In this document: positions 1 through 64,000 of the stretch, piece by piece
Layout of the letters: every line of letters begins with the position of its first letter
Position numbering within the stretch: position 1 is the stretch's first letter
From: Caulobacter sp. FWC2
GTDB lineage: Bacteria; Pseudomonadota; Alphaproteobacteria; Caulobacterales; Caulobacteraceae
Length of the DNA: 64,000 bases
Reading direction: 5' to 3'
Assembly: GCF_002742625.1 (NCBI RefSeq)
Contig: NZ_PEBF01000001.1
Coordinates: 806,001 to 870,000 of the forward strand
Notes under the pieces: generated by a model
The model's database searches: none
What the model saw: the letters and a program-made list of their open reading frames with translations, nothing else
What the model was told of the DNA's origin: nothing
Translations under genes and position numbers: made by a program

Positions 1-528
1 GTCGGCTATCACGGCGGCGGCGACCTGCGGCTGGTGCTGGCCGCCTTCGCCGCGATCAGCGCGTTCGGAGCCCTGAACGGCTGGGTGCTGCTGCAGGGCG
101 AGATGCCCTACGCCATGGCCCGCGACGGCGTGTTCCCGGCCTGGCTGGGCAAGGTCGGCAAGCGTGGGACGCCGGTGCGGGCCCACGTGTTGTCCAGCGC
201 CCTGCTGACGATCCTGGTGCTGATGAACTACGCCAAGTCGATGGCCGACCTGTTCACCTTTATCGCCCTGCTGGCCACCTCGGCCAGCCTGTTCACCTAC
301 CTGTTCAGCGCCCTCGCGGCGTTGCGCCTGCAGCAGAAGCATCGGATGGACGCCTCGATGCTGCTGACCGTGCTGGCCATTATGGCGGCGGTCTATTCGA
401 TCTGGACGCTCTACGGCGCCGGGGCCTCGGCCAGCCTGTGGGGCGTGGTGCTGCTGCTGGCCGGCCTGCCCGTCCGCTTCCTGACCGCCCGCGCGGCGCG
501 TCCTGTTCTGCCGGAGACTGTCTCGTGA
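1..528 (+). CDS. APC-family amino-acid permease, C-terminal part
   Basis: The frame is open from the first base of the window, so this is the C-terminal 175 residues of a gene that starts outside it. It shows hydrophobic membrane segments and the PYAMARDGVFP-type stretch seen after a transmembrane helix in amino-acid permeases of the APC superfamily (AdiC/CadB-like members). It would move amino acids or polyamines across the inner membrane. Its stop codon overlaps the GTG start of the next gene by four bases, which suggests translational coupling with a peptidase-like amidohydrolase. Together they look like a peptide or amino-acid salvage pair. Substrate cannot be read from this fragment. Confidence 0.8.
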   Translation, partial: VGYHGGGDLRLVLAAFAAISAFGALNGWVLLQGEMPYAMARDGVFPAWLGKVGKRGTPVRAHVLSSALLTILVLMNYAKSMADLFTFIALLATSASLFTYLFSALAALRLQQKHRMDASMLLTVLAIMAAVYSIWTLYGAGASASLWGVVLLLAGLPVRFLTARAARPVLPETVS

Positions 529-1817
529 AGCTCAAGTCCTTCGCCCTGCTGGCCGCCCTGGTCCCCACGATCGCCAGCGCCCAGGTCTCTTACGTCCGCG
601 CCGGCAAGCTGGTCGACCCGCAGGCCGGCAAGGTGCTGACCGACCAATTGATCCGCATCGAGGGCGAGAAGATCACCGCCGTCACGCTTTGGAAGGCCGC
701 GCCCCCCAATGGACCTGGGGATGGTCCGGTGACCGACTGGAGCAAGCTGACCGTCCTCCCCGGCCTGATCGACATGCACACCCACCTGGTCGACCAGGAG
801 CAGACCGAGAACATCGCCGAGCCGCTGCTGACCACGGCCGCCTATCAGTCGTTCATCGCCGCCGATCACGCCCGCAAGACCCTGATGGCCGGCTTCACCA
901 GCGTCCGCGACGTCGGGACCTGGCGGGCGTTCGGCGACGTGGCCCTGCGCGACGCGATCAACAACGGCCTGGTGCCTGGACCGCGCATGTCGGTGGCCGG
1001 CGCCTATATCACTGTCCCCGGCGGCGGCGGGGAGGTCACCGGCATCGCCGCAGACGTCGGCATCCCGGCCGAGATGCGGGTGGGCGTGGTCGAGGACGCT
1101 GCGGACACGCATCGCAAGGCGGCGAACATCCTGGCTCACAAGGCCGACTTCCTGAAGCTGATCGCCACGGGCGCGGTGCTGACCGTGGGCACCGAGCCCG
1201 GTCAGTTGGAGCTGTCGGAAGACGAGATCCGCGCCGCCGTCGAGGAGGCCGCCAAGCGGGGGACCTACGCCACCGCCCACGCCCACGGGGCCGAGGGCAT
1301 GAAGGCCGCCATGCGGGCCGGCGTCCGCTCGATCGAGCACGGCTCGCTGATGGACGACGAGGCCATCGCCATGATGAAGGCCAAGGGCGTCTATCTGGTC
1401 GCCGACATCTATGACGGCGACTGGATCGACGAATACGGCAAGGCCCACGGCTGGCCGGCCGAGACCCTGCGCAAGAATTATGAGACCACCGAGGCCCAGC
1501 GCGAGGGCTTCCGCAAGGCGGTCAAGGTCGGGGTCAAGATCGCCTACGGCACCGACTCCGGGGTCTATCCCCACGGCCTCAACGCCCGCCAGCTGCCCTA
1601 CATGGTCAGGTACGGCATGACGCCGATGCAGGCGATCCAGTCGGCGACGACCGTGGCGGCCGAGCTGATGAGCAAGACCGGCAAGGTCGGCTGCGACGCG
1701 GCCGGCTGCTACGCCGACCTGATCGCCGTGCCGGGCGATCCGCTGGCGGACATTTCGACCCTGACGCGCGTGCCAAAAGTGATGAAGGGCGGCGTCATAG
1801 TGAAAAACGAGCCGTGA
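525..1817 (+). CDS. Secreted amidohydrolase (cog1228, Xaa dipeptidase-like)
   Basis: A 430-residue metal-dependent hydrolase of the amidohydrolase superfamily. I chose GTG at 525 because it gives a clean signal peptide (VKLKSFALLAALVPTIASAQ) and overlaps the permease stop; longer upstream starts in this frame lack one. IDMHTHL supplies the HxH metal ligands at the start of the TIM barrel, HAHGAEG and IEHGS follow, and GTDSG carries the late Asp. Family members (imidazolonepropionase-like, cog1228) include bacterial carboxypeptidases that cut dipeptides, some of them characterised from Caulobacter. The signal peptide places it in the periplasm. Linkage to the permease supports a role in dipeptide use; the exact dipeptide preference is inference. 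Confidence 0.85.
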   Translation: MKLKSFALLAALVPTIASAQVSYVRAGKLVDPQAGKVLTDQLIRIEGEKITAVTLWKAAPPNGPGDGPVTDWSKLTVLPGLIDMHTHLVDQEQTENIAEPLLTTAAYQSFIAADHARKTLMAGFTSVRDVGTWRAFGDVALRDAINNGLVPGPRMSVAGAYITVPGGGGEVTGIAADVGIPAEMRVGVVEDAADTHRKAANILAHKADFLKLIATGAVLTVGTEPGQLELSEDEIRAAVEEAAKRGTYATAHAHGAEGMKAAMRAGVRSIEHGSLMDDEAIAMMKAKGVYLVADIYDGDWIDEYGKAHGWPAETLRKNYETTEAQREGFRKAVKVGVKIAYGTDSGVYPHGLNARQLPYMVRYGMTPMQAIQSATTVAAELMSKTGKVGCDAAGCYADLIAVPGDPLADISTLTRVPKVMKGGVIVKNEP

Positions 1818-1871
1818 TCTTGCCTCAAAGGCGGTGAAAAAGCGCACAGCGCGTCGTGGCCCGGACCATGC

Positions 1872-1901
1872 ATTGTGCATTGCAGCGCAATTTGATTGTG
1901 C
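1872..1901. promoter_or_regulatory. Direct repeat flanking a small inverted repeat
   Basis: ATTGTGC occurs at 1872-1878 and 1895-1901, 23 bp apart, and between them lies ATTGC-AGC-GCAAT (1879-1891). The block sits in the 149-bp gap before the small gene at 1967. It may be a protein-binding site; no regulator is evident. Confidence 0.3.
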
Positions 1902-1966
1902 GATAGCGAAACAACTGTCATGTCGACGTGGTTAGTAACACGTTGAGTAGGTCCAAGGAGGTCTCC

Positions 1967-2206
1967 ATGACCGAGAATCACTATTACGTCCGCCCGGTCG
2001 CCGGTGTGTGGCACGTGACCTGGAACGACTCGGCTGAACTGATCGGCTGCTATTCCTCGCAACACGAAGCCGAGTCCCTGGCCCAGCTGCTGGCCCGCCA
2101 CATGCGCGAGCAGGGCCGCAAGGGTCAGGTTCACGTCGACGAGCCGGAAGTCCGCACGCCCTCGTGGGGCCGCAACCGCGCGGCGCACCAGGCGGCCGCC
2201 GCCTAA
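1967..2206 (+). CDS. Small DUF2188-like protein
   Basis: A 79-residue soluble protein. The start ATG at 1967 follows a strong AAGGAG ribosome site at 1955-1960. The pattern of an aromatic-rich beta strand pair, then a helix with HEAESLAQLLARH, then a short strand (GQVHV) matches the DUF2188 fold family, small proteins of unknown function. Its end overlaps the convergent TetR-type gene by four bases. No membrane segment or signal peptide is visible. Confidence 0.65.
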   Translation: MTENHYYVRPVAGVWHVTWNDSAELIGCYSSQHEAESLAQLLARHMREQGRKGQVHVDEPEVRTPSWGRNRAAHQAAAA

Positions 2207-2806
2207 GCTAGCCAGCTCTCCAGCGCGCGCGTTACGATCGCGCGCGCCTCGTCCGGGCTGAAGGTCGCCGGATCCAGGCACAGCTCCAGCCACAGGCCGT
2301 CCACCGTCGCCGTCAGGGCGATGGCGGCCAGGCGGGTCTCGGCGACGTCCGCTTCGCGCAGCAGTTTCTCCAGTCGCGCCCGGAAGTCCGCGTAGGACGC
2401 CGCGTGGATCGCTGCGATGCGCGGCTTGGTCTTCACCAGGCTCCAGAACCCGATCCAGGCGGCCAGCAGCTGCGGGTCCAGCACCGGCGGCGCGAAGCTG
2501 GCCCCGAGATAGGCCAGCAATCGCTCGCGGGGCGTCGGTCGGCGGCGTCTCCAGCGCGGAGTCGAGCGCTGCATCGATCCGCTGACCGACGGCCTCGTAG
2601 GCCGCCGCGATCAGGTCATCGACCCCCTCGAAATAGTGGCGCAGCAGGCCCGGCGAGACCCCGGCCTCGGCGCAGATGGTGCGCACCGAGGTTCCCCCGA
2701 CGCCCTCGCGGGCCAGGACCGTCTCGGCGGCGGCGACCAGGGCCTGGCGGCGGACATCGGCGGTCTCGCGGGTGAAGGCGGCGCGCTTGTGCGCCCCCTC
2801 CGTCAC
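2203..2806 (-). pseudogene. TetR/BetI-like regulator, frameshifted
   Basis: The N-terminal part from ATG at 2806 is a TetR DNA-binding domain (GGTSVRTICAEAGVSPGLL then HYFEGVDDL). The C-terminal ligand domain (RERLLAYLGASF to the end at 2203) lies in another frame. The two join cleanly if one G is restored in the GGGG run at 2529-2532, giving DAPRERLL and a normal TetR length of about 201 residues. The C-terminal part resembles BetI-type regulators. It lies downstream of a Rieske oxygenase and a CrtI-like oxidoreductase on the same strand and is the likely regulator of that cassette. The lesion may be a sequencing error, because neighbouring genes show the same kind of one-base loss. Confidence 0.8.
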
Positions 2807-2826
2807 GGCGCGTATCCGCGCCGCGC

Positions 2827-2937
2827 CACCTCCCCCGCAGGCGGGGGAGGAGAAGGGCGCCTCATCCTCACCCGTGCAACGGGGGAGGTGGATCGCTGCG
2901 GATACGCAGCGAGACGGAGGGGGCGCTCTGCAATCCT
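2827..2937. repeat. Palindromic intergenic repeat, family F
   Basis: Contains CTCCCCCGCAGGCGGGGGAG and a second arm ACGGGGGAGGTGGATCGC with CGAGACGGAGGGGGC. Related copies lie at 45415-45530 and 50248-50395. It fills the gap between the TetR and Rieske genes. Confidence 0.75.
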
Positions 2938-4081
2938 CACCACCCCTCCGGCGGCCTTGCCATCCGAGCTTCCGGGATCAGCGCCCGCATCTTGCGGCCG
3001 AAGCTGCGCAGGCTCACCTCGCTGGTGGCCAGCGGTCCCGCCGTGAAGGTCAGCGAGGCCATGCCCTGCTGCACCCGCGCGACCAGCTCGGTGTCCTCGG
3101 TATTGACCTGGCGGTTGATGCGCCAGTTCAGATACCGCGCCGCTTTCATCTCGCGCCGCTCGTCTGGCAGGGCGTAGGCGATCTCGCGGATCATGGTCTG
3201 GGTGGCCGAGACCGGGATGAACTGCATGAAGTCCACCTGGTCCGGATAGATGTCGAAGGCGAAGTTCGGCCACAGCTTGAAATAGGTCCACAGCCGCTTG
3301 CGGTCGTCCGGCAGGTGCGGGACGTCGGGAAGCAGGTCCTGATAGAGCCGCTCGGACGGGCTCTCCGATGGCTCGTCGATCAGCTGGCCCACATCTTGTC
3401 GACGAAGGTCTCGGCCTCGACGCCATAGCCCTTGCCGAACAGCCGGGTCAGGCCGGGGTGGGCGACGGGGATGTGCAGGCCGTCCGAATAGTTGTCGCTG
3501 ATGTTCTTCCAGTTCACGTCGCGCGGCCGCAGGGTGACCCGGCCGAACGGCTGCAGCTCCTCGAAGCGGTAGTGTGCAACCTCGTCCTCGTAGGGCGCCA
3601 TCATGGTGGCAACCGACGGCCCTTCCCCCTCGATCCGCACGAAGACGAAGCCGCGCCAGATCTCGGTCTCGATACTGGCCAGCCCCTCCTTGGCCATGTC
3701 CAGCGCCGGATAGTCGTCGCGCATCGGCACGCCGATCAGCCGGCCTTCCAGGTCGTAGGTCCAGGCGTGGTAGGGGCAGACGATCCTTCCCCCGCAGCGG
3801 CCGACCGGTCCGTCCAGCAGCCGCGCGCCCCGGTGGCGGCAGACATTGGCGAAGGCCCGCACGCCGCCGTCCTTGCCGCGCAGCACCACCAGGCTCTCGC
3901 CCACGAAGTCGAAGGTGTGGAAGTCGCCGCCGGCCTTGGGGATGTCGTTCAGGTGGCAGACGATCTGCCACGACGGCCGGAAGATCTTGTCCTGCTCCTC
4001 GCGGAAGAACCGCTCGGAGCCGTAGATCCAGCCGGGCAGGCCCCAGTCGGCTTGGGGATCTTCGTTGGAGAGGGCGGTCAT
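2937..4081 (-). pseudogene. Rieske-type ring-hydroxylating oxygenase alpha subunit, frameshifted
   Basis: From ATG at 4081 the protein carries a Rieske [2Fe-2S] centre: CRHRG (CxH) and CPYHAW (CxxH). The catalytic domain follows, with NYSDGLHIPVAHPGL as the mononuclear iron histidines. The frame breaks near 3388-3390; adding one G/C to the CCC run turns KMWAS-stop into KMWGQLIDEP and continues to the stop at 2937, about 381 residues in total. Known relatives insert oxygen into aromatic rings or demethylate N- and O-methyl groups, using a separate reductase. No reductase or ferredoxin gene is nearby. The partner CrtI-like gene upstream suggests a shared oxidative pathway of unknown substrate. 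Confidence 0.82.
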
Positions 4082-4104
4082 CGCGGAGAGCCTCCGATGA
4101 AAAC

Positions 4105-4227
4105 GCTCTCCCTCCCCCTTGGATGGGGGAGGGGCAGGGGTGGGGGTGACCCGGTTTCAGGAGAGGGCGCGGCCAGCTCAGCAGCCACCCCCATCCCCAA
4201 CCCTTCCCCCATCCAGGGGGAAGGGGG
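4105..4227. repeat. Palindromic intergenic repeat, family A
   Basis: Two GC-rich hairpin arms built on CCCCCTTGGATGGGGGAGGGG and TTCCCCCATCCAGGGGGAAG, joined by GGGGGTGA/CACCCCCA. It overlaps the 3' end of the CrtI-like gene. Further copies lie at 5931, 46622, 53207 and 61346. Confidence 0.8.
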
Positions 4228-5868
4228 CATGAACACGCTCACCGCCCACCACCGACAGCTTCACGGCCGTCGCGAAGTCCTTGTCCCTCAGGATCTCCCG
4301 CGCCGCGTTCCGCCCCGGATTGCCCGACACGCCGCCGCCGGGATGCGTGCCCGCGCCGCACATGTAGAGCCCGGCTATCGGGGCGCGGTGGCTGGCGTGG
4401 CCCAGGAACGGACGGGTCGCCCACAGCTGATCCAGCGACATGTGGCCGTGCATGATGTCGCCGCCGATCAGGCCGAACTTCCGCTCCAGGTCCAGCGGCG
4501 ACAGGATCGTGCGACCCAGCACCGAGGCCTTGAAGCCCGGCGCCCATTTCTCGACAGTGTCGATGATCAGGTCAGCGGCCGCTTCACGCTCGTCGTCCCA
4601 GGAGCGGCCGTTCGGCAGGGTCGGGGCGAACTGCTGGCAGAACAGGCTGGCCACGTGCTGGCCGGGCGGGGCCAGGGACGTGTCGATGGTCGAGGGGATC
4701 AGCATCTCGACGATCGGGGCCTTGCTGATCCCGTCCCCTTTCGCATCGCGATAGGCGGCGTCCATGTAGTCGAGGCTCGGTGCGATCACGATCCCCGACT
4801 GGTGGTGCTCGGCGGTCTCCCGACCCGGCAGGCAGGTGAAGCTGGGCAGCTCTGACAGCGCCACGTTCATGCGGAAGGTGCCCGAGCCGTTCTTGTAGCC
4901 GTCGACGGTCTTGCGGAAGTCGGCGGTCAGGGCCGAGGGCGCGACCAGCTTCTTGTAGAGCAGGGCCGGATTGACGTTGGCGCTGACGATCGGGGCCATC
5001 ACCTGGCGGCCGTCGACCAGCTGCACGCCGACCGCTTTCGCTCCATCGACATGCACGGCCTCGACGGGCGCGTTCAGCAGGATCTCGACCCCGGCCGCCT
5101 CGCAGGCCTTGCCCATCGCCTGGGTGATCGCGCCCATGCCGCCGACCGCGTGGCCCCAGGCGCCCTTCTTGCCGTTCACCTCGCCGAAGGTGTGGTGCAG
5201 CAGCACATAAGCCGAGCCCGGCGAGTCCGGGCTGGCGAAGTTGCCGACCACGGCGTCGAAGCCGAAGGCGGCCTTGACCGCGTCGCTCTCGAACCAGCCG
5301 TCCAGCACGTCGCGGGCGCTCTTGGTGAATAGGTCCAGCAGGTCGCGCTTCCTCTGCCGGGAGAGCATGGCCAGGCGTCCGCCCTGGCGCAGGCCCGCAG
5401 CAGACCGGGCAGGCCGTCGCCCAGGTTTGGCGGCGTCTCCTGGGCGAAGTCGCGCAGCACGTCGCCGATCTCGTCCAGCATGGCGTAATAGGCCGGCAGC
5501 ACCTCGGCGTCGCGATAGCTGAACTTGCGGAACGCTTCCTGGGTGCGCTCAAGCCCGCCGCCCAGCTTCAGATAGCGGTCGTTGCTGATCGGCAGGAAGT
5601 TCGAGATCGGCCTCTCTAGAAACGTCAGGCCATAGTCGTGCAGGCCCATGTCGCCGATCACCCGCGGGTTCAGCAGGCTGACCGTGTAGCTGGCCACCGA
5701 GTTGCGGAAACCGGGATGGAACTCCTCGGTCACCGCCGCCCCGCCGACCACGCCCCGCGCCTCGCACACCGTGACCTTCAGTCCGGCCTTAGCCAGGTAA
5801 AAGGCGCAGACCAGGCCGTTGTGACCGCCGCCGATGATCACGGCGTCGCGGGTGGTGGTCTCGGCCAT
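4178..5868 (-). pseudogene. Phytoene-desaturase-like FAD oxidoreductase, frameshifted
   Basis: The N-terminal part starts at 5868 with a dinucleotide-binding motif, VIIGGGHNGLVCAFYLAKAG, and an acidic residue in VCEARG. The rest (MLSRQRKRDLLDLF to the GAGTHPGGGVSGNPG flavin signature) is in another frame. One missing G near 5377-5385 (GCGGAC read as GCGGGAC) would join them into a protein of about 563 residues. This is the CrtI/PYROXD2-like branch of FAD oxidoreductases, not necessarily a carotenoid enzyme, since no other crt gene is near. The last residues, starting about APFPLDGG, are encoded by repeat family A, which also supplies the stop. It probably begins a transcript with the Rieske gene. 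Confidence 0.8.
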
Positions 5869-5907
5869 GGTGGTGCTCCCCCAGAGTAGATAGGGAGAGT
5901 GTTGCTG

Positions 5908-5917
5908 TACGATCGTA
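5908..5917. promoter_or_regulatory. Palindrome upstream of the oxidoreductase/Rieske cassette
   Basis: TACGATCGTA is a perfect 10-bp palindrome 40 bp upstream of the CrtI-like start. It overlaps an AT-rich stretch (TATTATACG on the minus strand) that could be a -10 region. A site for the local TetR protein is a reasonable inference. Confidence 0.4.
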
Positions 5918-5930
5918 TAATAGGCAAGGC

Positions 5931-6040
5931 TTCTCCCTTCCCCCTTGATGGGGGAAGGGCCGGGGATGGGGGTGATGCGGCGGTTCAGCCGCCTACTCCC
6001 TGCTCACCCCCACCCAACCCTCCCCCATCAAGGGGGAGGG
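5931..6040. repeat. Palindromic intergenic repeat, family A
   Basis: Arms CCCTTCCCCCTTGATGGGGG and CCTCCCCCATCAAGGGGGAG around a variable core. It ends one base before the stop of the RND pump gene. Confidence 0.8.
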
Positions 6041-6041
6041 C

Positions 6042-9000
6042 TCAGTCTTGCTTCCCCCGCGCCGTCAGCCAGTACATCACCGGCGTCGCCACGCGGCTCA
6101 GCAGGGTGCTGGTGATCAGCCCGCCGATGATGGCGATGGCCAGGGGCGAGTAGAGGCCTGAGCGCTCGAGCGCCAGCGGCAGCAGCCGCCGATCGCCGTC
6201 ACCGAGGTCAGCAGCACGGGCAGGAAGCGCACCTCGCCGGCCTTTTCGATGGCGTCGTGCAGGTTCATGCCTTCACGGCGCAGCTGTTCGGTGAAGTCGA
6301 CCAGCAGGATCGAGTTCTTGATCTCGATGCCGATCAGGGCGATCACGCCGATCGTGGCGGTGAACGACAGCGAATAGCCGGTCAGGGCCAGGGCCAGCAC
6401 CGCGCCGAACACCCCGAACGGGATGATGCCGGCGACCACCAGGGCGGTCTTGAACTTCTGGAATTCCAGGACCAGCACGGCCAGGATCCCGAACACCGCC
6501 ACCAGCACGCCGCGCCGAGGCCCGCGAAGCTTTCCGACGCGGCCTCGGCCTCGCCGCCCAGCGACAGGCGGTAGCCCGGCGGCAGGGGCAGGTCCTTGTT
6601 CAGCCGCGCCAGGGCGTCCTGGGTGACGCCCGACGCGAGAAAGCCGGTGCGGACCCACGAGCTGACGGTCACCGTCCGCTCGCGGTCGAAGCGGTCGATG
6701 CGCGAGGGGCTGGACTTCAGGCGCGGGGTGGCGATGGCGTCCAGCGGCGCGGCCAGGCCGTCGGCGGTCGGGACATAGACCCCCTTCAGGGCCGAAAGCG
6801 GATTGCGCGCCGCGCCGTCGGCCTGGGCCATGGGCAGCCGGACCTTGACCGCGTAGTCGTCGCCGTCCGGGTCGCGGAAGCGGGCGGTCTCCTCGCCGGA
6901 CAATGCCAGGCGGGCGATGCGCCGCGTGGCGCCGGCCGGCACGCCCAGGGCGGCGGCCTTGGCCTCGTCGACGCCGAGGTCGAGGTCGGTGCGGTCCAGG
7001 CGGACGGGGTTGGTCACGTCGCGTGTTCCGGGCGTTGTCTTGAGGATCGCCTCGGCGCGGGCGGCCAGGGCCTTGAGCACGTCGAGGTTCTGCCCCGTCA
7101 GGCGCACGGCGACCGGCGCGTCGATCGGCGGGCCGTTCTCGAAGGTCTGCACGCTGATCCGCGCGCCGGGATAGTCGGCGAACTGCTTGCGCAGACGATC
7201 CAGCACCTGCTCGCTGCGGCCGGGCTCCCAGCGTTTCAGGCTGACAAACACCTCGGCGAAGGTCGTGGCGCTCTCGCGCTGGCTCTTGTTGTAGAAGATC
7301 TGCGGATTGCCGCGACCCAGGTTGGCGGCTTCCCAGATGACGTCCGGCTCGGCCCGCACGCGCTGCTCGACATAGCGCAGCACCTGGTCGGTGCGGGCCA
7401 GGGACGTGCCGTCGGGCGCCTCGATGCGGATCAGGAACTGCGGGGTCTCGGCGGCAGGGAACAACGACGAGCCGACCAGCTTCACCAGCGGGAAGGTGGT
7501 CAGGCAGATGGCCAGCAGGATGGCCATGGCGACCCACGGCCGGGCCAGGGCGCGGTGCAGAACCGGCCGATAGAAGCGGTGGATGCCGGTGTTGACCGCC
7601 CGCAGCAGGGCGTTGCCCTCGGGGTCGGAGTGCTTGTCCAGCAGGCGGCTGGCCAGGAACGGGATGATGGTCATCGAGACCAGCAGCGAGGCGGCGATGG
7701 TGCACAGCACAGTCACCGGCAGCGACTTGATATAGGCGCCCGAGCCGGCCGGCAGGGCCATCAGCGGCAGGAAGGCCAGCATCAGGGTCGCCGTGCAGCC
7801 CAGCACCGCCAGGCTGATCTGCCGGGTGCCGTTGATGGCGGCGTCGACCCGGTCCTCGCCCTCGCGCACGCGGCGGGCGATATTCTCGGTGATGACGATG
7901 CTGTCGTCGACCAGCAGGCCCAGGGCCAGCACGAAGCCGGCGATCGACAGCTGGTTCAGGGTGAAGCCCAGCGCCTGCAGCATGGTCAGGCCGATCAGCA
8001 GGGACAGCGGGATCGACACCATCACCACCAGGCCGGCGCGCGGACCCAGCGGCAGCAGGGTGATCAGCACCAGGACCAGGGCGATGCCGAAATCGCGGAA
8101 CAGGTTGTGCAGGCGGTGCTTGACATTCTCGGCCTGGACGAAGCCGCGTTCCATCTTCACCCCGGCGGGCAGGGTCTTCTCGTAGTCGTCCAGCACCCGC
8201 TGCACGCCCTTGGTGATCGTGGCGACGTCCTGGCCGTCCTTCTGGTTGACGGTCAGGAAGATGGCGCGCTTGCCGTTGAAGCGGGTCAGGTGCGTCGGCT
8301 CGGCCTGGGCCCAGGCCACCTGGGCGACGTCGCGCACGCGGGTCACCTGGCCGCCCAGCGAGCGGACGGGCGTGTCGCCGATGGTGGCCAGATCGTGGAA
8401 GGCTCCGCCGGACTTGACGTTGAAGCGGCGCTCACCGGCCTGCACGGCGCCGATCGGCGCCTCGGCGCCGGCCGCCTTCAGGGCGTCGACGACGGCGGTG
8501 GGCGGCAGCTTCAGGGCCGATAGGCGGGCCAGGTCCAAGGTGACCTGCACCTCGGACGGCGGCGCGCCCCAGTACTTGGCCTCGCGGACGCCGGGCACCC
8601 GGTCCAGCCGTTCGCGCAGGCGGTCGGCGGTCTTTTCCAGGCGGCGCATCGGCAGGATGTCGGAGGTCAGGGCGACCTGGACGATCGACACCTCGGTGGT
8701 GCGGATCCGCTCGATCTCCAGCCGCTGCACGCCGGCCGGCAGGTTGCCCCGGATGGCGTTCACCTCGCGCACCACCTGGTCGAACTTGCGCTCGGTGTCG
8801 ACGTCCCAGGTGAAGTGGACGCGGATCACCGCCGCGCCGTCCACGGCGGTCGACTCGACCTTGTCGATGTCGTCGAGGCCGTCGACGGCGTCCTCGATCG
8901 GGTCGACGATCAGCTGCTCGATCTCCGACGGCTCGGCTCCGGGCAGGACCGCCCGGACGATGACGATGGGCGTCGGGAAGTGGGGGTCTTCCGAACGCGG

Positions 9001-9102
9001 CACGTTCAGGAAGGCGTTGATGCCCAGCATGGTCAGCAGGCCGAAGGCGACCAGGGTGAACTGCCAGCGGCGGACGGCGAAGGTCGCGAGATCGAACTTC
9101 AC
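6042..9102 (-). pseudogene. RND efflux pump inner-membrane subunit, two frameshifts
   Basis: Starts with GTG at 9102. It is a HAE1/AcrB-like proton-driven pump of about 1019 residues, close to full family length. Visible marks are the first helix, the periplasmic porter domain, GLLVDDSIVITENI in helix 4 (the proton-relay aspartates) and GIEIKNSILLVDF in helix 10 (the relay lysine). The frame is lost near 6510-6516 (GCGGCGTG should read GCGGGCGTG) and again near 6187-6193 (GGCGGCTG should read GGCGGCCTG), before the true end ARGKQD at 6042. It sits four bases after the adaptor gene, so the two form one operon, probably controlled by the divergent TetR. No outer-membrane channel gene is present here. 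Confidence 0.85.
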
Positions 9103-9106
9103 GGTC

Positions 9107-10183
9107 CTATTGTCCCTTGGACGCGTCGAGGCGCTTGGGATCGATGACCCGCACGGTCTCGCCGTCGGCCACGAAGCCGGCCCCCGCCGTGATCACCTGG
9201 GCGCCGTCGGGCAGGCCCGAGACGAGGGCGTCGTCGCCGTCGAAGCCGCCGAAGCCCACGGCCATGCGCCGGGCCTTGCCCTGGTCGAACCGGTAGACGA
9301 AGGCGCGCTGGCCGTTGGCCTCAAGCACCGCCTCGGCGGGGATGCGGGCGAAGGCCGTCGTGGCGCCCGGCGCGGTGCGAACCGACAGCGTGGCGTGAGC
9401 GACCTGGCCGCTGCGCAGGGCGGCGGGCGGGGCGGAGAGCTCGATCTCGACGCTGATCGCGCCGGTGCGGGTGTCGGCGGCCTCGCCCACGCGCGTGACG
9501 CGGCCGTTGAGGGCTTGGTCTCCAAAGTCCTCGACCCTGATCTGGGCGACGTCGCCGACCCGCACCCGCGCGGCTTCGCGAGCGGAAAGCGGCAGGCGAA
9601 GGATCAGCGGGCTGGAGAGGTCGGCGATCCGCGCCACCACCTGGCCGGCTGCCACCACTTCGCCCGCCTGGGCGCGGCGCTCCAGCACCACGCCCGAGGC
9701 CGGCGAGACCAGGCTGGCCCAACGGCGGTCGAAGCGGGCGGCGTCATAGGCGGCCTGGGCGGCCTTCAGCGCGCTCGTGCGGTCGTCGATGCGCTGGCGG
9801 CTGACATAGCCCTTCTCGAACAGGGTCTTGTCGCGTTCGATGTCGCGGCGGGCGCGCTCCAGGTCGGCCATGGTCTGCTGCTGGCGGGCGTCGACCCCGG
9901 CCGGATCGATGGCGGCGACCAACTGGCCGGCCGAGACGCGGTCACCGGCCTCCACCTTCATGGACGTCAGCACGCCGGGGATGCGGAACGACAGCGCCAT
10001 CTCGCGGCGGCGCTCAAGCGTGCCGGCGCCAGTCACCGCGCCGGCCGCGCCGGGCGCGGCGACGCGGGCGGCCTCGACCGGCGTCGGCGGGGTCGCCGCC
10101 TCGGTCGCGGGCTTGCCGCCACAGGCCGCGAGCGCCGTCGTCATCAGCAGCGCCGCCAGGGGAGGAAGCGGGGTCCGCCACAT
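9107..10183 (-). CDS. RND efflux periplasmic adaptor, lipoprotein
   Basis: A 358-residue membrane-fusion protein. I prefer ATG at 10183 over an upstream TTG because it gives a lipoprotein signal (ALLMTTALAACGG, Cys at about residue 21). After this come the barrel-sandwich half (GTLERRREMALSF, AGDRVSAGQLVAAID), a helical hairpin (MADLERARRDIERDKTLFEKG), the second lipoyl half (SPASGVVLERRAQAGEVV) and beta-barrel domains, the usual HlyD/AcrA order. It would be anchored in the inner membrane and link the RND pump to an outer-membrane channel. It is first in the operon, four bases ahead of the pump gene, with the operator-like palindrome just upstream. Confidence 0.9.
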   Translation of the reverse strand: MWRTPLPPLAALLMTTALAACGGKPATEAATPPTPVEAARVAAPGAAGAVTGAGTLERRREMALSFRIPGVLTSMKVEAGDRVSAGQLVAAIDPAGVDARQQQTMADLERARRDIERDKTLFEKGYVSRQRIDDRTSALKAAQAAYDAARFDRRWASLVSPASGVVLERRAQAGEVVAAGQVVARIADLSSPLILRLPLSAREAARVRVGDVAQIRVEDFGDQALNGRVTRVGEAADTRTGAISVEIELSAPPAALRSGQVAHATLSVRTAPGATTAFARIPAEAVLEANGQRAFVYRFDQGKARRMAVGFGGFDGDDALVSGLPDGAQVITAGAGFVADGETVRVIDPKRLDASKGQ

Positions 10184-10199
10184 AAGCTGTTCCAAATCG

Positions 10200-10226
10200 A
10201 TCAATGATAAGTTATCAGTGATTGAT
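10200..10226. promoter_or_regulatory. Probable TetR operator between adaptor and regulator genes
   Basis: GATAA-G-TTATC (10206-10216) is an exact palindrome, and it is bracketed by ATCAAT on the left and ATTGAT on the right. The position between the adaptor start (10183) and the divergent TetR start (10272) is where AcrR-type repressors usually bind. Confidence 0.65.
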
Positions 10227-10271
10227 AGCGTTTGCTTGTCAAGCTTGGATAGCAGTGTTCAACGACCCGAG

Positions 10272-10904
10272 ATGAAGTCTCCCCAGATCCGTTCCCCGCG
10301 TAAGCCGAAGGGCCAGGGCGCCGAGCGCCGCGAGGAGATCCTCGATGCCGCCCAGGGCTTGTTCGCCCAGAAGGGCGTCCACGCCGTCTCGACCCGCCAG
10401 ATCGCCGAGATCGCCGGCATCTCGCAGCCGGCCCTCTACGCCTATTTCACCACCAAGGACGATATCGCCGCCGAGCTGTGCGTGCGGGCCTTCGCGATCC
10501 TGGGCCAGCGGATGGCCGACGCGCGGGTCGGCTACACCCCGACCACCGAGAATTTCGACCGCTGCCTGCGGGTCTATATCGACTTCGGGCTCGACCATCC
10601 CGATGCGTACCGGGTGGCGTTCATGCTGGAGAAGAGCGTCGACGGGTCATTTCTGGAAAAGACCGGCGGAAAGCCGATGGCCGCCGGCTACCAAGTTTTC
10701 CAAGTGTTCGTCGAGATGGTCGGCGAGCTGCACGCCGGCGGGCTGATGGCCGGCGACGACGTGATGGCCGCGACCCAGTCGCTGTGGGCGGGCCTGCACG
10801 GCCTGGTCTCGCTGCTGATCGCCCGGCCGGAATTCCCGTGGATCGACCGCGAGACGCTGATCGCCACCCATGTGGCCATGCTGCGCAGAGGCGCGCTCAA
10901 ATAG
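10272..10904 (+). CDS. TetR/AcrR-family repressor of the efflux operon
   Basis: A 210-residue regulator starting at ATG 10272. The N-terminal HTH spans about residues 20-65 (EEILDAAQGLF, then TRQIAEIAGISQPALYAYF). The remainder is a helical ligand-binding domain with a conserved TetR-C pattern around WAGLHGLVSLLI. It is divergent from the adaptor/pump operon and separated by a palindrome, so repression of the pump and of itself, relieved by a pump substrate, is the simple model. The inducer is unknown. Confidence 0.88.
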   Translation: MKSPQIRSPRKPKGQGAERREEILDAAQGLFAQKGVHAVSTRQIAEIAGISQPALYAYFTTKDDIAAELCVRAFAILGQRMADARVGYTPTTENFDRCLRVYIDFGLDHPDAYRVAFMLEKSVDGSFLEKTGGKPMAAGYQVFQVFVEMVGELHAGGLMAGDDVMAATQSLWAGLHGLVSLLIARPEFPWIDRETLIATHVAMLRRGALK

Positions 10905-10971
10905 GCGGGGCGTTGAAGTAGAGGGCTCGGACCTCTAAGTGAGCGCCTCGCTCTTTCGGGAAGGATCCCCC

Positions 10972-11175
10972 ATGGCCCAGCTCCTGCCGCTCCAATCGTT
11001 CAGCCTGCAGGAAACCGACGACGGCTACCGCCTGCTGGTCTCGGCCATCGGCGGCGAGTCGCTCTACGTCTCGATCACCCCCGACCAGATGGACGACATC
11101 ATCGACAGCCTCGAGAACGCCATGGGCGGCGAGGGCGAAGGCGGCAGCGAAGTCGAGGACGACGAAGAGTACTGA
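10972..11175 (+). CDS. Small acidic conserved hypothetical protein
   Basis: A 67-residue soluble protein starting at ATG 10972 after GGAAGGATC. The first two thirds form a compact alternating pattern (LLPLQSFSLQETDDGYRLLV, then ESLYVSITPDQMDDIIDSLE). The tail is a run of Glu, Asp and Gly. I do not recognise a named family. The reading frame has the codon bias of its neighbours, so it is likely real. Confidence 0.6.
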   Translation: MAQLLPLQSFSLQETDDGYRLLVSAIGGESLYVSITPDQMDDIIDSLENAMGGEGEGGSEVEDDEEY

Positions 11176-11198
11176 CGCTCGACGCCGCCCTCTGTCGG

Positions 11199-11561
11199 CT
11201 ATTTGTCCTCGCCGTCGAGGAAGACGTAGATCACCGCGATCCGGCCGTCGCGGACCAGGATGAAGTCGTGGCCGGCATAGCGCGGCGGCTCGCCGGCCGG
11301 CCCGGAAACCCACGACAGGCGGCCGGCGTCGTGGCTGGCCTGGGCCGGTGAGGTCTCGGTATAGGCGAAGGTCGGGTGGCCGGCCCGGATGATCCCGGCG
11401 ATCCGGTCGATCGCCTCGCGCCCATGATGGCCTTCGCCATCCGGACCGTAGAAGACGGCGTCCTCGGCGTAGAGTTCGTCGATCGCGGCGCGGCGTCGGG
11501 CCGGATCGCCCTCGCCGAACACCTCGTGGAGGTTGCGGATCAGCAGTTGTTCGATGGTCAT
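11199..11561 (-). CDS. SnoaL/NTF2-like protein
   Basis: A 120-residue protein with the cone-shaped NTF2-like fold pattern: N-terminal helices (IEQLLIRNLHEVFGEGD), the YAEDAVFYGPDG strand, GREAIDRI, and a closing strand DGRIAVIYVFLDGE. Members bind small ligands or act as isomerases and polyketide cyclases. It starts at 11561, eleven bases downstream of the SDR gene on the same strand, so they are probably co-transcribed. The pair probably acts on one small molecule. Confidence 0.75.
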   Translation of the reverse strand: MTIEQLLIRNLHEVFGEGDPARRRAAIDELYAEDAVFYGPDGEGHHGREAIDRIAGIIRAGHPTFAYTETSPAQASHDAGRLSWVSGPAGEPPRYAGHDFILVRDGRIAVIYVFLDGEDK

Positions 11562-11572
11562 CTCATTTCTCC

Positions 11573-12328
11573 TCAGACTTGGGTCATGCCGCCGTCGACG
11601 AACAGTTCGGCGCCGGCGATGAACGCGGCGTCGCTGGACGCCAGGAAGGTCACGGCCTTGGCGATCTCGCCCGGGTCGCCGACGCGGCCCAGGGGGACTT
11701 GGCTGGCCATGGCGTCCAACAGGCCTTGCTGAGCGGCGGCGTCCGTCCCGGCCAGTTCGACCAGACCCGGCGTCTTGACCGGCCCCGGCGAGACGACATT
11801 GACGCGGATCTGGCGGTCCTTCAGGTCGGTGGTCCAACCCCGCGCCAGGTTGCGCACAGCCGCCTTGCTGGCGCTATAGACGCTGAAGGCCGGCGTGCCC
11901 TGAACGCCCGCGGTCGAGCCGATCAGCACGATGGCGCCGCCGTCGCGCAGCAGGGGCAGGGCCTTCTGCACGGTGAAGATCACGCCCTTAACGTTGCGGC
12001 CGAAGATGTCCTCGTAGTGGGCTTCGGTGATCGCGCCCAGGGGCAGCATCTCGCCGCCGCCGGCGTTGGGCACCAGCACGTCGATATGGGCGTGGCGCTG
12101 CTGGATGGTGTCATACAGCGTGTCCAGATCGGCCAGCTTGGAGGCGTCGCCCCGCACGCCGGTCACGTCGCCGCCAATCGCCTTCACGGCGGCGGCCAGT
12201 TCGGCCTCGCGGCGGCCGGTGACATAGACCGAAGCGCCCAGTTCGGAAAAGCGCTTGGCCGTGGCCAGGCCGATCCCGCTGGCGCCGCCGGTCACCACCA
12301 CCACCTTGCCGTCGAAAGTCTTGCTCAT
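11573..12328 (-). CDS. Short-chain dehydrogenase/reductase
   Basis: A 251-residue classical SDR starting at ATG 12328. It has the cofactor motif TGGASGIG at residues 12-19, NAGG after strand 4, the catalytic Ser in LIGSTAG and YSASK as the catalytic Tyr/Lys pair, ending in FVDGGMTQV. An Arg in VTGRRE after strand 2 suggests NADP(H) preference. The enzyme oxidises or reduces a hydroxyl or keto group. It is divergent from a LysR-type gene, which is the probable regulator. Confidence 0.88.
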   Translation of the reverse strand: MSKTFDGKVVVVTGGASGIGLATAKRFSELGASVYVTGRREAELAAAVKAIGGDVTGVRGDASKLADLDTLYDTIQQRHAHIDVLVPNAGGGEMLPLGAITEAHYEDIFGRNVKGVIFTVQKALPLLRDGGAIVLIGSTAGVQGTPAFSVYSASKAAVRNLARGWTTDLKDRQIRVNVVSPGPVKTPGLVELAGTDAAAQQGLLDAMASQVPLGRVGDPGEIAKAVTFLASSDAAFIAGAELFVDGGMTQV

Positions 12329-12449
12329 CGTCTGTCTCCGTTGGATTGGCCCGGCGGCTCTTCCGTCGGTGACAAAACAGATGCATCCGCAACGAAGATC
12401 GGAGTAGAGAGGTAAAACGGCTCTCAGCGTTCCATTAGTGAGACAATCC

Positions 12450-13355
12450 ATGGCCGTCGACCTCAACGACTACGTGCTGTTCGCCGAGGTGGTGGCGCAT
12501 GGCGGCTTCGCGGCGGCGGGCCGGGCGCTGCGCCAGCCGAAGTCGACCTTGAGTCGCCGGGTCGCCGCCCTGGAGGCCCGGCTGGGCGTGCGGTTGATCG
12601 AGCGCTCCACCCGCCGCTTCCGGGTGACGGAGGTCGGCCAGGCCTTCCACGAGCGTTGCCGCCTATTGATGCTCGACGCCCAGCAGGCCGACGCCGTGGT
12701 CGCCGAAGCGCTGAGCGAACCGCATGGCCTGGTGCGCTGCAGCTGTCCGGTCGGCCTGGTCGAGGCGCTGTCGCCGACCTTCCAGGCCTATATGGCCCGC
12801 TATCCGAAGGTGAGCCTTCAGGTCGTGGCCGTCGACCGGCCCATGGACCTGATCAGCGAGCGGATCGACGTGGCCATCCGCGTGCGCCTGTCGCTGGACA
12901 CCGACGCGGCCCTGACCTTGCGCACCCTGGGCCGCTCGACCCGGATCCTGGTGGCCGATCCGAAGCTGGCCATGCGCTGCGCCGGCCAGCCGCTGACGGC
13001 CTTGGCGGACCTGCCGACCCTCAGCCCGACCGACCAGATCGGCGAGCTGGAATGGGAGCTGCTCGACACGGCGGGCGAGGCGCGGACGGTCAAACACACG
13101 CCGCGCATGACCTGCGGCGACTTCGGGGCCCTGCGCGATGCGGCCGCCGCCGGCCTGGGCGTGGCCTTCCTGCCCGACCACGCCTGCCGCGACCTGCTGG
13201 AGGCCGGGCGGCTGGTGCGCGTGTTCTCTGACTGGAGCAGCCGGGCCGGTATCGTCCACGTGGTCTTCACCACCCGGCGCGGCCTGCCGCCGGCGGTGCG
13301 GTCGCTGATCGACCAACTGGCGGACGCATTCCGGCGGGGCGGGGTGACGGAGTAG
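12450..13355 (+). CDS. LysR-family transcriptional regulator
   Basis: A 301-residue LysR protein. The winged HTH is at the N terminus (LFAEVVAHGGFAAAGRALRQ, STLSRRVAALEARLGVRLI). The effector domain follows from about residue 90 (GLVRCSCPVGLVEALSPTF). An in-frame GTG at 12438 is possible, but ATG 12450 gives the usual LysR length before the HTH. It faces away from the SDR/NTF2 operon, the classic arrangement for activation of a neighbouring operon plus self-repression. Confidence 0.85.
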   Translation: MAVDLNDYVLFAEVVAHGGFAAAGRALRQPKSTLSRRVAALEARLGVRLIERSTRRFRVTEVGQAFHERCRLLMLDAQQADAVVAEALSEPHGLVRCSCPVGLVEALSPTFQAYMARYPKVSLQVVAVDRPMDLISERIDVAIRVRLSLDTDAALTLRTLGRSTRILVADPKLAMRCAGQPLTALADLPTLSPTDQIGELEWELLDTAGEARTVKHTPRMTCGDFGALRDAAAAGLGVAFLPDHACRDLLEAGRLVRVFSDWSSRAGIVHVVFTTRRGLPPAVRSLIDQLADAFRRGGVTE

Positions 13356-13373
13356 GGCCATCCCAAAAACCCG

Positions 13374-13477
13374 CTCATCCCCGCGAAAGCGGGGACCCAA
13401 GCCGAGTCAGCGACTTTGTCACAACTGCGCCACTTGCCTGAGATTCAGCTTGGGTCCCCGCTTTCGCGGGGATGAGC
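13374..13477. repeat. Palindromic intergenic repeat, family C
   Basis: Outer arms CATCCCCGCGAAAGCGGGGA and TCCCCGCTTTCGCGGGGATG, each itself a hairpin, around a variable core. A second copy is at 23136-23214. The right arm encodes the C terminus of the MocR-type gene. Confidence 0.85.
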
Positions 13478-14839
13478 GGTGGTGGGGGCGTTAGGTCTAG
13501 AAACAAGCGTGCTTAGCGCCGTCAGCGCCCTGCCCAAGGTCGCCCGCTTGGCCGCCGCCCCCAACGACACCCGCAGGCCTTCGCCCACCGCGCCCGGCGC
13601 GCGGAAGGCCTCCGCACCCACCAAAGCCAGCCCACGATCCCTCGCCGCTGGTGTCGCCGTCGCGCCGGGCAGCCAGACGTGCAGGCTTTCGGTCCCGCCC
13701 ACCGCCGCCGGCAGCAGCTCGGCCGCCAGGGCGCGGCGGGCCACCACCTCCTCGCGCACGCCTTCCAGGATGCGAGTTGCGACGCCGTCGCGGATCCAAC
13801 TGGTGACCACGGCCGCCATCAGCGGCGCCGGCATCTGGGCGATGGCGTGCAGAGCCCCTGCTGCGCCCTCCGCCGCTCCCGGCGGGGCGACGATGTAAGC
13901 CACCCTTAGGCCGGGCGACAGCGTCTTGGCGGTGGTGGCGACGTGGAGCACCCCCTCCGGCCACAGGGCGGCGAGGGCGGGGAGGGGCGCGGCCGGCAAG
14001 AGGCCATAGGCGTCGTCCTCGATGATCGTCACGCCAACGGCGCGGGCGATGGCCACGACCGCCTCGCGCCGCGCCAGGCCCATGGTCGCCGCCGTCGGGT
14101 TCTGGAAGGTGGGCGTGCAGCACAGCAGGCGCGGACGATGCTGGGCGATCAGCCGCGCCAGGGCCTCCGGCTCCAGCCCCTCGGCGTCCATCGGGCAGGC
14201 CGCGACGCTGAGGCCGCGCCGGGCGGCGGTGGCCAGCAGGCCCGGATAGGCGAAGGCTTCGGCCAGGATCACCTCGCCCGGCCGCGTCAGGTGGTCCAGC
14301 AGCGCCGACAGCGCCGTCTGGGCGCCGCTGGCGACGATCACCCGCGCGGGATCGACCTCGCCGAGGTTGGGCGCCAACCAGGCCGCGCCGGCCGTGCGCT
14401 GGGCCAGGGAGCCGGCGCCGGGGTGATAGGCCATCAGGGTCGCCGGATCGGTGCGGGCCAGGATCGCGCCGGTGGTCTCGCGCAGCAGGGCCGCCAGGTT
14501 CAGGCCAGCCGGCGGCGGCGGCAGGTTCATCGACAGGTCGACCAGCCCGGCCTCGTCCTCGTGGGTCCGCGCGCGGATGAAGGTGCCGCGCCCGGCGGTC
14601 CCCTCGATCAGGCCCCGCTCGCGGGCCAGGGCGTAGGCGCGGGTCACGGTGGTGAAGTCGATTCCGACACGACGGGCGACCTCGCGCTGTGCGGGGATCT
14701 GGTCGCCGGCCTGCAGCTCGCCCTCGGCCACGGCCTGCTCCAGGGCCGTGGCGAGACGGCGATAGGCGGGGCCGTCCAGGGCCTCGATGCGACGCAACCA
14801 CGCAGCGGCGGGATTCGGTGATCCCTTAGTTGCGGACAT
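13445..14839 (-). CDS. MocR/PdxR-type GntR regulator with aminotransferase domain
   Basis: A 464-residue fusion: a GntR winged HTH at about residues 15-85 (AYRRLATALEQAVAEGEL, VARRVGIDFTTVTRAYALA), a linker, then a fold-type I aminotransferase domain (SGAQTALSALL, NPTAAT, DDAYG) with the PLP lysine in TTAKTLSPGLR. Such proteins bind PLP and act as regulators rather than enzymes. I chose ATG 14839; earlier starts at 14857 or 14866 would lie inside the palindrome upstream. The last residues (HPRESGDPS) come from repeat family C, which also gives the stop. The divergent target is a DUF983 gene. Confidence 0.85.
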   Translation of the reverse strand: MSATKGSPNPAAAWLRRIEALDGPAYRRLATALEQAVAEGELQAGDQIPAQREVARRVGIDFTTVTRAYALARERGLIEGTAGRGTFIRARTHEDEAGLVDLSMNLPPPPAGLNLAALLRETTGAILARTDPATLMAYHPGAGSLAQRTAGAAWLAPNLGEVDPARVIVASGAQTALSALLDHLTRPGEVILAEAFAYPGLLATAARRGLSVAACPMDAEGLEPEALARLIAQHRPRLLCCTPTFQNPTAATMGLARREAVVAIARAVGVTIIEDDAYGLLPAAPLPALAALWPEGVLHVATTAKTLSPGLRVAYIVAPPGAAEGAAGALHAIAQMPAPLMAAVVTSWIRDGVATRILEGVREEVVARRALAAELLPAAVGGTESLHVWLPGATATPAARDRGLALVGAEAFRAPGAVGEGLRVSLGAAAKRATLGRALTALSTLVSRPNAPTTAHPRESGDPS

Positions 14840-14849
14840 GGGACGATTT

Positions 14850-14875
14850 CCATACATTATCTGCACAATGTATGG
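14850..14875. promoter_or_regulatory. Perfect inverted repeat, probable MocR operator
   Basis: CCATACATT (14850-14858) and AATGTATGG (14867-14875) form a perfect 9-bp inverted repeat with an 8-bp spacer. It lies between the MocR start and the divergent DUF983 gene at 14908. Confidence 0.7.
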
Positions 14876-14907
14876 ATCAATCCTGCGATTGTAGGAAGGG
14901 GCCTCCG

Positions 14908-15318
14908 ATGGCCGACTATGAAGTTTACGACTCCCCGACGCCGATCGAGGCCGGCTTCAAGTGCTGCTGCCCGCGCTGCGGCGAGGGAAAGCTGTTCGGC
15001 GGCTTCCTGAAGCTGGCGCCGAAGTGCGACCGCTGCGGCCTCGACTACAGCTTCGCCGATCCGGCCGACGGTCCCGCCTTCTTCGTGATGAGCGGCATCG
15101 GCATCGTGGTGATCGGCGTCTTCGCCTGGGTGGAGGTGACCTATCACCCGCCGCTGTGGGTGCACCTGGTCACGGTGTTCCCGGCCTTGATCATCGGCTG
15201 CCTGGCGACCCTGCGCCCGGTGAAGAGCTGGCTGGTCGCCTCGCAATATATCAACAAGGCCGAGGAAGGCCGCTTCGAGAGCCTGGGCCGCCACGACTTC
15301 GACTCGCGGCGGCTCTGA
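14908..15318 (+). CDS. DUF983 membrane protein
   Basis: A 136-residue protein with two Cys pairs near the N terminus (CPRCGEGKLF at about residues 19-28 and CDRCGLDY), resembling a small zinc ribbon. Two hydrophobic helices follow (SGIGIVVIGVFAWVEVTY and LVTVFPALIIGCLATL). This is the DUF983 pattern. Family function is not established. It starts at ATG 14908, 33 bp beyond the MocR-type palindrome, so control by that regulator is likely. Confidence 0.82.
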   Translation: MADYEVYDSPTPIEAGFKCCCPRCGEGKLFGGFLKLAPKCDRCGLDYSFADPADGPAFFVMSGIGIVVIGVFAWVEVTYHPPLWVHLVTVFPALIIGCLATLRPVKSWLVASQYINKAEEGRFESLGRHDFDSRRL

Positions 15319-15329
15319 GGGGCTGGGGG

Positions 15330-15788
15330 TTAAACCCCCAGCGTCCCTGCGACCTGACGCGTGGCGGCGTTCAGGCGGTTCCAGACATTGATCGCCGAGA
15401 TGCTGATCAGCAGGCCGGCCAGCGCCTTCTCGTCATAGTGACGGGCGGCCTCGTTCCAGACCTCGTCCGACACCGGGTCGGCCTTGTCGGCGACGCGGGT
15501 CACGGCTTCGGCCAGCGCTAGCGCGGCGCGTTCGGCCTCGGTGAAGTAGGGCGTATCGCGCCAGCCGGCGACGGTGGCCACGCGTTCAGGGCTCTGGCCG
15601 GACTTCAGCGCGGCGCGAGCGTGCATCTCCAGGCAGACGCCACAGCCGTTGATCTGGCTGACGCGCAGGTGCAGCAGTTCGTGCAGGGTCTCGGGCACGC
15701 CCTCGACATGGGCGGACTTGGACAGCGCCATCATCGCCTTCATGGCGTCGGGCAGCAGGTAGGCGGGCTGGGTCATCCTGGCTTGCAT
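15330..15788 (-). CDS. Carboxymuconolactone decarboxylase/AhpD-like protein
   Basis: A 152-residue all-helical protein of the CMD/AhpD family. The active-site motif CGVCLEMH (CxxC then His) is at about residues 49-56, the form used by AhpD-type alkylhydroperoxidases for thiol redox chemistry. ATG 15788 has AAGGAGAG five bases upstream, so I prefer it to ATG 15776. The gene is divergent from an ECF sigma factor. ECF41 sigma genes are known to sit beside exactly this class of gene, and an ECF41-like promoter lies upstream of it at 15855-15881. Confidence 0.88.
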   Translation of the reverse strand: MQARMTQPAYLLPDAMKAMMALSKSAHVEGVPETLHELLHLRVSQINGCGVCLEMHARAALKSGQSPERVATVAGWRDTPYFTEAERAALALAEAVTRVADKADPVSDEVWNEAARHYDEKALAGLLISISAINVWNRLNAATRQVAGTLGV

Positions 15789-15819
15789 CGGTCTCTCCTT
15801 GCGGTTTGCTGACGCCGCC

Positions 15820-15846
15820 GGTCACATCCGGCGGCTTGTGTTCGTC
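15820..15846 (+). promoter_or_regulatory. ECF41-type promoter for the sigma factor gene
   Basis: GGTCACA (15820-15826), 16 bases, then CGTC (15843-15846). This matches the ECF41 consensus I recall (TGTCACA-16-CGTC) except at its first base. It points to the sigma gene at 15883 and implies autoregulation with a leader of about 30 nt. Confidence 0.75.
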
Positions 15847-15854
15847 GAAGAGGT

Positions 15855-15881
15855 GACGAAGCCCGACGGAGCGATGTGACC
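15855..15881 (-). promoter_or_regulatory. ECF41-type promoter for the CMD/AhpD-like gene
   Basis: On the minus strand: GGTCACA (15881-15875), 16 bases, CGTC (15858-15855). It has the same two boxes and spacing as the divergent promoter. It faces the CMD-like gene starting at 15788, with a leader of about 60 nt. Confidence 0.75.
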
Positions 15882-15882
15882 G

Positions 15883-16755
15883 ATGCCCCAAGAAAATTAT
15901 CCAGCGGACAAGTTCGAGGCCGCCAGATTTGAGCAGGAAAGGTCGCGTTTGCGCGGTGTGGCCTATCGCCTGCTGGGCTCGCTGCCCGAGGCCGAGGACG
16001 CGGTGCAGGAGGCATGGCTGCGGCTCAGCCGCGCGGACACCAGCAGCGTCGACAACCTGTCGGCCTGGCTGACGACCGTGACCTCGCGGGTTTGCCTGGA
16101 CATGCTGCGGTCGAGGAAATCCCGCCGCGAGGACGCCTTCCTTGACGGCGCGCCCGAGCCGGCCGTGACCGCCGAGGAGGCGGTCGAGCGCGAGACGATC
16201 CTGGCTGACTCCGTCGGCCTGGCCATGCTGGTGGTGCTGCGGACCCTGAGCCCGGCCGAGCGGATCGCCTTCGTACTGCACGACCTGTTCGACCTGCCGT
16301 TCGACCAGATCGCCCCGATCGTCGAGCGCACGCCCGACGCCGCCCGCCAGCTGGCCAGCCGGGCCCGCCGCCGGGTGCGCGGCGGCGACAGTCTCGACGC
16401 CGGCCAGGTGGCGCAGAAGAGCGTGGTCGACGCCTTCCTCACCGCCTCGCGCACCGGCGACCTGGCGGGGCTGATGGCCGTGCTGGATCCGGACGTGGTG
16501 GTCCGCTCCGACGTCCTGGGCGGCGGTGGTCAGGTCCGCGAGCTGCGCGGCGCCGAGAAGGTGGCCAATTTCTACAACGGTCTGGCCCAGACCGCCCGCA
16601 CGGCCCTGATCGACGGCGTGATCGGCGCGGTGGTGGCGCCGCTGGGCCGGCTGACCCGCGTGCTCGACTTCCGTGTCGAAAACGGCCGGATCGTCGAGAT
16701 CTTCGTCGCCGGCGATCCGGATCGTCTGGGCGCCGTCGAACTGGCGATGGTCTAG
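15883..16755 (+). CDS. ECF41-type sigma factor with SnoaL-like C-terminal domain
   Basis: A 290-residue sigma factor. Region 2 spans about residues 15-80 (RLRGVAYRLLGSLPEAEDAV, TTVTSRVCLDMLRSRKSRRE). Region 4 is at about 110-165 (LRTLSPAERIAFVLHDLFDL, FDQIAPIVERTPDAARQLAS). A C-terminal NTF2/SnoaL-like extension of about 115 residues follows (VVDAFLTASRTGDLAGLMAV). This is the ECF41 layout, in which the fused C-terminal domain controls activity in place of an anti-sigma factor. The family's DGGGK motif is here LGGGGQ and its linker motif reads FLDGAPEP, both diverged. The CMD-like gene next door and matching promoters support the group assignment. Confidence 0.88.
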   Translation: MPQENYPADKFEAARFEQERSRLRGVAYRLLGSLPEAEDAVQEAWLRLSRADTSSVDNLSAWLTTVTSRVCLDMLRSRKSRREDAFLDGAPEPAVTAEEAVERETILADSVGLAMLVVLRTLSPAERIAFVLHDLFDLPFDQIAPIVERTPDAARQLASRARRRVRGGDSLDAGQVAQKSVVDAFLTASRTGDLAGLMAVLDPDVVVRSDVLGGGGQVRELRGAEKVANFYNGLAQTARTALIDGVIGAVVAPLGRLTRVLDFRVENGRIVEIFVAGDPDRLGAVELAMV

Positions 16756-16756
16756 C

Positions 16757-17065
16757 CTACTTCAGCAGCGTCTGGCCGCGCCGGGTCAACTCGTCCTTGA
16801 TCTTGCCGGCGGCCATGCCCAGCAGGCCGGGCAGGCTGATATCGAGGCGGGCGTGATCCTCCAGCACCTGGACGACGCCGGTGATGGTCGAGCCCATGGC
16901 CACCGCCGAGAAGTTCAGCACGTCGCCGGCCCAGCTCTGGGTGAAGCCCTTGGCGTCGCCGCCGGGGATCTGGCCGGCCAGTTGCGCCAGGCCCTGTTCC
17001 AGCCGCCGTTTGGCCTCGGCCGCGCCCAGCTGGTGGGGAATGTTGATGCTGACGGTCTTGGCCAT
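16757..17065 (-). CDS. Polyhydroxyalkanoic acid system family protein
   Basis: A 102-residue protein starting at ATG 17063-17065. The pattern IPHQLGAAEAKRRLEQGLAQ followed by an antiparallel-sheet region and a C-terminal KIKDELTRRG helix matches the PHA_gran_rgn family, small proteins named from polyhydroxyalkanoate granule studies. It converges on the sigma gene with a one-base gap, so it is not in that transcript. A role in storage granules is family-level inference only. Confidence 0.7.
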   Translation of the reverse strand: MAKTVSINIPHQLGAAEAKRRLEQGLAQLAGQIPGGDAKGFTQSWAGDVLNFSAVAMGSTITGVVQVLEDHARLDISLPGLLGMAAGKIKDELTRRGQTLLK

Positions 17066-17197
17066 GGTCGGTCCTCTCGAAGTTCTTCGGCGAAACGCGG
17101 TCAACCGAGGCCTGGCTGCATACGTCCGATTCTGGCGCAAGGCCAGACCAAGGTCACCGTCATCCGATGAGGCCCCTCATCTGACCGGGGAAAAGAC

Positions 17198-17404
17198 ATG
17201 ACCGACTTCGCCATGACCCAGCCGTTCGCCCGCCGTCCCCGCTTCGTGCGTCCGGGCCGCCCCGGCGGGGTGCTGGGCGCCATCAACTATGCCGGCGTGC
17301 TGCTGGTCTGGCTGGCCGTGTTCGTCGTCGACCGTCAGTTGGCCCTGAAGGTGATGGCCGAGCGCCGCGCGGACTCGCCGATCCCCCGTCGCTGGGGCTG
17401 GTAA
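17198..17404 (+). CDS. Small single-pass membrane protein
   Basis: A 68-residue protein with a basic N terminus (RRPRFVRPGRPGG), one hydrophobic helix at about residues 26-46 (INYAGVLLVWLAVFVV) and a basic tail. ATG 17198 follows a GGGGAAAAG ribosome site. No family recognised. It lies 45 bp ahead of the dipeptide epimerase gene and may be co-transcribed with it. Confidence 0.55.
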   Translation: MTDFAMTQPFARRPRFVRPGRPGGVLGAINYAGVLLVWLAVFVVDRQLALKVMAERRADSPIPRRWGW

Positions 17405-17449
17405 TTTGGGGGGCTGGTAGGAACCTTCGAACGGCGCCATCCCTTCGGC

Positions 17450-18451
17450 ATGTCGATCGCCGTCTCCGCCCGCCCGGTTTCGCACCTGCTGAAGGCCCCG
17501 TTCCGCATCTCGCGCGGGGTCAAGACCGCCGCCGAGGTGGTCGAGGTTATCGCCTCGGCCGACGGCCACGTCGGGCGCGGCGAGAGCGTGCCCTACGGCC
17601 GCTACGGCGAGACGGTCGACAGCGTGCTGGCCCAGCTGGCGCCGGCCCTGGCCTCGAGCGATGTGGAGGCCGCCTGCGCCGCCCTGCCGCCCGGCGCGGC
17701 CCGCAACGCCCTTGATCTGGCGCTGTGGGACCTGCGGGCCCGGCGCACAGGGGTCAGCGTCGCGGCCGTCACCGCCCTGCCGGTCCCGTCCGCCCTGGTC
17801 ACCGCCGTGACCGTCAGCCTCGACACGCCCGAGGCCATGGGCGCGGCCGCCCGCGCGGTGGCCGACGCGCCGCTGATCAAGATCAAGCTCTCGGCCGAGG
17901 ACCCCGCCACGCGCTTGCGCGCCGTGGAGGCCGCCGCGCCCGATTCGCGCTTCATCGTCGACCCCAACGAGGGCTGGACCTTCGAGATCCTTGACGGGTT
18001 GAAGCCCCTGCTGGCCGACCTGCCGATCGCCCTGGTCGAGCAGCCGCTGCCGGCCGACGCCGACCATGCGCTGGAAGGCTGGGACCCGCCGTTCACGGTG
18101 TGCGCCGACGAGTCCGTCCATGTCGGCGGCGACCTGGCGGCGTTGAAGGGCCGATACCAGGCGGTGAACCTCAAGCTCGACAAGACCGGCGGCCTGACCG
18201 AGGCCGTCGCCATGCTGAAGAAGGCCAAGGCGCTGGGCTTCCAGGTGATGACCGGCTGCATGGTCGCTTCGTCCCTGGGCGTCGCGCCGGCGCTGCATCT
18301 GGGGGGAGCCAGCGACTTCGCCGACCTCGACGGGCCGTGGTGGCTGGCGACCGACCATCCCGGCGGCCTGCGGGTCGAGCGCGGCCGGATCACGCCGCCG
18401 AAACCCGGCTTCTGGGGCGATGCGGCGACGGCCGAAGGGCTCTGGCTGTAG
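17450..18451 (+). CDS. L-Ala-D/L-Glu (dipeptide) epimerase
   Basis: A 333-residue enolase-superfamily enzyme of the muconate lactonising subgroup. The N-terminal capping domain ends near residue 110. The barrel carries KIKL (KxK base), DPNEGW, EQPLP and ADES as the three metal ligands, and LKLDKTGG with the second catalytic lysine. This pattern is typical of dipeptide epimerases that convert L-Ala-D-Glu from murein peptides into L-Ala-L-Glu for recycling. The assignment to this substrate comes from overall similarity and is the most common function for such sequences. Confidence 0.8.
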   Translation: MSIAVSARPVSHLLKAPFRISRGVKTAAEVVEVIASADGHVGRGESVPYGRYGETVDSVLAQLAPALASSDVEAACAALPPGAARNALDLALWDLRARRTGVSVAAVTALPVPSALVTAVTVSLDTPEAMGAAARAVADAPLIKIKLSAEDPATRLRAVEAAAPDSRFIVDPNEGWTFEILDGLKPLLADLPIALVEQPLPADADHALEGWDPPFTVCADESVHVGGDLAALKGRYQAVNLKLDKTGGLTEAVAMLKKAKALGFQVMTGCMVASSLGVAPALHLGGASDFADLDGPWWLATDHPGGLRVERGRITPPKPGFWGDAATAEGLWL

Positions 18452-18511
18452 CAAGACCCGTCCGTCGCTTGGTCTGGTGCGTATCTTGGTGACCCCGCTG
18501 GAGGTCTCGAC

Positions 18512-19297
18512 ATGCCGCTCCTCACCCTTCTCGCCATCAACGCCGCCGTTTCGGCGGTCGCCTTCCTGGCGCTTTGGATCGTCAGTCTACGGATCAAGGA
18601 CGTCAGCTTCATCGACGCCTGGTGGGGACCGGGCATGGCGCTGCTGGCCTGGAGCACCTTGGCCCAAGCCCCGGCGACGCCGCATGGCCTGCTGCTGACG
18701 GGGCTGTGCACTCTGTGGGCGGCGCGGCTGGGCGGCTATCTTTTCTGGCGCTGGCGCAAGCACGGGGCCGACCGACGCTATGTCTCGATGATCGACCATG
18801 CCGAAAAGCACCGTGGCTGGAGCTTCGCCAAGACCGCCCTGCTGCTGGTGTTCTCGCTGCAGTTCGCGCTTGGGTTCGTGGTGGCTCTGCCGGTGCAGCT
18901 CGGCCAGCAGGCCGGGCCGCTGGGTCCTCTGGCCTTTGCGGGCGCGGCCCTGGCGGTTTTCGGCATCCTGTTCGAGACCATCGGCGACTGGCAGTTGACC
19001 CGCTTCAAGGCTGACCCGGCCAATGCCGGCAAGGTCATGGACCAGGGGCTTTGGCGCTACACCCGCCACCCGAACTATTTCGGCGACGCTTGCGTGTGGT
19101 GGGGGCTCTACCTGATCGCCGCCGAAACCGGCCTGGGCGCCTGGAGCCTGCCGGGCCCGATCCTGATCACCGTGCTGCTGACCCGCTGGAGCGGCGTGCC
19201 GACCACCGAGGGTAAGATGCGCAAGTCCAAGCCGGGGTACGAAGAGTATGTGGCGCGGACCAGCGGCTTCGTGCCGTGGTTTCCGAAGAAGCCTTGA
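18512..19297 (+). CDS. DUF1295 membrane protein (steroid 5-alpha-reductase-like)
   Basis: A 261-residue protein with six or seven hydrophobic segments. The C-terminal half carries QGLWRYTRHPNYFGD, the NADPH-binding signature of the DUF1295/steroid reductase-like and isoprenylcysteine methyltransferase fold, and ends with YEEYVARTSGFVPWFP. Family members reduce or methylate lipid substrates in the inner membrane. The specific substrate is not readable. Repeat family B starts directly after the stop. Confidence 0.82.
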   Translation: MPLLTLLAINAAVSAVAFLALWIVSLRIKDVSFIDAWWGPGMALLAWSTLAQAPATPHGLLLTGLCTLWAARLGGYLFWRWRKHGADRRYVSMIDHAEKHRGWSFAKTALLLVFSLQFALGFVVALPVQLGQQAGPLGPLAFAGAALAVFGILFETIGDWQLTRFKADPANAGKVMDQGLWRYTRHPNYFGDACVWWGLYLIAAETGLGAWSLPGPILITVLLTRWSGVPTTEGKMRKSKPGYEEYVARTSGFVPWFPKKP

Positions 19298-19302
19298 AGA
19301 AA

Positions 19303-19430
19303 ACCCTCTCCTTTAGGGAGAGGGCGGGGCCCGCTGCGAAGCAGTGGGAGGGTGAGGGGTTACGAGAGCTGACGGCGTGCCGGCACTCCGTCGACCGCTA
19401 TAACCCCTCACCCCAACCCTCTCCCTATGG
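19303..19430. repeat. Palindromic intergenic repeat, family B, interrupted by the IS
   Basis: It reads as the reverse complement of the copy at 39252-39390: CTCTCCTTTAGGGAGAGGG, GGGCCCGCTGCGAAGCAG, GTGCCGGCACTCCGTCGA, CTCTCCCTATGG. It stops at 19430, where the insertion sequence begins. The missing terminal arm (GAGAGAGGGAG) is found just beyond the IS at 20719-20730. Confidence 0.8.
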
Positions 19431-19482
19431 TGTTCAGACCGGAGACATGGGTGACAGGTGTTCGGAGACATCCGTGACACAT
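19431..19482 (+). repeat. IS left terminal inverted repeat
   Basis: 52 bp, identical to the reverse complement of 20664-20715. It begins TGTTCAGACC and ends TGACACAT. Confidence 0.9.
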
Positions 19483-19490
19483 GAGGAAGA

Positions 19491-20637
19491 TCACGTTGGG
19501 TCGTTAAGGTCGAGGGTGGCGATTGTCTTGGACCGGAAGATGATGTCGTAAACGCCGTCATGGTGGGTATGGCGTAGGGCGATGGTCTTTCCGGAGAAGG
19601 CCTTCGGGACGCGGATCTGGCGGGCGTTGAAGTGGATGCGGCCGTCCTGGACCTTTCGAGGGATATCGTCGGGCCCGTATTCGAAGGGGGCGATGGGCTC
19701 GCGATAGGTCCGCGGGCTGGGCGCGTAGCGTTCGACGGGCGTGGCCATGCCCAGAGCCTCGTGAGGGCGCTGGGTGTTGTAGACCGTCCGCCAGGCGCTG
19801 AGGTGACGGGCGGCGGCGTCGAGGTCGGCGAAGGGCGGTCCCGACAGAGCCTCGGCCTTGAGGGTGCGGTGGAAGCGCTCGTCCTTGCCCTGGGTCTGGG
19901 GGGGGGAAGGGACGTGAGTGGCCCAAGGCGATGTCCTGCTCCAGCAGCCAGACGCCCAGAGCCGTCCAGGTCCGTTCCACGCCCTGGCCCTTCATGCCTG
20001 CGCCCCAGGGCGGGCCGTTGTCGGCGGTGATGCGGCGGGGCAGGCCGTAGCGCTGGAAGGCCTTGATCAGGCTGGACTTCACCGTCGCGCGCTCCTGATC
20101 GCCGCAAGCCTCCAAGACCAGGCAAAAGCGCGAATGATCGTCGAGCACGGTCAGGGGATGCAGGCGTCCGCTCCGGCCATCGAGCGACACATAGCCCTTG
20201 AAGTCCATCTGCCAGAGGTCATTGGGCGCGGCGTGCTCGAAGCGGATAAACGGCGCGGCTCCACCACCGAACCCGCCCAGGGCCACGCCGTGGCGGCGCA
20301 GGATCTGGGTCACGGTCGAGGGCGATGGCGCCTCCAGCCCTTGGCGCCGCAGCACCGCGGCGATCTTGCGTCCGCCCCAGGCCGGATGCTCGGCCCGCAC
20401 CGCTAACACCGCTGCCTCGATCGCCGCCGATGTTGTCCGGGGCGAGCCGCAAGGCCGTCGTGATCGCTCGACCAGCCCGGCTTCGCCCTGCGCCGCGTAA
20501 CGCGACAGCAGCCGATAACCCAGCGTCGGGCTTACCCCGAACCGTCTGCACAGCTCGCGCCTGTTGGCCCCTTCAGCCTGCGCTAGCCGCACGAACTCAA
20601 GCTTGCAATCCATCGCAGAGACTCCCGTGAACGGCAT
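19491..20637 (-). pseudogene. IS481-family transposase, frameshifted at a C9 tract
   Basis: Starting at 20637 after GGGAGG. An N-terminal HTH (CRRFGVSPTLGYRLLSRYAA), a second HTH (GLEAPSPSTVTQILRRHG) and an rve/DDE integrase core (WQMDFKGYV, LTVLDDHSRF, ITADNGPPWG) are read in frame. The frame breaks at a run of nine C residues (G run at 19898-19906). With eight, the protein continues QTQGKDERFHRTLKAE, which contains the catalytic Glu, to the end at 19491, giving about 381 residues. As it stands the catalytic Glu and C terminus are lost. Slippage in the tract could restore some product. The usual His of HPQTQG appears as Pro, which itself lengthens the C run. Confidence 0.85.
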
Positions 20638-20663
20638 CTCCGACCTCCCTTCGAGATCAGAAA

Positions 20664-20715
20664 ATGTGTCACGGATGTCTCCGAACACCTGTCACCCATG
20701 TCTCCGGTCTGAACA
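20664..20715 (-). repeat. IS right terminal inverted repeat
   Basis: 52 bp, perfect inverse of 19431-19482, ending GGTCTGAACA. The first bases of an alternative upstream start of the transposase frame run into it. Confidence 0.9.
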
Positions 20716-20729
20716 ATAGAGAGAGGGAG

Positions 20730-21485
20730 TCACGCCCCCAGCTTCTCGATCAGCGCCATCGCCGCCGCCGGGTTGCGCACCTTGGCCCCCGCGATGAAGT
20801 AGGCGAACACGTCGCCGCGTTCGGCCCAGGCGCGGGCCTGCTTCACCACCCCGTCCAGCTCCTCCGAGCTCATCCCGGTCGGCTCGTCCGGCTTGCTGGA
20901 CATCAGCCGCGCATAGGTGAAGTCCGCCGTCGGCTGGTCGATGCAAGGCCAGGTCGGCTCCTCGTCGTCGACGGCGTAGACGATGGCCGCGCCGTACTTG
21001 GCGGCCAGGTCGTAGAATTCCTGGCAGGCGAAGGTCGGACTGCGAACTTCCAGCGCGTGGCGCAACCGCACGCCCTTCTGTTCCTTCGGCAGTAATTTCA
21101 GGAAGCCCTCGAAATCCGCCGGATCGAACTTCTTGGTCGCCATGAACTGCCAGTTGATGGGACCCAGCTTCGGACCCAGTTCCTCCAGCCCCTGCGACAG
21201 GAATTTCGTCAGGGAGTCGTTGTTCTCCGACAGCACCTTGCGGTTGGTGCAGAAGCGGCTGGCCTTGACCGCGAACACGAAGTCGTCGGGCGTCTCGTCG
21301 CGCCACTTCTGCCAGCTGTTGGGCTTGAAGGTCGAATAGTAGGTGCCGTTGATCTCGATGCTGGTCAGCTTGGACGACGCATATTTCAGCTCGTCCTTCT
21401 GCTTGACGTCATCGCCATAGAAGGTCCCGCGCCAGGGCTCGAACGTCCAGCCGCCGATGCCCGTCCGGATCACGCCCTTGGCCAT
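20730..21485 (-). CDS. DUF72 family protein
   Basis: A 251-residue TIM-barrel-like protein. RTGIGGWTFEPWRGTFY at the N terminus, SIEINGTYYSTF, FVFAVKASRFCTNRK and TADFTYARLM are the conserved blocks of DUF72. Function is not established for the family. The stop at 20730 lies 15 bp from the IS end, so the gene escaped interruption, although its downstream region was replaced. Confidence 0.88.
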   Translation of the reverse strand: MAKGVIRTGIGGWTFEPWRGTFYGDDVKQKDELKYASSKLTSIEINGTYYSTFKPNSWQKWRDETPDDFVFAVKASRFCTNRKVLSENNDSLTKFLSQGLEELGPKLGPINWQFMATKKFDPADFEGFLKLLPKEQKGVRLRHALEVRSPTFACQEFYDLAAKYGAAIVYAVDDEEPTWPCIDQPTADFTYARLMSSKPDEPTGMSSEELDGVVKQARAWAERGDVFAYFIAGAKVRNPAAAMALIEKLGA

Positions 21486-21552
21486 GTTTGTTCCCTTCCT
21501 GTTCCCGGCGAAGCTAGTCGAGGAAGGGGCGGGCGTCGAGCCGGAAACCGGC

Positions 21553-21741
21553 TTAGTGCGTGGATTTGTACTGATCGATTTCGGCCTGATCGTGCGAGCA
21601 CTTTCCGGTCTGCTTTATCCATGCCCCGCCGCCGTCGAGGCAGGCATCGACGGTCAGCCATTCACGGACCATGGGGACAATGATGAAGGCGGCGGCCAAG
21701 GCGAGCGTGACCGCGAACCAGATCACTCTGCGGCGCGACAT
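21553..21741 (-). CDS. Small membrane protein coupled to serine dehydratase
   Basis: A 62-residue protein starting at ATG 21741, overlapping the sdaA stop by one base (TGATG). It has one transmembrane helix (VIWFAVTLALAAAFIIV) followed by a short soluble tail with two Cys (VDACLDGGGAWIKQTGKCS). No family recognised. The overlap suggests translational coupling with sdaA. The two cysteines probably lie in the periplasm and could form a disulfide. Confidence 0.6.
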   Translation of the reverse strand: MSRRRVIWFAVTLALAAAFIIVPMVREWLTVDACLDGGGAWIKQTGKCSHDQAEIDQYKSTH

Positions 21742-23129
21742 CAGCACTCCACGCGGTTCACCGACAGGCCCACGGCCAGCCCGCCCATCGAGGTTTCCTT
21801 GTAGATCTCGTTCATGTCCTCGCCGGTGCGCTTCATCGTGGCGATGACCTTGTCGAGCGACACGGAATGCTGGCCGTCGCCCAGCAAAGCCAGGCGCGCG
21901 GCGTCGATGGCCTTGATGGCGCCCATGGCGTTGCGCTCGATGCAGGGGATCTGCACCAGGCCGCCGATCGGGTCGCAGGTCAGGCCCAGATTGTGTTCCA
22001 TGCCGATCTCGGCGGCGTTCTCGATCTGGGCGTTGGTTCCGCCCAGGGCGGCCGCCAGACCGGCGGCCGCCATCGAGCAGGCCACGCCCACCTCGCCCTG
22101 GCAGCCGACCTCGGCCCCGCTGATCGAGGCGTTGCGCTTGTAGAGCGCGCCGATGGCGGCGGCGGTCAGCAGGAACACCCGGATCTGCTCGGGGCTACCC
22201 TTGTGGAAGCGCACGAAGAACCGCAGCACGGCCGGGATCAGGCCCGCCGCGCCATTGGTCGGGGCGGTGACGACGCGGCCGCCGGCGGCGTTCTCCTCGT
22301 TGACCGCCATGGCCCACAGGTTGACGAAGTCCATGGCCGCCAGCGGATCGCTCATCTGGCGCTCCATGCGGCCGAGGATGGTCTGGTGGATCTGGTGGGC
22401 GCGGCGCTTGACGGCCAGGCCGCCGGGCAGGACGCCGTCCTGGCGCATCCCCCGGTCGATGCAGGCTTCCATGGCCCCGAAGATCCGGTCGAGGCCGGCG
22501 TTCATCGCGCCCTCGTCCATGCGGGCCATCTCGTTGGCGGCCATGACCTGGGCGACGGTCAGGCCGGCCTGGGCGGCCCGGTCCAGCAGGTCGGCGCCGC
22601 TCTCGAACGGGAAGGGGACGGCGGGGCCTTCGTCCGGCGGGGCGTTGCTGCCCATCTCGCGCTCGTCGCGGACAAAGCCGCCGCCGATCGAGAAGTAGGT
22701 GCGCTCGGCGATCGGAAAGCCCGAACGATCGAAGGCCGTGAAGGTCAATCCGTTGGGGTGTTGCGGCAGCCGCTCATGGCCCAGCCAGACGATGTCGCGG
22801 GCCTCGTCGAACTGGATGTCGATCTCGCTGTCCAGGAACAGCGATTGCGTCGATTTGGTCTCCAGCAGGGCCGCCTCGCCGGCGTCGGGGTCGAGCGTCG
22901 CGGGCACGAAACCCATCAGGCCCAGGATCACCGCGCGGTCGGTGGCGTGGCCCCGGCCGGTCAGGGCCAGGGAGGCGTAGAGCTTGATCTCGACCCGGGC
23001 GACGTCCGGCAGCCGGCCGGCGTCGCGCAGGCGCTGGACGAACCGCCCAGCAGCCGTCATCGGCCCCATGGTGTGGCTGCTCGACGGGCCGACGCCGAGT
23101 TTGAAGAGGTCGAAGACGGAGGCGGTCAT
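21741..23129 (-). CDS. sdaA: L-serine dehydratase, iron-sulfur type
   Basis: A 462-residue single-chain enzyme that converts L-serine to pyruvate and ammonia. ATG 23129 gives the standard start [20 protein letters not shown]. The N-terminal beta domain is followed by the alpha domain. Cysteines for the oxygen-labile [4Fe-4S] cluster are seen in [24 protein letters not shown] and QIPCIERNA. The length fits single-subunit bacterial SdaA. It sits downstream of a family C repeat and heads a short transcript with the small membrane protein. Confidence 0.93.
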
Positions 23130-23135
23130 GCACAA

Positions 23136-23214
23136 ACTCCCGCTCATCCCCGCGAAAGCGGGGACCCAAGCGGCGATTCAGAATGGGTCCCCGCTTTCGC
23201 GGGGATAAGCGGTG
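23136..23214. repeat. Palindromic intergenic repeat, family C
   Basis: Arms CATCCCCGCGAAAGCGGGGA and TCCCCGCTTTCGCGGGGATA around a core of about 25 bp. It fills the gap between sdaA and the M28 peptidase gene. Confidence 0.85.
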
Positions 23215-23220
23215 TTTTTG

Positions 23221-24876
<1,656 letters not shown>

Positions 24877-24919
24877 CTCGAGCCCCTCCAGGAGCAAATC
24901 TTGTCGTTGGGCGCGGACC

Positions 24920-26122
24920 CTAGAGGGAGACCCGGCGGCCGTCCACCGGCCAGCGTTCCAGCTTTTCGCCGTCCCAGACGTGCAGGGCGTCATAGAGATT
25001 GATGGTCGGATCGCAGTGGCCGGGCTGCAGCCAGACGAGGTCGCCGACCTTGGGGGCGTCGAGCGGCGTGGCGCGGTCCGGATCGGCGTCGGCGGCGGCC
25101 ACGGCGCGGTCGAAGCCCAGCGGATCGCGGCCGCCGGCCTTCAGCACGTCGATCAGGGCCGGATGGGCGATCATGCCGTGCTCATCGCCCATCGGCCGCC
25201 ACAGCGAGCCGGGCGCGGCGCCGGCGACCACGCGGGCCGGCGGACCGTCCATCGACACGGCCTTGAAGCCGGCGTCGACGGTGACGTGGCTCTTGTGGTT
25301 GGCCGAGACGACGGTGGAAGCGATGAACAGCGCCGGCTCGAACGTCCAGTCGCCGTCCGGTCCGCCGCAGGCGTCGTACTCGACGTCCATCACCGCATAG
25401 GAGCCAGCCTGAAGCTCGGTATAGACGCCCGAGGCCAGGTCGTAGGCATGCGTGCCGGTGCCGCCGCCCGTCACCACCGGCGGGGCCAGGCCGGCGGCGG
25501 TCAGCTCGGCGACCAGGGCCTTCAGCGTGGCGTGGGCGGCCTCGTCGGCGGTCTGGCGCAGGGCCAGGTCGTCCATGTGCTGCAGGTGGCCGAGATAGGC
25601 CTGGATCCCCGCGAAGCGCAGGCCTGGCGCGGCGTCGGCGGCGCGGGCCAGCTTGAGGGCGCCCTTCGGATAGGCCCCGGCGCGGTGGGTGCCGAGGTCG
25701 AGGTCGACGACGAGGTCGAGGATCACGCCGGCCGCGACGGCGGCGTCGGACAGCCGGTCGATCTGGCCCTCGTCATCGGCGACCACGCCGACGGTTGCGC
25801 CGGTCTTGGCCAGAGCGGCCAGGCGCGCCGGACCCCAGGGCGGGACGGGGGCGGTGACGAGGACGTCGGTGATCCCGCCGGCGACATAGGCCTCGGCCTC
25901 GCCGACCGTCTGGCAGCACAGGCCGACCGCGCCGCCCTCGATGATCAGCCGCCCAAGCGTCGAGCACTTGTGGGTCTTGCCGTGGGCGCGCAGGCGCACG
26001 CCGGCGGCGTCGCACAGGGCCTGCATGCGGGCGAGGTTGCGGGTCAGGGCCGCCCGGTCGACGACGAGGAGGGGCGTCTGGGGGAGGTGATCGGTGCTTG
26101 GAAAGTTCACTTTTGTTCCCAT
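24920..26122 (-). CDS. D-threonine-aldolase-like PLP enzyme (DSD1 family)
   Basis: A 400-residue fold-type III PLP enzyme. The PLP lysine is in RAHGKTHKC near residue 48, following the alanine-racemase-like N-terminal barrel. The C-terminal PGHCDPT supplies the His and Cys ligands for the divalent metal used by D-threonine aldolase and D-serine dehydratase enzymes. It would split D-threonine (or related D-3-hydroxy amino acids) into glycine and aldehyde, or deaminate D-serine. Threonine dehydratase and serine dehydratase are neighbours, so the region looks specialised for hydroxy amino acids. Confidence 0.82.
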   Translation of the reverse strand: MGTKVNFPSTDHLPQTPLLVVDRAALTRNLARMQALCDAAGVRLRAHGKTHKCSTLGRLIIEGGAVGLCCQTVGEAEAYVAGGITDVLVTAPVPPWGPARLAALAKTGATVGVVADDEGQIDRLSDAAVAAGVILDLVVDLDLGTHRAGAYPKGALKLARAADAAPGLRFAGIQAYLGHLQHMDDLALRQTADEAAHATLKALVAELTAAGLAPPVVTGGGTGTHAYDLASGVYTELQAGSYAVMDVEYDACGGPDGDWTFEPALFIASTVVSANHKSHVTVDAGFKAVSMDGPPARVVAGAAPGSLWRPMGDEHGMIAHPALIDVLKAGGRDPLGFDRAVAAADADPDRATPLDAPKVGDLVWLQPGHCDPTINLYDALHVWDGEKLERWPVDGRRVSL

Positions 26123-26130
26123 CCCTCATC

Positions 26131-26242
26131 GTCATCCCGCGCTTTATGCGCGGGACCCATTTGTCGGCCGCAAGGGCGAAAGAAAGCTAGCCCTCACGTG
26201 CGAGCTGAACCATGGGTCCCGCGCATAAAGCGCGGGATGACG
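26131..26242. repeat. Palindromic intergenic repeat, family D
   Basis: GTCATCCCGCGCTTTATGCG and its inverse at the right end, around a core containing GCGAGCTGAACCATGGGTCC. A related copy is at 47959-48071. Confidence 0.8.
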
Positions 26243-26256
26243 GCGGAATAGCGGAG

Positions 26257-27234
26257 CTAGATCTCGCCCCGCAGCACCTGCGCGAACAACCCCGGATCGA
26301 CATTGCCGCCCGACAGCACGATCGCCGCCGTCTGGCCCTTCAGGTCGACCTTCCCGGTCAGGGCCGCCGTCAGCGCCACGCAGCCGCCCGGCTCGACCAC
26401 CAGTTTCAGCACCGAGAAGGCATAGCGCATCGCCTCGGCGACCTCGGCGTCGGTGACCGCGACGATGCCGGAGAGGTTTCGCTGGTTGATCGGCCAGGTC
26501 AGCTCGCCGGGGATCGGGGTCAGCAGGGCGTCGCAGATCGAGCGGGCGTCCTTGTCGATCGTCTCCCGCTGGCCGCTCTCCAGCGAGCGGCGGGTCTCGT
26601 CGAAGCCGGCGGGCTCGACGCCCCAGACCTCGGTGGTGGGCGACAGGGCCTTCACCGCCGTCGAGGTCCCGGCGATCAGGCCGCCGCCGCCGACGCAGCA
26701 GACCAGGGTGTCGAGCCTGGCGTCCCGGGCGGCGGCCTGCTCGACGATCTCAAGGCCCAGCGTGCCCTGGCCGGCGATGATGTGCGGATCGTCGTAGGAC
26801 GGTACGACCGTGCAGCCCCGTTCGGCCGCGATCTGGTCGGCGATGGCGATGCGGTCCTCGGTGAAGCGGTCGTAGAAGCGGATCTCGGCCCCGAAGCCCC
26901 GGGTGCCCTCGACCTTCACGGCCGGCGAGTCCGACGGCATGACGATCAGGGCGGGGATCTCCAGCAGCTGCGCCGCCAGGGCCACGCCCTGGGCGTGGTT
27001 GCCGGACGAGAAGGCCACGACGCCGCGCGCCTTCTCCGCGTCGCTCAGCTGGCTGAGCCGGTTGTAGGCGCCCCGAAACTTGAAGGCCCCGGCCCGCTGC
27101 AGGGTCTCGGGCTTGAGGAAGATCCGCCCGCCCAGGCGTTCGTTCAGCGCCGGGCTCTCGATCAGCGGCGTCTCGACGGCCAGGCCCTTCAGGCGTCCGG
27201 CGGCGGCTTGGATGTCGGCGAGGGAGATGGTCAT
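26257..27234 (-). CDS. Threonine/serine dehydratase (PLP, no ACT domain)
   Basis: A 325-residue fold-type II enzyme from ATG 27234. The PLP lysine is in GAFKFRGAYN at about residue 54. SSGNHAQG binds the substrate carboxylate and GGGGLIAG binds the PLP phosphate. The length and lack of an ACT domain match the catabolic TdcB or serine racemase-like type rather than biosynthetic IlvA. It converts threonine to 2-oxobutanoate or serine to pyruvate. It is divergent from a PagL-like gene. Confidence 0.87.
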   Translation of the reverse strand: MTISLADIQAAAGRLKGLAVETPLIESPALNERLGGRIFLKPETLQRAGAFKFRGAYNRLSQLSDAEKARGVVAFSSGNHAQGVALAAQLLEIPALIVMPSDSPAVKVEGTRGFGAEIRFYDRFTEDRIAIADQIAAERGCTVVPSYDDPHIIAGQGTLGLEIVEQAAARDARLDTLVCCVGGGGLIAGTSTAVKALSPTTEVWGVEPAGFDETRRSLESGQRETIDKDARSICDALLTPIPGELTWPINQRNLSGIVAVTDAEVAEAMRYAFSVLKLVVEPGGCVALTAALTGKVDLKGQTAAIVLSGGNVDPGLFAQVLRGEI

Positions 27235-27379
27235 ACCCCCAGGTTTAGGGGTTGCGGCGGCGCTTTTGAAGCACTGCCGCCACATCGGGGCAAAACCGTT
27301 CAAGCGCGGCGTCTGAAACAGTTTGCGACCTTCGCCGTTCAATCCATATAGGGATGGGCTGACTGTTCAGGACGACGCT

Positions 27380-28003
27380 ATGAAGACCGCCATGTTCGCC
27401 GCCGCGGCATCCCTTCTGCTTGGGAGCGTCGCGCTGGGGTGCGCCGCCCCCGCCATGGCCGAAGAGGCTTTCGTCGGGGTCTACAAGCACGACGTGACCT
27501 TCATCGGCAACGCCGTCGGCCTGGGCGCCGCCGGGCGCGAGGGTGGCGCCGACATCCATCTGGGCTATCGCACCGAAAAGCTGGAAAACCTGCGTTGGCT
27601 GGGCAAGCCGCAGGTCCACGCCATGGTGTCGATCAACACCAAGAACACCTCGAACTTCGTGGCCGCCGGCTTCGACTGGAAGATTGAGCTGGGCCAGCCG
27701 GGCGGCTTCTATTTCCGTCCTGGGATCGGCCTGGCCTACACCGACGGAAAGGCCGGCCTGCCGCCCGCCAACGCGCCGGGTCTGACCCAGGCCGAGCGCG
27801 ATCGCCGGACCTATCTCTATTATCACCGCATCGATTTCGGCTCGCACGTGCTGTTCGAGCCGGAGCTGGCCCTGGGCTACCAGGTCAACGACAAGGTGTC
27901 GGTGGAGCTTTCCTACACCCACCTGTCGAACGGCCAGATCTTCCACCAGGGCAAGAACCAGGGGCTTGACGACGCGGGGGTCCGACTGGTTTACGCCTTC
28001 TGA
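27380..28003 (+). CDS. PagL-like lipid A 3-O-deacylase
   Basis: A 207-residue outer-membrane protein with a signal peptide (MKTAMFAAAASLLLGSVALG through PAMA). The body alternates in beta-barrel style and ends with an aromatic residue (VRLVYAF), typical of outer-membrane barrels. The C-terminal THLSNG holds the His-Ser pair of the PagL catalytic triad. PagL enzymes remove the 3-linked acyl chain from lipid A. A hairpin follows the stop. Confidence 0.82.
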   Translation: MKTAMFAAAASLLLGSVALGCAAPAMAEEAFVGVYKHDVTFIGNAVGLGAAGREGGADIHLGYRTEKLENLRWLGKPQVHAMVSINTKNTSNFVAAGFDWKIELGQPGGFYFRPGIGLAYTDGKAGLPPANAPGLTQAERDRRTYLYYHRIDFGSHVLFEPELALGYQVNDKVSVELSYTHLSNGQIFHQGKNQGLDDAGVRLVYAF

Positions 28004-28007
28004 CTTC

Positions 28008-28028
28008 GCTTCCTCCTCGTGAGGAAGC
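28008..28028 (+). terminator. Hairpin after the PagL-like gene
   Basis: GCTTCCTC-CTCGT-GAGGAAGC is an 8-bp perfect stem with a 5-nt loop five bases after the stop. There is no U tract, so termination is uncertain. Confidence 0.45.
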
Positions 28029-28118
28029 CGCCGCCCACAATTGACTAAACGTCCGCAGCCGAGTCCTGTCGAAGGGCCGCGTGACGTCACCGGGCAGGTG
28101 ACAAGGCATATCTCTATC

Positions 28119-29405
28119 ATGGCCAATGTGACCGTCGTCGGCGCCCAGTGGGGCGATGAAGGCAAGGGCAAGATCGTCGACTGGCTCAGCAACCGAGCCG
28201 ATGTGGTCGTGCGCTTCCAGGGCGGCCACAACGCCGGCCACACGCTGGTGGTGGACGGCAAGGTCTACAAGCTGGCCCTGCTGCCGTCGGGCGTCGTGCA
28301 GGGCAAGCTTTCGGTGATCGGCAACGGCGTGGTGGTCGATCCCTGGCACCTGCTGGGCGAGATCGCCAAGATCGCCGAGCAGGGCGTGATCATCGGTCCC
28401 GACCTGCTGGTGCTGGCCGATAACGCCACCCTGATCCTGCCGCTGCACAAGGACCTGGATCAAGGTCGTGAAGCCGCGTCCAGCCAGAAGATCGGCACCA
28501 CCGGTCGCGGCATTGGCCCGGCCTATGAAGACAAGGTCGGCCGCCGCGCCATCCGCGTCGCCGATCTGGCCGATCCCGAAGCCCTGAGGCCCAAGATCGA
28601 GCGCCTGCTCAGCCACCACGGCGCCCTGCGTCGCGGCCTGGGCCTGCCCGAGGCCGACGGCGAGGCGCTGTTCAACCAGCTGATGGAGATCGCGCCGCAG
28701 ATCCTGGCCTATGCCCAGCCGGCCTGGCGCCTGCTGGACCAGGCCTACAAGGCCGGCAAGCGGATCCTGTTCGAAGGCGCGCAGGGCGCCCTGCTGGACG
28801 TCGATCACGGCACCTACCCGTTCGTCACCTCGTCCAACACCGTCGCCGGTCAGGCCGCCGCGGGTTCGGGCATGGGTCCGAAGGGGCCGGGCTATGTGCT
28901 GGGCATCGTCAAGGCCTACACCACCCGCGTCGGCGAGGGGCCGTTCGCCTGCGAGCTGGACGATGAGGTCGGCAAGCACCTGTCGACGGTCGGCCGCGAG
29001 GTCGGGGTCAATACCGGCCGCGCGCGCCGCTGCGGCTGGTTCGACGCGGTGCTGGTGCGCCAGTCCGTGGCCATCAACGGCATCGACGGCATCGCCCTGA
29101 CCAAGCTGGACGTGCTGGACGGCCTCAAGACCCTGAAGATCTGCGTCGGCTATCGGATCGGCGACCGCGAGGTCGACTATCTGCCGGCCGGGATGCGCGA
29201 CCAGGCCGCCGCCGTGCCGATCTACGAGGAGATGGAAGGCTGGAGCGAAAGCACCGCCGGCGCCCGCTCGTTCAAGGACCTCAACGCCAACGCCATCAAG
29301 TATGTGCGCCGGGTCGAGGAGCTGATCGGCGCGCCCGTCGCCCTGCTGTCGACCAGCCCCGAGCGCGACGACACCATCCTGATGCGCGACCCCTTCCAGG
29401 GTTGA
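28119..29405 (+). CDS. purA: Adenylosuccinate synthetase
   Basis: A 428-residue enzyme joining IMP and aspartate with GTP energy, the first step from IMP to AMP. ATG 28119 begins [20 protein letters not shown], whose GDEGKGK is the phosphate loop. GGHNAGHT contains the catalytic His, [13 protein letters not shown] binds IMP and [14 protein letters not shown] follows. The length is standard. No other pur gene is adjacent. Confidence 0.96.
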
Positions 29406-29542
29406 TCGCTCTACCGGGCTGATCCCAAGGGCGCCGCTCCATACTGGGGACGCGGCGCCCGAAAAGGCGCGAAGCTAGGCTGCCCAGTAAATGCTTGTGA
29501 ACCTTGTTCGTCGAAACTCCCCCGTAGAATCACCATGAAAGG

Positions 29543-31270
29543 GTGACCGTGGGGCTGCGCGAGTTTCTTGAGGACGGACAGGAAGGCGCGACGCTCGTCA
29601 TGAGCCAGCGCAGCTGGGTCGCGCGCCTGTCCGTCGTCGCCCTGGTCGGCGGTCTGCTCGCCTTCAATTTCGGCCTGAAGCCCGTCCTTCTTTGGGGCGG
29701 GGCCCATCTCATCCTGGAAAGCTGGCTGTTTTACATCCAGCGGACGTTCAAGCCGCGCGAGAGCGGTCGGACCGCCTTGCTGAGGCGGGTGGGACCGCCG
29801 GCGGCCTTCACCGCGGTCTGGTCCATCATGGCCTGCTGGAGCGCGCTGCACGGTCCGATGTCGATGCGGTTCGCGGCCCTGATCATTCTGTTCGGCATTA
29901 TCGTCGAGGGCCTGAAGTACGCCACGGTCAGCTGGTCCACGATGCTGACCTTTCTGCCTGCCCCGATCATCGCCCTGATCATGGCGCCGTTGCTGGCCCC
30001 GCGCTTCACGGTCTGGGACAAGGTCGTGGCCTTGGCGACGGTCGCGGGTCTGCTGGGCTACGCCTTCGACGCCGTGCGCGTCATGCGAAGCTCGGCCAAG
30101 GCGCGAGAACGCGCCGAGGCCCAGGCGCTGGACGCCAGTCGCGCAAAGTCGGCCTTCCTGGCGATGATGAGCCATGAGCTGCGCACGCCGATGAACGGGG
30201 TGCTGGGCCTGGCCCACGCCCTGCGCGGCACCAACCTCGACGCTCGCCAGGCGGAGTATCTGGACGCGATCGAGCAGTCGAGCCACGGCCTGATGACCAT
30301 TCTCAACGACATCCTCGATCTGTCGAAGGTCGAGGCCGGCAAGCTGACCCTCGTCGTCGCGCCATTCGACATCCGCAAGTCGGTTTCCCAGATCCGCCTG
30401 GTCTGGCGCGAGACGGCGCTGTTGAAGGGCGTCGAGCTGGCCGTCGAGATCGATCCGGCGACGCCGGCCTGGCTGGCGGGCGACGACATTCGCGTACGCC
30501 AGATCCTGCGCAATCTGATTTCCAACGCCCTGAAGTTCACCGACGCCGGCCGGGTCGTCATCCGCGTCGCGCCGAATGGCGCGGGCGACGGGATCGCCGT
30601 GTCCGTGTCCGACACCGGCGTGGGCATGGACGCCGAGCAGGTCGCCAAGCTTTTCACCCCGTTCGTCCAGGGCGACCGCACGACCGCCCGCCGGTTCGCC
30701 GGCACCGGCCTGGGCCTGGCGATCTGCCGACGCCTGGCCGAACAGATGGGGGGCCAGATCGACGTGGAGAGCACGCTGGGCGAGGGCTCGACCTTCACCG
30801 CCCGCCTGCCGCTGCCCGCCGCGGCGGCGCCGGGGGACGCGTCGAATGACGTGGCCGCCGACCTGACCGACGCGCGGGTGCTGGTCGTCGACGATAACGC
30901 CGTCAACCAGACCGTGGCCCGCGCCATCCTCGAAGCCGCCGGGGCCCTGGTGGCGACCGCCGCCGACGGCCATACGGCCCTGGCCCGCCTGCGGGTCGAG
31001 GACTTCGACGTCGTGCTGATGGATGTCCACATGCCGGTGATGGACGGTGTCGAGGCCGTGCGCCGCATCCGGGGGGGCGAGGGCGGCCGCGTCGATGTGC
31101 CGGTGGTGGCCCTGACCGCCGACGCCATGGTCGGCGACGCCGAGCGGCTGCTGGCCCAGGGCTTCGACGACGCTCATCCCAAGCCCATTCAGCCGGCCGG
31201 CCTGCTGATGACCGTGGCGAGGCTGCGCGGCGCGCCGTCGGCGCCCGAAGCGCTGAAAGCCGCGAGCTAA
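29543..31270 (+). CDS. Membrane hybrid histidine kinase
   Basis: A 575-residue protein from GTG 29543; ATG 29600 is an alternative start. The first 170 residues contain six hydrophobic helices in paired order and no extracytoplasmic sensor loop of note. The dimerisation domain has FLAMMSHELRTPMNG (phospho-His near residue 212). The ATPase domain shows ILRNLISNALKFTDAG, DTGVGM and GTGLGLAICRRLAEQMGG. A C-terminal receiver follows with VVDDN, VLMDVHMPVMDG (phospho-Asp) and HPKPI. No cognate response regulator or phosphotransferase is adjacent, so the signal and output are unknown. It is convergent with a LysR gene. Confidence 0.9.
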   Translation: MTVGLREFLEDGQEGATLVMSQRSWVARLSVVALVGGLLAFNFGLKPVLLWGGAHLILESWLFYIQRTFKPRESGRTALLRRVGPPAAFTAVWSIMACWSALHGPMSMRFAALIILFGIIVEGLKYATVSWSTMLTFLPAPIIALIMAPLLAPRFTVWDKVVALATVAGLLGYAFDAVRVMRSSAKARERAEAQALDASRAKSAFLAMMSHELRTPMNGVLGLAHALRGTNLDARQAEYLDAIEQSSHGLMTILNDILDLSKVEAGKLTLVVAPFDIRKSVSQIRLVWRETALLKGVELAVEIDPATPAWLAGDDIRVRQILRNLISNALKFTDAGRVVIRVAPNGAGDGIAVSVSDTGVGMDAEQVAKLFTPFVQGDRTTARRFAGTGLGLAICRRLAEQMGGQIDVESTLGEGSTFTARLPLPAAAAPGDASNDVAADLTDARVLVVDDNAVNQTVARAILEAAGALVATAADGHTALARLRVEDFDVVLMDVHMPVMDGVEAVRRIRGGEGGRVDVPVVALTADAMVGDAERLLAQGFDDAHPKPIQPAGLLMTVARLRGAPSAPEALKAAS

Positions 31271-31273
31271 CGC

Positions 31274-32167
31274 CTATCCCTCGATATAGCCGGCCAGTTC
31301 TTCCGGTGCGCCGGTCGGAAAGGCTGTCTTCAGATGCTCCAGGAAGGCGGCGACACGGGCGCTGAGCAGCCGCCGGGACGGGTACAGCGCCCAGAGCGCG
31401 ATCTCCGATCCGGCGACGTCACCCCAAGTCGCTAGCCGGCCGGCGTCAAGGTCGTGACCGACCAGGGAAATGGGCAGGCGCGCGATCCCCACGCCCGCCC
31501 GTACGGCGTCGCGGACCATGATCAGCGACGAAAGCCGCAGGACGGGCTCGACCGCGATCCGGAACGGACCTTGCGAGGTCACCGTGTCCCAGGTCTCGGC
31601 GTCGTCCCCGCCTCCGCGCACCACGGCGCGAACCGGCGCGGCGTCATGGGGACGGGCCAGGTCCGGATGGCCGACGACCACCAGCCGATCGCGCAGGATG
31701 ATGCGGCCGATGAGCCCCGCGTCGGGGTTCGGGTTTACCCGGATCACCAGGTCGTAGCCCTCCTCGACCATGTCGACCGGACGATCGTCGGTCGTCACTT
31801 CCAGCCGCACCTCCGGGAAGGCGCGTGCGAATTCAGCTGCCAGCCGGCCCATGGCGGTCTGGGAGAACAGCAACGGCGCGCTGACCCGAAGGCGGCCGCG
31901 CGGCGTCCCGCCGCCAGAAGCGATCGCGGCGGCGGCCTCGTCCAATTCGGCGAGCAGGGCGCCCGTGCGGGCGAACAGGGCCCGCCCTTCCTCCGTGAGC
32001 TTCAGCGTGCGACCGCCACGTTCGAACAGGCGCAGGTCGAGGCCGGCTTCCAGGTCTGACACCCGCCGCGACAGCGTGGCCTTGGGTCGGCCGGTCTCGC
32101 GCGCGGCGCGGCCGAAGCCGCCATGGCGAGCAACCAGGTTAAAATCGGCGAGGGCCAGCAAGTCCAT
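31274..32167 (-). CDS. LysR-family regulator
   Basis: A 297-residue LysR protein from ATG 32167. HTH at residues 3-60 (ALADFNLVARHGGFGRAARE, ATLSRRVSDLEAGLDLRLFE), then a two-lobed effector domain (RLRVSAPLLFSQTAMGRLAA). It is divergent from an NmrA-like gene with a 106-bp gap, the usual regulator-target layout. Its start region is AT-richer than the surroundings and contains ATTGGT near the middle, but I see no clean operator. Confidence 0.85.
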   Translation of the reverse strand: MDLLALADFNLVARHGGFGRAARETGRPKATLSRRVSDLEAGLDLRLFERGGRTLKLTEEGRALFARTGALLAELDEAAAAIASGGGTPRGRLRVSAPLLFSQTAMGRLAAEFARAFPEVRLEVTTDDRPVDMVEEGYDLVIRVNPNPDAGLIGRIILRDRLVVVGHPDLARPHDAAPVRAVVRGGGDDAETWDTVTSQGPFRIAVEPVLRLSSLIMVRDAVRAGVGIARLPISLVGHDLDAGRLATWGDVAGSEIALWALYPSRRLLSARVAAFLEHLKTAFPTGAPEELAGYIEG

Positions 32168-32273
32168 CTGTTCCACCAATGAGACGGTGTGTCTAGATAT
32201 AGCGACTATTGGTCCGTCTGTGGATCGATCATTTCTGTGGGCGTCAAACGACTTCAACCCCGGAGATTTTCCC

Positions 32274-33143
32274 ATGACCATCCTCGTCACCGGCGCCACC
32301 GGCCGTGTCGGCCGCCACGTCGTCCAGCAACTGATCCAGCGCGGCGCCAAGGTCCGCGTCCTGGTTCGCGATCCGGCCAAGGCCGACGTCCCGAACGGGG
32401 TCGAGATCGCCAAGGGCGACCTGCTCGACATCGAATCCCTGCGCGCGGCCTTCAAGGGCGTGCGAACGGTGTTCCTGCTCAACGCCGTCGCGGGCGACGA
32501 ATTCACCCAGGCGCTGATCACCCTGAACATCGCCCGGGAGTGCGGCGTCGATCGGATCGTCTACCTGTCGGTGCTGCACGCCGATCGCTTCGTGAACGTG
32601 CCGCATTTCGCCGTGAAGTTCGGCGCGGAGCGGATGATCGAGCAGATGGGCTTTTCCGCCACGATCCTGCGGCCAGCCTACTTCATCGACAACGACCTGA
32701 CGATCAAGGACGTGGTCCTGAACCACGGCGTCTATCCGATGCCGGTCGGCGGCAAGGGCGTCGCCATGATCGACGCGCGCGACATCGCCGAGGTCGCCGC
32801 GATCGAGCTGATCCGCCACGACCAGGCGCCGGAGAAGCTGCCGGTCGAGACCCTCAACCTGGTCGGTCCCGACACGCTGACGGGCGCGGACGTGGCGGCG
32901 ATCTGGTCGGACGTTCTGGGCCGCCCGGTCGTGTATGGCGGCGATGACCCCAGCGGGTTCGAGCAGACCGCGTCGGCCTTCATGCCCAAGTGGATGGCCT
33001 ATGAGATGCGCCTGATGGCCGAACGCTTTGTCAGCGACGGCATGATCCCCGAAACGGGCGACGTCGAGCGTCTGACCCGCATCCTGGGTCGCCCGCTGCG
33101 CGCCTATCGTGACTTCGCGGCGCGTATCGCCGCGGCGACCTGA
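32274..33143 (+). CDS. NmrA-like NAD(P)-binding protein
   Basis: A 289-residue atypical SDR. The N-terminal ILVTGATGRVGRHVVQQL holds the TGxxGxxG cofactor motif, followed by VRVLVRDPAKAD with Arg residues suggesting NADPH. KGDLLDIESLRAAFKG and ILRPAYFIDN are typical NmrA/QOR2 segments. The catalytic Tyr-Lys of classical SDRs is not in place, as usual for NmrA-like redox sensors and quinone reductase-like proteins. It is probably controlled by the divergent LysR. Confidence 0.85.
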   Translation: MTILVTGATGRVGRHVVQQLIQRGAKVRVLVRDPAKADVPNGVEIAKGDLLDIESLRAAFKGVRTVFLLNAVAGDEFTQALITLNIARECGVDRIVYLSVLHADRFVNVPHFAVKFGAERMIEQMGFSATILRPAYFIDNDLTIKDVVLNHGVYPMPVGGKGVAMIDARDIAEVAAIELIRHDQAPEKLPVETLNLVGPDTLTGADVAAIWSDVLGRPVVYGGDDPSGFEQTASAFMPKWMAYEMRLMAERFVSDGMIPETGDVERLTRILGRPLRAYRDFAARIAAAT

Positions 33144-33237
33144 CCTCTAAGCGCGGCATTGGGGGCGTGGAATGTGGGGCGAGCTCTGGAACCTCGTCCC
33201 CACTTCCGGTTGCGTGTGATTGATCGAACATCGTTTG

Positions 33238-33253
33238 GTTAGCGTTTGTTAGC
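33238..33253. promoter_or_regulatory. Tandem GTTAGC direct repeat
   Basis: GTTAGC at 33238-33243 and 33248-33253, ten bases apart, about 42 bp before the GTG start at 33295. One-turn spacing suggests two half-sites of a DNA-binding protein. It does not match the CtrA consensus. Confidence 0.35.
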
Positions 33254-33294
33254 CACCCCGGGCTTATGACGGCTTGTCTACACAAGGGGTTTCC

Positions 33295-34449
33295 GTGTCC
33301 GCAATCGCGCGTCGCCGCCAGCTGAAGCCGATCCACAAGTCCGATCGGATGATGCGCAGCCTGCGCGCCCTGGAGCGCACGGCCTCGACCAGCCGTGTCC
33401 TGAACCTGCTGGCCGTCGAGGCCGAGAGCGCGCATCGGCCCGAATACGCCCAGGCCCCGCTGTTCCGGAACCGGACCCTGAACACCGCCATCGTGCTGAA
33501 GCACCGCCTGCGCAACGACGACATCTACCTGTTCGACGAAGCTCGGCCGACGGCGACCAAGATCATCATCCCGTTCGACCGCAAGGACCTGGGCCTGGGC
33601 GGCCAGTCGGTGTTCGTCGGCCAGCGCGGCTGGGCCGACCTGGTGGTCGGGGCCTGCAACGCCGCGGGCGACATGAGCCGCGATCTGGCCACTCTGCGCC
33701 TGATCGATATGTTGCCGTCGCTGGATCCGTTCCTGTTGCGCGAGCACCTGCGCCGCCACGGCGTGCTGGTCGCCAACTGTTATTTCGCCCTGTCGATGGC
33801 CGACTACGAGAACATGCAGGGTTTCGTGACCCTGGAAATCTCGCGGCTGATCGAACTGGCCTATCGTGGATCCAGCAGTGTCGGGGTCGGCCGCGCCCAC
33901 GCCGCGCGCCTTGTCGAAGCCCTGTTGTCGACCGACGTCGACGAGCGCCTGGAGCCGCTGCGCGACACCCTCGTCATGGAGGGCGAGAGCTTCAAGGAAG
34001 GCGTCTTCAGCTGGAAGGGCTTCCTCTACTACAAGTGGATGCTGACCAAGCTGTGGCCGCAGCTGACCACGGTGGGCCGGGAGATCGGCCGCCTGATCGT
34101 CACCGGCAACCGGGACGCCGAGACCGCCAAGTTCCTGGATGACTCCCGCCGTCGCCTGCAGGGCGCGGTGCTGGTCGAGCGCTCGGCGATCATGCGCACG
34201 CTGAAGGTCTATGACGACGCTTTCGAGGACCTGATCGAGAATGGCCGTCCGACAGCCTTCCGCGACTTCCTGCTGCGGGCGCCGGAAATGTTCCTGTCGC
34301 TGGGCGAGCGGGTGGGGGTGATCTCCCACATCTCCAGCTACTGGCGTTACCGCTTCCCGCAGAATGAGCCGCTGACGATCGACGTCGAGGAGGCCATCGA
34401 TATCCTGATGGACTTCGAGGCGGGCCTGTCGGTGCCCTTGGCCATCTAG
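33295..34449 (+). CDS. Conserved-looking protein of unknown function
   Basis: A 384-residue soluble protein. GTG 33295 is preferred because AAGGGG lies seven bases upstream; the frame extends to a TTG at 33274. The N terminus is very basic (ARRRQLKPIHKSDRMMRSLR). The body is mixed alpha/beta with no membrane segment, no signal peptide and no cofactor or nucleotide motif I can name. The C-terminal half is mostly helical (YKWMLTKLWPQLTTVGREIG). The codon use is like that of its neighbours. The receiver-domain gene follows 102 bp later on the same strand, so a functional link is possible. Confidence 0.6.
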   Translation: MSAIARRRQLKPIHKSDRMMRSLRALERTASTSRVLNLLAVEAESAHRPEYAQAPLFRNRTLNTAIVLKHRLRNDDIYLFDEARPTATKIIIPFDRKDLGLGGQSVFVGQRGWADLVVGACNAAGDMSRDLATLRLIDMLPSLDPFLLREHLRRHGVLVANCYFALSMADYENMQGFVTLEISRLIELAYRGSSSVGVGRAHAARLVEALLSTDVDERLEPLRDTLVMEGESFKEGVFSWKGFLYYKWMLTKLWPQLTTVGREIGRLIVTGNRDAETAKFLDDSRRRLQGAVLVERSAIMRTLKVYDDAFEDLIENGRPTAFRDFLLRAPEMFLSLGERVGVISHISSYWRYRFPQNEPLTIDVEEAIDILMDFEAGLSVPLAI

Positions 34450-34551
34450 GGGCGCCTGGCGAACCGATGCGCTCGATCGTGATCAATCCTAAGCGGATTT
34501 TTACATTCTGGGTCTAACGGTCGATGTCTAGTTTCGAGGAGTCTGTCGTCC

Positions 34552-35355
34552 GTGTTCGACGGTAACGTCCGCACAATCCAGCGTGTCGCCGCCAAGGTGC
34601 AGCGCGTGATGGTCGTCGACCCCAACCCGGCGACGGCGCGCCTGCTGGCCGAACATCTGCGTCCCCTGGGCGGGGTGCAGATCTTCGCCGCCCCGTCGGC
34701 GGAGAAGGGCTACGCCATGGCTCGCGCCACGGACCCCCAGCTCATCTTCGTCGAGCACAATCAGGGCGGCGTCGACGGCCTGGCCTTCACCCGCAAGATC
34801 CGCCGCAGCGACCTGATGTGCCGCCAGGCCCCGGTGATCATCTGCACGGCCGAAGCCACCGCCGAAGCGATCTTCGGCGCGCGCGACGCCGGGGTGCACG
34901 AGTTCATGCGCAAGCCGTTCAATCTGGGCGACCTTGAGCGCCGTCTGGAGGCGGTGACCCTGAAACCGCGCGACTGGATCGAGGCCGTGGCCTATGTCGG
35001 CCCCGACCGCCGCCGCTTCAACTCGGCCGACTACAAGGGTCCGCGCAAGCGCAAGGCCGATGGGGCCGGCACGCCCGCCGCGCGCCTGTCCCAGGCCCTG
35101 CGCATCGTCAAGTCCGCCGCCACCGCGCTGGACAGCGATCCGGCCCAGGCCCGCCGAGCCCTGGTCGCCCAGGCGGTCGAGCTGCGCAAGGTCGGCGAGG
35201 CCGTCAAGGATAGCCGCCTGATCGAGGCCGCTGCGGCCCTCGAGACCTGCATGGGCGCCGACATGTCCGGAACCGCCGCCCGCGGCGAACTGGTCAAGCG
35301 TATCGACGCCCTGCTGGGCTTCATGACCGGCGAAGGCGCCGTCCGAGCGGCCTGA
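34552..35355 (+). CDS. Atypical receiver-domain protein (phospho-Asp replaced by Glu)
   Basis: A 267-residue protein from GTG 34552. Residues 15-135 form a CheY-like receiver: VMVVDPNP (one acidic residue where two are usual), LIFVEHNQGGVDG where Glu occupies the phosphoacceptor Asp site, CTAEA (the Thr switch) and MRKPF (the conserved Lys). After it comes YVGPDRRRFN followed by a basic GPRKRKAD stretch, and a helical C-terminal domain of about 90 residues (LRIVKSAATALDSDPAQARR). No DNA-binding or enzyme domain is recognised. Glu may mimic the phosphorylated state. A strong terminator follows. Confidence 0.8.
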   Translation: MFDGNVRTIQRVAAKVQRVMVVDPNPATARLLAEHLRPLGGVQIFAAPSAEKGYAMARATDPQLIFVEHNQGGVDGLAFTRKIRRSDLMCRQAPVIICTAEATAEAIFGARDAGVHEFMRKPFNLGDLERRLEAVTLKPRDWIEAVAYVGPDRRRFNSADYKGPRKRKADGAGTPAARLSQALRIVKSAATALDSDPAQARRALVAQAVELRKVGEAVKDSRLIEAAAALETCMGADMSGTAARGELVKRIDALLGFMTGEGAVRAA

Positions 35356-35392
35356 GATCTTCCCCCGTTGCTTGGGAGAAGCAAACACATGC

Positions 35393-35431
35393 AAAGGCGG
35401 CGTCCAGCGGGCGCCGCCTTTGTTGTTTTCT
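35393..35431 (+). terminator. Rho-independent terminator after the receiver gene
   Basis: AAAGGCGGCG (35393-35402) pairs with CGCCGCCTTT (35412-35421) and is followed by GTTGTTTT. Ten-pair stem with a short loop. Confidence 0.8.
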
Positions 35432-35571
35432 GGTTTGTGGCGGAACCCTGTCAAATTATGTCGTCATAAAGGCGTCATTGTTTCGTCGCGGAGACGAGAC
35501 GCCCGGCCGCTAAGGCCTCCCTCACAGAAGCTCGAAAGTCGCGCGAAGTCGCGACGGCACTGGGGGTACTC

Positions 35572-38289
35572 ATGACCATCCGCACCCGAGCGGCGCTGCT
35601 GCGCCGCGCAAGCATCCTGTCGCTCATGCTGGTGGCCGTGGCCGGCGTTGCGCACGCCGAAGACGTCGCCAAGGCCAATGAGGCCGACACCACGGTCAGC
35701 GACATCATCATCACCGGACGTCGCCCGCTGGCCGAGAGCCAGGCCGTGGCGCTGCAGATCCAGAAGAACTCGGACTCGCTGGTCAGCGTGCTGTCGGCCG
35801 ACGCGGTCGGCGCGCTGCCCGACCAGAACATCGCCTTCGCCGTCGGCCGCCTGCCGGGCGTGGGCGTCGAGCGCGACCAGGGCCAGGCCCGCTACATCAA
35901 CCTGCGCGGCGCGCCGGTCTACTGGACGACGCTGTCGTTCGACGGCCTGTCGGTGGTCAGCCCCGAGGGCCGCGCCACGCGCTTCGACAACATCCCCTCG
36001 GCCATCGCCAGCCAGATCACGGTCGAGAAGGCCATCGTGCCGTCGATGCCGGGCGACACCGTCGCGGGCAATGTCGACATCCGCACTCGCCGCGCCTTCG
36101 ACTACAAGGGCCAGCGGATCACCGGCAAGCTGGGCTGGGGCCGCGTCAAGCTGGGCGGCGGCGACGAGGTCGACAGCAACCTCGTCTATTCCAACGTCTT
36201 CGGCGACAAGCTGGGCATCGTGGCCCAGGGCTCGTACTATTCGCGCGAGATGGCGACCGACAACTGGGAAACCGATCCGTATCTCAGCAACACCGTCGCG
36301 CCGGACAAGCACTTCGCTCGCGAGCACGAAAACAAGCACTACCGCCTGACGCGCAAGAACATGTCGGCGTCGATCCGGCTGGACTACAAGTTCGACGAGA
36401 ACAACTCGATCTTCGCCAGCACGATCAATACGTACTATCACGACGACGAACTGCGCGATAACTTCATCTTCCGCCTGGACCAGGGCACGGATGCCGCCGG
36501 CAACAGCTACACCAGCGCCGCCTATATCAACGCCAACGACCCGACCTTCGGCACGAGCTACGGCGCGCGCATCAACGGCCGCATCGACTACCGCAACACC
36601 AAGGAAGCCATGTCCACCAACACGGTGGGCGGCGAGCACAAGTGGAACAAGTTCAGCGCCTCGTGGCGGCTGAACTACACCTACACCCAGGACGGCCGCG
36701 ACACCCCGGTGACCATGGCGTTCCAGAGCCCGTCCAGCTTCCTGTTGCGTCCGACCGTCGAGTACGACTTCCGCAACGGCGACGTGAACACCGTCAAGCT
36801 CTTCCAGACCGGCGGCGTGACCGGGGCTCGCACCCGCGGCGCCCAGGTGACCAACATCGAGGACTTCCAGTTCCCGCTGACCAGCGCCGGCAACCTCAAG
36901 GGCGGCGACTTCACCAACGCCCTGACCGCCAAGGCCGACTTCGACTACGAGGCCGAGCTGGGCGGTCATGAGACCAAGTTCGAGTTCGGCGGCCTGTGGA
37001 CCGACCGCACCAAGAAGTCGCGTGAAAGCGCCTTCAGCCAGGCCTTCTCGGGCGCGACCGCGCCGGCCTGGGCGCAGTTCGCCACCAACATCGGCTACCT
37101 CGGCAGCCAGAACCTGAACTACACCTTCCGCTACACCGACAAGGACTACACGACCAACTTCGTGAAGGGCCTCGTGGCCGCCGGCACGGCGACCAAGACC
37201 GACACCACCGCCAACTACTGGCGCGTGGGCGAGACGATCACCGCCGGCTACGCCATGGGCACGACCCGCTTCGACTGGGGCAATGTCGTCTACGGCGTCC
37301 GCGTCGAGCACATCGAGAACGAAGGCCAGGCCTATGTCAGCTTCCCGGCTGCGGGCGCGACCCCGGCCGGCGTGCGGCTGGTCAAGACCAAGAGCGATGA
37401 CACGCTGTTCTATCCCAGCGCCCACCTGAACTGGAACCTGCAAGAGGACCTGAAGCTGCGTGTCGGCGTCACGACCTCGGCCTCGCGCGCCGACTTCGAC
37501 GACCTGCGCCCGAACTTCACCTTCAGCGACAGCAACCAGACGGTCTCGGGCGGCAATCCCAACGCCAAGCCCGAGCGCCAGATCGGCCTCGACACCTATC
37601 TGGAATGGTACGCCGGCCAGGAGACCTTCGTGTCGGCGGGCTTCTTCTACAAGGACCTGAAGGACGTCCTGGTCCAGACCTCGCGCACGTTCGGCGACAG
37701 CTCGCTGAACAGCAATGGCGTCGACCGCTCGGGCTATGCCTACAGCAGCATCGACAACGCCGGCGAAGGCCACCTGCAGGGCGTCGAGCTGTTCTTCAGC
37801 GGCACCGCCAAGACCTTCGTCGAGCAGCACAGCCTGCCCGATTGGCTGGGCGGCTTCGGCACGCGCCTGTCGGGCACCTGGACTTCGTCGAAGGTCACCC
37901 TGCCGTCGGTCGGCGGCGTGCCGGCCCGCACCATCTCGGTGCTGGGCACCTCGGACGCCGTCTACAACGTCCAGGCCATCTACGAAAAGTACGGCATGAC
38001 CCTGCGTCTGGCCTACCAGTACCGCACGCCGTGGGGCCAGTCGGTTGGCGCCTATCGCGTCGTCAACGGCGGCACCTATCCCACCGACAACGGCGACATC
38101 TTCTGGGACAGCGACGAGGAGATGGACTTCTCGGCCCGCTATCAGGTCAACAAGCACCTGGAAGTGTTCTTCGACGCCAGCAACCTGACCAACCAGGGCG
38201 CGCGCCGCTATGGCGACCAGTCGCGCTACCCGATCGAGTACGAGAAGTTCGGCCGCCGCTATGTCGGCGGGGTGCGCTTCAACTTCTAA
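35572..38289 (+). CDS. TonB-dependent receptor
   Basis: A 905-residue outer-membrane transporter from ATG 35572. The signal peptide ends at GVAHA. The plug domain follows (VSVLSADAVGALPDQNIAFA, RYINLRGAP, EVDSN later) and a large 22-strand barrel ends in VGGVRFNF, with the C-terminal aromatic residue needed for outer-membrane assembly. The type (TIGR01782-like, Caulobacter/Xanthomonas group) often imports carbohydrates or siderophores. No substrate-specific enzymes lie next to it, so the cargo is unknown. A clear terminator follows. Confidence 0.92.
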   Translation: MTIRTRAALLRRASILSLMLVAVAGVAHAEDVAKANEADTTVSDIIITGRRPLAESQAVALQIQKNSDSLVSVLSADAVGALPDQNIAFAVGRLPGVGVERDQGQARYINLRGAPVYWTTLSFDGLSVVSPEGRATRFDNIPSAIASQITVEKAIVPSMPGDTVAGNVDIRTRRAFDYKGQRITGKLGWGRVKLGGGDEVDSNLVYSNVFGDKLGIVAQGSYYSREMATDNWETDPYLSNTVAPDKHFAREHENKHYRLTRKNMSASIRLDYKFDENNSIFASTINTYYHDDELRDNFIFRLDQGTDAAGNSYTSAAYINANDPTFGTSYGARINGRIDYRNTKEAMSTNTVGGEHKWNKFSASWRLNYTYTQDGRDTPVTMAFQSPSSFLLRPTVEYDFRNGDVNTVKLFQTGGVTGARTRGAQVTNIEDFQFPLTSAGNLKGGDFTNALTAKADFDYEAELGGHETKFEFGGLWTDRTKKSRESAFSQAFSGATAPAWAQFATNIGYLGSQNLNYTFRYTDKDYTTNFVKGLVAAGTATKTDTTANYWRVGETITAGYAMGTTRFDWGNVVYGVRVEHIENEGQAYVSFPAAGATPAGVRLVKTKSDDTLFYPSAHLNWNLQEDLKLRVGVTTSASRADFDDLRPNFTFSDSNQTVSGGNPNAKPERQIGLDTYLEWYAGQETFVSAGFFYKDLKDVLVQTSRTFGDSSLNSNGVDRSGYAYSSIDNAGEGHLQGVELFFSGTAKTFVEQHSLPDWLGGFGTRLSGTWTSSKVTLPSVGGVPARTISVLGTSDAVYNVQAIYEKYGMTLRLAYQYRTPWGQSVGAYRVVNGGTYPTDNGDIFWDSDEEMDFSARYQVNKHLEVFFDASNLTNQGARRYGDQSRYPIEYEKFGRRYVGGVRFNF

Positions 38290-38316
38290 GGTCTGGATTT
38301 GGGTCCGACCTGCAAG

Positions 38317-38347
38317 AACCTCCCCGGTCCGTCCGGGGAGGTTTTTT
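38317..38347 (+). terminator. Rho-independent terminator after the TonB receptor
   Basis: AACCTCCCCGG (38317-38327) pairs with CCGGGGAGGTT (38333-38343), followed by TTTT. Confidence 0.9.
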
Positions 38348-38370
38348 GTTTAGGTTCAATGGCCGGGAAA

Positions 38371-38458
38371 TCCTCGTCCTTCGACAGGCTCAGGATGAGG
38401 ATTTTGCGCGAACCGGTCTTCCAGTCGTCCTCATCCTGAGCTTGTCGAAGGACGAGGA
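38371..38458. repeat. Palindromic intergenic repeat, family E
   Basis: TCCTCGTCCTTCGACAGGCT at the left and its inverse (AGCTTGTCGAAGGACGAGGA) at the right, around a 30-bp core. It is the only copy in the window. Confidence 0.8.
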
Positions 38459-38466
38459 CAGTGTCC

Positions 38467-39186
38467 TTAGCGCTTGCCGGCGGGGCGTTGCAGCCAGTGG
38501 CGCAGCGCCCCGTTCACCGGCCCGGGGGCCTCCATCGGCGTCATGTGGCCGGTGTTGGGAATGACCAGCAGGTGCGAGCAGCCGATCGCCGCGGCCATCG
38601 CGCGGTGGCCTTCGGCGGGGGTGATCTGGTCGTTCTCGCCGACGATGACCACCAGCGGCACGCGCAACGCCCGCAGCGCCGCCTCGCCGTCCTCGCGCTC
38701 CAGGCTGTTCTGGCGCAGGAACACCTCGCGGCCCAGGCGCTGGGTCATGTCGACGATGCGGCCGGTCAGGTCGGCGTCGTCCAGGCGCGAGGCGTCGACA
38801 TAGCTCTTCATGATCGCCTGGCCGATGCCTAAGAACGTCCCGCCCTTGGCGGCGGCCTTGTTCAGCGCCCGGCGCTGGGCGGCGCGCTCGGGCGTGTCGA
38901 CGCGGATCGAGGTGTCCAGCAAGGCCAGCCGCTCGATGCGCTCCGGCGCGATCCGGGCGATCTCCTGGGCCACATAGCCGCCCATCGAGAACCCGGCCAG
39001 GGCGAAGCTCGGTTCGGCCTTTTCCAGCACGCTCAGCGCCATCTCGCGGATCGTGGCGTAGGGCGTCAGGTCGGGAACCCACGGCCGGGCGACATCGGCA
39101 AGCCCGCTGATCTGGTCCCGCCACAGCGCGGCGTCGTTGAGCAGGCCGGGCAGGAGGATCAGCTGGGGGAGGGGGGCGTCGGTCAT
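38467..39186 (-). CDS. Alpha/beta hydrolase
   Basis: A 239-residue enzyme from ATG 39186. LLPGLLNDAALW is the oxyanion-hole region, GFSMGGYVA holds the nucleophile Ser at about residue 69, GENDQITP supplies the Asp and NTGHMTPMEAP the His. This is a complete catalytic triad. Relatives include esterases, BioH-like and homoserine-acetylase-like proteins; the substrate cannot be assigned. It lies between a family E repeat and a family B repeat, so it is probably a single-gene transcript. Confidence 0.85.
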   Translation of the reverse strand: MTDAPLPQLILLPGLLNDAALWRDQISGLADVARPWVPDLTPYATIREMALSVLEKAEPSFALAGFSMGGYVAQEIARIAPERIERLALLDTSIRVDTPERAAQRRALNKAAAKGGTFLGIGQAIMKSYVDASRLDDADLTGRIVDMTQRLGREVFLRQNSLEREDGEAALRALRVPLVVIVGENDQITPAEGHRAMAAAIGCSHLLVIPNTGHMTPMEAPGPVNGALRHWLQRPAGKR

Positions 39187-39251
39187 CCTGGCGTTCATAG
39201 CGCCGGACGCGGACATTCTGGAAGTCTGTTCGGGGGAGGGGCGGCTGCTTG

Positions 39252-39390
39252 CTCCCTCTCCCATAGGGAGAGGGCTGGGGGTGAGGGGTTACAGCGCTCG
39301 ACGGAGTGCCGGCACGCCGTCAAACCTCGTAACCCCTCACCCTCCCACCGCTACGCGGCGGGCCCCTCCCTCTCCCTAAAGGAGAGGGCC
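39252..39390. repeat. Palindromic intergenic repeat, family B (intact copy)
   Basis: CTCTCCCATAGGGAGAGGGC, GTGCCGGCACGCCGTC, CCTCTCCCTAAAGGAGAGGG. It gives the uninterrupted form of the element split by the IS at 19431. Confidence 0.8.
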
Positions 39391-39402
39391 CGCGAAGCAC
39401 AG

Positions 39403-41376
39403 TCACCCCTGCGGCAGGTCGCCCTCCGTCGGGGTCGGGGCTTCCGCCGCCTCGTTCTCTTCGGGCTCGAACGACGGCAGCGCCGTCGGCTGTTCGATGC
39501 GGGCGCGGATTTCAGGATCCTTCAGCAGGGCCACGCGCATCACCTCGCGGGCGCGGGGCGCGGCGGCGCTGGAGCCGAACAGGCCGCCGTGCTCGACCAG
39601 GACCGACATCGCGTAGCGCGGATTGTCGTAGGGCGCGAAGGCGATGAACAGATTGTGGTCCTTCAGCCGCCAGGGGATGCCCTGGTTGCTGCGCGATCCG
39701 GTCTGGGAATACTGGCGGACCTGGGCCGTGCCGGTCTTGCCCGCCATCAGCACGTCGGCCAGTCCAAGCTGGCTCTGCTTGTAGGCGCCGCCCGTGGGAT
39801 CGTTGGCCACCGCCGCCATGCCGTCGCGGACGATGGCCAGGTGCTCGGCCGGGATCGGCAGGTCGGCCACGGCGTCGCCGTGCGGCTGGTCGATCCCGCC
39901 GATCGACTTGACCAGGCGCGGGTTCAGCGCCCGTTTGCCGTTGGCCAGGCGCGCGCACATCACCGCCAGCTGCAGGGCGTTGACGTTGATATAGCCCTGG
40001 CCGATCCCGTACGGCACGGAGTCGCCGGGGTGCCAGGTCGGGTCCTTCTTGAAGGCCTTCTTCTTCCAGTCGCGCGAGCCGACCAGGCCCTTGCGCTGGC
40101 CGGGAATTCCGAGGTCGAAGGTCTGGCCGAAGCCCATGGCAGTCGCCGTCGTGTGGATCGGGTCCGGCCCGATGCGCAGCGCCATCTGGTAGAAATAGAC
40201 GTCGCAGGAGTTCTTGATGGCGTCGTGCATGTTCTGAGAACCATGCCCGCCCTTCTTGTGGCAGTGCCAGGTGCGGCCGCCGAAGTACCAGCCGCCCGTG
40301 CAGACCACCCGCTCGCTGGGATTGACGCCCGCGCTCAGCGCCGCCAGCGCCACCGTCGGCTTGAAGGTCGAGCCCGGCGGGTAGACGCCGGTCATGGTCT
40401 TGTCGAGCAGGGGCTTGCGCTCGTATTCGGCCAAGGCGCGATATTCGGGACCTGACAGACCCTTGACCAACTGGTTGGCGTCGAAACTGGGCGCCGAGGC
40501 CATGCACAGCAGGTCGCCGTTGCGGCAATCGACCATGACGATCGCGCCGCTTTCCTCGCCCATCACCTCCAGGGCGCGGTTCTGGATGTCGGCGTCCAGG
40601 GTGAGACGGATCTCCTTGCCGGCTGTGGCGGGGATGTCGCCGGCGGGATCCAGGCGCACCACGCGCCCCTGGGCGTCGACCTCGGTCTTGGTGGCGCCGG
40701 CGCGGCCGCGCAGGGCCGTGTCGAAGGCCTTCTCGACGCCCTGCTTGCCGATCCGGAAGCCGGGATTGTGCAGTAGGACCTGGTCCTGGGTGCTGTCGCC
40801 CTCGGCGGCCTTCAGATCCCGGTCCGACGCCTTGGCGACATAGCCGATCACGTGGGCGAAGGCGCCGCCGAACGGATAGACCCGCACCTCGCCCATGTCG
40901 GCGGTGACGCTGGACAGTTCCGGCGCGCGGATGTTGACGCGGCTGAACTCCTCCCAGGAGAGGTCCTCCATGACCACCACCGGAGCCTTGCGCGGCGCGC
41001 GGTCCAGCTCCTTGAGCACCCGGGCGCGACGGGCGGCGTCGATCGGCGCGAGCTTGGCCAGGTTGTCGATGACGGCCTCGGCGTCGAGGCCCTTGTCCTT
41101 GTTGATGATCAGCCGGAAGTTCGGGCGGTTGGAGGCCAGGGATACGCCGTTGCGGTCCAGGATCAGGCCGCGCGGCGGCGGCACCAGGCGGTAGTTGAAC
41201 TGGTTGCCGGCCGAAAGCTTCTGATACCGCTGGGCCTCGACCAGCTGCAGCTGCGCCAGCCGTCCGCCCAGGGCCAGCAGGCCGCCGCCCGTGAGCCCGC
41301 CCAGCAGGAACGCGCGCCGGTGGAAGACCCCCTGACGCTCATTGACCTCGAAGAAAAATATTGAAGGTTCGCTCAT
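39403..41376 (-). CDS. mrdA: Penicillin-binding protein 2 (elongation transpeptidase)
   Basis: A 657-residue class B PBP that cross-links peptidoglycan during cell elongation with RodA and MreBCD. It has a short cytoplasmic tail and one transmembrane anchor (AFLLGGLTGGGLLALGG). The pedestal domain (RGLILDRNGVSLASN) follows, then the transpeptidase with PPGSTFKP (SxxK), NSCDVYF (the SxN-type motif in the SxD form seen in PBP2) and AGKTGTAQV (KTG). A Pro/Glu-rich tail ends the protein. RodA and MreBCD are not in this window; the next gene upstream is rpoH, transcribed the same way but separated by a terminator. Confidence 0.93.
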   Translation of the reverse strand: MSEPSIFFFEVNERQGVFHRRAFLLGGLTGGGLLALGGRLAQLQLVEAQRYQKLSAGNQFNYRLVPPPRGLILDRNGVSLASNRPNFRLIINKDKGLDAEAVIDNLAKLAPIDAARRARVLKELDRAPRKAPVVVMEDLSWEEFSRVNIRAPELSSVTADMGEVRVYPFGGAFAHVIGYVAKASDRDLKAAEGDSTQDQVLLHNPGFRIGKQGVEKAFDTALRGRAGATKTEVDAQGRVVRLDPAGDIPATAGKEIRLTLDADIQNRALEVMGEESGAIVMVDCRNGDLLCMASAPSFDANQLVKGLSGPEYRALAEYERKPLLDKTMTGVYPPGSTFKPTVALAALSAGVNPSERVVCTGGWYFGGRTWHCHKKGGHGSQNMHDAIKNSCDVYFYQMALRIGPDPIHTTATAMGFGQTFDLGIPGQRKGLVGSRDWKKKAFKKDPTWHPGDSVPYGIGQGYINVNALQLAVMCARLANGKRALNPRLVKSIGGIDQPHGDAVADLPIPAEHLAIVRDGMAAVANDPTGGAYKQSQLGLADVLMAGKTGTAQVRQYSQTGSRSNQGIPWRLKDHNLFIAFAPYDNPRYAMSVLVEHGGLFGSSAAAPRAREVMRVALLKDPEIRARIEQPTALPSFEPEENEAAEAPTPTEGDLPQG

Positions 41377-41490
41377 CCCGACTCAACCGCACCTTGTCGC
41401 GACGACATCACACCGCTGGTCGGTCTCAAAGGACGTTTCGCGGCTGGCGGACGGTTTCCGTCAGGCGGCGAGAAACCAGGGCGGAGAACG

Positions 41491-41520
41491 AAAAAAGGGC
41501 GCTCCGAAGAGCGCCCTTTT
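41491..41520 (-). terminator. Rho-independent terminator of rpoH
   Basis: AAAAGGGCGCTC-CGAA-GAGCGCCCTTTT is a perfect 12-bp stem. On the minus strand it ends in a run of six T. It lies 27 bp beyond the rpoH stop. Confidence 0.92.
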
Positions 41521-41546
41521 CCGTCTCACAGAGGTGAGCTCAAGTC

Positions 41547-42434
41547 TTATGCGTCGACCATGTTCTTGGCGATGGCCGCCTCGCGCATGGTCTTCTGCAG
41601 CTTCTCGAACGCGCGGACCTCGATCTGGCGGACGCGCTCGCGGCTGACGCCGTACTGGGCGGCCAGCTCTTCCAGCGTGGTCGGGTCGTCCTTCAGGCGG
41701 CGTTCCGTCAGGATGTGACGCTCGCGGTCGGTCAGCTCGACCATCGCTTCTTCCAGAAGCGACATCCGCAGCGACTTCTCCTCGTTCTCGGCGACGACGG
41801 TCTCTTGCGACACCTGGTCGTCGTCGGCCAGCCAGTCCTGCCACTCGCTTTCGCCGTCGACGCGCAGCGGCGCGTTCAGCGAGGCGTCGGGGCCCGACAG
41901 GCGGCGGTTCATCGAGATGACCTCGCTGTCCAGCACGCCCAGCTTGGTGGCGATGTAGCTGACCTGGTCAGGACGCAGGTCGCCTTCCTGGAAGGCGGCG
42001 ATCTGGCTCTTGGCCTTGCGCAGGTTGAAGAACAGCTTCTTCTGCGCGGCGGTCGTGCCCATCTTCACCAGCGACCACGAGCGCAGGATGTACTCCTGGA
42101 TCGAGGCGCGGATCCACCACATGGCGTACGTGGCCAGGCGGAAGCCCTTGTCGGGCTCGAACTTCTTCACCGCCTGCATCAGGCCGACATTGCCTTCGGA
42201 GATCACCTCGCCGATCGGCAGGCCGTAGCCGCGATAGCCCATGGCGATCTTGGCCACGAGGCGCAGGTGCGACGTCACCATCTTGTGGGCGGCGGCGGAG
42301 TCCTGATGCTCTTTCCAGCGCTGGGCGAGCATGAACTCCTCGTCCTTGGGCAGCATCGGGAACTTGCGGATCTCGGTGAGATAACGCGACAGGCCGCCGT
42401 CCGGCGACATCACCGATAGAGAATTCACGGCCAT
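41547..42434 (-). CDS. rpoH: RNA polymerase heat-shock sigma factor sigma-32
   Basis: A 295-residue sigma factor directing transcription of chaperones and proteases. MAVNSLSVMSPDGGLSRYL and the rest read almost as the Caulobacter RpoH I remember. Region 2 has SHLRLVAKIAMGYRGYGLPI and RLATYAMWWIRASIQEYI. The RpoH box follows (SLVKMGTTAAQKKLFFNLRK). Region 4 has LEELAAQYGVSRERVRQIEV. AAGGGG lies upstream of the start. A CTTGAG occurs about 50 bp upstream, possibly a sigma-32 -35 element, but the matching -10 is not clear. The terminator at 41491 ends the transcript. Confidence 0.96.
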   Translation of the reverse strand: MAVNSLSVMSPDGGLSRYLTEIRKFPMLPKDEEFMLAQRWKEHQDSAAAHKMVTSHLRLVAKIAMGYRGYGLPIGEVISEGNVGLMQAVKKFEPDKGFRLATYAMWWIRASIQEYILRSWSLVKMGTTAAQKKLFFNLRKAKSQIAAFQEGDLRPDQVSYIATKLGVLDSEVISMNRRLSGPDASLNAPLRVDGESEWQDWLADDDQVSQETVVAENEEKSLRMSLLEEAMVELTDRERHILTERRLKDDPTTLEELAAQYGVSRERVRQIEVRAFEKLQKTMREAAIAKNMVDA

Positions 42435-42652
42435 ACTTCTTATATCCCCTTGCGTGCGGATCCGCTGCTCAAGTGCGCGCGATCATCCCTCACACGAGGG
42501 ACTAGATAGTTCGCGAAGCGGCGGTTGGAAGAGTGGTAACGCATTTGTAATGTCCGAGTTGCCCGCTTGGATATTGTACGAATGCGCCGCGACTTTGACC
42601 GGACGCACGATTGGGCCAATCTTTCCCCCGAGTTCAGAGGGAGTCGCGCCGC

Positions 42653-43012
42653 ATGTTCCGTTTCATCTTCCGCATCCTGATCGCCGCCGCCGGCCTGTGG
42701 CTGGCCGCGCGCATCGTGCCCGGCGTCACCGCCGACGGCTGGCCCACCCTGCTGATCGCCGGCTTCCTGCTGGGGGTCGTCAACGCCATCGTCCGGCCGG
42801 TGGTCACCGTCCTGACCTTCCCGCTGACCCTGCTGACCCTGGGCCTGTTCTTGCTGGTGGTGAACGCGGCGATGATCGGGCTGGTGGCCTGGCTGCTGGA
42901 CGGCCTGGCGGTCCATGGCCTGCTGGCGGGGATCGAGGCGGCGATCGTCACGGGCGTCGTCAGCTGGGTCGGGCAGGTCGCGATGGGGGATGCGAAGCGC
43001 GAGCGGGACTAA
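42653..43012 (+). CDS. Phage-holin-family-like four-helix membrane protein
   Basis: A 119-residue inner-membrane protein from ATG 42653. Four hydrophobic helices are visible (RILIAAAGLWLAARIVPGV, LLIAGFLLGVVNAIV, TLLTLGLFLLVVNAAMIGLV, AIVTGVVSWVGQ). The pattern, including NAIVRPVVTVLTFPLTLLTL, is the chromosomal 'phage holin family 4' type, which is not evidence for a phage. Function unknown. It is divergent from rpoH. Confidence 0.82.
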   Translation: MFRFIFRILIAAAGLWLAARIVPGVTADGWPTLLIAGFLLGVVNAIVRPVVTVLTFPLTLLTLGLFLLVVNAAMIGLVAWLLDGLAVHGLLAGIEAAIVTGVVSWVGQVAMGDAKRERD

Positions 43013-43189
43013 GGCCTCGCGGGCGCCTCGGGCGAAGATCGCGGCCGGTCTGACGGCGGGCCGCGACTTCAGGGATAGCGGGCGCCAGGTCCAGGTCACC
43101 CTTCAGGGTAGCCAGGCACAGTAAACGCCCTTGCAAACACTGTGACAGCGTCATGAAGTTTTGGCGAAATGGCTAGCCCTCAGGAGCGC

Positions 43190-43207
43190 CATTAGCACCT
43201 CATTAGC
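43190..43207. promoter_or_regulatory. Tandem CATTAGC direct repeat
   Basis: CATTAGC at 43190-43196 and 43201-43207, eleven bases apart, 40-57 bp before the GGDEF-EAL start at 43247. This could be two half-sites one helical turn apart. Confidence 0.35.
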
Positions 43208-43246
43208 GCAGAAATGGTCCTTCCTCGGTTGAGTGGAGGCGTAACC

Positions 43247-45463
43247 ATGTTCACCCTGCGGGACACCGTTTCTTCCCTGACGCCCGCGCGCCAGGACGAT
43301 CTGGGCAAGACCCTGTACGAGCGGTTCCGCGAGGAGCCCGATACCCTGATCGTGCCCGTCGTCGACGCCGACAACCGCCCGATCGGCCTGGTCGAACGCA
43401 ACGCCTTCTTCCTGCGCATGGCCGCCGAGTACGGCCGCGCCCTCTACGCTAACCGCCCGATCTCGACGCTGATGGACCGCGAGCCGCTGGTCGTCGACGC
43501 CGGCATGGCCCTGGCCGAGTTCACCACCGACAGCCTGTCGTACCGGGCGTCCGACCTGCTGCGCGGCTTCATCGTCACCGAGGGCGGCCGGTATCTGGGC
43601 GTCGGCACGGTGCTGGGCCTGCTGCAGGCCGCCAACGAGACCAACCGCCGGGGCGTGGCCGATCTGGCCGCCGCCAAGGCCGATGTCGAGCGCGCCCAGA
43701 CCTTCATGACCGCCATCGTCGAGGCCATGCCCTCGATGGTGTTCGTCAAGCGCGCCGACGACCACCGCTACGTGCTGCTGAACCGCGCTGGCGAGAAGAT
43801 GCTGGGCCGGTCCCGCGCCGAGGTGGTCGGCAAGACCGACGCCGACTTCCATGACGCCGAAATGGCCGCCCTCTATGTCGAGCGCGACCGCGAGGTGCTG
43901 CAGTCGGGCGAGGTCCGCGTGATCGAGGAAGACCACGTGCCGCGCAAGGACGGCGGCATGGCCATCCTCCGCACCAAGAAGATCGCCCTGCGCAACGCCG
44001 AGGGCCAGGCCGAATACCTGCTGGGCGTCTCGGAAGACATCGCCGAACGCAAGCGCGCCGAGGCCCAGATCGCCCGCCTTGCCCACTACGACCCGCTGAC
44101 CGAGCTGCCCAACCGCGTGCTGTTCCAGCGACACCTGTCCGAGGCCCTGGCCCGCCGCGCGCGCAAGGGCGACCGGCTGGCGGTTCACTTCATCGACCTG
44201 GATCGCTTCAAGACCGTCAACGACACCCTGGGCCATCCGCTGGGCGATGAGCTGCTGCGCGTCGCCGCCGAGCGCCTGCGCGGCTGCGTGCGCGAAGGCG
44301 ACACCGTGGCCCGCCTGGGCGGCGACGAGTTCGCCGTGGTCCAGACCGGCCTGACGGACATGAAAGGCGCCACGCGCCTGGCCGAGCGCATCGTCGAGGC
44401 GATGTCCGCGCCGTTTGACCTGCAAGGCCACCAGGTGGTGATCGGCGCCAGCGTCGGCGTCGCCGCCGCGCCCTCGGACGGCGAGGACGCCGACGAGCTG
44501 CTGAAGAAGGCCGACATGGCCCTCTACCGCGCCAAGGCCGACGGTCGCGGCGCCTTCCACTTCTTCGAACGCGCCATGGACGAGCAGCTCCAGGCCCGTC
44601 GCGCCTTGGAGCTGGACCTGCGCCGCGCCCTGACGGCCGGCGAGTTCGAGCTGTTCTACCAGCCGCTGTACAATCTGGGCGACGAGCGGGTGACGGGCTG
44701 CGAGGCCCTGCTGCGCTGGCGCCACCCCGACCGGGGCATGGTCTCGCCCGCCGACTTCATCCCCCTGGCCGAGGAGATCGGCCTGATCGTCCCGCTGGGC
44801 GAGTGGGTGCTGCGCACGGCCTGCGCCGAGGCCGCCCGCTGGCCCGACCACGTGCGTCTGGCGGTGAACCTGTCGCCGGCCCAGTTCCGCGACCGGGGAC
44901 TGGTGCGCACCGTCGTCTCGGCCATCGCCGCCTCGGGCCTGCCGGCCCAGCGCCTGGAGCTGGAGATCACCGAGTCGGTGCTGCTACAGGATAGCGCCGC
45001 CAACATGTCGATGCTGCACGACCTGAAGGCCCTGGGCGTGCGGATCTCGATGGACGACTTCGGCACGGGCTACAGCTCGCTGAGCTATCTGCGCAGCTTC
45101 CCGTTCGACAAGATCAAGATCGACCAGACCTTCGTCCGCGACATCCTGGAAGACAGCGACGCCATGGCCATCATCAAGGCCGTGCTGGACCTCGGCTCGT
45201 CCATGGGCATCGTCACCACGGCCGAGGGGGTCGAGACCCTGGAGCAGCTCAACGCTCTGCGCGGCCAGGGCTGCGCCGAGATCCAGGGCTATTTCATCAG
45301 CCGCCCGGCCCCGGCCAGCGAGATCGCCAAACTGCTGGGCATCACCGAGACGAGCGCCAGCGCGGCGGCTGCTGAGGTCGTGGCTTTCGCTCAAGCAGAA
45401 GCGACGCCAAAGATCCTCCCCCGCGATGCGGGGGAGGTGGCCCTGAGGGCCGGAGGGGGCTAA
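43247..45463 (+). CDS. CBS-PAS-GGDEF-EAL cyclic-di-GMP protein
   Basis: A 738-residue protein from ATG 43247 (GGAGG upstream). Residues about 30-130 look like a CBS pair (TLIVPVVDADNRPIGLVERN, GGRYLGVGTVLGLL). A PAS/PAC domain spans about 160-275. The GGDEF domain is intact (RLGGDEFAVV) and has the inhibitory RxxD (REGD) five residues before it. The EAL domain keeps its metal and catalytic residues: CEALLRW, NLSPAQF, LEITES, DDFGTGYSS, KIDQTF and TAEGVET. Both synthesis and breakdown of cyclic di-GMP are thus possible. No signal peptide or membrane segment is present. The last 16 residues or so (ILPRDAGEVALRAGGG) are encoded by repeat family F. Confidence 0.9.
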   Translation: MFTLRDTVSSLTPARQDDLGKTLYERFREEPDTLIVPVVDADNRPIGLVERNAFFLRMAAEYGRALYANRPISTLMDREPLVVDAGMALAEFTTDSLSYRASDLLRGFIVTEGGRYLGVGTVLGLLQAANETNRRGVADLAAAKADVERAQTFMTAIVEAMPSMVFVKRADDHRYVLLNRAGEKMLGRSRAEVVGKTDADFHDAEMAALYVERDREVLQSGEVRVIEEDHVPRKDGGMAILRTKKIALRNAEGQAEYLLGVSEDIAERKRAEAQIARLAHYDPLTELPNRVLFQRHLSEALARRARKGDRLAVHFIDLDRFKTVNDTLGHPLGDELLRVAAERLRGCVREGDTVARLGGDEFAVVQTGLTDMKGATRLAERIVEAMSAPFDLQGHQVVIGASVGVAAAPSDGEDADELLKKADMALYRAKADGRGAFHFFERAMDEQLQARRALELDLRRALTAGEFELFYQPLYNLGDERVTGCEALLRWRHPDRGMVSPADFIPLAEEIGLIVPLGEWVLRTACAEAARWPDHVRLAVNLSPAQFRDRGLVRTVVSAIAASGLPAQRLELEITESVLLQDSAANMSMLHDLKALGVRISMDDFGTGYSSLSYLRSFPFDKIKIDQTFVRDILEDSDAMAIIKAVLDLGSSMGIVTTAEGVETLEQLNALRGQGCAEIQGYFISRPAPASEIAKLLGITETSASAAAAEVVAFAQAEATPKILPRDAGEVALRAGGG

Positions 45464-45530
45464 CGCGGCTAGCGTCCAGCTCGCCCCCTCAGTCGCTCCG
45501 CGACAGCTCCCCCGCAACGCGGGGGAGCAG
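45415..45530. repeat. Palindromic intergenic repeat, family F
   Basis: CTCCCCCGCGATGCGGGGGA and AGCTCCCCCGCAACGCGGGG hairpins around GGCCGGAGGGGGC/GCCCCCTCAGTCGC. Its left arm is translated as the end of the GGDEF-EAL protein. Confidence 0.8.
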
Positions 45531-45535
45531 CTGCC

Positions 45536-46561
45536 TCACCGAACCCGCTGCAGCGCCGCGCCCAGGTCTTCGACCATTTCCGGCGTCGTCGCCCATGAGC
45601 ACATGAAGCGCACAGTGCCATCGAGGAAGCGGTAGACGAACCAGCCTTCGCCGCGCAGGCGTTCCAGCGTGGGCTCGTCCATCTCGACGAAGATGCCGTT
45701 GGCCTCGACCGGGTGCTTGATCTGAAACGGCATCAGGGCGGCCAGCTTCTGGGCCATGGCGTTGGCGTGGGCGGCGCGGGCGGCCCAGGGGCCCGTCCCG
45801 CCGTCCTCGCCCAGCAGGCCCAGCCATGGGGCGGCCAGGAAGCGGCCCTTGGACACCAGTTGGCCGGCGTGCTTGAGCCGCGCATCAAGACGGCGGGCGT
45901 GGGCGGGGTTGAGGAACACCACGGCCTCGGTCGGGGTCGAGCCCGCCTTGGTGCCGCCCATCACGAGGATGTCGACGCCCATCCTGGCTACGCTCTTAAG
46001 GTCGAAGCCGGCGGCCACCGCGTTGGCCAGACGCGCGCCGTCCAGGTGGACGCCATAGCCCTTGGCCTTCACCGGCGCGATCAGCGACCGAAGGTGTTCT
46101 TCCGAATAGACCGTGCCGTACTCGGTGGCGGTGGTCAGCGATAGGGCGTTGGCGGGCTGGTTGTACGAGACCTCGGGCCGCGCCAGGGCCGCCTCCAGAC
46201 CCGCCAGCGCGATCTTGCCCGACGCGCCCGGCAGGCCGATCAGCCCGCCGCCCTGGCTGAAGAACCCCGGCGCGCCGGTCTCGTCGGTGCAGATGTGGGC
46301 GTGCTCGTGGGCGAGAACCGCCTCGTGCGGGGCGGCCAGCAGGGTCAGGGCGAAGGCGTTGGCGGCTGTGCCCGAGGCGGCGAACTTGACCTCGGCGTCG
46401 GCGTCGGCGTCCAGCAGGGCGCGGATGCGGTCGCCGGCGGCCTTGCTGACGTGGTCGGTCCCGTAGCCCGAGGCCGTCCCGGCATTGGCGGCGATCAGGG
46501 CCTCCATGACCTCGGGCATGGCGCCGGCGACGTTGTCAGACGCGAAATCGTAGCGGGCCAT
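45536..46561 (-). CDS. Low-specificity L-threonine aldolase-like enzyme
   Basis: A 341-residue fold-type I PLP enzyme from ATG 46561. It starts RYDFASDNVAGAMPEVMEAL, binds the cofactor through AASGTAANA and HLDGARLANA (the Asp under the PLP ring), and carries the PLP lysine in GGTKAGST. It would cleave L-threonine and L-allo-threonine to glycine and acetaldehyde. This is the third enzyme for 3-hydroxy amino acids in the window. Flanked by repeats on both sides, it is likely transcribed alone. Confidence 0.88.
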   Translation of the reverse strand: MARYDFASDNVAGAMPEVMEALIAANAGTASGYGTDHVSKAAGDRIRALLDADADAEVKFAASGTAANAFALTLLAAPHEAVLAHEHAHICTDETGAPGFFSQGGGLIGLPGASGKIALAGLEAALARPEVSYNQPANALSLTTATEYGTVYSEEHLRSLIAPVKAKGYGVHLDGARLANAVAAGFDLKSVARMGVDILVMGGTKAGSTPTEAVVFLNPAHARRLDARLKHAGQLVSKGRFLAAPWLGLLGEDGGTGPWAARAAHANAMAQKLAALMPFQIKHPVEANGIFVEMDEPTLERLRGEGWFVYRFLDGTVRFMCSWATTPEMVEDLGAALQRVR

Positions 46562-46621
46562 GGGCGCACCTTTGAAGAAACTTGAGTGCGGGATGCCATG
46601 GCTGAACAGGCTCGTCCAGAA

Positions 46622-46744
46622 GCTCCCTTCCCCCTTGATGGGGGAAGGGGTGGGGATGGGGGTGATGCTGAGTTGGACGCCGCACTTGGCATCGACCGCC
46701 GTAGTCACCCCCACCCCTGCCCCTCCCCCATCAAGGGGGAGGGG
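46622..46744. repeat. Palindromic intergenic repeat, family A
   Basis: CCCTTCCCCCTTGATGGGGG and CCTCCCCCATCAAGGGGGAG at the two ends. The right end abuts the stop of the epoxide hydrolase gene. Confidence 0.85.
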
Positions 46745-47881
46745 TTAGAGTTCCTGAGCCCAATTTCTCAGATCCTCCACGAACAGCCCCGGCTCCTCCA
46801 TCGCCGCGAAGTGGCCGCCGCGCGGCATCTCGCTCCAGCGGGTGATGTTGTAGGCCCGGTCGGCCCACGAGCGGGGCGGGGGCTTGTAGATGCTCTCGCC
46901 GGGGAAGTTGGCGAAGGCGGTCGGGGTCTCGCAGCGCTGGCCCTGCGCCAGGACGGGGCCGCCTTCCTCCAGCATCGCCCGGTAGTACCAGGCGCCGGTC
47001 GTGAAGCTCCCCGTCATCACATAGAGCATCAGGTTGGTCAGCAACTGGTCGCGGGTGAACACCTGCTCGAAGGGCTTGGTCGAGAGGTCGGCCCAGTCGT
47101 GGAAGCGCTCCAGGATCCAGGCGGCCTGGCCGACGGGGTTGTTGGCGCCCAGCCACGCCACCGACTGCGGCTTGCTGGCCTGCAGGCGGAAATAGGCGCC
47201 CCAGAGGTCCATCTGGGCGCCGAAGCCGGTGATCCAGGTGATCTCCTCGGGCGTCGTCGGCGGTCCGGCGGGGCGCAGGCCGATCATGTTCAGGTGGATG
47301 GCCTTCACATACGCGGCGTGGTCCAGCCCCAACCACGAGGTGACGAGGCCGCCCCAGTCGCCGCCCTGGGCCAGATAGGTCGGATAGCCGAGGACGTCGG
47401 TCATCAGCGTGTCGAAGATCCGCGCGGTGGCGCGCTGGCCGAGCGGACGCTTGGGCTTTCCGGAGAAGCCGAACCCCGGCAGCGACGGGATGACCAGGTC
47501 GAAGGCGTCGGCCGGATCGCCGCCGTGGCGCGACGGGAAGGCCAGGGGCTCGATGGCGTCCCAGAACTCGAAGTGACTACCCGGCCAGCCGTGGCTGATC
47601 AGCAGCGGCCGCTTGCCGCCCGCCTCGCCGACCACGTGGACGAAGTGGATATCGAGGTCCTCGATCGTCGCCGTGAACTGCGGGAAGCGGTTGAGGTTGG
47701 CCTGGGCCGCCGCGACGTCGAAGCCGTCGGTCCAGTAGGCGCAGAGCGCTTTCAGGAAATCCGCGTCGCAGCCATAGCCCCAGCCGCCGCCTTCCGGGGC
47801 GGGCGGGAACTCATAGGCGCGAACCTGGGCGAGGACCTTGTCGATCTGCTCGCGGGTCCAGTTCACCTCGAACGGCGTCAT
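46745..47881 (-). CDS. Epoxide hydrolase (EHN family)
   Basis: A 378-residue alpha/beta hydrolase with the N-terminal EHN cap region (FEVNWTREQIDKVLAQVRAY). HGWPGSHFEFW provides the oxyanion hole, GGDWGG the nucleophile Asp, tyrosines in the cap the proton donors, and MPRGGHFAAMEEP the catalytic His. It would open epoxides to diols. The length and motifs match microsomal-type epoxide hydrolases. No neighbour points to a particular substrate. Confidence 0.88.
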   Translation of the reverse strand: MTPFEVNWTREQIDKVLAQVRAYEFPPAPEGGGWGYGCDADFLKALCAYWTDGFDVAAAQANLNRFPQFTATIEDLDIHFVHVVGEAGGKRPLLISHGWPGSHFEFWDAIEPLAFPSRHGGDPADAFDLVIPSLPGFGFSGKPKRPLGQRATARIFDTLMTDVLGYPTYLAQGGDWGGLVTSWLGLDHAAYVKAIHLNMIGLRPAGPPTTPEEITWITGFGAQMDLWGAYFRLQASKPQSVAWLGANNPVGQAAWILERFHDWADLSTKPFEQVFTRDQLLTNLMLYVMTGSFTTGAWYYRAMLEEGGPVLAQGQRCETPTAFANFPGESIYKPPPRSWADRAYNITRWSEMPRGGHFAAMEEPGLFVEDLRNWAQEL

Positions 47882-47958
47882 GGCGGCCTCCCTGTTTTGA
47901 GGCAGGGTCAGGCGGGTGACGCGGGGGAGGTCAACCTAAACTCACCTGACTTTCAACC

Positions 47959-48071
47959 GTCATCCCGCGACGTGTTCGCGGGACCCATTTATCCGCCGCA
48001 GGTGCAGAGCCAGCTCACGCTCCCACACGGAAGCTGAACCATGGGTCCCGCGCATAAAGCGCGGGATGACG
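47959..48071. repeat. Palindromic intergenic repeat, family D
   Basis: GTCATCCCGCGACGTGTTCG at the left and GCGCATAAAGCGCGGGATGA at the right, with the core GAAGCTGAACCATGGGTCC shared with the copy at 26131. The left arm has diverged, so the outer stem is imperfect. Confidence 0.78.
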
Positions 48072-48090
48072 GGGTTGGTATTTAGGAAGC

Positions 48091-48990
48091 TCAGGCCGGC
48101 GCCAGGAACTTCGTCCGCACCTTCGGCCACAGCATGTTCACCGCCAGGCCCGTCAGCACCAGCGCCGCGGCGATCAGCTTCCAGGCCGGCAGGCCCTCGC
48201 CCAGGATCAGGGCCGAGGCGCTCATGCCGAACACCGGCACCAGCAGGGCCATCGGAGTCACGGTGGCGGCCGGGTGGCGGGCCAGCAGCCAGCCCCAGGC
48301 GGCATAGCCGAACATGGTGTTGCCCACGGCCTGCCAGGCCACGGCGAGCCAGGTGCCGAGGCTGGCGCTGGTGACGCCGTGGACGATGGCCGGCCAGCCC
48401 TCCAGCCACAGCGACATGAGAAACAGCGGCGGGATCGAGAACAGACTGGCCCAGACGACATAGCCCAGCATGTTCACCGGCCCGGCCTGGCGCGCGACGA
48501 TGTTGCCGCCCGACCAGCTGAGCGCCGCCAGCAGGCCCAGCATCACGCCCAGCGGCGTGGCCGCCCCTCCGCCATGCGCGGCGATGACCACGATGCCGGC
48601 GACGGCCAGCAGCAGGGCCACGACCTGGAAGCCCTGGATCCGCTCCTTGCTGATCCACATGGCCATGCCGATGGTGAAGAACACCTGGGTCTGCAGGATC
48701 AGCGAGGCCAGCCCCGGCGAGATGTGGCCCTTCATCGCCACGAACAGCAGGCCGAACTGCCCCGCCCCGATCAGCAGGCCATAGGCCGCGAGGTTCTTCC
48801 ACGACACCGCCGGCCGCTTGACGATGAACACCATCGGAACCAGCACCATGCAGAAGCGCAAGGTCGCGAACAGCAGCGGCGGCAGGTGGTTCAGGCCGAT
48901 GCGGATGACCACGAAGTTCGTCCCCCAAACCGCCACCACGGCCAGGGCCAGCAGGAAGTGGCGCAAGGGCAGGGGGGCGTTGGCGGTCAT
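48091..48990 (-). CDS. EamA/DMT-family transporter
   Basis: A 299-residue protein from ATG 48990 with ten hydrophobic helices in two EamA repeats (ALAVVAVWGTNFVVIRIGLN at the first, MLGLLAALSWSGGNIVARQA at the second). The family exports amino acids and small metabolites; this protein resembles O-acetylserine/cysteine exporters, though that is a family-level guess. It lies downstream of no obvious operon partner. Confidence 0.88.
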   Translation of the reverse strand: MTANAPLPLRHFLLALAVVAVWGTNFVVIRIGLNHLPPLLFATLRFCMVLVPMVFIVKRPAVSWKNLAAYGLLIGAGQFGLLFVAMKGHISPGLASLILQTQVFFTIGMAMWISKERIQGFQVVALLLAVAGIVVIAAHGGGAATPLGVMLGLLAALSWSGGNIVARQAGPVNMLGYVVWASLFSIPPLFLMSLWLEGWPAIVHGVTSASLGTWLAVAWQAVGNTMFGYAAWGWLLARHPAATVTPMALLVPVFGMSASALILGEGLPAWKLIAAALVLTGLAVNMLWPKVRTKFLAPA

Positions 48991-49177
48991 GGCGGTTCCA
49001 ATCGCAAGCTGGACTAGACCCGACCTGAACCCTCGCGCCACGCGTCGCAACGGAAACATTGTCCCGATGACAATCCCCCCGCTCCACAGCGCGCCGCAGT
49101 GTCCGCGGTCAAACGCGCGTTTGACTTGCCGCGCGGCCTCCCGCTAACTCCGTCCAAACAGAGTTGGGAGGCCCCGC

Positions 49178-50233
49178 ATGGCCTGGGATTTCGTCGTCGC
49201 CAAGGGCGACCTGCGCCGCACCGAGTTCCGCGACGCCGCGCCCGCGCCGCTGAACGATGGCGAGGTCCGCCTGGCCATCGAGAGCTTCGCCCTGACGGCC
49301 AATAACATCACCTACGCCGTGTTCGGCGAGATGATGAAGTACTGGGACTTCTTCCCTGGTCCGGACGGCTTTGGCCGCGTGCCGGTCTGGGGCCACGCCC
49401 GGGTCGAGGCCTCCGCCCATCCCGACATCGCGGTCGGCCAGCGCTTCTACGGCTATTGGCCGATGTCGACGCATCTGACGGTTCTGGCCAAGCCGGGCAA
49501 GACCGGCTTCACCGACGCCGCGCCGCACCGCCAGCACCTGGCGGTGGTCTACAACCAGTATCAGGCGGTGGGCGACGACGATGGCCTGGAGGCGCACAAG
49601 GCGCTGCTGCAGCCGCTGTTCATCACCTCGTTCCTGATCGAGGACCAGTTCGACGAGAACGGCTTCTACGGCGCGGCCAGCGTGATCCTGTCCAGCGCCT
49701 CGTCCAAGACGGCGATCGGCCTGGCGGCGCTGCTGAAGCGGCGCGGCGGGGTCAAGATCGTCGGCCTGACCTCGCCCCGCAACAAGGCGTTCGTCGAGGG
49801 GCTGGGGTTCTACGACGCGGTGGTGCTTTACGACGACCTGGCGAGCGCGCCGATCGAGGGGCCGGCGGCGTTCGTCGACTTCGCGGGCGATGCGGCGGTG
49901 CTGGCGAGCGTGCACAACCGGTTCGCCGATGATCTGAAGGCCTCGATCCTGGTCGGCGGCACCCACTGGGAGGCGCCGCGCGCCCAGGCCGCTCTGCCCG
50001 GTCCGACACCGGCCTTCTTCTTCGCGCCGGACCGGATGGCCAAGCGCCGTCAGGACTGGGCGCCGGGTGAGTTCGAGCGGCGGTATGGCGCGGCTTGGTC
50101 CGGCTTCGTGGCGGATGCGCCGCAGTGGTTGACGGTGGAGACCGGACAGGGACGCGAGGCGGTTCAGGCGGCTTACCTGGCGCAGGTTGACGGCGGAACG
50201 CCGGCGGATGTGGGGGTCGTGCTGCGGCCTTAG
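49178..50233 (+). CDS. DUF2855 family protein (MDR-like fold)
   Basis: A 351-residue protein from ATG 49178 with GGGAGG upstream. The N-terminal half resembles a GroES-like domain (DGEVRLAIESFALTANNITY), and ILSSASSKTAIGLAALL is a Rossmann-like segment where a GxGxxG would be in medium-chain dehydrogenases. This is the DUF2855 pattern, uncharacterised. No zinc-ligand cysteines are evident, so it is not a classical zinc alcohol dehydrogenase. Confidence 0.8.
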   Translation: MAWDFVVAKGDLRRTEFRDAAPAPLNDGEVRLAIESFALTANNITYAVFGEMMKYWDFFPGPDGFGRVPVWGHARVEASAHPDIAVGQRFYGYWPMSTHLTVLAKPGKTGFTDAAPHRQHLAVVYNQYQAVGDDDGLEAHKALLQPLFITSFLIEDQFDENGFYGAASVILSSASSKTAIGLAALLKRRGGVKIVGLTSPRNKAFVEGLGFYDAVVLYDDLASAPIEGPAAFVDFAGDAAVLASVHNRFADDLKASILVGGTHWEAPRAQAALPGPTPAFFFAPDRMAKRRQDWAPGEFERRYGAAWSGFVADAPQWLTVETGQGREAVQAAYLAQVDGGTPADVGVVLRP

Positions 50234-50247
50234 AAGACGCGCGGGAG

Positions 50248-50395
50248 CTCTCTCTCCTCCCCCTTTATGGGGGAGGGGGACCGCCGAACGGCGGTGGAGG
50301 GGGTCTGCGCCGCCCCATTGAGTCATGACTAGCCCCCTCCGTCTCGCCGCGCTTCGCGGCGATCCACCTCCCCCATAAAGGGGGAGGAGAGATCA
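50248..50395. repeat. Palindromic intergenic repeat, family F
   Basis: CTCCTCCCCCTTTATGGGGG, GCCGAACGGCGGTGGAGGGG, CTCCGTCTCGCCGCGCTTCG and CCCCCATAAAGGGGGAGGAG. It lies between convergent genes and its right end touches the ArsR-type stop. Confidence 0.8.
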
Positions 50396-51106
50396 AGCGG
50401 CTGCCCGCCCCTCATCCTCCAGGCTGACCCCCAGCCGCTCCCGCAACGCCAGCGCCCCCTCCGGCGTCACCCTGACCGCCCGGCCCTTGGCCTCCAGCGC
50501 CAGCCAGCCGCGCGCGGTCATGGCTTCCTGCAGCTTCACCCCCAGCGGCCCAGCCAGGTGATGCCGCCGCTCGGTCCAGTCCAGGCACTGGCGGGCGACG
50601 CCGCGGGGCGAGTGCAGGGCGTCCACGGCGACGCCCAGGTCCTCGAACCAGACCCGGCCCTCGGCCGTGACGTCGTAGAGCTTGCCCTCCGCCGGCCGGA
50701 GCAGGTCGCGCTCGACCAGCGCTTCGCAGACCTTCACGCCCAGGCGCCCCGCCAGGTGGCCGTAGCAGCATCGCGCGTCCCGCAGCGCCCGGGCCTTGGG
50801 CGAGCGCGGGATCTCCAGCGACCGCACCGGCGCGGCCAGCACCGACAGCGCCTCGATCGCATGGGCCACCTCGGCGCTGGCCAGGCGGTAGTAGCGATGC
50901 CGCCCCTCGCGCTCGACCGCCAGCAGGCCGCCGTCGACCAGCTTGACCAAGTGGTTGCTGGCCGCCTGGGCGGTGACGCCTGCGGCCCAGGCCAGGGCGC
51001 TGGCGGGCTGGGCGCGGCCGTCCTGCAAGGCCTGCAGCATGGCCGCGCGGGTCGGGTCGCCGATCAGGGCGGCGGGGGAGGCGATATTGGCGTCCATGGC
51101 GGGCAT
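50393..51106 (-). CDS. ArsR-type regulator with duplicated C-terminal module
   Basis: A 237-residue protein from ATG 51106 (ATG 51097 also possible). The winged HTH is at residues 10-90 (RAAMLQALQDGRAQPASALA, ASNHLVKLVDGGLLAVEREG). Two similar modules follow: HLAGRLGVKVCEALVERDLL ending FEDLGV, and HLAGPLGVKLQEAMTARGWL ending RERLGV. CCYGHLAG near residue 133 gives a Cys pair that could sense metal or oxidants. It is divergent from an MFS exporter gene 64 bp away and probably represses it. Confidence 0.82.
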   Translation of the reverse strand: MPAMDANIASPAALIGDPTRAAMLQALQDGRAQPASALAWAAGVTAQAASNHLVKLVDGGLLAVEREGRHRYYRLASAEVAHAIEALSVLAAPVRSLEIPRSPKARALRDARCCYGHLAGRLGVKVCEALVERDLLRPAEGKLYDVTAEGRVWFEDLGVAVDALHSPRGVARQCLDWTERRHHLAGPLGVKLQEAMTARGWLALEAKGRAVRVTPEGALALRERLGVSLEDEGRAAA

Positions 51107-51170
51107 CTTAGACCGATCGCCGCCGGAATGGTTCATCGGCGCGTGTAGCAATCGGGCGCCGGACCGGGGC

Positions 51171-52538
51171 ATGACGACGACCATGAGCACCGCGTCTTCT
51201 CCCGCTTCCCGCCTGCCCCTGATCACGACCGCCGCCAGCTTCGGCCTCCTGGTCACCCAGCTGGACGTGACCATCGTCAATGTCGCGCTGGACGCCATCG
51301 GCACGGCGTTCGACGCCCCGACGGCGCAGCTGCAATGGGTGGTCGACGCCTATGTGCTGGCCCTGGCGGCCATGCTGCTGTCGGCCGGGGCGATCGGCGA
51401 TCGGGTGGGGCCCAAGCGGGCGTTCATGGCGGGTCTGGCGCTGTTCGGGCTCGCCTCGGCGGCCTGCGGCTTCGCGGGAAGTCCGCTGGCCCTGATCCTG
51501 GCCCGCGTGGTCCAGGGCGCGGCCGGAGCGCTGCTGATCCCGTCGTCCCTGGCCCTGATCGCCCACGCCGCCCACGGCGACCACAAGGCGCGCGCGGCGG
51601 CGGTCGGCTGGTGGACCGCCGCCGGCGGGGTGTCGATCGCCGCCGGACCGGTGCTGGGCGGCCTGCTGGTCGAGGCGGTCGGCTGGCGCTGGGTGTTCTT
51701 TGTCAACCTGCCGCTCTGCCTGATCGGCGCGGTGCTGACCCAGGTCGTGGCGTCGGCGACGCCGCCCAAGCCCAGGGTTCCGTTCGACATCCCCGGCCAG
51801 GTCCTGGCCGTCGCCGCCGTGACCCTGCTGGTGGGCGGGCTGATCGAGGGCGGACATCGCGGCTGGAACGGCGGACCGCTGGCCGCCCTGGTCGCCGGCG
51901 TGCTGCTGGCCGTCGCCTTCGTGCTGGTCGAGCGCCGCTCCAAGCATCCGGCCATGCCGCTGGCGGCCTTCCGCAAGCGTCCGGCCTGGACGGCGGTGGC
52001 GGTCGGATCGGCGCTGAACTTCACCTACTATGGCCTGATCTTCGTGCTGGGCCTCTACATGCTGCGGACCCTGCATTGGGCGCCGGGCAGGGCCGGGATC
52101 GCCTTTCTGCCGCTGACGGCGACCTTCGTGCTGTCGAACCTCGTCAGCGGCGGCCTGGTGGCGCGGCTGGGGGCGCGTACGGTGACGACGGGCGGGCTGC
52201 TGATCGCCGCCTGCGGCTACGCCCTGACCGCCCGGCTGGGCGCGGACAGCGGCCTGCTGGAGATGCTGCCCGGCTTTGCCTTGATCCCCGGCGGCATGGG
52301 CCTGGCCATTCCGACCCTGACCAGCGGCCTGCTGGCCAGCGTCGACCGCCACGACGCCGGCGCGGCCTCGGGCACGCTCAACGCCTGCCGCCAGGTCGGC
52401 GGGGCAGCCGGCGTGGCGATCTTCGGGGCGTTGGCCAGCGCGGACATCGTCTGGGGGCTTAGGATCTCGGGCGTCGTGGCAGCGGCTCTGCTGGTCGCGG
52501 CCAGCGCCCTCACGGCCCGCGTCGACAGGGCGGCTTGA
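51171..52538 (+). CDS. MFS exporter, DHA2 (EmrB/QacA-like)
   Basis: A 455-residue inner-membrane transporter from ATG 51171. LDVTIVNVALDAIGTAF is the DHA2 motif D1 in helix 1, GDRVGPKRAFMAGL is motif A, and LIARVVQGAAGALLIP-like text (ILARVVQGAAGALLIPSS) is motif B. AGPVLGGLLVEAVGWRWVFF is motif C of drug:proton antiporters. Fourteen helices are likely. With the ArsR gene upstream it forms a small inducible export unit; the substrate is unknown. Confidence 0.9.
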   Translation: MTTTMSTASSPASRLPLITTAASFGLLVTQLDVTIVNVALDAIGTAFDAPTAQLQWVVDAYVLALAAMLLSAGAIGDRVGPKRAFMAGLALFGLASAACGFAGSPLALILARVVQGAAGALLIPSSLALIAHAAHGDHKARAAAVGWWTAAGGVSIAAGPVLGGLLVEAVGWRWVFFVNLPLCLIGAVLTQVVASATPPKPRVPFDIPGQVLAVAAVTLLVGGLIEGGHRGWNGGPLAALVAGVLLAVAFVLVERRSKHPAMPLAAFRKRPAWTAVAVGSALNFTYYGLIFVLGLYMLRTLHWAPGRAGIAFLPLTATFVLSNLVSGGLVARLGARTVTTGGLLIAACGYALTARLGADSGLLEMLPGFALIPGGMGLAIPTLTSGLLASVDRHDAGAASGTLNACRQVGGAAGVAIFGALASADIVWGLRISGVVAAALLVAASALTARVDRAA

Positions 52539-52601
52539 CCTCGGGGCGGGGTTCGCCGCCTGCTGGCGGTCCGGCGAATCTCGCCCGACCAAGGCTCCGC
52601 G

Positions 52602-53201
52602 ATGCACGAATCCAGCAAGTCCGTCTTCCACAAGATCAAGGATTCGCGCTACGCGACCCGCTACATCGTCGGCGACGGCATCGACATCGGGGCCGGCGAG
52701 GATTCGATCGGCCAGTACTACGAGTTCTTCCCGCTGATGAAATCGTGCCGTGGCTGGGACCTGCCCGACGGCGACGCCCAACTGATGGCCAGCGTGCCGG
52801 ACGCGACCTTCGACTTCGTCCACTCGTCCCACTGCCTGGAGCACATGCGCGATCCCAGGGAAGCGCTGGAGAACTGGCTGCGGATCCTAAAGCCTGGCGG
52901 CCACCTGGTGTGCCTGATCCCCGACGAGGATCTCTACGAGCAGGGCGTGTTCCCCTCGACCTTCAACACCGACCACAAGCACACCTTCACGATCTTCAAG
53001 AAGGCCTCCTGGTCCAGCGCCAGCATCAACCTGACGCAGCTGCTGGCCAGCCTGTCGGCCGATGTCGAGATCAAGAAGATCGAGCTGATGGACGCCACCT
53101 TCCGCTACGACTTCAACCAGCGGATCGGCGTGGACCGCTTCGACCAGACCCGCACGGCGGTCGGCGAGTGCGCGATCGAGTTCGTGCTGAAGAAGCTTTA
53201 A
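52602..53201 (+). CDS. Class I SAM-dependent methyltransferase
   Basis: A 199-residue protein from ATG 52602. GDGIDIGAGEDSIG is motif I (a variant glycine loop), FDFVHSSHCLEHMRDP is the methyltransferase_11-type segment with the acidic/His pattern, and LRILKPGGHLVCLIPDE is the post-motif strand. FNTDHKHTFTIF is unusual and may bind substrate. It is followed by a family A repeat. The acceptor molecule is unknown. Confidence 0.82.
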   Translation: MHESSKSVFHKIKDSRYATRYIVGDGIDIGAGEDSIGQYYEFFPLMKSCRGWDLPDGDAQLMASVPDATFDFVHSSHCLEHMRDPREALENWLRILKPGGHLVCLIPDEDLYEQGVFPSTFNTDHKHTFTIFKKASWSSASINLTQLLASLSADVEIKKIELMDATFRYDFNQRIGVDRFDQTRTAVGECAIEFVLKKL

Positions 53202-53206
53202 ATGAG

Positions 53207-53318
53207 CTCCCTTCCCCCTTGATGGGGGAAGGGCGGGGATGGGGGTGACACGGCGGTTCCGCCTGCACGGCCCTGCCCACCCCCACCCAACCCTCCCCCA
53301 TCCGCCGACGGGAGGGCT
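53207..53318. repeat. Palindromic intergenic repeat, family A
   Basis: Left arm CCCTTCCCCCTTGATGGGGG. The right arm is diverged (CCCCCATCCGCCGACGGGAG), so the outer stem is imperfect. Confidence 0.78.
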
Positions 53319-53324
53319 CAAAGC

Positions 53325-53356
53325 AAAACGCCCGCCCCGGTCTCCCGGGGCGGGCG
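53325..53356 (-). terminator. Rho-independent terminator of secA
   Basis: CGCCCGCCCCGG-TCTC-CCGGGGCGGGCG is a perfect 12-bp stem. On the minus strand it is followed by TTTTG. It lies 27 bp past the secA stop. Confidence 0.9.
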
Positions 53357-53383
53357 CTTCAAAACTCAGACCTCAGCCTCGCC

Positions 53384-56152
53384 TCAGATCAGCGAGCCGT
53401 GGCACTGCTTGAACTTCTTGCCCGAGCCGCAGGGGCAGGGGGCGTTGCGGTTGGTGCGTTCCCATTCTTCCGGCAGGGACGAGATCGGCAGGCCCTGGCG
53501 CTGTTGCGGCGACAGGCCGTCCGGGATGGCGCCGGCGACGGCGGCGTTCTCGCCGGTCAGCGGGTCCAGGTGGACCTCCTGGAGGCCCTCCAGCGACGCG
53601 TGCGGGATTTCCGGCTCGGCATAGGCGATCTCGACCGTCATCAGCCAACGGGTGGTGTTGGTGCGCAGGTCGCCCAGCAGCTTCTCGAACAGCGAGAAGG
53701 CCTCGGTCTTGTACTCGTTCAGCGGATCGCGCTGGCCGTAGCCGCGCAGGCCGATGACGTTGCGCAGGTGGTCCAGGTGCATCAGGTGCTCGCGCCACTG
53801 CAGATCGATCATCTGCAGCAGGAAGTTCTTCTCGACCGAGCGCATCTGCTCGGGCGTGATGATCACTTCGCGCTGGGCGGCGTACTCGTCGGCCGCCTTG
53901 GTCAGGCGGTTCTTGATCTCTTCGTCGGCGATGCCTTCCTCGGCGGCCCAGGCCTCGATCGGCAGGTCCAGGCCCAGGATCGACTGGACGCGTTCCTTCA
54001 GGCCCTCGATGTCCCACTGCTCGGCATAGGCCTTGGGCGGCAGGTGGCGGGCGATCAGGTCGTCGATCGTGTCGTGACGCATCTCGACGATGATGTCCGA
54101 GAGGTCGCTGGACTCCATGAACTCCTGGCGCTGCTCGAACACGGCCTTGCGCTGATCGTTGACGACGTCGTCGTACTTCAGGAGGTTCTTGCGGATCTCG
54201 TAGTTGCGCTGCTCGACGCGCTTCTGGGCGGTGGCGATGGCGTTGTTCAGCCACTTGTGGGTGATCGCCTCGCCTTCCTGGACGCCGAAGGTGCGCATGA
54301 TCGCGTCCAGGCGCTCGCCGGCGAAGATGCGCAGCAGGTCGTCCTCGCACGACAGGAAGAACTTCGACCGGCCCGGGTCGCCCTGACGGCCGGTGCGGCC
54401 GCGCAGCTGGTTGTCGATGCGACGGCTTTCGTGGCGCTCGGTGCCCAGCACGAACAGGCCGCCGGCGGCCAGGGCCTTTTCCCGGGCGACGACGATTTCG
54501 GCCTCGAGGCGCTTGCGCTCCTCGACTTCGTCCTCGTGGCTGATCTCCAGCCCCATGCCCTTCTGCTGCTGGCGCCAGTTGGCCAGGCGCATGTCGATAT
54601 TGCCGCCCAGCTGGATGTCGGTGCCGCGGCCGGCCATGTTGGTGGCGATGGTCACCGCGCCGGGCACGCCCGCGTCGGCGACGATGCCGGCTTCCTGTTC
54701 GTGGAAGCGGGCGTTCAGCACCTGGTGCGGGATGCCCTTCTGCTTCTTGCCGTTGTTCTCGAACGCGAAGCTGGACAGCAGCTTGGACAGTTCCTCGGAC
54801 TTCTCGATCGACACGGTGCCGACCAGGATCGGCTGGCCGCGCACGTGGCAGTCGGCGATCTGCTTGAGGATGGCCTCGTTCTTCTCGCGCTCGGTGCGAT
54901 AGACCTCATCGTCGTCGTCGATGCGCTTGATGACGCGGTTGGTCGGGATTTCCGAGACGCTCATCTTGTAGATGTCGTCGAATTCCTGGGCTTCCGTCGA
55001 CGCCGTGCCGGTCATGCCCGACAGCTTCTTGTAGAGGCGGAAGTAGTTCTGGATGGTCACCGAGGCCAGGGTCTGGTTCTCGGGCTGGACGTCGGCGCCT
55101 TCCTTGGCCTCGATGGCCTGGTGCAGGCCTTCCGACAGGCGGCGGCCCGTCATCATGCGGCCGGTGAACTCGTCGATCAGGATGACCTCGCCGCCCTTGA
55201 CGATGTAGTCCTTGTCGCGCGTGTACAGCACGTTGGCGCGCAGGGCCTGGTTGACGTGGTGGACCACCGAGACGTTGGCCGCGTCGTAGAGGCCCGCCGA
55301 GTCCTCGGCCAGGTGGCCGCCCGACATCAGGATCTCTTCGATCTTCTCCTGGCCGTCCTCGGTCAGGATGACCTGCTTCTGCTTCTCGTCGTGGTCGTAC
55401 GTGCCCTTGTCCTGGATCAGCTGCTTCACCAAGACGTCGATCGTCTTGTAGAAGCTGCTGCGGTCCTCGGTGGGGCCCGAGATGATCAGCGGGGTGCGGG
55501 CTTCGTCGATCAGGATCGAGTCCACTTCGTCGACGATGACGAAGTTGTGGCCGCGCTGGACCATTTCCTCGACGCTGTAGACGAGGTTGTCGCGCAGGTA
55601 GTCGAAGCCGAATTCGTTGTTGGTGCCGTAGGTGATGTCGCTGCGATAGGCGCGCTGACGCTCACCCTGGCTCAGGCCGTTGACGATCACGCCATAGCTG
55701 AGGCCCAGGAAGGTGTAGATCTGGCCCATCCAGTCGGCGTCGCGGCGGGCCAGGTAGTCGTTGACGGTAATGACGTGGACGCCCTTGCCTTCCAGGGCGT
55801 TGAGGTAGGTCGGCAGGGTGGCGACCAGGGTCTTACCTTCGCCCGTGCGCATTTCCGAGATGCCCGAGAAGTGCAGCACCATGCCGCCGACCATCTGGAC
55901 GTCGAAGTGGCGCATGCCCAGCACGCGTTTGCCGGCCTCGCGCACCACGGCGAAGGCCTCGTTCAGCACGTCTTCGAGCGTTTCACCCTTTTCAAGGCGG
56001 GCCTTGAATTCGGCGGTCTTGCCCCTCAGCGCCTCGTCCGAGAGGGCCGCGTATTCGGGTTCCAGAGCGTTGATCTTGGCGACCCGCGCGGCGAAGGCCT
56101 TGACCTTGCGTTCGTTGGAAGAGCCGAAGAGCTTTTTGGCGAGACCAAGCAT
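53384..56152 (-). CDS. secA: Preprotein translocase ATPase
   Basis: A 922-residue motor that drives unfolded proteins through Sec[11 protein letters not shown] is the Walker A loop of the first nucleotide-binding domain and DEVDSIL the DEAD-like Walker B. The preprotein cross-linking domain, [11 protein letters not shown] in the second motor domain, the helical scaffold and wing domains follow in order. The C-terminal [14 protein letters not shown] is the zinc-binding SEC-C tail that contacts SecB. Length and order are normal. It is divergent from the PpiC-type lipoprotein gene, itself an export-pathway factor. Confidence 0.97.
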
Positions 56153-56455
56153 GCGGGGGGAATCCGGTAGGACGGTTTGACGAGGAGGCCGGCGCTAAGG
56201 CTGTGCGGCCTCGACTACGGTAGATGAAGTCGCGCTGGATTAGCGGATAAATCCGCTATTCCGGTGCGGCCGGAGACTTAAGCACCGACCCTCATGGTGT
56301 CAACGCGAAGACCCCGGCGTTAGTAAGGCTTCTCGGGCCCTTAGTGTCCGTACTGCCTCAGTTTTCGCGAGCTCGAACGCTTTCGGCGCCGAAGCCGTTT
56401 CCTCTTGGCGAAAAACCGCGCTAGAGCGGCTTCAGCAAAGCCGGAGATCTTGGCC
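56153..56455. other. Divergent promoter region of secA and the PpiC-type gene
   Basis: A 303-bp gap with no convincing gene. TAGCGGAT-AA-ATCCGCTA at 56241-56258 is a perfect 8-bp inverted repeat, a possible operator or hairpin. No recognisable sigma-70 box stands out. The stretch is less GC-rich than the coding DNA on either side. Confidence 0.5.
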
Positions 56456-57430
56456 TTGAAGACCACTTCCCGCCTGATGAGCGCGCTCAGCGTCGTCGCC
56501 TGCGTCCTGGTGCTGGCCGCGTGCGGCCAGAACAAGGTCGCCGACAAGCCGCCGGAGCCCGGCGACACGGCCGTGGCGCGCGTCAACGGCCAGGTGATCT
56601 GGGCCTCCGACGTGAAGCGCGAGGCCGTGGCCCAGGGCCTGATCAGCGAGGGCGAACCGCTGGACATCTCCAGCGAGGTGTTCCGCCAGCGCCTCGACGA
56701 AGTCATCGACCAGAAGCTGCTGGCCTCCGAGGCCATCAAGCGCAAGATCGACAAGGAGGCTGTAGCCCAGCGCCGCCTGGCCGCCGCCCGCGAACGCATC
56801 CTGGGCGACATGCTGGTCGAGGGCGTGGTCGAGAAGGCCGTCACCGAGGACGCCATCCGCAAGCTCTATGCCGAGCAGCAGAAGCTTTCGAAGCGCTCGG
56901 AAGAGATCCGCGCCCGCCAGATCATCGTCGGCAGCCAGGCCGAGGCCGACAGCATCAAGAAGCTGCTGGCCTCCGGGGCCTCGTTCGACGCCCTGGCCAT
57001 GGAGCGCTCGACCGACCAGGCCACCCGCTTCAACGGCGGCGACCTGGGCTATTTCACCCTGGACGTCATGCCCGAGCCCTATGGCGTGGCCCTGAAGGAC
57101 GCCCAGAAGGGCGCGCTCGTCGGTCCGTTCGCGGCCGAGGGCGGCTGGGTCATCGTCAAGGTCGAGGACAAGCGCACCGAGGAGCCCATCACCCTGGAGG
57201 CGGCCCGCCCGCAGATCGTGCGCTTCCTGACCTATGATCAGGTCCGCGACGTGCTCGAGAAGCTGCGCGGCTCGGCCAAGGTCGAGATGCTGGTCGGCAA
57301 GCCCCAGGACGTGTCCGGCGCGGCCGGCGCTCAGGAGCCGGCTTCCGCCCCGGCGGAGCTGCAAGGCGCCGCGCCGGCCTCGGCGCCGGCCGCGCCGCCC
57401 GCCCAACCTACCCAACCCGCCAAGAAGTAA
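56456..57430 (+). CDS. PpiC-type peptidyl-prolyl isomerase lipoprotein
   Basis: A 324-residue periplasmic foldase. I chose TTG 56456, which gives KTTSRLMSALSVVACVLVLA then the lipobox Cys at about residue 23 in LAACGQN; ATG 56477 is an alternative. A SurA-N-like helical region (VNGQVIWASDVKREAVAQGL) leads to a parvulin domain at about 145-250 (RARQIIVGSQAEADSIKKLL, GGDLGYFTLDVMPEP, GPFAAEGGWVIVKVED). An Ala/Pro-rich tail ends the protein. It would be anchored to a membrane and aid folding of exported proteins, which fits its position beside secA. It is 11 bp before argJ. Confidence 0.87.
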   Translation: MKTTSRLMSALSVVACVLVLAACGQNKVADKPPEPGDTAVARVNGQVIWASDVKREAVAQGLISEGEPLDISSEVFRQRLDEVIDQKLLASEAIKRKIDKEAVAQRRLAAARERILGDMLVEGVVEKAVTEDAIRKLYAEQQKLSKRSEEIRARQIIVGSQAEADSIKKLLASGASFDALAMERSTDQATRFNGGDLGYFTLDVMPEPYGVALKDAQKGALVGPFAAEGGWVIVKVEDKRTEEPITLEAARPQIVRFLTYDQVRDVLEKLRGSAKVEMLVGKPQDVSGAAGAQEPASAPAELQGAAPASAPAAPPAQPTQPAKK

Positions 57431-57441
57431 GAGCGGCCCAT

Positions 57442-58932
57442 ATGACCAAGACTCCCCAGAAGGCCGACAAGACTTCGGGCAAGACCACCGTCGCGAAGGC
57501 CCCCGAGGCCGCCCAGGGTTCGGCCAATCCCGTCGCCGCCGCCGGCGCCGCCCTTGAGCGCGCCCTGGTCGACCCGCTGACCTCGGCCTTGAAGCGCGCC
57601 GGCCTGCGCCGCGGTCAGAAGTCGGCCGGCGAGGTCGCGACGCCTCCGGCTGCTCCGGCGCCCGCCAAGCCTGTCTCAGGGGGCGCGGGCAAGCCCGGCC
57701 TGGCGATCTCGCCCCTGGCCGTGCCGTTCCCGGTGATCCCGCCGATCGCCGGCGTCGAGATCGCCACTGGACGCGCCGGCTTCTACAAGCACGAGCGCGA
57801 GGACCTGGTCCTCATGCGCTTCGCCGAGGGAACCTCGGCGGCGGGGGTCTTCACCCGGCACGGCGTCGGCTCGGCGCCCGTTGACTGGTGCAAGCGCCAG
57901 CTGGCCGCGTCCGGCGGCGCGGACGTCCGCGCCCTGGTCGTCAACGCCGGCTGCGCCAACAGCTTCACCGGCCGTCCCGGCGCGGACGCCGTGCGCCGCG
58001 TGGCCACGGCCGTGGGCAAGCGCCTGGACTGCCGCCAGCGCGACGTGATGATGGCCTCCACCGGCGTCATCGGCGTCATCCTGGACGACAGCAAGATCAC
58101 CGCCCGCCTGCCCGAGGTCGAAGCCCGCCTGACGGCCGACGCCTGGGCCGAGGCTGGCCGCGCGATCATGACCACCGACACCTTCCCCAAGGGCGCCTAC
58201 GCTACGGCGATGATCGACGGGCATGAAGTGAAGATCGCCGGCATCGCCAAGGGCTCGGGCATGATCGCGCCCGACATGGCGACCATGCTGGCCTTCGTCG
58301 CGACCGACGCGGCCATCGCGCCCGCGGCGCTGCAGACCCTGGTCAGCCTCTATACCCGCACGACCTTCAACTGCGTGACGGTGGACGGCGATCGCTCGAC
58401 CAACGACACCCTGCTGTTGTTCGCCACCGGCCAGTCGGGGGCGCCCAAGATCCACCGCGCCGGCGACAAGCGCCTGGCCGACTTCCGCGAGAAGCTGGAA
58501 GCGGTGTTGCTGGATCTGGCGCTGCAACTGGTCAAGGACGGTGAAGGGGCGACCAAGTTCGTCAAGATCACCGTCAACGGCGCGCAGAGCCCCGCCTCGG
58601 CTCGCAAGATCGCCCGCACCATCGCCGAGAGCCCGCTGGTCAAGACCGCCTTCGCCGGCGAGGACGCCAACTGGGGCCGGATCGTCATGGCCGTGGGCCG
58701 CGCCGACGAGCCGGTCGCCCGCGAGAAGATCAGCGTCAAGTTCGGCGACCTCTATGCCGCCCGCGACGGCCTGATATCGGCCGAATACGACGAGGCCAAG
58801 ATGAGCGCCTACGTCAAGAACCAGCAGTTCGAGGTCAGCGTCGACGTCGGCGTCGGCAAGGGCTCGTCCACGGTGTGGACCTGCGACCTGACCAAGCAGT
58901 ACGTGGCGATCAACGGCGACTACCGGAGCTAG
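57442..58932 (+). CDS. argJ: Glutamate N-acetyltransferase/amino-acid acetyltransferase
   Basis: A 496-residue enzyme of arginine synthesis that moves acetyl from N-acetylornithine to glutamate. It self-cleaves before the Thr in GMIAPDMATMLAF, near residue 280, to give alpha and beta subunits. VVNAGCANSFTG, MASTGVIGV and FAGEDANWGRI are family signatures, and it ends AINGDYRS. The first 85 residues are an unusual Ala/Pro/Lys-rich, low-complexity extension (KTPQKADKTSGKTTVAKAPE) before the conserved core starts around LAVPFPVIPPIAGV. Most ArgJ proteins are near 400-410 residues, so the extension accounts for the extra length. Confidence 0.95.
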   Translation: MTKTPQKADKTSGKTTVAKAPEAAQGSANPVAAAGAALERALVDPLTSALKRAGLRRGQKSAGEVATPPAAPAPAKPVSGGAGKPGLAISPLAVPFPVIPPIAGVEIATGRAGFYKHEREDLVLMRFAEGTSAAGVFTRHGVGSAPVDWCKRQLAASGGADVRALVVNAGCANSFTGRPGADAVRRVATAVGKRLDCRQRDVMMASTGVIGVILDDSKITARLPEVEARLTADAWAEAGRAIMTTDTFPKGAYATAMIDGHEVKIAGIAKGSGMIAPDMATMLAFVATDAAIAPAALQTLVSLYTRTTFNCVTVDGDRSTNDTLLLFATGQSGAPKIHRAGDKRLADFREKLEAVLLDLALQLVKDGEGATKFVKITVNGAQSPASARKIARTIAESPLVKTAFAGEDANWGRIVMAVGRADEPVAREKISVKFGDLYAARDGLISAEYDEAKMSAYVKNQQFEVSVDVGVGKGSSTVWTCDLTKQYVAINGDYRS

Positions 58933-58938
58933 GCCTTT

Positions 58939-58963
58939 CTCCCTCCCTCAAAGAGGGAGGGAG
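58939..58963. terminator. Hairpin between convergent argJ and nadC
   Basis: CTCCCTCCCTC-AAA-GAGGGAGGGAG is a perfect 11-bp stem with a 3-nt loop. The U tract is weak (CCTTT before it on the minus-strand side), so it may work in either direction or not at all. Confidence 0.55.
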
Positions 58964-58975
58964 CTCGCCTGGCCG

Positions 58976-59824
58976 CTAGTTGGCGTCCAGCCCGATATCC
59001 AGCACCGGCGCCGAGTGGGTCAGGGCGCCGACGCTGATCACGTCGACGCCGGTCTCGGCGATGGCGCGGACGGTGGTGAGGTTCACCCCGCCCGAGGCCT
59101 CCAGCACCGCGCGGCCCTTGGCCAGGCGGACGGCGGTCGCCAGATCGGCGAGGCTGAAGTTGTCGAGCATCACCACGTCCGGCCCGTGCTTTAGGGCCTC
59201 GTCCAGCTGGTCCAGGCCGTCGACCTCGACCTCCACCTTGACCAGGTGGCCGGCATGGGCGCGGGCTCGCCTCACGGCTTCGCCCACCCCGCCGCAGGCG
59301 GCGACGTGGTTGTCCTTGATCAGGATGGCGTCATCCAGGCCGAAGCGGTGGTTGACCCCGCCGCCGCAGCGGACGGCGTACTTCTCCAGGGCGCGCAGGC
59401 CCGGCGTGGTCTTGCGTGTGTCGACGATGGTCGCCCCCGTGCCCTCGACCAGGCGGACATAGGCCCGCGTGAGGGTGGCGATGCCCGACAGGCGACCCAG
59501 CAGGTTCAGGCCGGTGCGCTCGGCGGCCAGCACGGCGCGGGCGTTCCCCTCGGCGCGGGCCAGGATCGCGCCCGGCATGACATCTGAGCCGTCTGGCGTC
59601 ACCACCTCGAAGGTCGCGGTCGGGTCGAGCGCCGCCAGCGACAGGCGCGCGCAGGACAGGCCCGAGACCCGGCCGTCCTGCCGGCTGGCCCAGACCACCG
59701 ACAGCCGGGCGTCCGGATCGATGCAGGCCTGGCCGGTGATGTCGCCAGCCCGGCCCAGGTCCTCGGCCAGGGCGTGATCGACGATCGGGCGGACGAGGAT
59801 GTCGTCCAGAGGTTGGATAATCAT
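58976..59824 (-). CDS. nadC: Quinolinate phosphoribosyltransferase
   Basis: A 282-residue enzyme making nicotinate mononucleotide from quinolinate and PRPP, the third step of de novo NAD synthesis. ATG 59824 (MIIQPLDDILVRPIVDHALA) overlaps the nadB stop by three bases as ATGA, giving translational coupling. EDLGRAGDITG, DTRKTTPGLR, CGGGVNHRFGLDDAILIKDN and LEASGGVNL are signature blocks. The frame runs upstream far into nadB in antiphase; that extension is spurious. Confidence 0.95.
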   Translation of the reverse strand: MIIQPLDDILVRPIVDHALAEDLGRAGDITGQACIDPDARLSVVWASRQDGRVSGLSCARLSLAALDPTATFEVVTPDGSDVMPGAILARAEGNARAVLAAERTGLNLLGRLSGIATLTRAYVRLVEGTGATIVDTRKTTPGLRALEKYAVRCGGGVNHRFGLDDAILIKDNHVAACGGVGEAVRRARAHAGHLVKVEVEVDGLDQLDEALKHGPDVVMLDNFSLADLATAVRLAKGRAVLEASGGVNLTTVRAIAETGVDVISVGALTHSAPVLDIGLDAN

Positions 59825-61335
59825 TCGGCGGCGTAGCGGACGGCGGCGTCCGCGCTCGTAAGGGTGACGAAGGTGCGGACCGGCTCGGCCGTGGCCGGGA
59901 AGTCGCGGCGATAGTGGCCGCCTCGGCTTTCCTGGCGGGCCAGGGCGGCGTCGACGATGAGCCGGGCGGCGACCAGCGGCGGGCAGGGGCCATAGGCGGG
60001 CTCCAGGGCGTCGATCTGCTCCAGCAGGCGGGTCAGGCCCGCCTGGTCGCGGATCACCCCGGCGTCGCGGCTCATGGCCTTGCGCAGGATCTGGAAGGCG
60101 GCGTCGGGCAGGTCGGGCAGGGGCGTCAGGCTGAGCGGCTCGCCGCCCGCCTGACCCTCGGACGCCGCCGCGTGGCCGGCGCGGGCGCCGAACACAGCCG
60201 CTTCCAGCAGGCTGTTGGACGCCAGGCGGTTGGCGCCCTGCACCCCGGTCGAGGCGCACTCGCCGGCGGCGTAGAGGCCCGGCAGGCTGGCGCGGCCGTC
60301 CAGATCCGTGGCGACGCCGCCCATGTGGTAGTGAACCGCTGGCACGACCGGGATCATCTCGCGGCGGGGGTCGAGGCCGCCGGCGCGGCAGGCCTCGAAC
60401 ACGGCCGGGAATTCCTTGGGGAAGTGCGGGCCGACGGCGGCCACGGCGTCCAGGAACGCGCCGCGCCCGGACTCGCGCTCGGCATGGATGGCGCGGGCCA
60501 CCACGTCGCGCGGGGCCAGCTCCTTGGCCGGGTGGTAGTCGGCCATGAAGGCGCGGCCGTCGGTGTTGCGCAGGATCGCGCCCTCGCCACGCAGGGCCTC
60601 GGTGGCCAGGGGGGCGGGATCGCGGCCGATGTCGATGGCCGTGGGGTGGAACTGCACGAACTCCGGATCGGCGATGGTCGCGCCGGCCAGGGCGGCCAGG
60701 CCCAGGCCCTCGCCGCGCACTTCCTTCGGCGTGGTGGTGACGGCATAGAGGCCGCCGATCCCGCCGGTGGCCAGGATCACGCTGTGGCTGCGGATCTCGA
60801 CCAGCGCGCCTTCGATCTCGGCGAGAACCCCGACCACGCGACCGGTCGCGTCTTGCAGGAGCCGGCGGGCGCGGGCGTTCTCGCGGACCTCGATGGTCGG
60901 GGCGGCGCGGACGGCGGCGATGACGGCGGCCATGATCGCCGCGCCGGCCCCGTCGCCGCCGACCCGGGCGACCCGGGCCTTGGCGTGGGCGGCTTCGAGG
61001 CTGAGCACGAAGTCTCCGCCCGTCTTGCGGTCGAACGGCGCGCCGAGGGCGGCCAGGTCGCGCACGGCCTGCGGACCTTCGCGGGTCAGCAGCTCGACGG
61101 CCTTGGGATCGCACAGGCCCGCGCCGGCGGCGATGGTGTCGGCGGCGTGCAGCGCGGGGGTGTCGTCGGCGGCCAGGGCGGCCGCCATGCCGCCCTGCGC
61201 CCAGGCGCTGGAGCAGCCGGTGGCCAGCGGCGTCGGCGACAGCACCAACGCCTTGTGCGCGGCCAGGGCGGCGCTGAGGCCGGCGAGACCGGCGCCGATG
61301 ATGACGGGGCCGTCGAAGGTGATGCGCTGGATCAT
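59821..61335 (-). CDS. nadB: L-aspartate oxidase
   Basis: A 504-residue FAD enzyme oxidising L-aspartate to iminoaspartate, the first step of NAD synthesis. ATG 61335 gives MIQRITFDGPVIIGAGLAGL, the GxGxxG Rossmann loop. VILATGGIGGLY, FVQFHPTAI, TEALRGEGAILRN and GVQGANRLASNSLLEA are succinate-dehydrogenase-flavoprotein-type blocks. The codons beyond ATG upstream run into a family A repeat and are not used. It lies between nadA and nadC in one operon. Confidence 0.95.
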   Translation of the reverse strand: MIQRITFDGPVIIGAGLAGLSAALAAHKALVLSPTPLATGCSSAWAQGGMAAALAADDTPALHAADTIAAGAGLCDPKAVELLTREGPQAVRDLAALGAPFDRKTGGDFVLSLEAAHAKARVARVGGDGAGAAIMAAVIAAVRAAPTIEVRENARARRLLQDATGRVVGVLAEIEGALVEIRSHSVILATGGIGGLYAVTTTPKEVRGEGLGLAALAGATIADPEFVQFHPTAIDIGRDPAPLATEALRGEGAILRNTDGRAFMADYHPAKELAPRDVVARAIHAERESGRGAFLDAVAAVGPHFPKEFPAVFEACRAGGLDPRREMIPVVPAVHYHMGGVATDLDGRASLPGLYAAGECASTGVQGANRLASNSLLEAAVFGARAGHAAASEGQAGGEPLSLTPLPDLPDAAFQILRKAMSRDAGVIRDQAGLTRLLEQIDALEPAYGPCPPLVAARLIVDAALARQESRGGHYRRDFPATAEPVRTFVTLTSADAAVRYAAE

Positions 61336-61345
61336 CTTACACTCC

Positions 61346-61490
61346 ACTCCCTTCCCCCTTGATGGGGGAAGGGTAGGGATGGGGGTGAACACAGCGGTTC
61401 AGCCATCCAGGAAGACGAAGGACGGGGTGGAAGCGGATCGGCCGCGTCACCCCCATCCCCAACCCTTCCCCCATCAAGGGGGAAGGGGGC
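61346..61490. repeat. Palindromic intergenic repeat, family A, inside the nad operon
   Basis: CCCTTCCCCCTTGATGGGGG at the left and CTTCCCCCATCAAGGGGGAA at the right. It separates nadA from nadB by 158 bp, in contrast to the overlapping nadB-nadC junction. Confidence 0.85.
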
Positions 61491-61493
61491 TCT

Positions 61494-62582
61494 TTAGATC
61501 AGCTCGACATTCACGTGATGCCGGGCCTTCACCAGGTCGTAACGCGCCGGTACGGCCGGCGGCGGCAGGTCGATCATCCGCTGCACGGCCAGGCGGGCGC
61601 GGTCGAGGATGTCGGCGTCGACCGTGACCTCGAACTGCTCGTAAACCAGGGCGTCATAGATGTTCTGCAGCGTGATCCGCTTCATGTGCGGACACATGTT
61701 GCAGGGGCCGATGAACTGGGTCGCCGGGCTTTCGGCCTGGACGTTGCTGGCCATCGAGCACTCGGTGATCAGCACCACCTGGGCCGGCTTGTGCTGGGCC
61801 ACATAGTCGTTCATCGCCGCCGTCGAGCCGGCGAAGTCGGCGGCTTCCAGGATCTCGGCCGGGCACTCGGGGTGGGCCAGCACCTCGGCGCCCGGCCAGG
61901 CCGCGCGCATGTCGGCGATGTCCTGGGCGGTGAAGCGCTTGTGCACCTCGCAGTGGCCGGCCCAGGCGATGATCTTGACGTCGGTCTGGCGCGCGACGTT
62001 GCGGGCCAGATATTCGTCAGGGATCAGGATGACCTTGTCGACACCCCATTCCCTGGCCGCCCATTCGACCACCTGCACGGCGTTGGCGCTGGTGCAGCAG
62101 ATGTCGGTCTCGGCCTTCACGTCGGCGGTGGTGTTGACATAGGTAACCACCGGGATGCCCGGATAGCGCTGCTTGATCAGTCGCACGTCGGCGCCGGTGA
62201 TCGAGGAGGCCAGGCTGCAGCCGGCCTTCAGGTCCGGGATCAGGATCTTCTTCTGGGGCGAGAGCACCTTGCTGGTCTCGGCCATGAAGTGGACGCCGGC
62301 CTGGACGATGATCTGGGCGTCGCTCTTGGCGGCTTCCTTGGCCAGGGCCAGGCTGTCGCCGACGAAGTCGCCCACGCCGTGGAAGATGTCCGGCGTCATG
62401 TAGTTGTGGGCCAGGATGGCGGCGTTCTTCTCGCGCTTGATCCGGTTGATCTCGGCGATCAACGGAGCCTGGACGCGCCACTCCATCGGCGTGACGTGGT
62501 GCTTGACCTTGTCCCAGACGCCGGCGGTTTCCGCCTCGACCTGGGCGGTGAACTCGAGCGGACCAGCAAACCCGTCAGCCAT
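61494..62582 (-). CDS. nadA: Quinolinate synthase
   Basis: A 362-residue [4Fe-4S] enzyme that condenses iminoaspartate with dihydroxyacetone phosphate. I chose ATG 62582 ([14 protein letters not shown]); the upstream ATG 62612 lies inside an operator palindrome. Three cluster Cys are visible: [19 protein letters not shown] and [29 protein letters not shown] is the substrate-binding start. It is the first gene of nadA-nadB-nadC and carries the operators upstream. Confidence 0.95.
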
Positions 62583-62595
62583 CTGATACTCCGTT

Positions 62596-62612
62596 ATGCT
62601 CAAAGTGAGCAT
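62596..62612. promoter_or_regulatory. nad operator 1, perfect palindrome
   Basis: ATGCTCA-AAG-TGAGCAT, a perfect 7-3-7 inverted repeat 14 bp upstream of the nadA start. It resembles what I recall of the alphaproteobacterial NadQ site; the regulator name is inference. Confidence 0.72.
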
Positions 62613-62688
62613 TTCCAGGGCCTCAAAAAACGCCGGAGCCTGCTTGAGCGTTCCCCGCAGGGGAAGCCCTCGGCCCTCGGCGTCCGGG

Positions 62689-62709
62689 TTATGCTGAAAG
62701 TGAGCATAA
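62689..62709. promoter_or_regulatory. nad operator 2, near-perfect palindrome
   Basis: TTATGCTGA-AAG-TGAGCATAA matches operator 1 except for one base (G for C) and extends the symmetry by two bases at each end. It covers the expected transcription start just downstream of the -10 box. Confidence 0.72.
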
Positions 62710-62720
62710 CCGACCCGTCA

Positions 62721-62748
62721 CATATAGACCTTGCCGGAGCGATTGCAA
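62721..62748 (-). promoter_or_regulatory. Probable nadABC promoter
   Basis: Minus strand: TTGCAA (62748-62743), 16 bases, TATATG (62726-62721). Operator 2 begins about 12 bases downstream, fitting repression by blocking transcription start. Confidence 0.55.
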
Positions 62749-62761
62749 ACCCCGCCCAAAG

Positions 62762-62789
62762 AAAAGCCCCGGAGCTTGCGCTCCGGGGC
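62762..62789 (-). terminator. Rho-independent terminator of the TonB receptor gene
   Basis: GCCCCGGAGC-TTGC-GCTCCGGGGC is a perfect 10-bp stem. On the minus strand it is followed by TTTTCTTT. It ends 14 bp before the nad promoter -35 box. Confidence 0.92.
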
Positions 62790-62835
62790 CAGAAGAGTGT
62801 CCGGCCAGCGAACCGGCCGGACGGGGGAGGAAGGG

Positions 62836-64000
62836 TTATTTCAGCTTGGCGCTGAGCGAGACGCCGACGATGCGGGGCTCGTTGTAGACGGCGGCCATGT
62901 AGTTCTCGATCACGCCCTTGAGGTTCTTCTCGTTCGTGATGTTGCGGCCGAACAGGGCGATCTCGTAGCCCTTGTCGAGGTTTTCGTAGCCCAGCTTCAG
63001 GCCGCCTTCGAACGAACCCTTCGAGTAGAACTCGCGGGTCTTGTAGAGCACGAAGTTGGTGTAGCCCTGGACGTTCCAGTCGGTGGCGACGAACACGCGG
63101 CCCGCCTCGCCGACCGGGATGTCGTAGCGGCCCGTGAAGTTCAGGTTGTACTTCGGCGCGTTCGGCAGCGGCTGGCCGTCGATCTGGGCGAAGGTGTTGG
63201 CGCCCACCTTGATCGTCGGGTTTTCGACGGTGCAGACCACCACGCCGTTCAGCGCGCAGACCTGGGCGTAGACGCGCTTGTCCTTGATCTCGCTGTGCAG
63301 GTAGCTGGCGCCGGCCGTCAGCAGCAGGTTGCGGACCGGGCGCCATTCCATGTCGGCTTCGACGCCGTAGGCCTGGGCCTTGTCGGCGTTGAACAGCACG
63401 CCGTTGCCGTTGCTGTCGTTGCCGTTCAGCTGGATGTCCTTGACCTCATAGGTGAAGGCCGAGGCGTTGAAGCGCAGGGTGTTCTCGAGCAGGAAGCTCT
63501 TGAAGCCCACTTCGTACGACTGGATCGTTTCCGAGTCGGCCGTGGTGAAGTCGGCGTTGAACACCGCCGAGCGGCCCTGGATGGTCGGGCCACGGAAGCC
63601 CTTGGCCGCGCGGGCATAGACGCTGACGTCCGGATTGACCTGGTAGTTGGCCGACAGGTCCCAGCTGACCTGCTCGTCGGCCATGCGCACGTAGCGGCGG
63701 CCGCCGTAGGTTGAGACGCCGGCGGCGTTGTTCGAGGTCTTCACCAGGACGGTCTTCTTGGCGTCGTAGGTGTCGCGCAGGCCGCCCGTGATCGTCAGGG
63801 CGTCGGTCAGCTGGTAGCTGACCTGGCCGAACACCGCCCACGAGGTGTTCAGGTTGTTCAGGCGCACCCAGTTGTTGGGGTTGTAGCCGGCCGAGGTCGG
63901 CAGCAGGAAATAGCCGCGCTGATAGAAGTCGGTGGTGTCGCGCGAGTCGAAGTACAGGCCGCCGACCTGCCACTTCAGCTTGCCTTCGCCGTTGCTGGCC
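62836..64000 (-). CDS. TonB-dependent receptor, C-terminal part
   Basis: The frame is open to the window edge, so the N terminus and plug lie outside. The visible 387 residues are outer-membrane barrel strands (SWDLSANYQVNPDVSVYARA, AFTYEVKDIQLNGNDSNGNG, GYEIALFGRNITNEKN). GFRGPTIQ and the FGRNITNE segment are typical of iron-complex and polyphenol/terpenoid-type receptors in sphingomonads and caulobacters. It ends SLSAKLK with a C-terminal Lys rather than the usual Phe or Trp, which is uncommon but seen in some receptors of this type. Cargo unknown. Confidence 0.88.
   Translation of the reverse strand, partial: ASNGEGKLKWQVGGLYFDSRDTTDFYQRGYFLLPTSAGYNPNNWVRLNNLNTSWAVFGQVSYQLTDALTITGGLRDTYDAKKTVLVKTSNNAAGVSTYGGRRYVRMADEQVSWDLSANYQVNPDVSVYARAAKGFRGPTIQGRSAVFNADFTTADSETIQSYEVGFKSFLLENTLRFNASAFTYEVKDIQLNGNDSNGNGVLFNADKAQAYGVEADMEWRPVRNLLLTAGASYLHSEIKDKRVYAQVCALNGVVVCTVENPTIKVGANTFAQIDGQPLPNAPKYNLNFTGRYDIPVGEAGRVFVATDWNVQGYTNFVLYKTREFYSKGSFEGGLKLGYENLDKGYEIALFGRNITNEKNLKGVIENYMAAVYNEPRIVGVSLSAKLK

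Follow-up and report, generated by a model that had tools for sequence, protein, structure and literature searches.

Face-to-Face ECF41-Type Promoter Sites between an ECF41-Like Sigma Factor Gene and a CMD/AhpD-Like Gene in Caulobacter sp. FWC2

Genes and Features of the Locus

In the 64-kb window (the whole stretch of Caulobacter sp. FWC2 DNA that was analysed), a 94-bp gap at 15789–15882 lies between a CMD/AhpD-like gene on the minus strand and an ECF41-like sigma factor gene on the plus strand. The two genes and the features of the gap are as follows:

15330..15788, minus strand: CMD/AhpD-like protein, 152 aa, with CGVC as its CxxC motif; the divergent partner (PF02627, 71.1 bits; TIGR00778, 53.2 bits)
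15820..15881, no single strand: double promoter, face to face, GGTCACA-16-CGTC-8-GACG-16-TGTGACC, 62 bp (exact sites; spacing 16/8/16 in 28 of 28 distinct composites)
15820..15826, plus strand: −35 box of the sigma-gene promoter, GGTCACA (exact match)
15843..15846, plus strand: −10 box of the sigma-gene promoter, CGTC (exact match)
15846, minus strand: start (+1, a G) predicted for the CMD transcript, giving a 58-nt leader (from the 9-nt rule of Sinorhizobium meliloti RpoE9 and a pyrimidine-purine [YR] step at nt 8/9)
15847..15854, no single strand: core between the −10 boxes, 8 bp, of fixed length and poorly conserved sequence
15855, plus strand: start (+1, a G) predicted for the sigma transcript, giving a 28-nt leader (same basis)
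15855..15858, minus strand: −10 box of the CMD-gene promoter, CGTC (exact match)
15875..15881, minus strand: −35 box of the CMD-gene promoter, GGTCACA (exact match)
15883..16755, plus strand: ECF41-like sigma factor with a fused SnoaL/NTF2-like domain, 290 aa (SigJ subfamily NF007214; Pfam region 2, region 4, and SnoaL_2)

The original prediction had placed one GGTCACA-16-CGTC site on each strand of the gap, and both are found exactly, at 15820–15846 (plus) and 15881–15855 (minus). The window holds no other such site; shuffling gives an expectation of 0.03 sites, and none of 100 shuffled sequences contained two. Wecke et al. (2012; PMC3426412) defined the ECF41 promoter as TGTCACA-n16-CGTC and showed in two bacteria that a promoter of this kind is activated by the ECF41 sigma factor. 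As had been predicted for all but the first base, the sites on both strands share with this consensus six of the seven −35 bases, the whole −10 box, and the 16-bp spacer. The face-to-face arrangement of the two promoters was absent from that prediction and is added here: read from either promoter, the −10 box of the opposite one comes after its own, and the CMD-side −35 box sits between the GGAG (15868–15871) and the ATG of the sigma gene.

The partner protein has both the PF02627 domain and the CxxC motif of the CMD/AhpD-like family; its nearest solved relatives are 7xw1, 2ijc, and 2o4d. The gene context is that of ECF41 in that a divergent CxxC CMD gene adjoins the sigma gene and, as predicted, no anti-sigma gene is evident, neither the CMD protein nor any of four other flanking proteins having given an anti-sigma-like match in a profile scan. 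Elsewhere in the window, 19491–20688 (minus strand) holds an IS481-like transposase open reading frame (ORF) with rve and HTH domains and, after it and overlapping it, a second ORF in a different frame; this may be an insertion-sequence copy that has suffered a frameshift.

Placement of the Transcription Starts

The start mapped for S. meliloti RpoE9, an ECF41 sigma factor, is given as 9 nt after the CGTC of the promoter motif (PMC3616915), and a promoter listing, with no start mark visible in its text, closes with a G nine positions beyond CGTC (PMC6180224). Among 51 non-composite sites, from which coding sequence was not filtered out, a pyrimidine-purine step falls at nt 8/9 in 76%; other steps range from 2% to 39%. 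The composites have this step in 26 of 28 cases on the plus strand, so that the plus start fails in 2 of 28, and in 28 of 28 on the minus strand.

Applied here, the 9-nt rule combined with an 8-bp core puts each +1 exactly on the opposite box: the ninth base after each CGTC is the G that pairs with the final C of the −10 box on the other strand (15855, plus; 15846, minus). Because the opposite −10 box demands this purine, only the preceding pyrimidine counts as independent evidence. The positions are transferred from relatives whose sigma factors retain motifs absent here, and the starts are accordingly predicted ones; they lie 9 bp apart on opposite strands, in one common stretch inside a single element whose pseudo-symmetry is observed directly.

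Comparison across Related Loci

Related sigma loci were compared in 105 rows (75 + 24 + 6), some showing the same locus twice. The face-to-face pair occurs in 36 of the 37 rows with a divergent CMD gene and a sigma factor at least 51% identical to that of the window, and is absent from all four rows in which the CMD gene is divergent but the sigma factor is more distant. The one exception, in genome G301 (locus L096), has kept the CMD-side site and lacks the sigma-side −35 box. After removal of duplicates, the 36 rows yield 28 distinct composites, carried by Caulobacter, Acidiphilium, and two further alphaproteobacterial families, and the geometry is 16/8/16 in all 28, cores of 0–40 and spacers of 15–17 having been permitted. 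That spacing should be identical in so many related bacteria suggests that it matters.

The core comprises 17 different 8-mers in the 28 composites and, apart from the pyrimidine preceding each +1, is little kept. Its mean information is 0.72 bits, compared with 1.78–2.00 in the boxes and 1.06–1.17 in the spacers, which are thus more conserved than the core. The distance from the element to the CMD start, as aligned by tblastn, ranges from 19 to 64 bp. On the other side, the CMD-side −35 box lies 0–3 bp from the sigma start (1 bp in 22 of 28), a near-constant distance implying that the right part of the element is constrained for other reasons too. The first base of the sigma-side −35 box is G in 19 composites, T in 6, and C in 3.

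In a tree of 95 of the 104 rows used for the motif counts below (duplicates and truncated rows excluded), the face-to-face rows all fall on one side of one branch (one change, support 80/93), together with L012 and L096; L012 lies in an unresolved fork among them. The tree is compatible with a single origin followed by conservation, and descent alone could therefore have preserved the spacing, although flank lengths have changed. L012, whose sigma factor is 52% identical, carries no such site, and its CMD gene lies upstream and points the same way.

Double sites outside the group number seven, all back to back, with 2, 2, 6, 6, 31, 44, and 47 bp between their −35 boxes. A divergent CMD gene is present at four of the seven; the sites thus run with the genes, as would be expected of promoters. 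A class-wide search for the back-to-back pattern with exact boxes and two 16-bp spacers gave no match in 385 genomes; looser matching did find such pairs. A match in G148 with a 17-bp core, unlike the 8-bp core found elsewhere, was regarded as chance.

The sigma factor is present in 19 of 75 Caulobacter genomes (E ≤ 1e-60), the other 56 giving no such match; a CMD match (E ≤ 1e-30) occurs in 20, including all 19 sigma carriers. The sigma factor was also found in 5 of 150 genomes from the order of G361, and in 12 of 299 genomes sampled across the phylum (E ≤ 1e-55), one of these 12, G846, having the back-to-back form.

L115 (G392) has one TGA within the open frame of its sigma relative, and both of its promoter sites are intact. 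L013 and L014 (Mycolicibacter) each have a single GGTCACC-16-CGTC site directed away from the sigma gene, with no CMD match there. A GC-rich hairpin (15814–15835) is predicted in the minus-strand RNA of the CMD leader, its loop containing most of the −35 box of the sigma promoter; in 16 representatives, matched arms gave −13.0 kcal/mol versus −11.4 kcal/mol for swapped arms (permutation 0.008, uncorrected for relatedness). The hairpin is weak or absent in L114, L116, L118, and L119, and it was set aside as a clade feature because only part of the clade has it.

Sites Elsewhere in the Genome

The original prediction had called for a genome-wide search for GGTCACA-16-CGTC to see whether these two sites are the only ones. 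The 5.51-Mb genome contains six exact sites. The window pair alone stands clear of coding-like ORFs with one lying downstream; of the remaining four, three fall within coding-like ORFs, and the fourth, which has no downstream ORF, resembles a tRNA T-arm by eye. A relaxed search, with the first base free and spacers of 15–17, gave 16 sites. One of these (L027, G000 C1 4718244–4718268) reads GTCACA-15-CGTC and lies outside coding-like ORFs, 84 nt before a 419-aa ORF that is porin-like by eye. With a spacer of 15 and no start-site step, it was rejected as a third regulon member and is probably a chance match.

The Sigma Factor and Its Missing ECF41 Motifs

The domains of the sigma factor, and the residues at the positions of the ECF41 signature motifs, are as follows:

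15928..16122, plus strand: sigma region 2, residues 16–80 (PF04542)
16147..16161, plus strand: GAPEP, residues 89–93, at the WLPEP position of ECF41 (alignment)
16228..16374, plus strand: sigma region 4, residues 116–164 (PF08281)
16399..16752, plus strand: C-terminal NTF2/SnoaL-like domain, residues 173–290
16504..16533, plus strand: RSDVLGGGGQ, residues 208–217, at the DGGGK position of ECF41 (alignment)
16711..16728, plus strand: GDPDRL, residues 277–282, at the NPDKL position of ECF41 (alignment)

The protein has the domain layout of ECF41, sigma2-sigma4 with a C-terminal SnoaL/NTF2-like domain. Its nearest named family is the SigJ subfamily NF007214, with a score of 259 bits that falls below the cut-off of 271. 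In the Pfam scan, regions 2 and 4 exceed their cut-offs and SnoaL_2, at 25.6 bits, is just short of 27. The C-terminal domain has an NTF2-like fold in the predicted structure, a model with pTM 0.47 and linker pLDDT below 50 whose alignment drew on 40 of the 120 listed proteins plus six loci. By both sequence and Foldseek E-value, the best solved relative is Mycobacterium tuberculosis SigJ (5xe7).

DGGG is a motif of the ECF41 group and was also seen in the alignment here. Motifs were counted in 104 of the 105 rows (those longer than 200 aa), close variants of DGGG(K/R) and NPDKL being accepted. WLPEP, which belongs to the sigma2-sigma4 linker, and DGGG(K/R) and NPDKL, which belong to the C-terminal extension, are each found in 0 of 36 face-to-face rows; the corresponding counts in the other rows are 58 of 63 for WLPEP, 60 of 63 for DGGG-like, and 62 of 63 for NPDKL-like sequences. 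Five further rows lack all three motifs: L012, which retains the near variant WLPDP, L013, L014, L096, and L129. Motif absence is therefore not tied to promoter geometry.

It had been proposed that DGGGK is altered to LGGGGQ and that the brake in the C-terminal domain might consequently work differently. The motif has indeed changed, but the D of DGGGK aligns with D210 (in RSD), and GGG(G)Q is confined to rows 78–100% identical to the window sigma factor, other members of the clade having DAAAVRLG or similar. The change is also wider than proposed, since WLPEP, DGGGK, and NPDKL are all absent. In ECF41, contact between a linker motif and NPDKL keeps the protein compact (PMC7730460). In the present protein the fused NTF2-like domain is probably what controls sigma activity, but not through the WLPEP-NPDKL contact, because the motifs are absent. 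The proteins thus mark a clade of SnoaL-fused sigma factors that would need control without the known ECF41 contact motifs.

Proposed Mechanism and Alternatives

The DNA itself shows the boxes, how they are spaced, and that relatives keep this spacing; on this basis we consider it likely that the 62-bp element acts as an autoregulatory promoter, bidirectional and self-competing, that is read by the adjacent sigma factor. RNA polymerase carrying this sigma factor would bind the element in either of two opposite orientations, one giving the sigma transcript and the other the CMD/AhpD transcript. Both open complexes would melt the same stretch of approximately 14 bp (CGTC-N8-GACG). Since the predicted starts lie on opposite boxes and the melted stretch is common to both, initiation should be mutually exclusive, with one polymerase at a time on the element and initiation at one promoter blocking the other. 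Single occupancy would in turn make autoregulation of the sigma factor and expression of its target both coupled and competing. Such a palindromic element would let a regulator activate its own gene or an antioxidant-type neighbour, one direction at a time.

The original reading, in which the sigma factor drives both itself and its neighbour, gains comparative support from the presence of both sites in 36 of 37 rows. Its description as a tight self-amplifying switch is unsupported in that form: the face-to-face geometry predicts mutual blocking and hence competition, and we infer that the circuit does not run freely as a switch but combines positive autoregulation with competition built into the promoter.

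The best-surviving alternative, which we think unlikely but worth keeping in view, is that two independent ECF41-type promoters overlap by chance, both driven by the sigma factor, with an 8-bp spacing that is inherited and functionless. The placement of all face-to-face loci on one side of a single branch (one change, support 80/93) is what such inheritance would produce, other lineages use back-to-back pairs, and published divergent loci often have promoters at both genes. Yet spacer and core lengths are unchanged in 28 of 28 composites while the CMD start lies anywhere between 19 and 64 bp away and part of the core sequence is near-random, and the core length puts +1 exactly on the opposite box.

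It is improbable that the sigma factor uses the CMD-side promoter only, its own gene being driven otherwise. G301 does retain the CMD-side site alone, and promoters are commoner at CMD-type genes than at sigma genes in the table of Wecke et al. (41 versus 36 of 55; PMC3426412), but 36 of the 37 clade rows with a divergent CMD gene have an intact −35 box on the sigma side, and no sigma70-like match was found in 15300–16900 by a scan that covers Caulobacter promoters poorly. Most improbable of all is that the palindrome is the operator of a separate dimeric regulator: a 62-bp dyad would look the same were it an inverted repeat alone, but high symmetry is confined to the promoter boxes and a few adjoining bases, the remainder being about as symmetric as independent columns would predict; the half-site is a tested ECF41 promoter; and relatives have the same half-sites with flipped orientation and variable spacing, or single sites elsewhere. 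This limited symmetry led us to rule it out as the main reading.

A further possibility within the self-competing promoter model, which we regard as doubtful, is that in a clade without the intramolecular-brake motifs of ECF41 the promoter itself is the brake, the sigma factor, as its level rises, competing with its own target at the common stretch of approximately 14 bp. If so, the two products would be held at a set ratio and runaway autoactivation would be limited. In L012, L013, L014, and L129 the motifs are missing from the sigma factor and there is no such promoter either, which shows that one trait can occur without the other.

Comparison with Known Systems

Divergent ECF41/CMD loci with both promoters have been published, and to that extent the basic reading of the locus is not new: among 55 divergent sigma/COE loci, a promoter was listed at the sigma gene in 36 and at the COE gene in 41, "often both" (Wecke et al. 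2012; PMC3426412). The locus resembles those of ECF41 in its SnoaL-fused ECF sigma factor, the absence of an anti-sigma gene, the CxxC CMD neighbour in divergent order, and the same boxes with a 16-bp spacer at promoters on both genes. It differs in that the −35 box may begin with any of several bases and in the absence of WLPEP, DGGGK, and NPDKL. The two promoters here are face to face about a fixed 8-bp core, whereas the sections of Wecke et al. that were compared do not give relative promoter geometry, and a literature search at the level of titles and abstract openings named no face-to-face ECF41 promoter pair. As judged from sequence, what is new here is the fixed face-to-face geometry, in a sigma clade without the ECF41 signature motifs.

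Fused SnoaL-like domains are also found in groups ECF294, ECF56, ECF205, and ECF295. The closest solved full-length relatives, M. tuberculosis SigJ (5xe7), which is assigned to ECF41 proper, and Streptomyces tsukubaensis SigG1 (ECF56, 7qh5), both have one. NPDKL is likewise missing from SigG1, which is opposed by a separate antagonist, RsfG (PMC7730460).

In Pseudomonas syringae hrpJ-hrpL, as here, an ECF holoenzyme at a divergent target promoter affects the gene of the sigma factor itself; hrpL, however, is sigma54-dependent and repressed, whereas both promoters here are of the ECF type (PMC5263251). At the bidirectional promoters of Escherichia coli, opposing polymerases exclude each other and compete once activity is high (Warman et al. 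2026; PMC12825309). Like these, the element here would have two opposite-strand starts and would exclude opposing polymerases sterically; its predicted start separation (9 bp) is near that of the 10-bp class. The E. coli promoters described there are of the housekeeping type with a common −10 element; here there are two separate ECF −10 boxes, and one of the two genes transcribed from the element encodes the sigma factor itself. The locus would unite self-regulating one-component ECF sigma factors with bidirectional promoters in a minimal natural circuit, one sigma factor reading one 62-bp element for two genes, and the fixed geometry, set beside the same boxes arranged back to back in relatives, offers a natural comparison for the effect of promoter overlap on autoregulation, output ratio, and noise.
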